The notes under the pieces: generated by a model | Databases searched by the model: none | The model's input: only the letters and a program-made list of their open reading frames with translations | What the model was told of the DNA's origin: nothing | Shown: piece after piece, positions 1 through 38,395 of the stretch | Position numbering within the stretch: position 1 is the first letter of the stretch | Layout of the letters: each line of letters opens with the position of its first letter | Translations under genes and position numbers: made by a program | IMG/VR virus record: IMGVR_UViG_3300027770_000011 | Span: 1-38,395 of that record | DNA length: 38,395 bases | Strand: one strand, 5' to 3' | From: a virus

Positions 1-105
1 AAAACGGCAACGCTGCTCTTTTTGGCGTGTTCCCGCTTGGTTGCGACATTTGCACGGCACGGCAAAATCCGTCGTGCGGATTTGCAAAAGGCACAGACGG
101 CTGCA
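1..105. repeat. Terminal direct repeat, left copy
   Basis: Bases 1-105 are identical to bases 38291-38395. This is what an assembler leaves when a circular or terminally redundant phage genome is linearised at an arbitrary point. The repeat lies inside a coding sequence that reads continuously across the join, which supports an assembly overlap rather than a physical terminal repeat with its own function. Confidence 0.97.
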
Positions 106-218
106 AAGCCGGGACGCAATACGCGCCTGTTCCTCCGTGTCAGGTGCAGGGCACGGTTAAGGGCGGAGGCACGGCGGTCATCGTGACGGTGTTGCCGCTG
201 GATGCGACAGCGACGTGA
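1..218 (+). CDS. Thaumatin-like lipoprotein, C-terminal part (gene starts at 37849)
   Basis: This is the 3' end of the gene that starts at 37849 and crosses the contig join. Joined over the 105-base overlap, the product is 219 residues. This part carries Cys162, Cys165, Cys173, Cys182 and Cys194 of the complete protein, the cysteine-rich segment after the thaumatin signature. The frame is open from base 1 to the TGA at 216-218. The next gene starts with GTG at 215, giving a GTGA stop/start overlap typical of translational coupling. See the entry at 37849 for the full description. Confidence 0.85.
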   Translation, partial: NGNAALFGVFPLGCDICTARQNPSCGFAKGTDGCKAGTQYAPVPPCQVQGTVKGGGTAVIVTVLPLDATAT

Positions 219-370
219 AAGCTTACGGTCAACGTAAAAACGACTGGAACCGCGTGCGCAAAATGGACATGGGCGATTGCGGCCAGCACGACCGCAAGAA
301 GCCGTCCGACAAGGCGCTGAAATGTACGGCGCGACAAGCGGCCAAGCGGGAGATTGCGCAACATGCTTAA
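215..370 (+). CDS. Small basic protein, 51 aa, unknown function
   Basis: A 51-codon frame starts with GTG overlapping the upstream stop (GTGA) and ends with TAA at 368-370, inside the start of the next gene. The product is strongly basic and hydrophilic (many Lys, Arg, Asp) with two cysteines and no membrane segment. The only real evidence is tight coupling on both sides in an operon where almost every junction overlaps, plus the lack of any better frame filling 219-362. No function is recognised. It lies in the lysis/host-interaction cassette, but that does not prove a lysis role. Confidence 0.6.
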   Translation: MKAYGQRKNDWNRVRKMDMGDCGQHDRKKPSDKALKCTARQAAKREIAQHA

Positions 371-536
371 ACTTTTTGCACTTGCGGCAGTTGCGGCGCT
401 AACCGGCTGCGCGACGTGCGAACTTCAACGCGCCCACAACGACGCTGGCCGGTGTTGGGTGCAAGACAATTGCCCAAACAAACCGCCGCATTGGGTGCGT
501 GACGAACCGTGCCCGAAGGAGCCGACCCATGATTGA
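363..536 (+). CDS. Small lipoprotein, possible o-spanin
   Basis: A 57-residue product starts at ATG 363 (a TTG at 354 is in frame), with GGGAG about 9 bases upstream. It has a short hydrophobic N-terminus ending in the lipobox LTGC, so lipidation is expected at Cys16. The mature part is short, Pro/Cys-rich, with four further cysteines. In Gram-negative phages a tiny lipoprotein near the endolysin is commonly the outer-membrane spanin (Rzl). That role is inference: the candidate inner-membrane partner at 37565 is separated from it by two genes, and the mature domain shows no recognised spanin motif. It overlaps the next gene by 8 bases. Confidence 0.65.
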   Translation: MLKLFALAAVAALTGCATCELQRAHNDAGRCWVQDNCPNKPPHWVRDEPCPKEPTHD

Positions 537-753
537 CCTAGACGACCTCAAACCATACGCCGCCGCCGTCGCCACCGCTGGCGCGTTGTTCGCGGTTGTA
601 ATCCGCCCGCGTATACCCGCCGCGCTGTGGGCAAGATTCGGCGTCGTCGGCGAAATCGTGGATGTTTTGTGCGGGAATTATGGGCACGCGCAAAACGCGA
701 TTGCGCCGGATGACGGGGTTGCTGTTAAGTTACCGCAGGATGCGCCGCGCTAG
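529..753 (+). CDS. Hypothetical protein, 74 aa, one possible membrane segment
   Basis: ATG 529 is chosen because AAGGAG lies 7 bases upstream (516-521); the in-frame start at 499 has no such site. Residues 9-25 are Ala/Val-rich and moderately hydrophobic and could form one membrane segment or an amphipathic helix. The rest is soluble-looking. This is the last gene of the rightward late operon: the next gene, at 770, points the opposite way, so the two transcripts converge. A holin or membrane accessory role is possible but not shown. Confidence 0.6.
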   Translation: MIDLDDLKPYAAAVATAGALFAVVIRPRIPAALWARFGVVGEIVDVLCGNYGHAQNAIAPDDGVAVKLPQDAPR

Positions 754-769
754 GTTGCGCAAATGCGCG

Positions 770-1258
770 TTAGCGGCTTTCCGTAGTCATTTCCAGCCAC
801 TCAACCCGACTAACCAGCCGCTCAAGTTGCGATTCAGCCTGTTTGGCGCGCTCGATTGTTGCCGCAAAATTCTCCACGGTGCAAAGGCATTTGTCGTACC
901 AGCACGGGCAGTCGCTGGGGCTGCCGTGAGGCGCGCTGATGAGCCATGCAGATTCACGGGCGTCAAGTTCTGCCCGCAATTCCTGACAGCGCGCGAACCA
1001 GTCCACGGCGCGGGCGGCGCATTGGGCGCGGGCGTAGGCGCGGGCACTTTTGTCATCCAGCCGACGCGGAAATTCGCCGAACGTGTACCACCATTCCGGC
1101 CAAGGGTCGGGCTTATTTGTGCTTTGCAGCGTCCGCGCAAGGTCAAAATCTGGCCCGATCCGCAATGGCTCGCCAGGGCCGTTGTCGATGCGCCACCACG
1201 GAATCGTCAGGCGCTCGCAATCACTGCGCCCGCAGGTTTTGCAAATAGTTTCGCTCAT
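770..1258 (-). CDS. Hypothetical protein, 162 aa, N-terminal Cys pair
   Basis: This is the last gene of the leftward operon. Its start at 1258 overlaps the upstream stop (ATGA), with GGAGG 5 bases upstream. The N-terminus has a CxxC followed by another Cys five residues later, which could bind a metal, and more cysteines lie around residues 115-127. The C-terminal 35 residues look like a coiled coil. The N-terminal half is rich in Trp. No family is recognised. A 278-codon frame on the opposite strand is read as a composition shadow. Confidence 0.7.
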   Translation of the reverse strand: MSETICKTCGRSDCERLTIPWWRIDNGPGEPLRIGPDFDLARTLQSTNKPDPWPEWWYTFGEFPRRLDDKSARAYARAQCAARAVDWFARCQELRAELDARESAWLISAPHGSPSDCPCWYDKCLCTVENFAATIERAKQAESQLERLVSRVEWLEMTTESR

Positions 1259-1485
1259 TTGGCCTCCAGAAGTGCGGCAATCTTGGCGCAGTCCGCAACA
1301 CCGGCGCGGCCCATCAGCGCGCCGGTTTGGATGTCAAAACGTATCTCCGCCAGCAAAGCCAACGCTTGGGCGTGTTGCTCAAGTTGGACCAAAAGCGGCT
1401 TCACAAGCCCAGCCCGCAGACTACCTGTGCGCGCAGTTTCTTCTGCGCAAAGCTGTACCAACTCGCGCAATTGCTCAGGTTTCAT
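1255..1485 (-). CDS. Hypothetical helical protein, 76 aa
   Basis: The product is Leu/Ala/Glu-rich, probably all helical, with two cysteines and no membrane segment. The start at 1485 is supported by AGGAG six bases upstream. It lies 9 bases after the RuvC-like gene and overlaps the next gene by 4 bases, so it belongs to the leftward recombination operon. Nothing in the sequence reveals a function. Confidence 0.7.
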   Translation of the reverse strand: MKPEQLRELVQLCAEETARTGSLRAGLVKPLLVQLEQHAQALALLAEIRFDIQTGALMGRAGVADCAKIAALLEAK

Positions 1486-1494
1486 CTGCTTCTC

Positions 1495-2142
1495 CTAAAA
1501 CGGCGCGCTTGCAATCGCCGCATCTGCCGCAGCGTCCAACTCCAACCGCCGCTGCGCCTTGCGTGACAGCTTCTTGGCCTTGGGCGGCTTGGGTACGCGC
1601 GGCGCTAGGTTGCTCGTCAGCTTCGGCATCTTGGCTTTGGCCTGCTTAACCTTTGGCGTGGGCCTGTCGCCCATTGCCCAGCGTGCCAAAGTGAATGAAT
1701 CCGCAATGTTGTCGTCACCGCCGCAGTCAAAGCCCCAACGCGCCCGCGCGCCCGCCATCACTTCGTCTTTCTTGGCATTGCCTTTGCCCGTTGCGAGGCA
1801 TTTGACCTCACCGGGCGTGACCTCGATCGGGTCAAAGGCGTCCAGCAGCCACAGCCGCACAATCCCGCCAAGCTCCGGCGCGATCGTCGGATTGCCAGGG
1901 CTGTGCATCGCGTAGCCTTCAATGCACAAAACGCTCTGCCCTTCGTATGGACGAAGCAACGTGCGGATTTTGGTGGCGACTTCTCGCCAATATTCGATGC
2001 GTTGGCGCAGCGTGTGGCACGGACGGCGGGCAACGGTTGCGCCGATCGTTTCACGCAGCACGACGGCGCCGGTGCTGTTCAGCACGACTAGGCCGGAGCG
2101 GCGTGCGGACGGGTCAAGGCCGATAAAATAACAGGCGCTCAT
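1495..2142 (-). CDS. RuvC-like Holliday junction resolvase
   Basis: A 215-residue protein with the RNase H fold signature of RuvC-type nucleases. Motif GLDPS lies near the N-terminus (Asp10), IEG around residue 75 (Glu75), and a C-terminal acidic motif DDNIADS around residues 143-149 (Asp143/144, Asp148). These positions match the metal-binding carboxylates of RuvC. The last 50 residues are Lys/Pro-rich and probably a disordered DNA-binding tail. Phage RuvC-like enzymes resolve branched DNA during recombination and before packaging. The ERF and SSB-like genes are close upstream in the same operon, which fits. The start overlaps the upstream stop by ATGA. Confidence 0.85.
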   Translation of the reverse strand: MSACYFIGLDPSARRSGLVVLNSTGAVVLRETIGATVARRPCHTLRQRIEYWREVATKIRTLLRPYEGQSVLCIEGYAMHSPGNPTIAPELGGIVRLWLLDAFDPIEVTPGEVKCLATGKGNAKKDEVMAGARARWGFDCGGDDNIADSFTLARWAMGDRPTPKVKQAKAKMPKLTSNLAPRVPKPPKAKKLSRKAQRRLELDAAADAAIASAPF

Positions 2143-2420
2143 TCCACAACCCCGCGCATCGCTTCAATAATCACGCCGCGCAGTGCAGCGTTCTCAAATT
2201 CCAGCCGGACTACCGTCGCGTTTTGCTCGATGGACGCCAAACTGCTTTGCTTCCATTGGTCGTGCTCGAATTCCACGTTTCGCTTTAGCTCCGCAATAGC
2301 AGATTGCGACACGTTAAGCAGCGCCAGCGATTCGCTGTAATCGTTAGCCAACTGCGCGACTTGCGCCCGCAAATCCGCGTTTTCCGCTTCAAGAGATTCA
2401 ACGGCTTGCTTCAAACTCAT
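2139..2420 (-). CDS. Coiled-coil protein, 93 aa
   Basis: Almost the whole product is predicted coiled coil: Leu/Ala/Val at heptad spacing with many Glu, Asn and Gln, and a weak break near residues 55-65. There is no membrane segment or catalytic motif. The start at 2420 has GTGGAAG just upstream. The 72-base gap before it, on the 5' side, contains a 6-bp stem (GCACCG/CGGTGC) right after the SSB-like gene. It is translationally coupled to the RuvC-like gene, so a partner of recombination proteins is possible, but no function can be assigned. Confidence 0.7.
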   Translation of the reverse strand: MSLKQAVESLEAENADLRAQVAQLANDYSESLALLNVSQSAIAELKRNVEFEHDQWKQSSLASIEQNATVVRLEFENAALRGVIIEAMRGVVE

Positions 2421-2492
2421 CTTCCACCCCTGCGCCGAAGCGCGCGTCTTTGCACCGTGTCGGCGGTGCCACCCGAAGCTAGACGTGCGAGA

Positions 2493-2861
2493 TCAAAACG
2501 GAACGGCGCTTGCGTCAACCTGCGGCAGTTCCGCCAAATCCAAACACGGCTGCAAATCCGTCAAGCGAAAGCTGGTGAAAGTCCGCGGCTCGCCCGTTGT
2601 TTTGTCCGTGTACGCCCGCGCACTACCCTTGCCGGTGACGCGCACGCGGCTGCCAACGTCCAAGCCATTGATTGCAGCCATGAAACTGTCTGGCACGTCC
2701 ATCTTGTGCAGTTGCTCCGGCACCTCGCGGCGCTGGCCGTCCTTGCCAACGAAGGAATCCGCCGGGATAGACAAAATCAGCGTCGCGTATTGTCCGCGCG
2801 TCTGCACATTTTTGACGTAACCGACGATTGTCAATTCTGAATTTGGGTAAATCTTTGCCAT
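2493..2861 (-). CDS. Probable single-stranded DNA-binding protein (SSB-like)
   Basis: 122 residues. The N-terminal part (ELTIVGYVKNV, then a beta-rich stretch with VRVTGKG around residues 72-78) reads like an OB-fold. The C-terminus ends in ASAVPF, resembling the partner-binding tip of bacterial and phage SSBs (usually acidic residues plus IPF), though the acidic run is weak here. The position between ERF and RuvC-like genes is where phages often keep an SSB. Start 2861 has GGAG six bases upstream. Identity as SSB is inferred from tail, size and context rather than a full motif set. Confidence 0.6.
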   Translation of the reverse strand: MAKIYPNSELTIVGYVKNVQTRGQYATLILSIPADSFVGKDGQRREVPEQLHKMDVPDSFMAAINGLDVGSRVRVTGKGSARAYTDKTTGEPRTFTSFRLTDLQPCLDLAELPQVDASAVPF

Positions 2862-2870
2862 TGGAAACTC

Positions 2871-3551
2871 CTATTCTGTGATGTTTTTGGGAACCGGCGG
2901 CGCTTCATCGTGAAACGGCAGGTCTTTGGATTCGATTTGCACGCGGTAGCTTTCCACCGTCGCCAGTTGCGCAGCGGTTGCGCCCGCTTTTTGGGCGCGT
3001 CCGTAGCATCCGCGCAGTTGGTCAATCGTCTCCGCGCGGGCAAAGTCGGCCAATGCCAGATTCAGCGCGGCGTTGGCTTGTGGCACGGCGGCGGGTGCGG
3101 ACGCCTTGGGTGCAGCGGCGGGTGCGGTAACTTTGGGCACGGGCGCAACAGATGGCTTGCCGTTGCTGGCGGCGTTGCCATCGTCGTCGTCATCGGCTGC
3201 GATACCCACGATTGCACTCAGCCCGTAGCGTTTGCCGTAAGTCGCCGCGCTGCCCATGCCCTGCGCATCACCTTTCCCCGGCTTGCAGGCAAAGACGCCT
3301 TCAATCCATTGCCCGCTTGCGTGCAAAAGCCGTGTGGTGACAATAACTTTCTGCTCGTCGCCTTCTACCGTCTGCACAATTGCAAGCCCGTTTTTGGCAA
3401 GCGGCGTGCGGCACGCGTCAAAAATGCTGGCAAGCGTAGCGTACTTGCTGCGAAAGGCGGGGTTTTCGCGGTCCTTGCTCGCATGGGTCAATTCACCCTG
3501 CGCTGCCGACAACGCTGCTGCCAATTTGTCGATTTCATTACTCGTTTGCAT
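2871..3551 (-). CDS. erf: ERF-family single-strand annealing protein
   Basis: 226 residues with the ERF family pattern. The N-terminal helix is followed by KDRENPAFRSKYATLASI (about residues 26-43), and the AQGMGSAATYGKRYGLSAIVGI region lies around 95-116. Both are hallmark segments of P22 Erf-like recombinases. An acidic DDDDDG run follows, then an Ala/Pro-rich linker (roughly 130-160) and a C-terminal helical domain. ERF proteins anneal complementary single strands during phage recombination and circularisation. The start at 3551 has GGAG 8 bases upstream. SSB-like and Gp157-like neighbours make a typical recombination cassette. Confidence 0.9.
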   Translation of the reverse strand: MQTSNEIDKLAAALSAAQGELTHASKDRENPAFRSKYATLASIFDACRTPLAKNGLAIVQTVEGDEQKVIVTTRLLHASGQWIEGVFACKPGKGDAQGMGSAATYGKRYGLSAIVGIAADDDDDGNAASNGKPSVAPVPKVTAPAAAPKASAPAAVPQANAALNLALADFARAETIDQLRGCYGRAQKAGATAAQLATVESYRVQIESKDLPFHDEAPPVPKNITE

Positions 3552-3590
3552 GATAGACTCCGTGGCGATTTTTGCGCCAATGTGTTGTTG

Positions 3591-4124
3591 CTACTTGGAA
3601 AACTGCACAGACTCTGACGTGTGCGGCACCAACGCGCAGCCATCGACCAACTCGCCAGCGTCAAGCGCCGCTTTAATCGCCGCCTTATCTGGCGTGATTT
3701 TCATCGCTTGGAACCGGAACGGCAAATCCGCACCGTCACAGGCGACTTCGCAGCGGACGGAATTGCGCCGGGAGATTTTCACCCAGCCCACGCCGTTCTC
3801 CAGCGTGACCTTGCTCTCGCCGGTCAATGCCTCATGCGCCTGAAGCAGCGCCAGCGTGTGCTCTGTCACGCGCACAGCCACGGCGTCCAGCTTGGCCGCA
3901 GCTTCCGCCAGCCGCTTGGCTTCCGCCCGCAGAAAGTCTGCGTCGGCACCGGCGCGGACAATCACGGCCCGGCAGGCCGAGAGCTTATCGCTTGCAAGCG
4001 CCAGATAGCCCGTGAACGCCGCTTCCCAATCGTCAGCGTCCTGATTCTCATCAAAGCCGGATTCGCCCGCCTGAAGCAAATTGCGCGCCAATGTTGCCAA
4101 CTCGTAACTGTTAGGGCTACTCAC
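3591..4124 (-). CDS. Gp157-like phage protein
   Basis: 177 residues with the layout of the siphovirus Gp157 family. The N-terminal half is helical and Ala/Glu-rich. A conserved C-terminal part includes GVGWVKISRRNSV, a FRFQAMKITPDKAAIKAAL segment and a terminal region with VDGCALV. Gp157 proteins occur beside ERF/SSB genes in many phages; their biochemical role is poorly defined, although family notes link one member to phage resistance. The start is GTG at 4124, preceded by GGAGGTGAGAA, an unusually strong ribosome site. It overlaps the upstream stop (GTGA). Confidence 0.8.
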   Translation of the reverse strand: MSSPNSYELATLARNLLQAGESGFDENQDADDWEAAFTGYLALASDKLSACRAVIVRAGADADFLRAEAKRLAEAAAKLDAVAVRVTEHTLALLQAHEALTGESKVTLENGVGWVKISRRNSVRCEVACDGADLPFRFQAMKITPDKAAIKAALDAGELVDGCALVPHTSESVQFSK

Positions 4125-4360
4125 TTCTCACCTCCCGCCGGATTCACCGGCATTTTGACAGGCGCGCCAGCACGAAACCGCTTCAACTCAAAGCGGAACG
4201 GCGGAGCGGCACGGCGAAATTTACTTGCCAGTTGCTGCACGCTGGCGACACTTGCGCCAAAGTGGTGAGCGACGGACGCGGCGCAATCAGCGGCGTCCCA
4301 GATAGCGGGGAACGCTGCCAGTTCGGCAGGCGTCCAGATTTTTCGTGGTCGTTTTGGCAT
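4121..4360 (-). CDS. Small helix-turn-helix-like protein, 79 aa
   Basis: ATG 4360 is chosen because GGAG lies six bases upstream and a sigma70-type promoter ends just before it (-10 box 4393-4398). The product starts with a basic RPRK stretch, followed by W-T-x-A-E-L and a helical region with SVAHHFGASVASVQQLASKF. That resembles a small SANT/Myb-like or HTH DNA-binding domain, and the C-terminal 30 residues are basic. It could be a regulator of the leftward operon it heads. The fold is inferred from pattern only. Confidence 0.6.
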   Translation of the reverse strand: MPKRPRKIWTPAELAAFPAIWDAADCAASVAHHFGASVASVQQLASKFRRAAPPFRFELKRFRAGAPVKMPVNPAGGEK

Positions 4361-4392
4361 CTCAATCTCCGCCGCGTTGTTGCGGCATTTGC

Positions 4393-4420
4393 ATAATAGG
4401 ATATTGCGCGAGATTGTCAA
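4393..4420 (-). promoter_or_regulatory. Sigma70-type promoter, leftward
   Basis: On the minus strand TTGACA (4420-4415) is followed after 16 bases by TATTAT (4398-4393). Transcription would begin near 4386 and give a leader of about 26 bases with GGAG before the start codon at 4360. The 16-bp operator-like element at 4430-4445 lies 9 bases upstream of the -35 box. Confidence 0.7.
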
Positions 4421-4429
4421 GCGGATTGT

Positions 4430-4445
4430 GCAAAATAATTTGCAA
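4430..4445. promoter_or_regulatory. Operator-like element GCAAAATAATTTGCAA
   Basis: This 16-base AT-rich, near-palindromic word (arms GCAAA/TTTGC) occurs once more, exactly and in inverted orientation, at 12583-12598. Both copies lie 7-9 bases upstream of the -35 box of a leftward TTGACA promoter. A shared regulator or UP-like element is the simplest reading; the binding factor is unknown. Confidence 0.5.
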
Positions 4446-4453
4446 CGGGCGCG

Positions 4454-4699
4454 CTATTTTGAAACCGCTTGTTTGTGTTGCCAAATCAACTTGCCGCCGT
4501 CGCGAATCTCCAGCAAATCGCACGCAAACATCGCCTGCCACTGCGCAGACCCGCAGCCGTCGCCGTCGTCAATCAGCAAGAACCCGCGACTGCGCCGCAT
4601 CGACGCGATAAAATCGGGGATATTCGCGGGCTTGACGCTGTGCGCTAGGGTGCCGTGTAGGGTCTCGGTGCCGATGCAGCGGCGAAATGTGAAAGTCAT
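4454..4699 (-). CDS. Hypothetical protein, 81 aa
   Basis: Start 4699 is fixed by AAGGAG six bases upstream; longer frames on this strand are the methyltransferase read out of frame. The product is a mixed alpha/beta small soluble protein with FRRCIGTETLHGTL near the N-terminus and a RGFLLIDDGDGCG stretch in the middle. No family is recognised. It overlaps the stop of the methyltransferase gene by 4 bases and ends just before the operator/promoter at 4445-4393, so it is the last gene of the transcription unit upstream of that promoter. Confidence 0.65.
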   Translation of the reverse strand: MTFTFRRCIGTETLHGTLAHSVKPANIPDFIASMRRSRGFLLIDDGDGCGSAQWQAMFACDLLEIRDGGKLIWQHKQAVSK

Positions 4700-5488
4700 A
4701 GCGACTCCTTCGGGTACAAAACCGCGTTGCCAAACGACAACAGCGAATCGCAGTCGGCAATTCGCCGCTCTGCCACGGCGAAATAATCCGCATCCTGTTC
4801 GATGCCGATGAAATTGCGGCCCTCTTGCTTGCACGCGACGCCTGTGGTGCCGCTGCCCATTGTGCAATCGAGGACGGTTTCGCCCGCTTGCGTGTAAGTG
4901 CGGATGAGATAAGCCATTAGCGCGACGGGTTTTTGGGTTGGATGAACGGATGGCTCGTTTTGGCCGAAGTGAATTACACCGGACGGGTAGCCTGAAAATT
5001 CCTGCAAATTCTCTTGCCCTGCACCGCGATAGCAATCACCATTAGTGCGCCGATTTACCTTGCCATAGTGCGACAGTCCCTGTGGATTGTAAGTCGGCTG
5101 CTTTGAATAGAAAATCAGCACATCCTCAAACCCGTTCATTGGTCTTTTGTGAGCATTTAGGTGCCCAACCGGCCTCCGCTTTACATACGCCCATGAATAC
5201 TTGAGCATCGCCAAATTCGACGCACCCAGCGCGCTCGTAAACGGCTGGCTTGCCGTCAGCACAATCGCGGCGTTTGGTTTGCACACGCGGCGGAAGTGCG
5301 CCCACATCAGCGCGAACGGAATCACGGAGTCCCAAGCGCAAGCCGTTGTGCTTTCGTCAGCCGTAGGGCAAGTCAGCCAACACCATATCCACCGACCCGT
5401 CGGGGATAAGTGCCATCTTTTCAAGGCAATCGCCCATGAAAAGCTGAATGGCTGAGCGTTGCCCTACGGCTTTAACCTCATCGTTCAT
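4696..5488 (-). pseudogene. DNA methyltransferase (N6-adenine/N4-cytosine type), frameshifted
   Basis: The first frame starts at ATG 5488 and encodes 43 residues up to the catalytic motif DLPYG, then hits TGA at 5359-5357. Skipping one base there (+1, GGC-U-GAC) continues in frame to 4696. The remainder carries WDSVIPF, AIVLTASQPF, HPTQKP and the SAM-binding motif LDCTMGSGTTG. Motif IV comes before motif I, as in the permuted beta-type phage methyltransferases. A joined product would be about 263 residues, normal for the family. As it stands the catalytic and SAM motifs are in separate frames. It could be a broken gene, a sequencing indel or recoding (stop followed by C, as in prfB, but GGC is a poor slip codon). 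The start overlaps the HNH stop (ATGA). Confidence 0.8.
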
Positions 5489-6135
5489 ACAAAGTACCTG
5501 TTAATGTTTGACTTTATCGCATCCCATTCGGTTTGCGTCATGTCGTTTTTGCAGCGATTCTCAAACCACGTCAACACTTGAAGGTTATCAGCAACATCCG
5601 CGCCACCGCGCGCCACCGGCACAATATGATCAATCGTCGGTGTCATGTAGAACTCTTTGCCACATCCGCGCCATGCGGCAAAGATGCGCTGAAATGCCGC
5701 GTCGGCTGCAAACTTCTCAACGATTTTCACATATTCAGAAAACTCAATCGCCCACCTACCACTGCGCGGCGTCAGCATTTGGTTAATCATCATCAGGGAT
5801 TCAAGGTCAAATTGCATCGCCCATTCAAGGTCAATTGGAAAGCGGGAATGCGCGACTAGGTTCTTAAACCTAGAAAGTTCAGGCATTTTCAAGCCAGTAT
5901 TCCAGCCGGGAATGCCTTTGTGTGCGGCACCGATTGCGGCGCGGTGTTCCGCAGTGAAAACTCGCTTTGCATTTTTGCGCCCAATCTCAACGCCGCTCGC
6001 AATCAAAAGCCGCTTTACGCTATGATGATTTGTACCAAAGCGGTCTGCAATTTGGCGGAGTCCGCGCAAATCCTCGACGTACATTTTGATCGCCAGCGCC
6101 GTCATTTCAGAATCCCATTTGAATATTGTTCTCAT
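5485..6135 (-). CDS. HNH homing-type endonuclease
   Basis: 216 residues. The N-terminus has a helix-turn-helix-like stretch (LRQIADRFGTNHHSVKRLL, residues 26-44), probably for target recognition. The C-terminus has the HNH nuclease core: DHIVPVARGG (Asp169-His170), N184 in DNLQVL and a final FENRCKND segment. Such free-standing HNH genes are selfish elements that cut a cognate site and are copied into it. This copy sits between a truncated 5' piece of a methyltransferase gene (6107-6259) and another methyltransferase gene whose start overlaps its stop (ATGA). No good ribosome site precedes ATG 6135, but a possible promoter ends six bases before it, suggesting leaderless or weak expression. 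Confidence 0.88.
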   Translation of the reverse strand: MRTIFKWDSEMTALAIKMYVEDLRGLRQIADRFGTNHHSVKRLLIASGVEIGRKNAKRVFTAEHRAAIGAAHKGIPGWNTGLKMPELSRFKNLVAHSRFPIDLEWAMQFDLESLMMINQMLTPRSGRWAIEFSEYVKIVEKFAADAAFQRIFAAWRGCGKEFYMTPTIDHIVPVARGGADVADNLQVLTWFENRCKNDMTQTEWDAIKSNINRYFV

Positions 6136-6259
6136 ACCCGCATAATACCAAGCTCGCGGGAATAGTGCAAGGCAAATCGCTGATAATACAGTCAACGCTG
6201 CCATCGGCAATTTCAGCCATGCGCTCAAGGCAGTCGCCAAGGATTAGGCGGGATTGCAT
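6107..6259 (-). pseudogene. Truncated 5' fragment of a DNA methyltransferase
   Basis: A 50-codon frame starts at ATG 6259, overlapping the end of the upstream gene by 16 bases. It encodes LGDCLERMAEIADGSVD and then a DLP motif before turning into unrelated residues at the HNH gene boundary. This closely parallels the start of the second methyltransferase copy at 5488 (MGDCLEKMALIPDGSVD, ADLPYG). It looks like the original 5' end of the methyltransferase gene, cut off by insertion of the HNH unit at the codons for its catalytic motif. The frame continues 29 bases into the HNH gene before stopping, so it is not expected to make a working protein. Confidence 0.8.
6142..6170 (-). promoter_or_regulatory. 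Possible leftward promoter of the HNH gene
   Basis: On the minus strand TTGCAC (6170-6165) is followed after 17 bases by TATTAT (6147-6142). Only four of six -35 positions match consensus. The predicted transcript would begin at about the HNH start codon, implying leaderless translation, so this is a weak call. Confidence 0.35.
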
Positions 6260-6609
6260 TTCAGCACCTCGCGCCCAAACGCCGTCAACCGCACGCAATT
6301 TTGCGGAAAGCTGCCCGCGTACAGGCAGCCGCAGTCTTTGCCGCATGGCGCTGTCACTGGCACGCTTTCGAGTAACCCTGCGGCGATAGCGGCGGCTTCG
6401 AGGGTGGCGACCTCGCAGCCTGGGTTGTACGCGCCACCGGCCAAGTGCTCAGTCAGCACCGGCGCTGCAAACCGCTCCAATCTGTCGGCCTCGCCCGCGT
6501 ATTTGCCAGCCAGCCCAAGCCATTCGAGATATTGATTCGTCATTTCCGCAAGTTCTTTGCGTAGTCGCTGCATTTCGTCACGACAGCCAGTGCAGATTTC
6601 GTTGCTCAT
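6244..6609 (-). CDS. Hypothetical Cys-containing protein, 121 aa
   Basis: The start at 6609 follows GAGGTGAGAAG. The N-terminus has CTGC and a coiled-coil-like stretch (residues 13-35). The C-terminal half has PCGKDCGCLYAG and two further cysteines, so a metal site is possible. No membrane segment is seen. No family is recognised. It lies directly downstream of the SF2 helicase gene, and its 3' end overlaps the truncated methyltransferase fragment, marking the original gene order before the HNH insertion. Confidence 0.65.
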   Translation of the reverse strand: MSNEICTGCRDEMQRLRKELAEMTNQYLEWLGLAGKYAGEADRLERFAAPVLTEHLAGGAYNPGCEVATLEAAAIAAGLLESVPVTAPCGKDCGCLYAGSFPQNCVRLTAFGREVLKCNPA

Positions 6610-6648
6610 CTTCTCACCTCCGTTGTCGACGCTCTCACCGGTTTGCCG

Positions 6649-8196
6649 TTATTCATCAATCACATCCGCATCCGCGCCCAAATCCGGCCACGGCAACTTT
6701 TGCCGTCGCCTGTCAGCTAATGCAAAGCAAATGCTTAACAAATCGCTAACGTCGCCTTTTTTCAGCTTTGTTGCATTTTCAGCCACGACGGCCAACGCCT
6801 TGCGATGCGCCAGCGGCACAATCGAATCGCGCGACAGTCCGCCGATTTTTGGCGTCAACACAGCCAACTGCCGGTCACTCGGCGCGTGACTGCGCCAGCT
6901 CGTGCTGCTGATTTTTTGCTCGACAACGCCCGCGCATAACATTGACAGGTACAAGCGGCGGACGTAGCGCCGAAACAGCGCCAGCCGCTTCGCCTTGATT
7001 TTGGGCGCGTCAACGTCATCGTCTGCGATTTCGTCATCATCGTCATCGGCCACATCGTCGGCAAGTTGGTCGATTTCCGGCTTTGCTGCCACGGCTTGCG
7101 CGGCACCGGCAAGCATAGCCTCGTAAGTCAAGCCAAACGTATCAAAAAGGTCGTGCGGGTCTAGCAGATAGGCGCAATCCTTGCCGGGGCTTGCGCGCAG
7201 CACACGACCGACTTCCTGACAGAATCGCACGCAACTGCCGACGGCGCGGCGCATACAGAGCCAGCGAAGCCAAGGCAAATCAACGCCTTCCGATAGCATG
7301 TTGACGTGAACAAGTGCCTGCGTTTGCCCACTTTTCAGCAATTCGATTGCCGCTGCCTGACTGTCGCGGCTCATGCGGCTGTGAATAACGCCCGCCTTGA
7401 TTCCGCAGTTATTCAGGATTTCCGCAAATCCTTCTGCGTCGGCAATCGAGGTTGCGTTGGCAAGGCCTGGGCCGTGGCGCAGTACGCGGCGAATCAGGTC
7501 TACGCACACATCGTCAAGCGGTGTTTCACCGCCCGTCCATTGAACCAAACGCGGCGGCACAACCACGCCGTCGGCAAACGCCTGTTTTGCGCTGTATTCG
7601 CAAAGCATCGTCGGCCACAGGCTTAAATCCTCAGACTTCAGCGCGCGAAACGGCGTCGCAGTACAGCCGATCGCGCTTTGCGCCTGAAGTGCGCCGCAGG
7701 CTGCAAGCATTGATTCGCTTTGGCTTTTGTGGCATTCGTCCGCAATCCATAGGCTTACGGTCAGGCCGCGCTCTTTCAATTCGGCAGCAAGGGCGACGGC
7801 AGAAGGGTTGCAGCACACGATAATTTCAGCGATTTCCTTGGCGTGCGTAAAATAGCGACCAACCTTGCCCGCGCCGCAGCGACTTGCCAGCGTTGCCGCG
7901 AGTTGCTCGACAAGTTTGACCGTCGGCGTCGTGACCACGACCACGCTGCCGGTTGGCGCAAGGCGCAGTTTGGCAATCTCGGCCAAGAATATTGACTTGC
8001 CGCTACCCATGACCGCAGACACAAGCCCAAATTGTCCCGCGTCCACCGACGCCAGCGCGGCGGGCAGAGCGGCGCGTTGCCAATCGCGCGGCGTGATTCC
8101 CCGCCACGCATCGGCGTCAATGACAGGCTTGATCACGATTGGCGTGCGGGCGGGCGCTTGCCAGTCAAATAGCGAGATTTGCGGGGTTGTTTGCAT
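6649..8196 (-). CDS. SF2 DEAD/DEAH-type DNA helicase
   Basis: 515 residues from ATG 8196, which overlaps the upstream stop. Helicase motifs appear in order: Walker A GSGKS (64-68), motif Ia TTPT (89-92), motif II DECH (153-156), motif III TATPFR (179-184), motif V EGVDLP (303-308) and motif VI QEVGRVLR (327-334). This is the SF2 set seen in phage replication or recombination helicases related to UvsW/RecG-like and type III R-M helicases. After motif VI comes a run of 13 acidic residues in 17 (380-396), then a C-terminal domain of about 110 residues. It probably unwinds or branch-migrates DNA in replication and recombination. It is coupled to the P4/D5-type helicase gene. Confidence 0.88.
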   Translation of the reverse strand: MQTTPQISLFDWQAPARTPIVIKPVIDADAWRGITPRDWQRAALPAALASVDAGQFGLVSAVMGSGKSIFLAEIAKLRLAPTGSVVVVTTPTVKLVEQLAATLASRCGAGKVGRYFTHAKEIAEIIVCCNPSAVALAAELKERGLTVSLWIADECHKSQSESMLAACGALQAQSAIGCTATPFRALKSEDLSLWPTMLCEYSAKQAFADGVVVPPRLVQWTGGETPLDDVCVDLIRRVLRHGPGLANATSIADAEGFAEILNNCGIKAGVIHSRMSRDSQAAAIELLKSGQTQALVHVNMLSEGVDLPWLRWLCMRRAVGSCVRFCQEVGRVLRASPGKDCAYLLDPHDLFDTFGLTYEAMLAGAAQAVAAKPEIDQLADDVADDDDDEIADDDVDAPKIKAKRLALFRRYVRRLYLSMLCAGVVEQKISSTSWRSHAPSDRQLAVLTPKIGGLSRDSIVPLAHRKALAVVAENATKLKKGDVSDLLSICFALADRRRQKLPWPDLGADADVIDE

Positions 8197-9686
8197 CAAT
8201 CTCTCCCGTAGCGATCGTTGCCAGCCCATGCGCTTTGCGCCTGCTGGCGCGCGGGACCGTTCAGCAGCGCCCTAAACCGCGAACCGTTGCCGCGAAAATA
8301 GACAAAGCCAAGCGATTTGAGGCGCACGGTAAATTTGATAATCGACGGCGCGACAAAGCCGCCATCTTTGGCATAGTCGCGAAATGCTGCGTATAAGTCG
8401 CTTGAAAGCGTTGATCCTGTGTCAAATTCGGCAAGCATTTGTAGGCATTCGTGCGCCCAAGCGTGGATCGGGTCTGAGTTCATCCGCCAATCAGAAGTCA
8501 AATCGCGCGTACTGCCGGGACGAATCAAATGCCCACGCCGCAACAGCGTTTGCAGCGATTCAAGCGCCGCTGCCGCAATTTGTGGCGCTTCGGCAGTGAT
8601 TTTGTTTGCTAAATCGCGGTCTTTGTCGGCATCGGCAACAACTTGATCACAGTCCAACAGGCAAAAGCGATCCATCAACGCATCGTCGCGCGACGGCGGC
8701 AGGCCGTTTGTGCTGAAAATGTGCGCGCAGCGCGGCGTCCAGTCAAAGGGATTTTCTCGCGGGCGGCGGCAATTCACCACGTCGCCGCTCAAAATCGCTT
8801 TAGCTGCTTCGCCGTCCATCAATTCACGCGCGGGCAGTTCGTTGACGCTGTTGATCCGTCCGCCGCTGAGATAAGCCCGGTGGTACTCTGACGCCATGTT
8901 TTGCAGCGTGACCGCGCGGTGGCTTGTCACCGGAAAACAGCTTGTAACCACATGCAAAATCTGGCTTTTTCCGGTGTCTTTGGGGCCGTACAGAATCGGC
9001 GTGTCCTTGTAGCGCGTGGCGATCCCTGCCAATGCAGCACCAAGCCATTCCCAAAAGAAGCGAATCCGCTCATCGGCGTCGGGCTTGTTCGCCCACGCCA
9101 TCGCCAACAGTCGATCGGTGACTTCAGGGCGGTGGCGGTCAAGTTCCAAATCAAACGGGCTGGCGTGCTCGGTTTTGACACGGTGCGCCCGCGTCAGCGG
9201 TTCGACCACGATATCAACGCCATCGATGCGCGCGAAGCAATTTGCGAACGGTATTCCAACAGGCGCATTCGCAAAAAACGCTGGTTCTTGCAGGTGAATC
9301 TTGCAATTTTCCACGATGTTGCGCGTGTCAGAGATAAGAATCGGGCGGAATTTGTCCGCGTCGCCTGCAATCTTGGCGGGTACAACAACCCATTGGCCGG
9401 CATAGCTTTGCGCCTGCTTTGCCAGCGGCGCATCATCCCAGCGCGTCCAGGTTGCGCCCGTCCATTGCCAAATGCGATCTTCTGCCTGCACCACGTCACC
9501 AGCGGGGCCAAGCGTTTTTGCAAGGTCAATTCCCAACTCCACAGAATCGCCACGCTGAAACACGCGACCTTCGGGTGGCGGCAACAATGCCGCAGCCGCG
9601 TCGGCATCGCGAATCAACCGCGTGTTGGCGTGATTCCACGCCTTTCTTTGCTCTGGCGTCAAACCATCGGGTGCTTTAGGCAACAT
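8196..9686 (-). CDS. P4/D5-type replicative helicase (primase-helicase family)
   Basis: 496 residues from ATG 9686. An SF3-type ATPase follows a D5_N-like region: Walker A GPKDTGKS (234-241), then INSVNELPARELMDG as the Walker B region, and a sensor-like IFSTNGLP segment. A C-terminal winged-helix-like part ends the protein. These are features of phage P4 alpha/poxvirus D5-like helicases (DUF5906-type). No clear primase catalytic motif is visible in the first 230 residues, so priming activity is unproven. It is probably the replisome helicase acting at the repeat-rich region just upstream (10205-10460). It overlaps the upstream gene by 11 bases. Confidence 0.82.
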   Translation of the reverse strand: MLPKAPDGLTPEQRKAWNHANTRLIRDADAAAALLPPPEGRVFQRGDSVELGIDLAKTLGPAGDVVQAEDRIWQWTGATWTRWDDAPLAKQAQSYAGQWVVVPAKIAGDADKFRPILISDTRNIVENCKIHLQEPAFFANAPVGIPFANCFARIDGVDIVVEPLTRAHRVKTEHASPFDLELDRHRPEVTDRLLAMAWANKPDADERIRFFWEWLGAALAGIATRYKDTPILYGPKDTGKSQILHVVTSCFPVTSHRAVTLQNMASEYHRAYLSGGRINSVNELPARELMDGEAAKAILSGDVVNCRRPRENPFDWTPRCAHIFSTNGLPPSRDDALMDRFCLLDCDQVVADADKDRDLANKITAEAPQIAAAALESLQTLLRRGHLIRPGSTRDLTSDWRMNSDPIHAWAHECLQMLAEFDTGSTLSSDLYAAFRDYAKDGGFVAPSIIKFTVRLKSLGFVYFRGNGSRFRALLNGPARQQAQSAWAGNDRYGRD

Positions 9687-10005
9687 CAAAAATATCCTTT
9701 GTTGGTGCAGGATTGCCGTCAATGTGGCGCTTTGGGTCATCGGCGCTGAGTAAAACCATCGCGCCAGGATGCAAACTTTTGTGCGCAGTCAGCATGGCTT
9801 TGGCCGCTTTGCACGCCCCGCATCCGCAGCCGTCGCATACAGTCCAGTAAGCACGGCCTGTTAGGTGGCAAGCGTGACAAATGCAAATCGGGGCGATGTC
9901 GGTAGCCTTGACCGGATCGATTGGTGGATTGGCAGCGCCAACCGGCAGCCAAGTCATGCGGTAGTAAAGGCGATTTCGATTTGTGCAGGCTAGCGGGCTT
10001 GGCAT
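9676..10005 (-). CDS. Zinc-finger-like protein, 109 aa
   Basis: ATG 10005 is chosen because GAGG lies just upstream; an in-frame TTG at 10032 lacks a site and lies inside an inverted repeat. A dense Cys/His cluster in the middle (CICHACH, then CDGCGCGAC) strongly suggests zinc binding. The C-terminal part is Asp/Pro-rich. It is the first gene after the candidate origin and is coupled to the helicase gene. An origin-binding or priming accessory role is plausible from position but not shown by sequence. Its leader would contain a 13-bp inverted repeat ending next to the ribosome site. Confidence 0.7.
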   Translation of the reverse strand: MPSPLACTNRNRLYYRMTWLPVGAANPPIDPVKATDIAPICICHACHLTGRAYWTVCDGCGCGACKAAKAMLTAHKSLHPGAMVLLSADDPKRHIDGNPAPTKDIFDVA

Positions 10006-10018
10006 GGCAGCCTCACGC

Positions 10019-10122
10019 AAAAAGCCGTGCAAGTGTCGCGTGTTGCTGGCGATAGGCGGCGAGGCCCCAGATTGCGCGAATTAGGCGACAACCTACAACA
10101 AACGACAAATGCACGGCTTTTT
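10019..10122. repeat. 13-bp inverted repeat in the leader of the zinc-finger gene
   Basis: AAAAAGCCGTGCA at 10019-10031 is matched in reverse complement by TGCACGGCTTTTT at 10110-10122, with further partial matches outside the arms. In the leftward transcript from the promoter at 10176-10204 both arms lie in the 5' leader. The 3' arm ends within a few bases of the GAGG ribosome site of the gene starting at 10005. Long-range pairing could affect translation or transcript end formation. Confidence 0.75.
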
Positions 10123-10175
10123 ACGGGAAGCATGGTTTTTCTCGCCAAATCAGAGTCGCCAGACTCTTGAGCGGG

Positions 10176-10204
10176 TTTGTAGCACGACTGTCGTTTTGTG
10201 TCAA
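10176..10204 (-). promoter_or_regulatory. Sigma70-type promoter, leftward
   Basis: On the minus strand TTGACA (10204-10199) is followed after 17 bases by TACAAA (10181-10176). The palindrome TTGTACAA (10205-10212) abuts the -35 box and belongs to the TGTACA-rich repeat region, so repression or activation by the repeat-binding protein is likely. The promoter would drive the zinc finger, helicase and downstream replication genes. Confidence 0.6.
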
Positions 10205-10460
10205 TTGTACAACTTCGGAAAAATGTACAGGTTGAAGTACAGTTTCAAGAAAGCAAACTACGCGCAATCGTTGATCATGTACAGGATGTACAGTTAGAAT
10301 GACCGGGAGGTTCTGGGTGCGCCTGCGTGCGCCTGCGCGGGAGCGCGCGCGTGAGCTTTTTTGTAGGTTCTAACTGTACATCCTGTACATGTATTGTAAT
10401 AACGTTTAGTTGCATTTTTCAATCCTGTACATCATCCTGTACATTTTGGGCATCCTGTAC
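10205..10460. promoter_or_regulatory. Iteron-rich non-coding region, candidate replication origin/control locus
   Basis: The 559 bases between genes at 10005 and 10565 hold no convincing gene. Within them the 9-mer ATCCTGTAC occurs at 10380-10388, 10422-10430, 10434-10442 and 10452-10460, and inverted at 10279-10287. Related TGTACA words lie at 10206-10211, 10224-10229, 10285-10290 and 10375-10380. A tandem 10-bp repeat GTGCGCCTGC (10317-10326, 10327-10336) and an AT-rich stretch (10389-10420) complete an origin-like layout. It could instead be a regulator array. I see nothing further in 10461-10564. Confidence 0.6.
10276..10391. repeat. Perfect 24-bp inverted repeat with 68-bp loop
   Basis: Bases 10276-10299 are the exact reverse complement of 10368-10391. 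Each arm contains two TGTACA-type words. The loop is GC-rich and carries the tandem GTGCGCCTGC repeat and a T6 run at its right end. Perfect 24-bp arms in otherwise unconstrained DNA imply selection or recent duplication. Confidence 0.9.
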
Positions 10461-10564
10461 TTTTTCAGCTCACATCTAGCGTCAACCAGCCTTCGCGTTT
10501 TTCTCTCCGCCGACGCAAAATCGCCAGCTTTGCTTGTTGACGTGGCGGGTTACGGTCACGCCGT

Positions 10565-10705
10565 CTAAAACCTAAACCAAACACGCCAGCATTTGGCGCG
10601 GAAATTCGCCCACTTTACGCTTATCGGCAACAGCGCCGATTCGCAACTTGAACATAACCAACCCTTGTCGGCCAGCGGTTGTTGGCATTTTCGGCATGGA
10701 TTCAT
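10565..10705 (-). CDS. Zinc-ribbon-like miniprotein, 46 aa
   Basis: A 46-codon frame starts at ATG 10705, seven bases after GGAGG and overlapping the upstream stop (ATGA). It ends with TAG at 10567-10565. The product has CRKC near the N-terminus and CSSC about 11 residues later, the spacing of a small zinc ribbon, then a basic Trp-rich C-terminus. The cysteine pattern, strong ribosome site and coupling make this a real gene despite its size. It is the last gene before the iteron region and could be a nucleic acid-binding factor. A 41-codon frame in another phase (start 10697) lacks such support. Confidence 0.65.
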   Translation of the reverse strand: MNPCRKCQQPLADKGWLCSSCESALLPISVKWANFRAKCWRVWFRF

Positions 10706-10944
10706 AGCTTTGCCTCCATAATTCTAATCAATTCATCCGCCAAATCCGCCAACAGTCGCAGCGTTTGGGCGTGTGATTCGTTGGCTCTGTCGCGGCTATG
10801 TCCCGAACACAGCACACGAATCCGGCTATGTCCGATTTCAAGCGGTGGGTCTGCGTAACGCTGCATTTGGCAGACGGTACAGTGCAGCGCGCGACGCCGA
10901 GACTGGCCGCTGATAATACGCAGTTTTTCAACGTTGAAGTTCAC
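10702..10944 (-). CDS. Hypothetical protein, 80 aa, possible metal site
   Basis: GTG 10944 is chosen because GAGG lies about six bases upstream and the start overlaps the upstream gene by 17 bases. The longer in-frame start at 11031 would run through that whole neighbour. The product has HCTVC in the first third and another Cys in VLCSGHSRD, so a Cys/His metal site is possible. A Leu-rich helix (TLRLLADLADELIRI) closes the protein. No family is recognised. It belongs to the dense leftward run of mini-genes. Confidence 0.6.
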   Translation of the reverse strand: MNFNVEKLRIISGQSRRRALHCTVCQMQRYADPPLEIGHSRIRVLCSGHSRDRANESHAQTLRLLADLADELIRIMEAKL

Positions 10945-11113
10945 GTTGTCCTCGCTCGACGGCAATCCTAGCCCGTCGCAACCGTTCGATCGCGATAAAG
11001 AGCCGGTTGCGTTGGTTGCGCCGCGTTCCATCGGCAGCCGCAGCGTCTGACATCGCCGTCAGCTCGCGTTCTCGCTGGGCCAGTTCGGCCCAAAGTCGGA
11101 TTAGGTCAAGCAT
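10928..11113 (-). CDS. Hypothetical helical protein, 61 aa
   Basis: The product is highly charged and helical: Leu/Arg/Glu-rich with an Ala-rich break around residues 21-28, resembling two helices forming a hairpin. The start at 11113 overlaps the upstream gene by 13 bases and has only a GGGTG-like site. No function is recognised. Retention of the frame between two overlapping neighbours is the main support. Confidence 0.55.
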   Translation of the reverse strand: MLDLIRLWAELAQRERELTAMSDAAAADGTRRNQRNRLFIAIERLRRARIAVERGQRELQR

Positions 11114-11331
11114 TCATACACCCGTTCATCAATCGCCACGATTTCGTCGGCGGGGATTTCGGCTTTGTACCCGCCGCCCAAGTCGAGGACGATGCCCATG
11201 CCGCGCTCGATGGCGGTGGCAAGCGCGTGCGCTTTCTCGAATCCCCAGGCGCCGTGCTCATCGGCGACGGTGATTTTGTCGAGCGATGTGTCGTGGCGTC
11301 CGTGTTTGGTTAGTATCACAATGTTTTGCAT
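11101..11331 (-). CDS. Hypothetical protein, 76 aa
   Basis: The start at 11331 has GGAGA seven bases upstream. The product looks like a compact alpha/beta protein with an N-terminal strand MQNIVILTKHGRH, a helix EKAHALATAIERG, then MGIVLDLGGGYKAEIPADEIVAID, a beta hairpin pattern. There are no catalytic motifs. It lies in the run of small leftward genes expressed from the promoter at 12547-12575, a position where phages often keep host-takeover proteins, but no function can be assigned. Confidence 0.65.
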   Translation of the reverse strand: MQNIVILTKHGRHDTSLDKITVADEHGAWGFEKAHALATAIERGMGIVLDLGGGYKAEIPADEIVAIDERVYECLT

Positions 11332-11333
11332 AG

Positions 11334-11501
11334 CTATTCTCCCAGTGTTAATTGTTTACACCGCGCATCGGCCAATTCCGAAGCGTGGTCGTCGTCGCAT
11401 TCGCGCTGCCGGATGCGTGCGCGCTTGCACATTTCCACGTCGCAGCTACGGTCGCACGAATCGGGCGTTTGGCCGTCGTCGCAGTTGTGGTCGTCGCTCA
11501 T
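11334..11501 (-). CDS. Cys- and Asp-rich miniprotein, 55 aa
   Basis: The start at 11501 overlaps the upstream stop (ATGA). The product is very rich in Asp and Cys (six cysteines in 55 residues), including CDRSCDVEMC, and has no membrane segment. A metal-binding knuckle or a disulfide-poor cytoplasmic zinc protein is the likeliest physical reading. No family is recognised. A longer in-frame extension to 11651 is rejected because it runs through the membrane-protein gene in another frame. Confidence 0.6.
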   Translation of the reverse strand: MSDDHNCDDGQTPDSCDRSCDVEMCKRARIRQRECDDDHASELADARCKQLTLGE

Positions 11502-11707
11502 CGCGGCACCGTCCAGTACGCCAGCGCCAACAGCGCCAGCGTGAAGGCCGCAATCAAGCCCACGAACGCCGCAAACTCCGGCGCGGTGAAATGCTCCGGC
11601 TTGGGCATCGGCGGGCCTTGTGGGGCAAATGGCGCGCGTTGGTCGCGCCACAGGGCGGATGCGACGCGGTGGGCGTCAATCCGTGAGCGAATGTTGGTGA
11701 TTTCCAT
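11498..11707 (-). CDS. Single-pass membrane protein, 69 aa
   Basis: A strong ribosome site (GGAGGTG, about five bases before ATG 11707) supports this gene. The first 40 residues are polar and Pro-rich. Residues 44-67 form one clear hydrophobic membrane segment ending in YWTVPR, so the protein is probably C-terminally anchored with its N-terminus inside. A tail-anchored early phage protein could act in superinfection exclusion or host membrane takeover; that is inference. Confidence 0.7.
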   Translation of the reverse strand: MEITNIRSRIDAHRVASALWRDQRAPFAPQGPPMPKPEHFTAPEFAAFVGLIAAFTLALLALAYWTVPR

Positions 11708-11722
11708 TAGACACCTCCTAAA

Positions 11723-11908
11723 TTAGACATGGCCGCCGCGAAGCGTGTCGCAGTGTTCCGCGTAGGCGATCGCCTCCGCCAGCGCGGTATCCGCAGCGAC
11801 CGTTGCCGCGAGCGCGGCGACGTATTCTGGGCTGTAGTGGCTGCCGATTGCAGCCAAAAATCGCGCGTGTGCCGCGCGAAACTTCTCGATCTTTATGAGC
11901 AAATCCAT
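11723..11908 (-). CDS. Hypothetical helical protein, 61 aa
   Basis: The start at 11908 has GGAGGA about five bases upstream. The product is Ala-rich and helical with one Cys; residues 29-47 are Ala/Val-rich but broken by charges, so not a membrane span. It is flanked upstream by the first copy of a GC-rich hairpin (11976-11994). Function unknown. Confidence 0.65.
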   Translation of the reverse strand: MDLLIKIEKFRAAHARFLAAIGSHYSPEYVAALAATVAADTALAEAIAYAEHCDTLRGGHV

Positions 11909-11975
11909 ATTGTCCTCCAGTTGGTACAGCGGTCGGATCGTGAATCCAGCGCGGCTTTCGCCCGCTTCGCTGTGT

Positions 11976-11994
11976 GCCGCCCAAGCGGGGCGGC
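11976..11994. repeat. GC-rich hairpin, copy 1
   Basis: GCCGCCCAAGCGGGGCGGC: a seven-base stem (GCCGCCC/GGGCGGC) with a five-base loop, lying in the gap between two small leftward genes. The identical 19-mer recurs at 12246-12264. No T-tract follows on either strand, so an RNA processing or pausing hairpin is likelier than a classical terminator. Confidence 0.75.
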
Positions 11995-12001
11995 TGCGCG
12001 T

Positions 12002-12208
12002 CTACCAGTGCCACGTTCCGCGCGTCGGTTCGGCGGCGCAAATGCGCAGAGCCTCCCGCGCGGGGTTTTCGTCGCTGTCAATGACGGCGGCGGTCGCATC
12101 GTTGGGCCACCACCGGCCCCCCTCGCCGTCGGTGACGGTCCAAGTGTCGCAGAAGTTCTCAGCGCGTACGCGGCTCGACGCCAATTCGTTGTGATGATTG
12201 ATGAACAT
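12002..12208 (-). CDS. Hypothetical protein, 68 aa
   Basis: GGAG eight bases before ATG 12208 supports the start. The product is acidic and Trp-rich, with a DTWTVTDGEGGRWWPNDATAAVI core that looks like a small beta domain, and two cysteines. The middle of the next protein upstream (12273-12497) also has acidic, aromatic beta-like segments, so the two may be distant relatives, but similarity is too weak to assert. It lies between the two copies of the GC-rich hairpin. Confidence 0.6.
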   Translation of the reverse strand: MFINHHNELASSRVRAENFCDTWTVTDGEGGRWWPNDATAAVIDSDENPAREALRICAAEPTRGTWHW

Positions 12209-12245
12209 CGTCTTTCTCCATAATGCGCCGTCAAGCGCTCAGTTT

Positions 12246-12264
12246 GCCGCCCAAGCGGGGCGGC
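12246..12264. repeat. GC-rich hairpin, copy 2
   Basis: An exact second copy of the 19-mer at 11976-11994, again between two small leftward genes. Together the two copies bracket the gene at 12002-12208, as if a gene-plus-hairpin unit had been duplicated or inserted. Confidence 0.75.
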
Positions 12265-12272
12265 GTCGCGGG

Positions 12273-12497
12273 TTAAGCTACGCGATTCCAAATTTCCTCG
12301 ACGCAATCGCCGTCGCCAACGTCCACAAATACGAATTTGTGGCCGCCTGTTGCGGCGGAAAGGTCGGCGGCGTCAGGCCAGTACGACGCCACGTCGTCAA
12401 CCGTCAGCGTGGAATCTGTAGCCCGCAGGCTAAAATTTTCGCCAATGGCGTCGGTGTAACCAAGTGACTCAAAGATAAAACCGTTTGATAAATTCAT
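12273..12497 (-). CDS. Hypothetical acidic protein, 74 aa (first gene of the leftward early unit)
   Basis: ATG 12497 is chosen because GGAG lies seven bases upstream; the ATG six bases earlier (12503) is too close to that site. The product is acidic with FIFESLGYTDAIGENF at the start and a hydrophobic GHKFVFVDVGDGD stretch, probably a small alpha/beta domain. It is the first gene behind the strong promoter at 12547-12575 and so probably among the earliest made. Function unknown; position suggests host takeover or anti-defence. Confidence 0.65.
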   Translation of the reverse strand: MNLSNGFIFESLGYTDAIGENFSLRATDSTLTVDDVASYWPDAADLSAATGGHKFVFVDVGDGDCVEEIWNRVA

Positions 12498-12546
12498 TTT
12501 CATTCTCCAGTCGGTGGTTGCGGCGGCGTCCTTGCTGCCTGAAATC

Positions 12547-12575
12547 AATATAGCGGGTGTCGATTGCGGTGTCAA
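12547..12575 (-). promoter_or_regulatory. Strong sigma70-type promoter, leftward
   Basis: On the minus strand TTGACA (12575-12570), a 17-base spacer, then TATATT (12552-12547), five of six -10 positions. Transcription would start near 12540 and enter the run of small genes. The 16-bp operator-like element lies seven bases upstream of the -35 box. This is the best promoter in the window. Confidence 0.8.
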
Positions 12576-12582
12576 CAAGTTT

Positions 12583-12598
12583 TTGCAAATTATTTTGC
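12583..12598. promoter_or_regulatory. Operator-like element, second copy (inverted)
   Basis: TTGCAAATTATTTTGC is the exact reverse complement of 4430-4445, and the match extends to 19 of 20 bases (ending in RCAA). Here it lies midway between the -35 boxes of two back-to-back promoters, a common position for a switch operator. Confidence 0.55.
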
Positions 12599-12604
12599 GC
12601 AAGA

Positions 12605-12631
12605 TTGAAAATAGTTGCAAGGCTGTAAATT
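12605..12631 (+). promoter_or_regulatory. Possible rightward promoter of the late operon
   Basis: TTGAAA (12605-12610) and TAAATT (12626-12631) are separated by 15 bases, shorter than ideal. It is the best sigma70-like match before the ParB-like gene at 12730 and is placed symmetrically to the leftward promoter around the element at 12583-12598. Late genes might equally need a phage factor. Confidence 0.3.
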
Positions 12632-12729
12632 GATTGCGAAACTATTTTACACCTCACGCCACGCTTGACCGCGACCGGCTGATCACGATACGCTGCGCAA
12701 GTCGGCGTTGACTGGCAAGCGGGTGGAAT

Positions 12730-13275
12730 ATGGCGGGAAAAGAGCTAGAGGCAACAACGGGCGAGTCTGCGGCGCAATGGACGCCGACGGATGAATTGAC
12801 CGCTTGGGCAAAAAATCCGCGCCAGAATAAAGCAGCCGTCGCTGAAATCGCCAAGTCGATTCGGCGCTTCGGATTCGGCGCGCCAATCGTCGCCAATCGT
12901 CGCGACGGCACAATCATCGCCGGACACACGCGGCACGCTGCAGCGGTCAAGCTCGGCCTTGCGCAAGTGCCAGTGCGCTGGCTTGACCTTGACCCAGCCG
13001 ACGCCCACGCGCTGGCACTTGCCGACAATAAGTTAGGCGAAATCGCGACTTGGGATGACGCCGCGCTTGCCGATGTGCTGCGCGAGATTCAGGCGGCGGA
13101 TGAAAGCCTGCTTGCGGATACGGGATTTAGCGAGGAGGATTTGGCGCGGCTGCTGGGGGAGGTGGAACCGCCAAAACCGCCGCCATCTAGCGCGCAAGAG
13201 ATTGACCCTGACGCGATGCAAATGGGCTGCAAATGCCCGCGATGTGGATTTGAGTTCGATGATAAAAACGCCTGA
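12730..13275 (+). CDS. ParB/Srx-fold nuclease-like protein with C-terminal zinc ribbon
   Basis: 181 residues. Residues 20-90 carry the ParB/sulfiredoxin pattern: NPRQN, EIAKSIRRFGFGAPIV, DGTIIAGHTRHAAAVKLG and VPVRWLDL, where the GHTRH region forms the nucleotide-binding/nuclease centre. A helical part follows, then a Pro linker and a C-terminal GCKCPRCGFEF knuckle likely to bind zinc. Such free-standing ParB-domain proteins in phages usually sit beside methyltransferase and terminase genes and are thought to act in DNA modification or nicking rather than partition; no ParA is present. It overlaps the next gene by 17 bases. Confidence 0.82.
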   Translation: MAGKELEATTGESAAQWTPTDELTAWAKNPRQNKAAVAEIAKSIRRFGFGAPIVANRRDGTIIAGHTRHAAAVKLGLAQVPVRWLDLDPADAHALALADNKLGEIATWDDAALADVLREIQAADESLLADTGFSEEDLARLLGEVEPPKPPPSSAQEIDPDAMQMGCKCPRCGFEFDDKNA

Positions 13276-14287
13276 TTGTGCATGGAATCTAACGGATTTG
13301 GCCTCGGTTCTGCAAAACGGGATCAAGGTGATGTCCACTTTTGCCTGCGGCGGCGGCTCGTCAATGGGCTACAAGCGCGCGGGCTGCACAATCGTTGCAG
13401 CGAACGACATCGACCCTGAAATGGCTTGGCATTACAAGCGAAACTTGCACCCGCCGCTGTATTATCTCTGCCCGATTCGCGACTTGCTGACAGCCAAACT
13501 TGAGCCTGAATTGTTTTCGTTGGACATTCTGGACGGTTCGCCGCCGTGCTCAACGTTCAGCATGGCGGGAAGTCGTGAGGATGGTTGGGGAAAGGACAAG
13601 CATTTCCGCGAGGGGCAGGCAAAGCAGGTGTTAAGCGACTTGTTTTTCGATTATCTGGATTTGGTTGCGCATCTGCGCCCAAAGGTTGCAATCGCCGAGA
13701 ATGTCAAGGGAATGTTACTAGGCAACGCCAAGGGCTACACCAAGATGGTCATGGCGCGGTTCCGCGAACTTGGCTACAAGCCTCAGTTATTCTTGCTCAA
13801 TGCCGCAGACTGCGGCGTTCCACAGCGGCGGGAGCGGGTGTTTTTCTGCGCCGTGCGTGAGGATTTGGATGTGCCGCCGTTGAAGTTGGCACCGGTGCAT
13901 CGGTGGATTTCGGCGGGCGAGGCATTGCATGATGTGCGGGCTGATTTGGTGAAATGGGAGATGGTTACAGCATCAAATCAAAGACATACATTGGCTGGCA
14001 GATTAAAGCCGTGGCCCATGACAGAGCCATCACCGACGCTCACGTCTGGCAGCGCCAAGGAATTGATCAACTCTGCGCTTCAATTCGGAGATTTTACATT
14101 TTCCGATTACAAACGCCTCGGTTCATTCCCCGACGACTACAGCGCCCGCACTGACAAAATCGGCAAGTACATGATCGGTATGAGCGTACCGCCCAAGATG
14201 ATGGAAGTTGTGGCGCGGGCGGTATGCGAGCAGTGGCTGGCCAAAGCAAACGGGCGGGAAGCGGGAAGCGGGGCATTGGATGGCTGA
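13259..14287 (+). CDS. C5-cytosine DNA methyltransferase
   Basis: 342 residues from ATG 13259 (the open frame extends upstream to 13055 but only as a shadow of the ParB-like gene). Motifs are in canonical order: SAM-binding FACGGGSSMG (28-37), catalytic PCSTFS (Cys97), ENV (147-149), QRRER (189-193), and the C-terminal RLGSFPDDY plus GMSVPP. The target-recognition region between VIII and IX is short, about 100 residues. It probably methylates phage DNA to evade host restriction. No cognate restriction gene is seen, so it acts as a solitary methyltransferase. It overlaps the terS gene by 8 bases. Confidence 0.92.
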   Translation: MIKTPDCAWNLTDLASVLQNGIKVMSTFACGGGSSMGYKRAGCTIVAANDIDPEMAWHYKRNLHPPLYYLCPIRDLLTAKLEPELFSLDILDGSPPCSTFSMAGSREDGWGKDKHFREGQAKQVLSDLFFDYLDLVAHLRPKVAIAENVKGMLLGNAKGYTKMVMARFRELGYKPQLFLLNAADCGVPQRRERVFFCAVREDLDVPPLKLAPVHRWISAGEALHDVRADLVKWEMVTASNQRHTLAGRLKPWPMTEPSPTLTSGSAKELINSALQFGDFTFSDYKRLGSFPDDYSARTDKIGKYMIGMSVPPKMMEVVARAVCEQWLAKANGREAGSGALDG

Positions 14288-14747
14288 CGAGAAACCGAAG
14301 GGCAAGCGGGGGCGAAAGGGTATATTCACGCCAGAAGCGAAGTTGAAGCTGATTCAAGCGATTCAGCTTGGCGGCACGATGCAGGATGCTGCTGGCTTTG
14401 CTGGAATCAATTACACTTATCTTTTCGACTGGTTAGCGAAAAAAACGCCAGAAGCGAACGAATTATCCGAAGCCCTTAAAACAGCCAAGGGTGCGGGCAA
14501 GATCGGTTGGCTCGCGAAGATCGAAAAGGCAGCAAGCGACGGCAATTGGCAAGCGGCTGCGTGGAAGTTGGAGCGGACGGATCCTGACAATTACGGTCGC
14601 CAGCGCCTTGAACTCACCGGCAAAGACGGCGGGGCGGTCCAGGTCGCGGCGCAAGTCGTGCTACTGCCCGCACCGGTTCACGACGCCGACGCCTGGGCGA
14701 AAAGCGTTGCGGCTGATCAAGCGAAGCTGGCGCAAAAATTGGACTAA
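14280..14747 (+). CDS. terS: Terminase small subunit (TerS-like)
   Basis: 155 residues from ATG 14280. A basic N-terminus (KPKGKRGRKG) is followed by a helix-turn-helix region, EAKLKLIQAIQLGGTMQDAAGFAGINYTYLFDWL (residues 19-52), then a helical central domain with WQAAAWKLERTDPDNYGR, a pattern common in small terminase subunits. TerS recognises the packaging site and loads TerL. It sits immediately upstream of terL, as expected, so the pac/cos site is probably in or near this gene. Confidence 0.82.
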   Translation: MADEKPKGKRGRKGIFTPEAKLKLIQAIQLGGTMQDAAGFAGINYTYLFDWLAKKTPEANELSEALKTAKGAGKIGWLAKIEKAASDGNWQAAAWKLERTDPDNYGRQRLELTGKDGGAVQVAAQVVLLPAPVHDADAWAKSVAADQAKLAQKLD

Positions 14748-14754
14748 TATCGCA

Positions 14755-16077
14755 ATGGCTGACGGTCGACCAATCGCATTTCAGCCGCACCCCGGCCCGC
14801 AGACTTGGCTGATTCAGTGCCAAATCGAGGATGTGCTTTGCGGCGGCGCACGCGGCGGCGGCAAGACTTGGGGCATGATTGGCGTGTGGTTACAGCATCA
14901 AACGCTTTACGGCGCAGATGCAAAGGGTGTTTGGTTCCGCCGCAGTCAGCCTGAAATTGAAGGCGCGCAAGCGGAAATGCTCAAGCTATTCCCGCAAGTT
15001 GGCGCGGTCTACGAGGTGCAGGCGCGCACTTGGGCATTTCCGAACGGCGCGCGGCTTAAACTGCGCTATCTCGAAAGCGACAACGACGCGGCACGCTACC
15101 AAGGCCATGAATATACGCTGCTTCTGTACGATGACGCAGGCACTTGGCCGACGCCGACGCCGATTGACATGCTGCGCGCCACGCTGCGCAGCCCCAAGGG
15201 CATTCCCTGCCGCCAAGTGTTGAGCGCAAACCCTTGTGGCTCTGGGCACGACTGGTTGCGCAATCGTTATTTATTGCCAGCACTTCCGATGCAAATCCAC
15301 CTTGCGCACAATCCTGACTTTCCCGACTTGCCACCTGTCCGCCGCGTGTTCATTCCCTCGCTGCTGAAGGACAATCCCTCGCTTGACGCCGCAAGTTACA
15401 GCGCGCAGTTGGCGTTGTCGGGACCGGCGCACATCGTAAAGGCTTGGCTTGAAGGCGACTGGGACGCGACGCCCGAGGGCGGCATGCTCGCTCCGGCGTG
15501 GTTTGAGAACTTTTGGGAAGTGCAAATCGACCGCTCGCGCATCGGCGGCACCCGCGTTATCTGCTCGGTCGATCCCGCTGAAGATGTCGGCAAAGGCAAC
15601 GACGAAACGGGCATCGTCATCGCCATCCGCCACGGCTACTACTGCGATTTGCTCCACGTCGAAGCCGTCAAGATGCTGCTCGAGCCGCTGGAGGCACGGC
15701 TTGACGTGCTCTGCAAGGCGTATGGCGTCGATAAGGTGCTGATCGAAAAGAAGTCTGTCGGCGGTCCACTGGCGCAGAACTTGAAGCGGCGTGCAAATTT
15801 CAACGTGGCGGTTGAGGCGGTTGACCCAGGGCAACAGAACAAGGCGGAACGCATGTGGGCACAAGCGCCGTGGTTTCAAGGCGCTAGGGTGCGATTGCCG
15901 TCAATGCGTGTGCGCCCGATTCTGCCGATTGTCAGCGATTGGCCTGATTATGTGCGCGAAATGACGCGGTTTACAGGCGACAAAGCCAAGCGCGAGCGGG
16001 ATAACCGTGTTGACGCGACAAGCCAATTGCTCAAGCAATTCAGTAGCGGCGGCGCGAGTTCGCTTTTTGACTGGTAG
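14755..16077 (+). CDS. terL: Terminase large subunit
   Basis: 440 residues from ATG 14755. The ATPase domain has Walker A GGARGGGKT (30-38) and Walker B LLLYDDAG (122-129), where the usual catalytic Glu after the Asp is itself Asp. The nuclease domain follows: VICSVDPAEDVGKGNDETG with its metal-binding Asp, then KVLIEKKSVG, and a late RDNRVDATSQLL with the third acidic residue. It packages phage DNA into the prohead and cuts it. It ends one base before an in-frame GTG of the portal gene. Confidence 0.93.
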   Translation: MADGRPIAFQPHPGPQTWLIQCQIEDVLCGGARGGGKTWGMIGVWLQHQTLYGADAKGVWFRRSQPEIEGAQAEMLKLFPQVGAVYEVQARTWAFPNGARLKLRYLESDNDAARYQGHEYTLLLYDDAGTWPTPTPIDMLRATLRSPKGIPCRQVLSANPCGSGHDWLRNRYLLPALPMQIHLAHNPDFPDLPPVRRVFIPSLLKDNPSLDAASYSAQLALSGPAHIVKAWLEGDWDATPEGGMLAPAWFENFWEVQIDRSRIGGTRVICSVDPAEDVGKGNDETGIVIAIRHGYYCDLLHVEAVKMLLEPLEARLDVLCKAYGVDKVLIEKKSVGGPLAQNLKRRANFNVAVEAVDPGQQNKAERMWAQAPWFQGARVRLPSMRVRPILPIVSDWPDYVREMTRFTGDKAKRERDNRVDATSQLLKQFSSGGASSLFDW

Positions 16078-16094
16078 TGAGGCACGATTCAGCC

Positions 16095-17708
16095 ATGGCA
16101 AAGAAATTCCAAATCCCGCAAATCCCGATCGTCCACCCGCAAGAAGCTGCACAGGCATACGCCGACGCGCGCTTGGCGGCCTTCCCACAACATGCCCGCG
16201 ACGATTCGCCAGCGCCCGATCCTGTCGCCGCGCTTACCGGCCAACGCGGTGACGGCTGGGGCAATCTATACACCGGCCTAGGTCGCGCGGGGCGTGATTC
16301 GATTGTCAGCACGACCTATGATTTGCGCACACCGCTGACGATGGACACCACCCGCGCGTTATATCGGCAGAATTGGCTTTGCGGGCTGCTGGTCGATGAC
16401 CTTGTGCGGGATTCGTTCCGGGGGGGCTGGAAGATTGGCGTCACGGATGAAGCGCAGAAAGCCAAGACGGAAACGCTACTTCAGGCCGAATGGCAGCGCA
16501 TTGGCGCGTTTCAGGTGTTGGGCGACGGCTTGCGGTGGTCGCTGGTATTCGGCGGCGCCGTCGGGCTGCTCTATACCGACGACGCGGCCAAATTCACGCA
16601 GGCCAATCTCGGCACGTCGACGTCGTTGCTCGGCGGCGCGGTTTCCAGCGGCGTCGTGTCCGCTATGGCGATGCCGTTGGAGCTCGCGTCGCTTAGGGAA
16701 GTGCTGCGGGTGCTTGTCGTCGATGCGCAGTTTGCCATCCCCAATATTGGCACGCTGGACGCCGACCCGCGCAGTCCCAATTTCGGCCTGCCGATGTATT
16801 ACTCGGTTACGCCTTACGGCCTGAACACCGCGACTTATCAAGTGCATTGGACGCGGTTGCTACGGTTCCCCGGTGTGCCGACGGACAACCTGACGCGCAT
16901 CAGCAATCTGACTTGGGGCGATTCGATCTTTGAGCGCGTGTTCGATTCGGTCATGCGCTACGGCGTCGGCATGGCTGGCGCTGCGCAAATCGTCGGCAGC
17001 TTTGAGCAAGGTGTGCTCAAGATGAAGGACTTGAATACGCAACTCGGCAGCAACCAAGAGGCAAAGACTGTCGCCCGCGTTTTGGCGTTCAAGATGGGCC
17101 TGTCGACCGCGTCGCTTGCGCTAATCGACTCGGAAAATGAGGAATATTCGCGCATTTCCGCACGAATTGCGGGGCTTGCGGACTTGCTGAACGAACTGAA
17201 GCTGGAAGCCATCGGCGCAATGCGGATGCCCAAGAGCAAGGTTTTCGGCAGTCAGCAAGGGGAGTTGGCGGGCGCAGAAGCTGATCAAGAAACGTGGCAA
17301 CAGCAAGTCCACGGCTGGCAGATGTACGCGGTGCATCCGCCGCTGGTGCAACTGTCGAACCTGCTGATAGCGGCCAAACTCGGCCCATTCAAAGGCGTAT
17401 TCCCGATTGGCCTGACCATCGAACCAAACGGCATTGTTGCGCCGGATGCTACGAAAGAAGCTGCAATCCGCAAGGTTACAGCCGACGCCGACGCGATTTA
17501 CATTGATCGCAACGTGTTGGAGCCGTCTGAGGTGGCAAATAGCCGTTTCGGTGGGCCTAAGTACAGCACCGAGACGACGCTTGACGTGGCGCTGACCAAC
17601 GCCCGCAACGCAGCGGCCACCGCTGAACAAATCGGGGAAGGCGGCGAGCCTACGGGCGAAAATGCGCCGACAAAGCAACCGCCTGAAGACCAACAGCCAG
17701 CGGAATGA
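16095..17708 (+). CDS. Portal protein (DUF1073/HI1409-like)
   Basis: 537 residues from ATG 16095, with GTGAGG about 12 bases upstream; a GTG at 16077 is in frame but has no site. The sequence fits the DUF1073 portal family: TTRALYRQNWLCGLLVDDLVRDSFR near the start, LRWSLVFGGAVGLL, then YSVTPYGLN and a late FGSQQGELAGAEADQETWQQQVHGWQ segment. Twelve copies would form the ring through which DNA enters. The last 60 residues are Ala/Glu/Pro-rich. It is placed directly after terL and overlaps the MuF-like gene by ATGA. Confidence 0.88.
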   Translation: MAKKFQIPQIPIVHPQEAAQAYADARLAAFPQHARDDSPAPDPVAALTGQRGDGWGNLYTGLGRAGRDSIVSTTYDLRTPLTMDTTRALYRQNWLCGLLVDDLVRDSFRGGWKIGVTDEAQKAKTETLLQAEWQRIGAFQVLGDGLRWSLVFGGAVGLLYTDDAAKFTQANLGTSTSLLGGAVSSGVVSAMAMPLELASLREVLRVLVVDAQFAIPNIGTLDADPRSPNFGLPMYYSVTPYGLNTATYQVHWTRLLRFPGVPTDNLTRISNLTWGDSIFERVFDSVMRYGVGMAGAAQIVGSFEQGVLKMKDLNTQLGSNQEAKTVARVLAFKMGLSTASLALIDSENEEYSRISARIAGLADLLNELKLEAIGAMRMPKSKVFGSQQGELAGAEADQETWQQQVHGWQMYAVHPPLVQLSNLLIAAKLGPFKGVFPIGLTIEPNGIVAPDATKEAAIRKVTADADAIYIDRNVLEPSEVANSRFGGPKYSTETTLDVALTNARNAAATAEQIGEGGEPTGENAPTKQPPEDQQPAE

Positions 17709-18856
17709 TCACCCGCCGTCCCGCCAAGCCATTGCGACCGACGCGCCCACTGCGCAGCGAAACGCCGATGCCGCTGCACGCCAACGCGCTCCGGCTGGCA
17801 ATTCTGCGCACGCAGCCGCCGCGCCCGCTGCCAATCCCGCGCATCCCGCCGCTGATAGACTTCAAGTATGACGCGAAGTTGCGGGCGATTGCCGTGCGCT
17901 CGTTCGCCGCCGTCGAGAATCTGATCAAAATCTGCCGCCGACAAGGCGCGCTTGCAAAGCAGGATGCTAAAGAGCCTGCCCCGCAAGGCGAATTCGAGCT
18001 TGCACCGCTTGAAGAACAGCCGGGCTACACCGCACCCGCCGCGCTCAAAACCGCTGCGGAACGGGTGGCGCTGACGCGGGCCGCGCAACTAATGCTGCCG
18101 CTGCAAGTCAAGCAGGGCATTGGCCTGATGCGCACGAAATTGACGGCGTATTCTGCGGACTTGCAAGCGCACGGAATCGCAGCGCCGATTGCCGACGCCA
18201 TCGAACGGCACGGCGCACAGGTCAACGTGCAAATCGCGAAAACGCTTGGCATTCAGCCGATTCGGCCTGATTTGGTCAAGCTGCGCAATCGCTGGGTCAG
18301 CGACAACGCCAGTCTGATCAAGTCGATCCCGACGACGGCGGCGGATCGGGCGCAAGCGATTGTGCAGCAGATGGTCGAGAACGGCCAACGCTGGGAAACG
18401 ATTGCGAAACAGCTTGAAAAGGAACTGGACATCACCAAGAACCGCGCGCAGCTAATCGCCCGCGATCAAGTCAGCAAGTACAACGGGGCGCTGAACCAAG
18501 CAAATCAGAAAGCGGCGGGGATAAATCGCTATGCGTGGCGCGGGGTTAAAGACAACCGCGAGCGACCGGAACATCTTGCGCTTGAAGGGCAGGTTTTCAG
18601 TTGGGATCAACCGTCGCATCTCGGCAATCCTGGCGAACCGATCCGGTGCAGGTGTTGGGCTGAGCCTGTAACCAGCGATTCGGTCAAGACAAGCCCGCAG
18701 TTGACCGAGGAGGAGTTGATCAACCGCACTGCCGCGCAAGGCCCTAAGCAGTCGATGCCGGACGCCACGCCCGCAGAAGTCCACGCCGAAGCGGAACGCA
18801 GCGTCAAGGCGGCGATCAAGTTGGCGGAGAATCGGCAGCGATTGCTAGGGCGTTAG
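17705..18856 (+). CDS. Minor head protein, SPP1 gp7/Mu gpF-like
   Basis: 383 residues, start overlapping the portal stop by ATGA. A Pro/Arg-rich N-terminus is followed by a long helical domain. The family hallmark is then seen near residues 260-320: NRAQLIARDQVSKYNGALNQ, AWRGVKDNRERPEH, and CRCWAEP after PGEP. This matches the Mu F/SPP1 gp7 head morphogenesis domain, a minor capsid protein injected or placed at the portal vertex. The C-terminal 50 residues are charged and helical. The gene is followed by an oppositely oriented cassette with no visible terminator between. Confidence 0.9.
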   Translation: MITRRPAKPLRPTRPLRSETPMPLHANALRLAILRTQPPRPLPIPRIPPLIDFKYDAKLRAIAVRSFAAVENLIKICRRQGALAKQDAKEPAPQGEFELAPLEEQPGYTAPAALKTAAERVALTRAAQLMLPLQVKQGIGLMRTKLTAYSADLQAHGIAAPIADAIERHGAQVNVQIAKTLGIQPIRPDLVKLRNRWVSDNASLIKSIPTTAADRAQAIVQQMVENGQRWETIAKQLEKELDITKNRAQLIARDQVSKYNGALNQANQKAAGINRYAWRGVKDNRERPEHLALEGQVFSWDQPSHLGNPGEPIRCRCWAEPVTSDSVKTSPQLTEEELINRTAAQGPKQSMPDATPAEVHAEAERSVKAAIKLAENRQRLLGR

Positions 18857-18869
18857 CGCAGTTCAGTAG

Positions 18870-19118
18870 TCATCGTTCAAGCAGTGGATCGGTAAGCGCA
18901 AAGCCGTGCTTCTCGATCCGGTGCAGCGTAATCCCCCAAAACCCACGTTCAACCGAATCCCAGCCGGTCACGTCCAAAGCCCACTTGTCGGCATCGGTTA
19001 AGATGCGCAGCTCGTCCGCCAGCGCCCGATAGTGCGCTTGTCGGCGCATCTCCTGCTCTGCGGCAAGGAATCCAGCGACGGCAATCGTGCGGCCATGTTG
19101 CTGCTTAACCTTCCGCAT
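18870..19118 (-). CDS. Hypothetical protein of the leftward cassette, 82 aa
   Basis: ATG 19118 is chosen over longer frames because those read through the upstream gene in another phase. The product has a basic N-terminus, a Gln/Arg/Glu-rich helix (EQEMRRQAHYRALADEL) and a C-terminal part with WDSVERGFWGITLHRIEKHG. No family is recognised. It overlaps its partner by 14 bases and converges with the MuF-like gene 13 bases away. The two genes point against the structural operon around them, as morons do. Confidence 0.65.
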   Translation of the reverse strand: MRKVKQQHGRTIAVAGFLAAEQEMRRQAHYRALADELRILTDADKWALDVTGWDSVERGFWGITLHRIEKHGFALTDPLLER

Positions 19119-19344
19119 TGACAGCCTTTTTCTTGAATCCACCTTCACGGAATTCGCCGCAATCGTGCCCCGCTTCCCGCAGTTGCCACGCCAGTTTTCG
19201 CACTTGCGCAGCCGTCCTGTTGAGCAAAAGGCCAGCGTCGTCATAGGTTTGCGAGTCGCAGATGATTGCCGCAACCTGTTGGGGCGGTATTTCCGGCCCG
19301 ATTCTGATCATGCGTATTTTGCGTTTTTGACCGCCTGAAATCAT
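19105..19344 (-). CDS. Small HTH-like protein of the leftward cassette, 79 aa
   Basis: The frame begins at ATG 19344, one base after the predicted transcription start, so translation may be leaderless; ATG 19311 (MIRIGPEI) is an alternative. The middle, YDDAGLLLNRTAAQVRKLAWQLREAG, resembles a helix-turn-helix, and the C-terminus is basic. A small DNA-binding regulator is plausible, possibly related in kind to the product at 4121-4360, which is controlled by a promoter with a very similar -35 region. It lies between the MuF-like and protease/scaffold genes on the opposite strand. Confidence 0.6.
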   Translation of the reverse strand: MISGGQKRKIRMIRIGPEIPPQQVAAIICDSQTYDDAGLLLNRTAAQVRKLAWQLREAGHDCGEFREGGFKKKAVNAEG

Positions 19345-19351
19345 GCGTCAG

Positions 19352-19380
19352 ATTAGAACGCTAGCACGGCAGATTGTCAA
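19352..19380 (-). promoter_or_regulatory. Sigma70-type promoter of the leftward cassette
   Basis: On the minus strand TTGACA (19380-19375), a 17-base spacer, then TCTAAT (19357-19352). The bases around the -35 box (CCGCTTGACAATCT) are identical to those at the promoter near 4420. It lies in the gap between the divergent genes at 19344 and 19397, so the cassette can be expressed independently of the late operon. Confidence 0.72.
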
Positions 19381-19396
19381 GCGGCACAATTCGCAC

Positions 19397-20506
19397 ATGC
19401 CAAAGCTGTACCGCGAAGATTCTTGCCCCGCTCGCTTCGACGCCATTGACGGCAACGGCTTTCTACGCGGATTCGCCACGTTGGCTAAGGAAGGCGTCTA
19501 CGAATACGGCGACGCCAGCGGCAAGACGTGGCGCGAACTAACGCCGCTGTCAACGCTGACCGATACCAAGTGGCTGAAGTCGCTGAAGATGTCGCCGATT
19601 ACGCTTGATCACCCCGTCGTCGGCATGGTCGACCGCAAAAACGTCAAGCAGTTGTCGGTCGGTAGCGGCGGCAGCGAGTTTGCAACCGATGGTAGCGGAA
19701 TCAGTAGCGAATTGACGGTAATGGACGACGCCGCAATTGTTGCCGCGCAATCGACGCACCAAGAGATAAGCCTCGGTTATTACGCGCAAGTTGAAGACCG
19801 CGCGGGCGTATGGAACGGACAGGCCTACGATAGGGTGCAGGTCGCGCGCACAGCCAACCACATCGCGCTCGTTCCGGCGGGTCGCCACGGTCCAGATGTG
19901 CGCTCGCACTTTGACGCTGCGATGACCGCCCGCCAAGATGGAGCTGCAATTCAGGTCGGGAAAGTCACCGATGAACCCGCCAAAATCACAAACGAGGCCA
20001 TCGTGGACGAACTCAAAAAAGCACTTGCCGACGCAGCCGCAGCGCAAGCCAAAGCCGACGCCGAAAAATCCCGTGCTGACGCCGCAGAAGGCAAAGTTGC
20101 CGCATTGACTGCGGAAAACACCGCGCTCAAAGCCGACGTTGCTGAACTGCCCGCCAAAATCGACGCCGCAAAGGCCGATGCTGCCGCAGCCGCGAAAGCA
20201 CGCGCCACCTTGGACGCCAAAGCCTGCGAAATGCTGGGCAAAGACTTCGTTTGCGACGGCAAGACCGACGCGGAAGTCAAGCGGGCGATGCTGGAATCCA
20301 AAGGGATCAAGACCGACGCCAGCGCCAGCGAAATCTTCCTGGACGGCGCGCTGTCTGCGGTCGCTGCGAACGTCACCGGCGGCGCAACCGCTCTGGACGC
20401 GCTTACGGCTGGCCTAAATCTGCGCGGCGACAACCGCGCGACGCAAGACGCCGAAGTCGCCAAAGACCTGCAAGCCCAAGCGGAATTCAACGCCAAGTTC
20501 AAATAG
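19397..20506 (+). CDS. Prohead protease/scaffold-like protein (DUF2213-like)
   Basis: 369 residues from ATG 19397; an in-frame ATG at 19343 would add 18 residues but overlaps the divergent gene and its promoter. The N-terminal 190 residues match the DUF2213 pattern: RFDAIDGNGFLRGFA, ITLDHPVV with a candidate catalytic His, then QEISLGYYAQV. The centre is a long Ala/Lys/Glu coiled coil (about 195-275), then a helical tail. Protease followed by coiled-coil scaffold in one chain is a common head-assembly design. It directly precedes the decoration and major capsid genes. No strong ribosome site is visible. Confidence 0.78.
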   Translation: MPKLYREDSCPARFDAIDGNGFLRGFATLAKEGVYEYGDASGKTWRELTPLSTLTDTKWLKSLKMSPITLDHPVVGMVDRKNVKQLSVGSGGSEFATDGSGISSELTVMDDAAIVAAQSTHQEISLGYYAQVEDRAGVWNGQAYDRVQVARTANHIALVPAGRHGPDVRSHFDAAMTARQDGAAIQVGKVTDEPAKITNEAIVDELKKALADAAAAQAKADAEKSRADAAEGKVAALTAENTALKADVAELPAKIDAAKADAAAAAKARATLDAKACEMLGKDFVCDGKTDAEVKRAMLESKGIKTDASASEIFLDGALSAVAANVTGGATALDALTAGLNLRGDNRATQDAEVAKDLQAQAEFNAKFK

Positions 20507-20541
20507 TTTCGACGCGCTAAGGCGCACCTTTGGAGATTCAG

Positions 20542-21027
20542 ATGGCTTTTTCTTCGGTCACTTCCACGCTGTCAATTGGCGAAATCGGCCAACTCAGCAA
20601 CCGCGACGACAACAATCTGGTTCAATTGAGCAAACCGTTGGTTGACGCCACTGCGTTGACGCCGGGTCGCTTGATTTACAAGGACTTGACCAATGACGGC
20701 GTGAAAATCATCCCGAATCCGATTGTGCAGGGCTTGATCGCGGGCGTCTGCGTCGATGACGGCTCGCTGCCGATTGACGTGGCAACCTACGTCACCGGCA
20801 AAGTCGTGCCGTTCCTGCGGCGCGGGCGCATTTGGGTCAAGACCTACGAAGCCGTCAAATATGGCGATCCGGTGTACTGCACCCAGCTCGTGGTTCTCAA
20901 TCCTTTGGGCAGCTTCGGCATGTCTGACAGCGATGCGGGCACTGCGCAAAATATCACCAGCTTTGGCTTTGCTTGGACCGGCGCGAACAGCTCCGGCAAA
21001 GCGGAAATCGAACTCAACCTGCCGTAA
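20542..21027 (+). CDS. Head decoration/structural protein, 161 aa
   Basis: ATG 20542 is preceded by TGGAGA six bases upstream. The product is beta-rich with no membrane segment. Segments LSNRDDNNLVQLSK, GLIAGVCVDDG, KVVPFLRRGRIWVKTYEAVKYGDPVYC resemble capsid cement/decoration proteins that precede a DUF2184-type capsid gene. It probably binds the outer shell of the head. Identification is from position, size and the beta pattern. Confidence 0.65.
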   Translation: MAFSSVTSTLSIGEIGQLSNRDDNNLVQLSKPLVDATALTPGRLIYKDLTNDGVKIIPNPIVQGLIAGVCVDDGSLPIDVATYVTGKVVPFLRRGRIWVKTYEAVKYGDPVYCTQLVVLNPLGSFGMSDSDAGTAQNITSFGFAWTGANSSGKAEIELNLP

Positions 21028-21074
21028 TCGGCTCGCACTCGCAATTGTAACGCAGCAAGGAAAAAGGCAAAATC

Positions 21075-22181
21075 ATGAGCATGGTTCATCATTACGATGC
21101 AGGCATCCAATCTCTCGCACAGCGTACCGACGCTCGCGACCCTTGGGGCCAGTGGGCGCAGCGCTTGCCCGGCTCGCGGCTTTTCCGCGCGATTTCCGAC
21201 ACCGCCGACGCTGCGGGCTTCCGCAAAATCGACGCAGCCGGTGGCACCGCGCTTGCTCGTGAATTGCAACGAGTTTCGCCGATTATCAGCCAACAGCCGC
21301 TGACCGAACTGACCTCGTTCACCGTGTTCCCCGGCGCTCCCGACCAGCCCGCGCCGTTCATGGAAACCTACCTGTGGAAAGACGAAACCGCAAGCGTTGG
21401 CGGCACTTCGCACAGTTACGCATACAACGGCCAAGCCGCCGATGTGCAGGTGCAGGCCAACACCGCGATTCCGATTCTCCCCTACGTCAACCACACCGGC
21501 TGGCGCTTGGATGAAATCGCCCGCGCAATGCTGGGCAACGTCCCGCTGTCAACGCTGAAAATGGCTGCTGTGATGCGCGGCATCATGCAAACGTGCAACC
21601 AACACAACTATTTCGGCAATAGCACCTATGGCATCAAGGGTTTCTACACCACGGCAGCAACGCCGTCCGTAGTCGCCAATGGTGCAGCCGGTTCGCCGCG
21701 CTGGGTGGACGCGAGCTTTAATCTGGTCAAGACGCCTGACGAAATCGAGGCCGATATCCAGCAGATGTATTACGCAGCGGTCAAAGCCGTGCAAAACGTG
21801 CCTTGGCTCAAGCCTAATCGCCTGTTGCTTAGCCCGACTTGCAAAGCGGTTTTGGCCAGCGTCAAGCGCAGCCAGAACACCGACACGACCATCTTGAAAG
21901 CAATCGAGATTTTCTTGTCGCAATTGGGCGGCGACTTCCAAATCGTGGAAGCGACCGAGGCCAACGACAACGCCTTGGGCGGCGGCGACAGCACCGCTTG
22001 GATGGCGCTTTACCGCTACGATCCGATGGTCATTGGGCGCGTTGTTGCGCAAGCCCCAGCGTTCCTGCCGCCCGATGTCGAGTCGATGTCGACAAGCGTT
22101 GTCGGCCACTTGCAGGCCGGTGGTCTGTGTGTGCGCTACACGGCGGGCACCCAAATCCGCTACGGAATGATCGCCGCGTAA
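21075..22181 (+). CDS. Major capsid protein (DUF2184-like)
   Basis: 368 residues, start 21075 after AAGGAA. The sequence follows DUF2184 capsid proteins: an N-terminal arm, then a central FNLVKTPDEIEADIQQMYYAAVKA helix, LLLSPTCKAVL, and a C-terminal MALYRYDPMVIGRVVAQAPAFLPPDVESMS with GLCVRYTAGTQIRYG. This is an HK97-fold capsid lineage typical of phages with DUF1073 portals. It will be the most abundant late protein. Confidence 0.85.
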   Translation: MSMVHHYDAGIQSLAQRTDARDPWGQWAQRLPGSRLFRAISDTADAAGFRKIDAAGGTALARELQRVSPIISQQPLTELTSFTVFPGAPDQPAPFMETYLWKDETASVGGTSHSYAYNGQAADVQVQANTAIPILPYVNHTGWRLDEIARAMLGNVPLSTLKMAAVMRGIMQTCNQHNYFGNSTYGIKGFYTTAATPSVVANGAAGSPRWVDASFNLVKTPDEIEADIQQMYYAAVKAVQNVPWLKPNRLLLSPTCKAVLASVKRSQNTDTTILKAIEIFLSQLGGDFQIVEATEANDNALGGGDSTAWMALYRYDPMVIGRVVAQAPAFLPPDVESMSTSVVGHLQAGGLCVRYTAGTQIRYGMIAA

Positions 22182-22208
22182 TCCTTTCCAGACTCAGGAG
22201 TTACGCCA

Positions 22209-22607
22209 ATGGCGCTTACTAAAATCCCGCTAGCACGGCTCAATCAGATGGCGACATTCGGCGCTGCCAAAGGCGTGACTGCCGCCGTCAAGTCAAATCT
22301 TGACGCGGCTTACACCGCAATCGACGCCGCAGCTACTGCCGCAGACCTGGCGAAAATCAAAAGCGGCACCGTCGCCGTGCTAAGCGGCGCGAATAACGGC
22401 ACCGTCGCGCTGGGCGCGGCCACTTGGAACGGCAAACCCGTTCAAGTCACGCTGCAATCCGCTGCGGGTGCCTTGGCCGCCTCCGTCGTGCAATTCAAGG
22501 CGGTTATCGCCGCCAGCACGCTGACCGTCACGCTAATCGACCAAGCGGGCGCGGGCGTCAACGCAGGCAGCAATCTGGTGTTCAGCTACACGACCGACGG
22601 TCGCTAA
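22209..22607 (+). CDS. Hypothetical structural protein, 132 aa
   Basis: GGAG lies eight bases before ATG 22209. The N-terminal 50 residues are helical, and the rest is a Gly/Ala/Thr/Val-rich beta domain (AVLSGANNGTVALGAA through LVFSYTTDGR) like an Ig-like or head-fibre decoration domain. Cysteine is absent. Its place between the major capsid protein and the head-tail connector suggests a head surface protein, but no family is recognised. Confidence 0.6.
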   Translation: MALTKIPLARLNQMATFGAAKGVTAAVKSNLDAAYTAIDAAATAADLAKIKSGTVAVLSGANNGTVALGAATWNGKPVQVTLQSAAGALAASVVQFKAVIAASTLTVTLIDQAGAGVNAGSNLVFSYTTDGR

Positions 22608-22619
22608 CGCGGGGCTGCG

Positions 22620-22970
22620 ATGGCTGTCACAAACGCCGATGTAAAGGCTTTTGCTACACAATTCGCAGGCGTCGCCAACAGCACGATCGACTTGTGGATT
22701 AATTGGGCAGCCGGTGCGGTAGACCCCACCATCTTTTCAACCGACACAGACCAAGCGACATTGCTTTACGTTTGCCACAACTTGCAGGCATCGCAGGGCG
22801 GCAACGCTGGCGCTGTCGGTGCTGAAACAAACCGCCGCGTCGGCGAAGTATCAGTGACGCACGCAAGCAATCCCAGCGGCTTGGACGCGGGCGGTCTCAA
22901 AGCGACATGGTACGGCCAACAACTGAGCAATCTGATGCGTCGCTACACGGCTGGGCCGGTCATCGTCTGA
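22620..22970 (+). CDS. Head-tail connector/head completion protein (DUF4054-like)
   Basis: 116 residues: helical, with a first helix VTNADVKAFATQFAGV, a WINWA segment, and a C-terminal TWYGQQLSNLMRRY that matches DUF4054 proteins. These are found after the capsid gene in many contractile-tailed phages and are thought to be neck/head completion proteins. Size and gene order fit. Confidence 0.7.
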   Translation: MAVTNADVKAFATQFAGVANSTIDLWINWAAGAVDPTIFSTDTDQATLLYVCHNLQASQGGNAGAVGAETNRRVGEVSVTHASNPSGLDAGGLKATWYGQQLSNLMRRYTAGPVIV

Positions 22971-22980
22971 GGTCGCTGCG

Positions 22981-23490
22981 ATGGCAATCGAGAAAGACGA
23001 TAAGCGCGCGTGGGATGCAATGCTGCGAGAATTTGGGCATTTGCGCAAATTGATCGTGACTGTCGGCGTCAACGAAAACGCCAAGCCGCACACGGATGAC
23101 GACGGCAAAGAAGTCATGTCAATGCCGATGCTTGCAGCGATTCACGAGTTTGGCGATGCCGAAATCCCTGAACGGTCGTTTCTGCGCAGCACGTTTGAGG
23201 TGCGCGACGACGATTGGCAAGCGGCAATGGAAAAGCAAATGGCAAAGATTGCGCGCGGTTCGCAAACAGGCAACGGCGCTGCTGTATTCTTGGGCGTAAT
23301 TGCGTCCGCCGATGTAAAAAAGACAATACTTGCAAACATTAAGCCGAATCTTGCGCCGATGACCATCGCCAAGCGCATGAAAAAAGGCAAGCACGGCGGC
23401 GGCGCGGCATTGCACGCGGGCGCAACGACGCCACTTATTGACAGCGGGCAGTTGCTGGCGTCAATCACCTTCGAGGTGTCAAATGCTTGA
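22981..23490 (+). CDS. Neck/tail completion protein, HK97 gp10/virion morphogenesis-like
   Basis: 169 residues. The central pattern MLAAIHEFGDAEIPERSFLRST (about 55-76) is diagnostic for the gp10/Mu gpG-like neck protein group. The C-terminal part has PLIDSGQLLASITFEV, also conserved in the group. Start ATG 22981 has GAGG upstream. It probably joins the head to the contractile tail. Confidence 0.8.
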   Translation: MAIEKDDKRAWDAMLREFGHLRKLIVTVGVNENAKPHTDDDGKEVMSMPMLAAIHEFGDAEIPERSFLRSTFEVRDDDWQAAMEKQMAKIARGSQTGNGAAVFLGVIASADVKKTILANIKPNLAPMTIAKRMKKGKHGGGAALHAGATTPLIDSGQLLASITFEVSNA

Positions 23491-23872
23491 TATGTCAGGC
23501 GTTGTCATCTCGATGGCAAGTTCGACCGTCGTTCGCACGCGCCGCGCTGCGGGCAGTTATCCGCAGACAGGCGGCACGCGCGGCACGTTCGTTGCTGGCG
23601 CGGCGACCACGGCCAACATTTCCGCGTCAATGCAGCCGCTTACCTCGCGCGACCGGCAGCTTTTGCCCGATGGCGTGCGCGAAACGGCGCACATGACGAT
23701 TTACACTGCCGACGCACTCCAAGGCGACGCACCCGCGACTTCAAACGCGGTCACGCAGGCGGACACAATCACCTATGCGGGCGAAGTGTTTCAGGTTTAT
23801 CAGGATCACAACTGGCAAACCGATGGCCTCTACCACAAGGCCGTGCTCTATAGCGCGACGATGGAGCCGTAA
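23483..23872 (+). CDS. Neck/head-tail joining protein, 129 aa
   Basis: ATG 23483 follows GAGGTG by five bases and overlaps the upstream gene by 8 bases. The product is beta-rich with segments MQPLTSRDRQLLPDGVRETAH and a C-terminal VFQVYQDHNWQTDGLYHKAVLY; the aromatic C-terminus resembles head-tail joining proteins found between gp10-like and tail terminator genes. No enzyme motif is present. The call rests mainly on order and size. Confidence 0.65.
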   Translation: MLDMSGVVISMASSTVVRTRRAAGSYPQTGGTRGTFVAGAATTANISASMQPLTSRDRQLLPDGVRETAHMTIYTADALQGDAPATSNAVTQADTITYAGEVFQVYQDHNWQTDGLYHKAVLYSATMEP

Positions 23873-24424
23873 GTGGCGCTGAACTGGACCGCAATCCAAC
23901 AAGGCATTTTCGACGCGATAGCCGCTGCAATCGTTGGCGTTTCGCCGTTGCCGGTTATTGCGTGGCAATTCCAGTCAGGCCAACCCGCCGCTATGCCGCC
24001 GAAGCCGTGCATCCTGCTCAACCTGCCGAAAACAGACAGCTTGCGCAACTCGCTTGCCGCTGCTGACGAGGTGCAGATTCAGGCGACGGCTGGCACGCAA
24101 AAGCGGGCACATCATCGGGCGCATTCGCTCAGTTGCAACATCTACGGCAACACCACAATCGGCGCGGGGAAGGCTGGCGACATCGCCGGAATCATCGCCC
24201 GCGCGGTACAATCCGACGCCTTGCAATTGCTTTGCTTCAACGCGGGCTTTAGGCTTGCACTTGACGCCGCGCCGGTCGATTTGTCGGCGCTGCTGACAAC
24301 GCGGGCTGAGAGCCGAACGCTGCTGACTTTCAATATCTGGACGCTGGATAGCACAACAGAAACAACGGGCTACATTTCAACCGTACCGCTGACCGGAATT
24401 AAGGTCGCACCACTTCAGACTTAA
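23873..24424 (+). CDS. Tail terminator/neck protein, 183 aa
   Basis: The start is GTG at 23873, directly abutting the previous stop. The product begins with a helix (AIQQGIFDAIAAAIVGV), contains VIAWQFQSG, and alternates strands and helices through to SRTLLTFNIWTLDSTTE, where a sub-region QKRAHHRAHSLSCNIYG stands out. Location directly before the sheath gene is where contractile phages encode the tail terminator or neck adaptor. No recognised motif proves it. Confidence 0.65.
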   Translation: MALNWTAIQQGIFDAIAAAIVGVSPLPVIAWQFQSGQPAAMPPKPCILLNLPKTDSLRNSLAAADEVQIQATAGTQKRAHHRAHSLSCNIYGNTTIGAGKAGDIAGIIARAVQSDALQLLCFNAGFRLALDAAPVDLSALLTTRAESRTLLTFNIWTLDSTTETTGYISTVPLTGIKVAPLQT

Positions 24425-24433
24425 GAGGCTAGA

Positions 24434-26155
24434 ATGGCAACGCAAATCGGGACAAACGCGCTGATCAACTTGAGCGTCGGCATCAACGGCGCGGCAGCTT
24501 CGGCAACGGGCTTCGGCACGCCGCTGATTGTGGACACGCAAAACGTCAAAGGCGCGGGCGCACTTGTGCCGATTATCGGCACCTATTCCAGTTTGGCGGC
24601 TGTCGTTGCAGGCGGTTTCGCTGTCTACACCAAGGCTTACAAGTTGGCAAAGGGCATTTTCGCGACGTACAACCAGCAAGGGCGTTGCCCGACGGTCAAG
24701 ATTGCCAGCGTCGCTGCGTTGTCGGCGGCTGAATTGACGGCGGTGGAAGCGATGGATCCGACTTGGTATCTTTTCGCTGTCACGTCAATGGTTTCTGGCG
24801 ACATTCAAGGCGCATCGGCGTGGAACAACGATGTTGCAATTCGGCGTCACTACCTGATGGCTGAATCGCAGGATTCCGCCAACTTTGGCGACACGCCGTC
24901 TTGCCGTTCGTTCATCGACGCGGCCAACCCGACGCGGACTTTCCTTGGCTGCCGTAAAGCGGATGCGCAAGTGGTCAAACTGACGATTTCCGCTGCGTTT
25001 GTTGCGGCAAACTCGGTCACAGCGAAGCTGAATGGATCCGACGTTGCGAGCGCGACGGTGTTTGGCACCGGCTCCGCAAATGCCGGTATGTACACGGTAA
25101 ACGTCACGCATGGCGCGGATGCTGTTGGCAGCACTGCGGTTTTAGCGATTGCGGGCGATACGGGCACGCCATTCACCTACACCAGCGCGGGCGCGGAATC
25201 TGCAACCGTTGTTGCAGCGGGACTTGCCGCTGTTGTCAACGCAACGTCGGTTTTCTACAAGGCTTTCTCTGTCGGCTCGTTGGTTACGCTGATTTACATT
25301 GGGCAAACTTCGGTTGTGCTGCCTGCGTCCAGCGCCACCGGCACAATTACGATTGCTGCTGTCAGCGCCGCGATTGGCACCAGCGATTACATGCTGCTGA
25401 AATTTGGGCAGAAAATCGCAGCGTTGTTCAGCGGCGCGAGCGCCAGTGTTGTTATGACGCAAAATCCGCTCATCACCGGCGACGGTGCGCGGGAAATCGT
25501 CATCACGGCGTTGGACCCGCTGATTGATTTGTCCGTCACCAATTATGCATGCACCTTGGGCGCATCGCAGAACACCGCTGCAATCACCACGACCAATTTG
25601 GGCGCGGGAACTGCCGTCGCTGAATTGGTCGCCCTGATGATTCCGCAAGGCTTGGGTCAAAGCAACGTCGCCGGTAAAACGATGGCAACTGCAGCCGCCG
25701 ATAACATCACAAAGGCGCAGTACGACAAGGTTTTAGCGGGCGGCGCAAACGTCTACGTCACCATCGGCAACCGCGCACAGTGGCAATCCGGCACGTCCTC
25801 GCGCTTCCTTGCGCCGGGCGCGCGCTTGTTCTGCGACACCGTTTGGAGCGTTGACCGCTTTGAGCAAGGTGTCAACGACGCGGTTTTGATCGTGCTCAAC
25901 CCCCAAACCGGCAAGTTGCCGTTCAATAACATCGGCATTGCTGCCGTTGTCGGCGCAATTCGCGGCGTTTGTGACAATTTCGTCGCGCTGCTGATGCTGG
26001 AGCCGTACAATTTCAAAGCCTGCTTCAGCTATCCGGACATTTCCGCAGTGTCGCCAAGCGACAAGACCGCGCGGGTGTTGAACAATATCGCGGCCAACCT
26101 CGTTTCCACCGGCGCGATTCAATCCGTCGGCATCACAATCAGCGTTCAGGCGTAA
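24434..26155 (+). CDS. Contractile tail sheath protein (DUF3383-like)
   Basis: 573 residues, AGAGG six bases before ATG 24434. Early segments GTPLIVDTQNV, YSSLAAVVAGGF and YKLAKGIFATYNQQGRCP match the DUF3383 sheath pattern. Repetitive Thr/Val/Ala beta domains fill residues 180-340 (protruding domains), and the C-terminal part has ARLFCDTVWSVDRFEQGVNDAVL and KTARVLNNIAANL, the handshake strands region. This establishes a myovirus tail. It is followed by the tube gene, as expected. Confidence 0.88.
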   Translation: MATQIGTNALINLSVGINGAAASATGFGTPLIVDTQNVKGAGALVPIIGTYSSLAAVVAGGFAVYTKAYKLAKGIFATYNQQGRCPTVKIASVAALSAAELTAVEAMDPTWYLFAVTSMVSGDIQGASAWNNDVAIRRHYLMAESQDSANFGDTPSCRSFIDAANPTRTFLGCRKADAQVVKLTISAAFVAANSVTAKLNGSDVASATVFGTGSANAGMYTVNVTHGADAVGSTAVLAIAGDTGTPFTYTSAGAESATVVAAGLAAVVNATSVFYKAFSVGSLVTLIYIGQTSVVLPASSATGTITIAAVSAAIGTSDYMLLKFGQKIAALFSGASASVVMTQNPLITGDGAREIVITALDPLIDLSVTNYACTLGASQNTAAITTTNLGAGTAVAELVALMIPQGLGQSNVAGKTMATAAADNITKAQYDKVLAGGANVYVTIGNRAQWQSGTSSRFLAPGARLFCDTVWSVDRFEQGVNDAVLIVLNPQTGKLPFNNIGIAAVVGAIRGVCDNFVALLMLEPYNFKACFSYPDISAVSPSDKTARVLNNIAANLVSTGAIQSVGITISVQA

Positions 26156-26182
26156 AACCGCACAATCGTTTAGGAGTCTGCT

Positions 26183-26611
26183 ATGTCTTTGCAAATGGGT
26201 GTCTACACGCCAACAAGCGTGATCCTGACGATGGACGGCCTTGCGCTTACCGGCTTGGCGGAAGACGGCGGCGTCAGCAACAAACTGCTGACGAAACAAG
26301 CCACCGTCAAGCAAGGCCAGGACGGCTTTATTTCGGTGACGCAAATCGTCGGCGGCGTGCCCGGCGAATTGACGCTGAAATTTGCGCAAAACAGCTTGGC
26401 AAATAGTCTTCTGACGGCGGCGCTGGCCACGCAGTTGCTTGGCGTCCTGCACGCGTTCAGCGTCATCGACCTTAGCACCGGCACAAGCATCAGTTACCCG
26501 CGCGGTGTCATTTCCGGCGCGCCCGATGTCGAGTTCGGCAAGGAATCGGGCGATCGCGAGTGGATGGTCACCGGCGCCTGCATCGTTCAGGCTGAAGGCG
26601 CGGTTATCTAA
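26183..26611 (+). CDS. Tail tube protein (DUF3277-like)
   Basis: 142 residues, AGGAG upstream of ATG 26183. The sequence is a beta-rich tube protein of the expected size, with GQDGFISVTQIVGGVPGELTLKFAQNS and a C-terminal REWMVTGACIVQ typical of DUF3277 tubes. Immediately downstream of the sheath gene, it would polymerise inside the sheath as the DNA channel. The stop overlaps the chaperone start by one base. Confidence 0.85.
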   Translation: MSLQMGVYTPTSVILTMDGLALTGLAEDGGVSNKLLTKQATVKQGQDGFISVTQIVGGVPGELTLKFAQNSLANSLLTAALATQLLGVLHAFSVIDLSTGTSISYPRGVISGAPDVEFGKESGDREWMVTGACIVQAEGAVI

Positions 26612-27066
26612 TGGCAATCGAATCCAAAAGCTTCTCCTTCGGCGACGCAGAATTCGCCGTTGTCCGCTTGCCGCCGCATCTGGCGTTCAACGTGGGCTGC
26701 GTGGCGCTGCAATGGAGGGCACGGCTGGATGGCATCAAGTTTCAGGGCGTGGTCGACCGCTCGCGCGTCGGCTTGGCCTTGGGCGCTGGCATCGAATTGC
26801 GCGCGCAGATGTTCGCCAACAGCGACTTCAAGCGCGACGTGTTCAACGTGGTCATCGACGCCTGCACCTTTGGCGGGCAGCCGGTGCGGGGCAAGAACGG
26901 CGTCTGGAATCCGGTGTTCGACGGCGACAACTTCGGCAACATTGTCCGGCTGTTCGACGCGGCGCTTGAGTATTGCTGCGGCAGTTTTTTTTTGGCAATC
27001 GAGACGCCGCTGGAAACGGAACTGACGGGCGAGACGACAGAAGCAACGGAGAATTTGACACCGTAG
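26611..27066 (+). CDS. Tail assembly chaperone, short product (G-like)
   Basis: 151 residues. The N-terminus FSFGDAEFAVVRLPPHLAFNVG and middle helices fit the tail assembly chaperones encoded between tube and tape-measure genes. The last 24 residues follow a nine-T run (26985-26993). A fraction of ribosomes would slip -1 there and make the longer product described at 26991. The chaperone binds the tape measure during tail assembly and is usually absent from the virion. Confidence 0.78.
   Translation: MAIESKSFSFGDAEFAVVRLPPHLAFNVGCVALQWRARLDGIKFQGVVDRSRVGLALGAGIELRAQMFANSDFKRDVFNVVIDACTFGGQPVRGKNGVWNPVFDGDNFGNIVRLFDAALEYCCGSFFLAIETPLETELTGETTEATENLTP
26985..26993 (+). other. Programmed -1 ribosomal frameshift site (T9)
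   Basis: Nine consecutive T residues span two zero-frame TTT codons (26986-26991), so both tRNAs can re-pair after a one-base backward slip. The downstream frame, open through 27251 without a suitable start codon or ribosome site, matches in the -1 phase. Such G/GT frameshifts before the tape measure gene are nearly universal in long-tailed phages. Confidence 0.85.
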
Positions 27067-27251
27067 ACAAAATCGTCAAGTTTTGGGAAGGGTTGCGCGT
27101 TGAAGCTATCAAAACCCGCTGGCTCTGGTGGGTGCCGATTGAAACGGGCTATGCGCGGTCGCTGGTGGAAGTGCAAACGCAATGGTCGCTTGACGATGTG
27201 ATGGCGGTGCAGGATAGGCTGATTTACTTGGCGAAACGGGCGAAACGGTAG
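26991..27251 (+). CDS. Tail assembly chaperone, frameshift extension (T-like part of GT)
   Basis: This frame encodes the C-terminal part of the fusion product, about 86 residues, giving a total of about 213 with the upstream gene. Segments KIVKFWEGLRVEAIKTRWLWWVPIETGYARSL and SLDDVMAVQDRLIYLA look like a real folded, aromatic-rich domain, typical of T-parts. No independent start codon with a ribosome site exists; it is expressed by frameshifting. It ends seven bases before the tape measure start. Confidence 0.8.
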   Translation, partial: FGNRDAAGNGTDGRDDRSNGEFDTVDKIVKFWEGLRVEAIKTRWLWWVPIETGYARSLVEVQTQWSLDDVMAVQDRLIYLAKRAKR

Positions 27252-27258
27252 GCGCAAG

Positions 27259-29016
27259 ATGGATGTTCGCAGCCTCGTTATACGCCTTGGATTCGGCCTT
27301 GACACCAAAGGTGCAGACCAAGCCGACAAGCGTGTTACCAATTTAAGCAAGAATGCTGACGGTTTAGCCAAAAAGATGGCGCTTGCGGGCGCTGCTTTGG
27401 CGGGCGTCGGCGCGTACAAGATCGCGGGCGAACTCAAGGAATCCGTTGACGCTTCAATCGCTTTCGGGCGCGAGATGGGCAATATCTCCTCACTTATCGG
27501 CGGCAATCAGGCGCGCACGCAAGAGCTTGCCACCGCTTCGCAGCAAATGGCGCAGAAGTTTGGCCGGTCAAGTAAAGACATAACCGGCGGACTTTACGAA
27601 GTTATCTCTACCTTTGGCGACACCAAGGACGCAATCGAACAAACGCAAATCGCTATCAAAATCGGCGCGGCGGGCGCGGGTTCGACGGCGGACGGTATTA
27701 GCCTACTTGGCGCAGTGACAAAAGCCTACGGCGACACATCCGCTGCAACCATGCAGAAGGTCAGCGATTTGGGCTTTCAAACCGTCAACCTAGGCAAGGT
27801 TTCGCTGCCGGAATTGGCCGGTTCGATTCAGCAGGCGACGCCGCTTGCCGCTGCCTTGGGCGTCAAGCTGGAGGAATTGTTTGCGATTCAGGCGACGGCT
27901 TCGGGCGTCACCGGCAGCGGTTCAGAAGTCTTCACGCAGATGAATTCGGCGATGAAAGCGTTGATGGAGCGCACGCCGGAAATGCAAAAGGCGTTCAAAA
28001 AAGCGTTTGCAAACACGGGCGTTAAGACGGCCAAGGACGCCGTGGGCAAATTCGGCCTAGTCGGCGCGCTGCAAAAGGTTATTGCGACAACGGACGGCTC
28101 GCAAGAGCAAATGGGCAAGCTTTTCGGGCGTATCGAGGGCCTAAAGCTGGGGCTTGCGCTCACCGGCAATCAGGCTGGCGATTTCGCTGAGAAAATGAAG
28201 GCGATGCAGAATGTTGCGGGCGCGACGGATACCGCATTCAAGGCGCAGACGACTGGCCTTGCGGGCAACGCGCACGCATTGGATCTGTCGAAAGCCGCCG
28301 CTGAAAAGCTAGAGCAGCAAATTGGCGATAAGCTCGCAGGATCGTTTGTCAAATTTAACGAAGCGGGCAATGTTGTTTTGCAATGGATCGACACATCGCT
28401 GTTGCCGCTGTTTTTGGACGCTGGCGACGGCATGGACGGATTCGGCAGCAAACTTGAATCGTTGCAACCGATCTTGAAGGCAACCGAGGCGCTGATTGCT
28501 GCTATTGCGGGTGGCTTGGATATTATCGGCAGCACGGTTCAGGGCGCGGGGCAGGCTATCGGCGGCACCGCGGCGATGTTTGCAGCGGGCTACAGCGGCG
28601 ACGAAAACGTGCGGCGCCGTGTCCAGTCGCAGGTGGGCAAAGACTTGGGCTCAACTGCCTCAGGCCTTGGGCATCGTCTCGCAGATCGCGTCGGCATGGT
28701 CATCGGCGCACCGACAAGCCAGCAACAGGCGCGCGCCACCTGGGCCAAGACTGTGCGCGACAACGAGCGGGAATCAAAGGCGCTTGGCGATTACCGCGAC
28801 GCACACGGCGGCATTGGCACGCAAAAGGACGTGGACGACGCAGCGCGCTATGCCAAGAACGAAAGCAAAACGCAAGTCAACAACATTACGATGAAAATCA
28901 CGGTGCCCGAAGGCTCTGAAGCGGCTGCCGTTGCGCGCATCAATGATCAGGCGATCCGCCAATTCGTTGATCAGATTCACGATCAGACCGCGCGGTCTTA
29001 CGGCGGGCAGCCATGA
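27259..29016 (+). CDS. Tail tape measure protein
   Basis: 585 residues. The N-terminus (MDVRSLVIRLGFGLDTKGADQADKRV, then coiled coil) and the central TAMP-like region (LATASQQMAQKFGRSSKDITGGLYEVISTFG, TQMNSAMKALMERTPEMQKAFKKAF) are typical of tape measures. Hydrophobic Ala/Gly-rich helices around residues 40-55 and 420-460 may form the membrane-active parts. For a contractile phage it is short; at roughly 0.15 nm per residue it predicts a tail of about 85-90 nm. It overlaps the next gene by ATGA. Confidence 0.85.
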   Translation: MDVRSLVIRLGFGLDTKGADQADKRVTNLSKNADGLAKKMALAGAALAGVGAYKIAGELKESVDASIAFGREMGNISSLIGGNQARTQELATASQQMAQKFGRSSKDITGGLYEVISTFGDTKDAIEQTQIAIKIGAAGAGSTADGISLLGAVTKAYGDTSAATMQKVSDLGFQTVNLGKVSLPELAGSIQQATPLAAALGVKLEELFAIQATASGVTGSGSEVFTQMNSAMKALMERTPEMQKAFKKAFANTGVKTAKDAVGKFGLVGALQKVIATTDGSQEQMGKLFGRIEGLKLGLALTGNQAGDFAEKMKAMQNVAGATDTAFKAQTTGLAGNAHALDLSKAAAEKLEQQIGDKLAGSFVKFNEAGNVVLQWIDTSLLPLFLDAGDGMDGFGSKLESLQPILKATEALIAAIAGGLDIIGSTVQGAGQAIGGTAAMFAAGYSGDENVRRRVQSQVGKDLGSTASGLGHRLADRVGMVIGAPTSQQQARATWAKTVRDNERESKALGDYRDAHGGIGTQKDVDDAARYAKNESKTQVNNITMKITVPEGSEAAAVARINDQAIRQFVDQIHDQTARSYGGQP

Positions 29017-29573
29017 GCACGCCAACTTGCACCGTCATTTTCGCCAATGCCTCGTATATCTCGCCGGATACATACGAGAATTACGCAATCACGCTCGATT
29101 CGGAGTCGCCTGACATACCGACCGAGCAGGCGACGATCAACACAAACGTGATTCGCCAGCCGCGTAAGTTCACGATTGACTTGATCTTTACGCCGTGGCC
29201 CCAAGGTGACGACATGCGCCCGCAGGCCGGTGCAGACCGTCCGCAGAAGGCCGTCGATCAGCTTTATAACGCTTGGCTACAACGCCAGCTTGTCGACCTG
29301 ATTATCAAGGGCGAGACATACCGCAACTGCGCGATCTCTGTAAGCTATAGCCTTGATCAGACCGATTCAATCAAAGTCGGCTGCCAGTTCAAGGAGCTTT
29401 TGATTGCATCGTCGGCAAGCGTCAAGCTCAAGCCCACGACTTCAAAGCTGAAAAAGGCGACCGGCAAGAAAGTGAAGGCGCAAACGCTCACCGAGGCGGG
29501 GCAAGTGCTGAAAGCGGGCGCTGAAGTCATAATTGGCGATTACTTCACGGCAATTCGGGGGATAACGCAGTGA
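29013..29573 (+). CDS. Baseplate/tail protein, 186 aa (DUF6046-like)
   Basis: The product starts with a beta-rich part containing TVIFANASYISPDTYENYAITLDSE, then QPRKFTIDLIFTPWPQGDD, and ends in a Lys-rich helical tail. The position after the tape measure is that of a baseplate protein at the tail tip in DUF3383-type myophages. Family assignment is tentative. It overlaps both neighbours by four bases, so translation is coupled. Confidence 0.65.
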   Translation: MSTPTCTVIFANASYISPDTYENYAITLDSESPDIPTEQATINTNVIRQPRKFTIDLIFTPWPQGDDMRPQAGADRPQKAVDQLYNAWLQRQLVDLIIKGETYRNCAISVSYSLDQTDSIKVGCQFKELLIASSASVKLKPTTSKLKKATGKKVKAQTLTEAGQVLKAGAEVIIGDYFTAIRGITQ

Positions 29574-29908
29574 AAGTCATCCCGTTCCAATCCGGCCCCG
29601 ACGTGCCGCCGCAAATCCTCCGCGTTGTGCTGGACGGCACGCCGTTTCAGCTATATTTCCGCTGGAATGCGCGCGCTGCGATGTGGCGCTTGGACATTTC
29701 AGACGACGCGGGCAACACGCTTTGCGCGGGGCTTGCCGTTCGCAACAGCGGATTGCCCATCAACTCCGCGATATTCGGCCAAAACAACGTGCCGCAAGGA
29801 CTGCTGCTCGCAATCGCCAGCGCCGACAAGGGCACCGACGCCGACAACGGCGAACTTGGCGCGCGGGTGCAACTGGTTTACGCCACTGCGGCAGAGGTTG
29901 GCGCATAA
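29570..29908 (+). CDS. Baseplate plug-like protein, 112 aa (DUF6983-like)
   Basis: Starts with GTG overlapping the previous stop. The pattern is a small beta barrel: FQLYFRWNARAAMWRLDISDDAGNTLCAG, then LPINSAIFGQNNVPQGLLLAIAS. Such a small beta-rich protein encoded between the DUF6046-like and hub genes matches the plug protein position in related myophage baseplates. The family name is a tentative recall from pattern and order. Confidence 0.68.
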   Translation: MKVIPFQSGPDVPPQILRVVLDGTPFQLYFRWNARAAMWRLDISDDAGNTLCAGLAVRNSGLPINSAIFGQNNVPQGLLLAIASADKGTDADNGELGARVQLVYATAAEVGA

Positions 29909-30775
29909 ATGGCCTACTCTCAACAGCTTTTCAATCCAGTGGTGTCGCTGACGATCGATGACCAGCTTTACAGCAACAATTCGGGCAACGGCTATCGAAT
30001 CTCGTTTGAAATCAAGCGCAAGTTCAACAAGTTCCCCGATCCGGCGACGATAACCGTCTACAATATCAACGCCTTCACGCGCGAGAATTTCACGCTGGGC
30101 GCGCAAGTGATTTTGGCGGCGGGCTGGGATGGCTCAAGCGAAATTCTTTACACCGGCACGCTGGTCGACGTGCGCCCGATGCGCGACGGGCCGAATTGGG
30201 CAATCTCGATTATCTCCGCCGACGGCGACGCGGCATTTCAGCGCAGCGTCAATCAATCGTTTGCCAAAGGCGTGGCGCTATCGGTGGTTGTCGGCAAACT
30301 GGCGTCTGCGATGGGGCTTGCACTTCCCACTTCGGCGCAAGTGCTGCTCAAAGACAAGGTGACAACCGGCGCGCTGGTGCATTCAGGCCCCGCGCAAATG
30401 TCGCTGCAAACACTGCTTGACCCGTTCGACCTGCACTATTCGATGCAGGATGGCGCGCTGCTTATCTTGGAAGGCAATGAACCCACGGCGGAAACGGCGG
30501 TTTTGCTGTCAGAATCGACGGGCCTAATCGGTTCGCCGGAGCGTATCGCCAGCAAAAAGAAGCAAGTTAAAGGCCAAAGCAAAGCCAAGGCCGTGACTTA
30601 CGCCACGCGGGTCAAGATCAAAGCGACGTTGCAGGCGTCAATCAAGCCAGGACGAAAGCTACAACTGCAAAGCGAGATTCTGCAAGGGTTGTACCGCATT
30701 GACGAAGTAGTCTACAAAGGCGACACGCACTCGGCAGACTGGTACGCCGAAGCGATTTGTCGGGCGGTGACGTGA
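29909..30775 (+). CDS. Baseplate hub protein (gp27-like)
   Basis: 288 residues with beta-rich sequence: YRISFEIKRKFNKFPDPATITVYNIN near residues 28-53, then LGAQVILAAGWDGSSEILYTGTLVDVRP, a pattern typical of phage hub proteins with the gp27/gpD fold. The C-terminal part, RKLQLQSEILQGLYRIDEVVYKGDTHSADWY, is also typical. It forms the trimeric collar over the spike encoded next. The start abuts the previous stop and the end overlaps the spike gene by one base. Confidence 0.82.
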   Translation: MAYSQQLFNPVVSLTIDDQLYSNNSGNGYRISFEIKRKFNKFPDPATITVYNINAFTRENFTLGAQVILAAGWDGSSEILYTGTLVDVRPMRDGPNWAISIISADGDAAFQRSVNQSFAKGVALSVVVGKLASAMGLALPTSAQVLLKDKVTTGALVHSGPAQMSLQTLLDPFDLHYSMQDGALLILEGNEPTAETAVLLSESTGLIGSPERIASKKKQVKGQSKAKAVTYATRVKIKATLQASIKPGRKLQLQSEILQGLYRIDEVVYKGDTHSADWYAEAICRAVT

Positions 30776-31395
30776 TGGCGTTCAGCTTTGAGGAAGTCCT
30801 TGATCTCGCACTGACAAAACGGCTTGAAGGCGTGTGGACTTCGATGCTTGCCCGCGTGCTATCGTACAACGACGCCAGCGAAACCGTACAACTGCAAACG
30901 ATTCCGTATGTTTACCTTGACGACGAGCCTACGCCGATGGCAGCGCTGCCAAGCGTTCGTGTGTGTTTTCAAGGCGGCAACGGCGGCGGGATCAAGTTCA
31001 AGCTCGCTACAGGTGACATCGGCACAGTCCACTTTTGCGCGCGGTCGATTGCGCGGTTCAGCACCGACGGCAGCCAGGGCGATCCAAACGACGCGCGCAT
31101 GCACGATTTGAGCGATGCGCTGTTTGTGCCGTCGAATTCAGGCGGCGCTGTTCTGCCGACAGAAGCGGGCAGCGATTTGCGGATTTACGAACCGACCGGC
31201 GGCAAGGTCGCGCTGGCGTCGACACCGCGATTGGCTGTTGCGCGCACGACCGACGCAGTGTCAGCTGACGCAACGCTTACCGCGTGGCTTGTTGCGGCAA
31301 CAACAAAGCTCAATGCGCTTCCGGGGCCACCGCTTCCGGCAATCACCGGCTTTGGCACAATCACAGGCGGCAGCGCAAAGGTGACGGCAGGATGA
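30775..31395 (+). CDS. Baseplate spike/assembly protein (gpV/Gp138-like)
   Basis: 206 residues from ATG 30775. The N-terminal OB-like domain carries SMLARVLSYNDASETVQLQTIPYVYLDDEP and PSVRVCFQGGNGGGIKFKLATGDIGTVHFCARSIARF, matching Gp138/Mu gp45-like spike proteins. Gly/Ala/Thr-rich strands after residue 140 would build the triple beta-helix tip (TGFGTITGGSAKVTAG at the end). It punctures the outer membrane at injection. Confidence 0.8.
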   Translation: MAFSFEEVLDLALTKRLEGVWTSMLARVLSYNDASETVQLQTIPYVYLDDEPTPMAALPSVRVCFQGGNGGGIKFKLATGDIGTVHFCARSIARFSTDGSQGDPNDARMHDLSDALFVPSNSGGAVLPTEAGSDLRIYEPTGGKVALASTPRLAVARTTDAVSADATLTAWLVAATTKLNALPGPPLPAITGFGTITGGSAKVTAG

Positions 31396-31754
31396 CAGCT
31401 TGGCGCGACCTAAAACTTAATTCATTTGGCGATCTTGCCATCGAAAACGGCGATTTTGTCCTGCTTGAAGGCATTGATTCAATTGCCCAAGAAATCAACA
31501 TCGCCGTCCAACTCTGGCGCGGCGAATACGCCTTTGACGGCGACCTGGGCATTGATTGGTCGGCGCTGCTGTCAAAGGGCGTTGCCGATGCGACGATTTC
31601 CAGCGCGCTGCGCAAAGTCATTGCCCCCATCGTCGGCGTGGCCAGTGTGGATAAAATCGAGATCGTGAGGCAGGATAACCGAACGGCGACGATTTCAATC
31701 GCGGTCACGGCGGACACCGGCGCGACAGCCACAGTCACCACGGCGGTAGGATAA
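31392..31754 (+). CDS. Baseplate wedge protein (gp25/W-like)
   Basis: 120 residues from ATG 31392 (ATGA overlap). FGDLAIENGDFVLLEGIDSIAQEINIAVQLWRGEYAFDGDLGIDW is the characteristic signature of the gp25/gpW-like wedge family, with a C-terminal helix-strand part (ALRKVIAPIVGVASVDKIEIV). It anchors the sheath to the baseplate. It overlaps the baseplate J-like gene by one base, the usual W-J order. Confidence 0.85.
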   Translation: MTAWRDLKLNSFGDLAIENGDFVLLEGIDSIAQEINIAVQLWRGEYAFDGDLGIDWSALLSKGVADATISSALRKVIAPIVGVASVDKIEIVRQDNRTATISIAVTADTGATATVTTAVG

Positions 31755-32929
31755 TGACGCTCGCAATCGGCCCAAGCGGCCTAACAATCGACACAGCCGA
31801 TGAAATCCTAGCGGATTTGGTAGCGACCGCACAGGCGACTTTTGGCGCGTCGATTCAGGCAGCCAACGGCCAAAGCGTCATCGGCCAACTGCTTTCGGGG
31901 CAGGCGCAAGAATTGCTCTTGCTGCAAGAAGGCTTGGACGGCGTTTACCAGTCCGGCTACTTGGACGGCGCAAGCGGGATTGGCCTTGACCGACTCGCAG
32001 AAGATGTTGGATTGACACGCCTTCCCGCCGTTGCGACGATTGTCGCGGGCACGTTCTACAATTCGGCGGGCGCTATCGTCAACGTGCCGATTGGCGCGTT
32101 GCTGCAACTTGTAGCCACGGGCGCAACCTTTGCCGTCGTCGCAGGCGTTGCCGTCCCCGCAGTGGGCAATATCGCCGGCAGTCTGCGAGCCATCGAAACC
32201 GGTCCGCAGGTCGTCGGCGCTACCGTCGCCGCTGGGTGGACGATTCTCACGCCGTTCGCGGGCAGCACGACCATCACTTTTGCCAATGCCGTCGCGGGCA
32301 CGACCGGCACCGACCAAGAAATTGACGCTGATTTTCGCATTCGCATCGAGCAATCGGCGCACTTGCCTGGGTTGACGACGCTTGACGCAATGCGGGCTGC
32401 ACTCCGCGCAGTTGCAGGCGTGACGCAGGCGGTCGTGTTCAACAATGACACCGATATTGCGGGCATTGTCACGCCGGTCGTCATCGGCCTGTTGCCACCG
32501 CACAGCTTTGTCGCCGTCACTTTGGGCGGCGCAGATGCCGACATTGCCGCCGCTATTTTCGCGAATAAGCCGCTTGGAATCGCCACTTACGGCAGCACGA
32601 CCGAGAATGTGACCGACAGCGACGGCTTCACTGTGCCGATCAAATTCCAGAAAGCGGCAAGCACGACAGCAACGATTGTCGCCACGATTACCGGCAGTTC
32701 GACGGCATACAGCGCCGCAATCAAAGCGGCGATTGAAGCCTACACGACCGCGCGCAAAATGGGCCAGTATGTGATTTGGGACGCTGTTTTGGCGGCTATC
32801 TTCTTGAATGCTGGCCCGAATTGCACGCTGGTTACGCTGACAATCAACGGCGTCGCAGGCAATTTGGCAATCGCTTGGGATCATTACGCGCTGACGATCG
32901 ACGCCGATATAACGCTGAATTACATCTAA
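31754..32929 (+). CDS. Baseplate J-like protein
   Basis: 391 residues. Hallmarks of the J/gp6-like family are visible: DEILADLVATAQATFGASIQ, SGQAQELLLLQEGLDGVYQSGYLDGASGIGLDRLAEDVGLTRLPA in the first 100 residues, and TDQEIDADFRIRIEQSAHLPGLTTLDAMRAALRAVAGV near 190-225. Wedge J proteins make the ring that triggers sheath contraction. Confidence 0.9.
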   Translation: MTLAIGPSGLTIDTADEILADLVATAQATFGASIQAANGQSVIGQLLSGQAQELLLLQEGLDGVYQSGYLDGASGIGLDRLAEDVGLTRLPAVATIVAGTFYNSAGAIVNVPIGALLQLVATGATFAVVAGVAVPAVGNIAGSLRAIETGPQVVGATVAAGWTILTPFAGSTTITFANAVAGTTGTDQEIDADFRIRIEQSAHLPGLTTLDAMRAALRAVAGVTQAVVFNNDTDIAGIVTPVVIGLLPPHSFVAVTLGGADADIAAAIFANKPLGIATYGSTTENVTDSDGFTVPIKFQKAASTTATIVATITGSSTAYSAAIKAAIEAYTTARKMGQYVIWDAVLAAIFLNAGPNCTLVTLTINGVAGNLAIAWDHYALTIDADITLNYI

Positions 32930-32941
32930 CGGCAAGGATTC

Positions 32942-33562
32942 ATGGCAGATTTGACGCCAGAAGTGTACGCGACGATTGCACAGGATGCGCTGCCGGGGGA
33001 ATTCTCTCAGGCGGTCAACCTGAAATTGTGGTCAACTGTGTTTGCGCATGGCGTGCAACGCATTGAGGACGTTACGATATTGCTGCAATTGGCGCGCGAC
33101 TTGGACACCGCTGCGGGCGTGTTTCTGGATCAAATCGGGCAGGCGATCAATCAGGCACGACTTGGCGGATCGTACCCAAGCGGCGAATCCGACACGGCCT
33201 ATCGCCAGAAACTGCGGGCGGCGATTCTGCGCAATCGCAGTATGGGCACGGCGGAGCAAATCCGCGCGATGTTGCTCGCGCTGTTAAAAGGCAATTGCAC
33301 GGCGGTATTCCTGAAGGACGATCCCCCCGCTGCGTTCAAGGTGTTGCTGTTCTGCGGCACTGCGTTGACCGCCGCTGAAAAAACGGTTGTGATTCAATTC
33401 GTTCAGGCTGCGAAATCCGCAGGCGTCGGAATTCACGGCATCGCCGTCATTGTCGCGCCGGTTTTCGCTTACAATGCGAACGCTTACGGCGCGCCGTTCA
33501 AGGGCTACGACGACGGCAGCAACACGCTCGGTGGATTCTGGGCAGATTACTTTTTCCCGTAA
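32942..33562 (+). CDS. Baseplate protein, DUF2612-like
   Basis: 206 residues. LARDLDTAAGVFLDQIGQAINQARLGGSYP, DTAYRQKLRAAILRNRSMGTAEQIRAMLLALL in the first 125 residues match DUF2612 baseplate proteins, which occupy the position of the gpI-like wedge/tail-fibre network. The C-terminus ends GGFWADYFFP, a fibre-attachment type tail. It links the wedge to the fibres encoded next. Confidence 0.8.
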   Translation: MADLTPEVYATIAQDALPGEFSQAVNLKLWSTVFAHGVQRIEDVTILLQLARDLDTAAGVFLDQIGQAINQARLGGSYPSGESDTAYRQKLRAAILRNRSMGTAEQIRAMLLALLKGNCTAVFLKDDPPAAFKVLLFCGTALTAAEKTVVIQFVQAAKSAGVGIHGIAVIVAPVFAYNANAYGAPFKGYDDGSNTLGGFWADYFFP

Positions 33563-33571
33563 GGTGACGAA

Positions 33572-35440
33572 ATGGCTAGTGTTATCAATCCGATTCCAAC
33601 CGCTGCCAGTGGCGCGTTGCAGATTTTGCCGTTTGCGAACAATCCGCCGACGGCAAATCTGGAGCCATCGGCTGGGCTTGTCGCCGCTGGGTACGCCCCC
33701 GCGCCCGATGCGCCCGATTATCGCAATGCAAACTACATCCTGAACAAGCAAAGCGCGTTGAATTCGCGCGGGATTCAGGCGGCGCTGTTTATTGAGAATG
33801 CGCTTGGAATCGTCACTGTCGCGGGCGCAATGGGCGTCGGCAACGACCGGCGCATCACGATAAATGGCAACAATATCGACGACACAGGCATGGTTGGCGA
33901 CACAGCAACGCTCGTTGCTGCGCGGTTTGTTGCTGCGATAAACAGCAATGTGCTTGTGAATACGTTTGTTTTTGCATCAAATATCGCGGGCGTGATCACA
34001 ATCGAATCGCTGATGCCAGGGCTGATTTTCACGCTTGCCGTCGCCGTTTTGGCGGGCGCTGGCACGATTGTCCGCACGCTCAACACAACGCAACCCAGCA
34101 TTCGCACAGACGTTAGCGGCACCGGCACAGCCGCATCTGGCGACCCGCAAATGCTCGATGTCGTTTTCGGCTCGATTTCGCTGGAGGACGGCACCGCTGC
34201 GGGTCGCGAGCGCATGCAGTTCCGCAAAGCCAAGGCCGCGTTTTCAGTAGGCGAATTCACCGGAACGCAGGCGGATGACGCCAATACCGGCGACGATTCA
34301 ATGCGGCTCGGCTACAACGCCAAAGCCAGCGGCGCGCGCTCGTTTTCGGCGGGCGGCAGCGGCTCGGAGTCCCGCGCTGCGGATGCGCTTGCCATGATGG
34401 GCGGCATTGCCAACGGCGCAAACGACATTGCCGTTGGTGTGTCGGCAGTTGCCGACAAGGGTGCTGGTTCCGCTGCGGTGGCAATCGGCCAAAGCGCACA
34501 GGCGGGCGCGTCTAGCGTCGCGGTCGGTTATCACTCCTCTGCGGCAGCGAGCGGCGGCGGAACGGCAGTCGGCAACAACACGGCAGCAGACGGCGCGGAC
34601 GCTTTGGCGTTGGCAACTTCAGCAGCGGCAACCGGCACATCGTCAATTTCGGCGGGCAAGAATTCCAAGGCTGAGTCTGCAAATTCAATCGCCATCGGCG
34701 AATCGACCGACGCTAAAACCGGCACCACGGCGATCGCAATTGGCAAAGCAATCATAACGCTAGGCCAAGGCGCACTCGGCACAGGAATCACGGCGGGGGC
34801 GGCAACAGTCAACGCGGATGGTCGCGGCGCACGCGCGCACGGCGCGCCACAAACCGCGCCCGTTGCGGCGCTGGCTGAAGGTTCTGATGCGATGGGCGAC
34901 GGATGCCGCGCAGCAGGGGCGTTTTCGCACGCTTCCGGCGCGGGCGCGGACGCTCCGAACCGTGGCGAATTTGCGCGGTCCAGTCTTGGCCCCGCGCTCA
35001 CCGACAACGGCAAACACCAACACGGCAACCTGATTTTGCAAGCGAATACAACCGACGCCGCAACCGCTGTCAAATTCTGCACCGACAAAATCGACGGCAC
35101 CGGTGCTGAATGGAACCCTGCGAGTTCACGCGGTTATGTTGTGCGATATCGCTGCGTTGCAAAGAAATTCGCGACAGCGCTGGTTGCTGTTTGGGAAGGC
35201 ACATTTTTGGCGGTTGACAATGGCGGCACACTAACGCTTCCAGTCAACGGGATTAATATCGCGGGCGGCGCTTTCACCATCGGCGCGGGCAACACGCCGG
35301 ACATGAATAGCGGGCTTGCGGCGCCAACGCTCAAAGCGTCTGTTTCTGGTGGCGTAATTCGCTTCGAAGCTGTCGGCGGCTCTCCCATCAACATCCGCTA
35401 TACGCTGTCGCTGCACTACGCACAGGCTGGTATCGCCTAG
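33572..35440 (+). CDS. Tail fibre/adhesin with YadA-head-like repeats
   Basis: 622 residues. The first 240 residues are an attachment domain with a Tyr-rich linker near 50. Residues of about 245-450 hold degenerate 14-residue repeats of the type AVAIGQSAQAGASSVAVGYHSSA, NSIAIGESTDAKTGTTAIAIG, the left-handed beta-roll repeat of YadA-type trimeric adhesin heads. A Gly/Ala-rich NRGEFARSS segment and a C-terminal beta domain follow. It is the likely receptor-binding fibre and probably trimeric. No tail chaperone-like gene is recognised next to it. Confidence 0.8.
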   Translation: MASVINPIPTAASGALQILPFANNPPTANLEPSAGLVAAGYAPAPDAPDYRNANYILNKQSALNSRGIQAALFIENALGIVTVAGAMGVGNDRRITINGNNIDDTGMVGDTATLVAARFVAAINSNVLVNTFVFASNIAGVITIESLMPGLIFTLAVAVLAGAGTIVRTLNTTQPSIRTDVSGTGTAASGDPQMLDVVFGSISLEDGTAAGRERMQFRKAKAAFSVGEFTGTQADDANTGDDSMRLGYNAKASGARSFSAGGSGSESRAADALAMMGGIANGANDIAVGVSAVADKGAGSAAVAIGQSAQAGASSVAVGYHSSAAASGGGTAVGNNTAADGADALALATSAAATGTSSISAGKNSKAESANSIAIGESTDAKTGTTAIAIGKAIITLGQGALGTGITAGAATVNADGRGARAHGAPQTAPVAALAEGSDAMGDGCRAAGAFSHASGAGADAPNRGEFARSSLGPALTDNGKHQHGNLILQANTTDAATAVKFCTDKIDGTGAEWNPASSRGYVVRYRCVAKKFATALVAVWEGTFLAVDNGGTLTLPVNGINIAGGAFTIGAGNTPDMNSGLAAPTLKASVSGGVIRFEAVGGSPINIRYTLSLHYAQAGIA

Positions 35441-35489
35441 CCTTGCGTAATCCGCCAATTTCCCGCACACTTTCCCCAGAGGTCAACCG

Positions 35490-35873
35490 ATGCCAAAGAC
35501 GAACACCAAACTAATCGACAACGCCGCGCAAAGCGTGCTCGCAGGCACAACTGCCGCACTTCGCAGGCTTACTTGCCCCGCAATCGCGCCAACGCTGGTA
35601 ACGCAGGGCTATGCTTGCAGCAATTTCACGCAGTTGCGCTTTTTTCTGAAGGCCAAAACGGCGGGAACGGTAGACTTCAGTATCTACTGGTGGGATTTGA
35701 TTGCGGAATTGTGGATTTTGGACACCACGATCGGCACCGCAGGCGTTGCCAACGTCGCAACCGGCAACAGTCTGGGGCCTGTTCTGGCAACGGGCGGCGC
35801 TGGATTCGTCTGCGTTGTCGCTGTGTTGAACGGCGGCGCGGCTGCTGACGTGTGGGCTGGAGGCAATCAATGA
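35490..35873 (+). CDS. Hypothetical virion/fibre-associated protein, 127 aa
   Basis: AGAGG precedes ATG 35490. The product is beta-rich with aromatic strands TQLRFFLKAKTAGTVDFSIYWWDLIAELWILDTTIG, Gly/Ala-rich loops and two or three cysteines, resembling a small jelly-roll tip or fibre head. Placement between two fibre genes supports a fibre tip or adhesin role. Function is inferred from context only. Confidence 0.6.
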   Translation: MPKTNTKLIDNAAQSVLAGTTAALRRLTCPAIAPTLVTQGYACSNFTQLRFFLKAKTAGTVDFSIYWWDLIAELWILDTTIGTAGVANVATGNSLGPVLATGGAGFVCVVAVLNGGAAADVWAGGNQ

Positions 35874-36793
35874 GCGTCAGCGGGAGTGCAAATTACACCG
35901 AAGGGTTGAACGCTGCAGAGGTTGACGTCAAGGTTGCTGCGGCGATTTCGACCGATGGCGCGTTGCTGAAGGCGTCGAACCTGTCCGATTTGGCAAGCGT
36001 TGCAACGGCCAAGACAAACCTGTCGCTGCAAAACGTTGACAACACCTCGGATGCCGCCAAAGTCGTCGCCAGTTGCACCGGCAGTTCCGGCAGTTGCACG
36101 GGCAATGCGGCGACGTCTACAACCTGCCCAAGCGGCACGTCCACTGGCACAAACACCGGCGACCAAACAATCACGCTTACCGGCGACGTGACCGGCAGCG
36201 GGACCGGCAGTTTTGCGGCGACGATTGCGGCGCAAGCCGTCGGTGTCGCCAAGATGACGGTCTCTGCAACGGCGCGTTTCTTTGGACGCGTAACAGCTGG
36301 TGCTGGTGTTGCCGAGGAGTTGACCGCCGCGCAGATGAAAACGGCGCTGTCCTACCTTCAGGCGGGCGATGCGCTCGGCACACCCGCAAGCGGCACGTTG
36401 ACAAACTGCGTTGGAACCGAGGTTGATCTTGTGTTCGAGGTCGCTGGGGCGGCGCTGGTGGCGTCGGCGGATCCAGTAAAATACATTTACTATGCCAACC
36501 GCGCGATGACCATTCTTGGCGCTTGGGTTGTGACCGACGCGGCGGCAACCGTCGCGCCTGCCGCAAACCCAAACGACCTTGTAACCACAGTCAAAAACCA
36601 AGGTGCTACCACAAAATTGACGCTAACCCGCACAAGCGCGTTCACGGCAGGAACTGTCGTCGCGATGACGATTTCCGATTCAGCAATCGCGGCGGGCGAC
36701 ACGCTAACATGGACAATCACGCAAAACGGTTCTTGCTCGCTCGGTTCTGGCACCGGCTTGCGACTGATTTTGGCAATGAAAGTTGCCGCCTAA
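35870..36793 (+). CDS. Tail fibre-like protein, 307 aa
   Basis: ATG 35870 overlaps the previous stop (ATGA). The region around residues 35-100 has LKASNLSDLASVATAKTNLSLQNVDNTSDAAKV followed by Thr/Gly/Ser-rich repeats (TGSSGSCTGNAATST, ITLTGDVTGSGTGSFAATI), the shaft pattern of phage tail fibres. Residues 170-307 form a beta-rich tip with many Thr and Ala. It is probably a second fibre or the distal part of the receptor-binding apparatus. Confidence 0.72.
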   Translation: MSVSGSANYTEGLNAAEVDVKVAAAISTDGALLKASNLSDLASVATAKTNLSLQNVDNTSDAAKVVASCTGSSGSCTGNAATSTTCPSGTSTGTNTGDQTITLTGDVTGSGTGSFAATIAAQAVGVAKMTVSATARFFGRVTAGAGVAEELTAAQMKTALSYLQAGDALGTPASGTLTNCVGTEVDLVFEVAGAALVASADPVKYIYYANRAMTILGAWVVTDAAATVAPAANPNDLVTTVKNQGATTKLTLTRTSAFTAGTVVAMTISDSAIAAGDTLTWTITQNGSCSLGSGTGLRLILAMKVAA

Positions 36794-36810
36794 CCTCCCG
36801 CAAAGGCACA

Positions 36811-37077
36811 ATGGTTATCAAAGCAGCAGGCGTGACGTGGGCGAACATTGCAACTTGGCTCGGCCTTCTCAGCGGCGCGTTGACGTTCACGCTGGCGTTC
36901 GCGTTTTACGCTGGCCAAATGGATGCGCGCATAAAAGCCAACCATACGGAAACAATGGCAAAGCTCGCAAAGATTGAAGCGGCGCTTCCCGTGATGGAAA
37001 AAATCAGCGCGGAGCTAGACAAGCAAATTCAGCACGTCAGAGACACTTGCTGCAAAGGGCAGGTGGTTGCGCGATGA
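36811..37077 (+). CDS. Membrane coiled-coil protein, possible holin
   Basis: 88 residues. One strong membrane segment lies at about residues 13-33 (NIATWLGLLSGALTFTLAFAFYAG), followed by a 50-residue coiled coil with Lys/Glu/Ala heptads and two adjacent cysteines near the end. It precedes the lysin gene by ATGA overlap, the usual holin place. The topology (N-terminal TM, long coil) would also fit an inner-membrane spanin. Holin is preferred from order only. Confidence 0.6.
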   Translation: MVIKAAGVTWANIATWLGLLSGALTFTLAFAFYAGQMDARIKANHTETMAKLAKIEAALPVMEKISAELDKQIQHVRDTCCKGQVVAR

Positions 37078-37568
37078 AAGCACCCGAAAACAATGGCACT
37101 TTGGAAGCAATCGCACTTCGCGCCGAATGGGCCAACGCTGAAAAGCCCGCGATTGCGGACGGCTACGCAATGGGGTCTGGGACGACGCGCGCAATTGCGC
37201 CGGTGCCGTGGGGCGCAGACCTAAAGCAGGATTGTAGCGCCTTTGCCGACTGGTGCGCGGGCATCGACAAGAAAGGCCCAGCGTCGCCGGTGTGGCAAAA
37301 TACCGATGCGCTGGTCAACGATGGCTTGCACACGCTCAAACAAGACTTGTGGCGGCTGTTTGATGCGCCGGTGCGCGGTTGCTTGCTGGTCTACGGCGGG
37401 CACCGTGACGCGCATGGTCGGCACCCAGGCCATGTGGGTGTTTGCGTGAGCGCGACCGAAACAATCGACAGCAGCAGCACCGGCAAGGGCATCGGGCGCG
37501 GCGTCCACTCAGTCGCGTGGTTCCTTGCACGCGGGGCAATCTGCATCGCACCTAACGGTGTCGCGTGA
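37074..37568 (+). CDS. Endolysin, NlpC/P60-like cysteine peptidase
   Basis: 164 residues from ATG 37074. The catalytic signature KQDCSAFADW (Cys54) and the later HPGHVGVCVS (His120) match NlpC/P60-type peptidoglycan hydrolases, and a third polar residue may be His145 in GRGVHSVAW. There is no signal peptide, so export would depend on a holin. It would cleave peptide stems of host peptidoglycan at lysis. Both neighbours overlap it by four bases. Confidence 0.8.
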   Translation: MKAPENNGTLEAIALRAEWANAEKPAIADGYAMGSGTTRAIAPVPWGADLKQDCSAFADWCAGIDKKGPASPVWQNTDALVNDGLHTLKQDLWRLFDAPVRGCLLVYGGHRDAHGRHPGHVGVCVSATETIDSSSTGKGIGRGVHSVAWFLARGAICIAPNGVA

Positions 37569-37849
37569 TTTACGCTACGTTCGCGCTGGGTTGCATTGTC
37601 GGTGGCGCTGTTATCTGGTGGATTCACTCGCTAGACCGTGACACGCCGCCGCCCGTCGCGCGTGAGCGTGTCGTCGATGCCCAAGCCGATTTAGGCCCCG
37701 AAACGAAAGAGCAATTTGACAAGCTGGCCTATGAATACAAGCCCGCGCTGGAAATACTAGCGCGGTCAAAAGTCAAGCCGTCGCAGATTCGCAATGACAG
37801 CGCGCAGTTGTCAGCACTTGGTCGGCACGCCGACGACTGGAAAGAATAA
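37565..37849 (+). CDS. Membrane-anchored protein, possible i-spanin (Rz-like)
   Basis: 94 residues with an N-terminal hydrophobic segment (about 3-20, IYATFALGCIVGGAVIWWI) and a polar, Pro- then Glu/Lys-rich remainder predicted helical. An uncleaved N-terminal anchor and a short periplasmic helical domain right after the lysin gene is the layout of Rz-type inner-membrane spanins. The start is GTG at 37565 overlapping the lysin stop. The coil is short for Rz, so this stays tentative. Confidence 0.6.
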   Translation: MIYATFALGCIVGGAVIWWIHSLDRDTPPPVARERVVDAQADLGPETKEQFDKLAYEYKPALEILARSKVKPSQIRNDSAQLSALGRHADDWKE

Positions 37850-38395
37850 TGAAACATCTTCTAATTATCGCCCTTGTTTTCGCAGGTTGCGTTAGTCCAA
37901 AAGCGCAGCCCGCGCTCAAATCGACGGTGGCGCTTGGCACGTCAACGCTGGCAATCGCCAACGCTACGGCCAAACCCGTGACGGCCAATTTCGCTTTTGG
38001 AGCTGATAGCGTTTTTTTGCCCGCATCGCTGCCAAACTGCGCGACATCCAGCGCGCTTAATTGCGCGCTGATACTGCCTGCAAACTCAACGCAAACGATT
38101 GATTTGGGCGGCAAATATCTAAACGCAACGCTGGCTTTTGACCTACCAGTCGGCTGCGGCGCGACCAAGGCCGAGCTAAACCTCAACAATCCCGCGTGGT
38201 ACGATGTAGCGGACGTGTCGCTTGTCGATGGTTTTAACCACGATTTGCAAATGCAATTCGGCGGCACACTGCTAGGCCCCACGCTGGGCAAAAACGGCAA
38301 CGCTGCTCTTTTTGGCGTGTTCCCGCTTGGTTGCGACATTTGCACGGCACGGCAAAATCCGTCGTGCGGATTTGCAAAAGGCACAGACGGCTGCA
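37849..38395 (+). CDS. Thaumatin-like lipoprotein (continues at 1-218)
   Basis: ATG 37849 overlaps the upstream TAA by one base. The full product, joined across the contig ends, is 219 residues. It has a signal peptide with lipobox AGC (lipidated Cys14), so it should be anchored in a membrane. The core motif is WYDVADVSLVDGFN (residues 117-130), followed by a hydrophobic LQM: the most diagnostic segment of thaumatin/PR-5 proteins. Eight cysteines (64, 72, 103, 162, 165, 173, 182, 194) besides the lipid Cys suggest up to four disulfides, fewer than in plant members. Its place between the spanin-like and other small lysis genes suggests an envelope role such as glycan binding, exclusion of superinfection or lysis timing. 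No known phage protein of this family comes to mind. Confidence 0.82.
   Translation, partial: MKHLLIIALVFAGCVSPKAQPALKSTVALGTSTLAIANATAKPVTANFAFGADSVFLPASLPNCATSSALNCALILPANSTQTIDLGGKYLNATLAFDLPVGCGATKAELNLNNPAWYDVADVSLVDGFNHDLQMQFGGTLLGPTLGKNGNAALFGVFPLGCDICTARQNPSCGFAKGTDGC
38291..38395. repeat. Terminal direct repeat, right copy
   Basis: This is identical to bases 1-105. It lies within the thaumatin-like gene, and the reading frame continues at base 106 of the left end. The unique genome length is therefore 38,290. Confidence 0.97.

Follow-up and report, generated by a model that had tools for sequence, protein, structure and literature searches.

The window, by which we mean the whole 38,395-nucleotide stretch of viral DNA analysed here (IMG/VR record IMGVR_UViG_3300027770_000011), carries a run of seven mutually overlapping genes that crosses its two ends, from 36811 to 753. 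The fourth of these genes encodes a lipoprotein with a predicted thaumatin-like fold. A simple script supplied the calls of the flanking genes, of which the small ones are uncertain. The run reads as follows, with the fourth gene given in its two parts:

36811..37077, + strand: small membrane protein in which a coil-like part comes after a transmembrane stretch, at best resembling a holin or Rz (hydrophobic stretch; weak match to the Rz-like spanin family phrog_1026, E 0.036).
37074..37568, + strand: probable endolysin, CHAP/NlpC-P60-like (PF05257 CHAP, E 5e-4, 21 bits against a cut-off of 26; homologue in the related contig L002 at 76%).
37565..37849, + strand: small membrane-anchored protein, hydrophobic in a single stretch at the N-terminus, which may be an inner spanin or a holin (homologue in L002 at 66%; no match in Pfam-type family or PHROG searches).
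37849..38395, + strand: first 182 codons of the thaumatin-fold lipoprotein gene, with signal peptide, lipobox C14, E109, D122 and D127 (open reading frame, junction, homologues, fold).
106..218, + strand: remainder of the thaumatin-fold lipoprotein gene, the last 37 residues and the stop (matched here by L003 and L014).
215..370, + strand: small basic protein whose gene begins before the thaumatin-fold gene ends (open reading frame; no family).
363..536, + strand: another small lipoprotein, proline-containing and with lipobox LTGC, a candidate for the outer spanin (LPAM_1, E 0.086, under the cut-off).
529..753, + strand: small membrane protein, last of the overlapping run (open reading frame with a hydrophobic stretch).

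An earlier, sequence-only reading had placed the gene in a lysis operon. For the window this is sound: the gene lies in an overlapping run with a CHAP-like endolysin and small membrane proteins, and its start falls within the stop of its neighbour (37565-37849). Promoter and terminator scans near the gene gave nothing above chance. The phage has a contractile tail, with sheath and baseplate genes. Elsewhere in the window are genes for a ParB-like protein (12730-13275) and a DNA methyltransferase (4696-5424); L002 has the ParB-like gene at 84% identity, although its structural genes differ from those of the window.

The thaumatin-fold gene is split by the contig end, as had been proposed. Positions 38291-38395 are identical to 1-105, an exact 105-bp repeat at the contig ends, and collapsing the repeat yields a single 660-nt open reading frame of 219 codons (37849-38395 plus 106-218). 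The length of 219 residues first given for the joined product was correct, but its second segment, taken as 1-218, counted the repeat twice. We consider the joined gene real because unsplit homologues in long contigs, L003 (50% identity) and L014 (65%), align with it over their full length and across the junction. A physical genome terminus inside the gene is ruled out: L002 ends at the same base as the window, with exactly 127 identical terminal bases (window 38269-38395), and the gene is whole in L003 and L014. This shared end most likely reflects branching of the assembly at k = 127 between related strains, and such a product of the assembly graph could pass for a genome terminus. Over the 182 codons, the window and L002 differ at 16 synonymous and 8 non-synonymous positions, which suggests that the gene is under purifying selection.

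The joined protein has a signal peptide, a lipobox (VFAG/C14) and, as noted from the sequence at the outset, eight further cysteines (64, 72, 103, 162, 165, 173, 182 and 194). A lipobox-type cysteine is present in nearly all relatives, in keeping with the proposed lipoprotein nature; the signal peptide of L023 lacks one, and the site in L005 is atypical. The eight cysteines, together with E109, D122 and D127, are invariant in all family rows that reach those positions. A thaumatin signature had been quoted from the DVSLVDGFN region. This claim stands in part, as the family conserves a D[VI]SLVDG[FY] block, but the block is not PROSITE PS00316: none of the family members matches that thaumatin pattern. 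The signature is not a matter of chance, because a dozen homologues keep all eight cysteines and the codon differences from L002 are mostly synonymous; the fold also speaks against a chance motif.

A single-sequence model of the 182-residue window fragment was set aside (pLDDT 32). The fold model is that of the homologue L014, which is 65% identical to the window protein, with a 13-row family alignment (pLDDT 85, pTM 0.84). All 29 of the PDB matches that Foldseek returned for this model at E<=0.001 are thaumatin-like, with no unrelated fold among them. In VIA-align, where we treat Z values within 1 of each other as ties, the model matches the thaumatin-like xylanase inhibitor TLXI at 12.7 and a bacterial thaumatin-like protein (PDB 7p22) at 12.6, while the first non-thaumatin family, GH64, reaches 8.0 and ostreolysin about 7. 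A search with the family profile likewise gave eight best PDB matches that are all thaumatin-like. The thaumatin-like fold proposed from the sequence is thus borne out, on the model of a homologue.

Membership in the thaumatin family PF00314 is a different matter. The modelled fold favours it, but the window protein scores 15.9 bits (E 0.01) against a curated cut-off of 27.4, L003 scores 17.5 bits, and the matches, found in 12 of the 13 members, are weak (best E 1.7e-4). Conserved cysteines number 16 in thaumatins and 10 in the small ones among them (PMC3048497); the phage family has eight besides that of the lipobox. Given this count and the sub-cut-off score, we regard the family as a divergent subfamily and file it as a divergent thaumatin-fold phage family, not as a member of PF00314. 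To judge from the model, the assignment to a divergent family of thaumatin-fold phage lipoproteins is almost certainly right.

The acidic cleft of thaumatins is formed by the residues known as REDDD. E, D and D of this set are invariant in the phage family with osmotin spacing, and our assignment covers those three: E109, D122 and D127 lie 13 + 5 residues apart, as do the osmotin cleft residues Glu84, Asp97 and Asp102 (PMC4360817). An active glycan hydrolase, such as some thaumatins and the GH64 glucanases are reported to be, would fit this conserved triad. It would also fit the rank of GH64 as the next structural family and the match of one family member to GH64 in Pfam (E 0.014). We nevertheless think a hydrolase improbable; GH64 enzymes are about twice as long as the phage protein, and of the cleft residues, the Arg and the fourth acidic one could not be placed in the phage family. 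We likewise give little credence to an inhibitor that, like TLXI, would act on a host envelope glycosidase or protease and protect lysis timing or particles. TLXI is the top structural match by Z and the fold is rigid and disulfide-rich, but the lead over 7p22 is a tie, and TLXI has no proper acidic cleft (PMC3048497), whereas the acidic triad is invariant in the phage family. The fold says nothing certain about function.

Scans of viral contigs converge on roughly a dozen loci, on records that range from 23 to 393 kb. Identity among the mature domains is about 45-65%, and the only grouping that the family tree resolves is L014 with the window. A Gemmatimonadetes MAG has one further homologue on one of its contigs; of 395 genomes from this phylum (Gemmatimonadota), no other gave a match. 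This contig (L033, L034) also encodes an M23 endolysin-like peptidase, a dual-specificity phosphatase and a Rep-like protein, and may be phage or plasmid rather than chromosome. Searches of INPHARED and of the plasmid collection PLSDB returned no homologue, PHROGs and NCBIfam hold no family for the thaumatin-fold protein, and we saw no phage or prophage thaumatin in the open-licence papers that we searched. Since the gene occurs here and there in uncultured phages that are otherwise unrelated, we conclude that it represents a real, undescribed phage protein family.

In several of these phages, the gene lies beside lysis genes. L002 shares with the window the ParB-like gene, a methyltransferase-like fragment, one tail-region gene, the lysis genes and the thaumatin-fold gene, and little else. 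L014 is a distant relative, with the window's structural genes at about 23-61% identity, and its thaumatin-fold gene (65%) is better conserved than these. The L014 endolysin is of another type (peptidoglycan-binding, with a weak M15 match), and the thaumatin-fold gene lies directly behind it. L023 has an M15 endolysin with Rz-like and holin-like proteins nearby, as judged by eye, and in L030 a GH25 lysozyme gene lies about 1.2 kb upstream. Recurrence beside endolysin genes in other phages is therefore seen in the homologue neighbourhoods that we examined.

The layout in the window could also be that of a spanin pair, in which the thaumatin-fold protein would be the outer-membrane partner of the small membrane protein at 37565-37849. 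A lipoprotein gene that starts within the stop of a gene for a membrane-anchored protein is the usual spanin arrangement. We consider this reading very improbable. Of the marks of an outer spanin (a small lipoprotein with an inner-membrane spanin), lipoprotein and gene overlap are present, size and fold are atypical, and the partner is only a candidate; known outer spanins differ from such a disulfide-rich globular domain of 200 residues. The second small lipoprotein (363-536) is a better fit, and in L014 no spanin gene stands between the endolysin gene and the thaumatin-fold gene. A small lipoprotein gene follows the thaumatin-fold gene in both phages (window 363-536; L014:7141-7386); the two products have no clear similarity and are candidate outer spanins.

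Across the family, the description as a lysis cassette fits the window, L002, L014, L023 and, loosely, L030, but not visibly L003, L005, L006, L008, L011, L015 and L025. With seven relatives showing no visible lysis cassette, lysis is not the general rule. L003, L005, L006 and L008 have no recognised lysis gene near the thaumatin-fold gene. Its neighbours are a patatin phospholipase gene and virion genes in L011, a baseplate-type protein gene in L025 and an integrase gene in L015. The patatin-like gene (L011:5048-6552; PF01734, E 1.9e-29) overlaps the start of the thaumatin-fold gene, and the two products are possibly a functional pair. Beyond the group of the window, L002 and L014, no partner gene is conserved across loci; the exceptions are two isolated pairs of other genes. 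Other apparent shared-neighbour matches were antisense shadows of the thaumatin-fold gene itself. Gene order portrays the thaumatin-fold gene as mobile, with a preference for lysis and late regions.

Our best reading, with a probability of roughly 0.4, is that the gene encodes a mobile, late-made, envelope-binding divergent-thaumatin lipoprotein that acts as an accessory in the lysis phase. We favour such an envelope role because the gene overlaps the endolysin operon and has been retained behind an exchanged endolysin in L014. We also count in its favour that L002 has few genes in common with the window beyond the lysis genes and the thaumatin-fold gene, that the gene stands among an M15 endolysin and membrane proteins in L023, and that it overlaps a patatin gene in L011. 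Against it count at least seven relatives without a recognised lysis gene adjoining, and L023, which lacks the lipid anchor. A lysis-phase role as such is tentative, with somewhat less than an even chance of being right. Since nearly all phages lack the gene, it is not essential for lysis.

Under this lysis-phase reading, the lipoprotein would be made late, together with the lysis proteins, as gene order indicates. It would be sorted to the outer membrane, because no Asp follows the lipidated Cys (the E. coli sorting rule), and would fold in the periplasm, stabilised by disulfides. The acidic face of the beta-sandwich could then serve to bind a ligand in the envelope, and the likeliest such ligand is a glycan. 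During the lysis phase the protein would help to weaken or open the outer envelope, its most likely role, and would be carried as a transferable gene. The fuller picture, of a thaumatin fold turned phage lysis protein that is made late, binds from a lipid anchor, passes among tailed phages, often beside endolysin genes, and takes part in opening the Gram-negative envelope, is possible but more doubtful.

Cor of T1 and Llp of T5 are exclusion lipoproteins that act early. The main rival of the lysis-phase reading is receptor masking, in which an outer-membrane lipoprotein of this kind would bind a receptor or surface glycan and block adsorption of other phages, or of the phage's own progeny on debris. 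Although we judge it unlikely, it stays a strong rival because the gene positions are scattered, the protein is lipid-anchored and Cor offers a parallel. Outside the window/L002/L014 group the thaumatin-fold gene is the only recurrent gene in unrelated phages, much as unrelated phages carry the cor cassette behind their tail fibre genes (PMC13164509), and the place of the thaumatin-fold gene next to an integrase (L015) or tail genes (L011 and L025) would fit. However, the thaumatin-fold gene stands at the end of an apparent late operon, whereas Cor and Llp act early. The PHROGs search showed no homology to either and no match to any family, the Cor family phrog_1119 included, and the window phage has no recognised tyrosine integrase.

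A lipid-anchored thaumatin fold that recurs as a mobile gene in tailed phages would make up a previously undescribed class of phage envelope proteins. Its recurrence, several times, beside endolysins poses an experimental question: is it a lysis aid, a receptor mask or a binder of envelope glycans?

Known thaumatin folds occur in plants, fungi and animals, in some bacteria and in large eukaryotic viruses. With thaumatin, osmotin, PR-5 and 7p22, the phage family has in common the predicted fold over the whole mature domain, the D[VI]SLVDG block and three acidic cleft residues at identical spacing; it differs from PF00314 proteins in its sub-cut-off score, its eight cysteines, its lipid anchor and its place in tailed phages. 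In a viral library, the clear matches that carry names are proteins of eukaryotic viruses. Those of Feldmannia virus and Tupanvirus are also virus-encoded thaumatin folds, but they come from viruses that infect eukaryotes, have about 15% identity and have no link to lysis genes known here. GH64 beta-1,3-glucanases share the thaumatin-like sandwich but are longer, with an extra domain, and a single phage-family member matches their Pfam model, weakly. Like the thaumatin-fold gene, the genes for Cor and Llp are phage lipoprotein genes that move between unrelated phages (PMC13164509), but their products are apparently unrelated, much smaller and early-acting.
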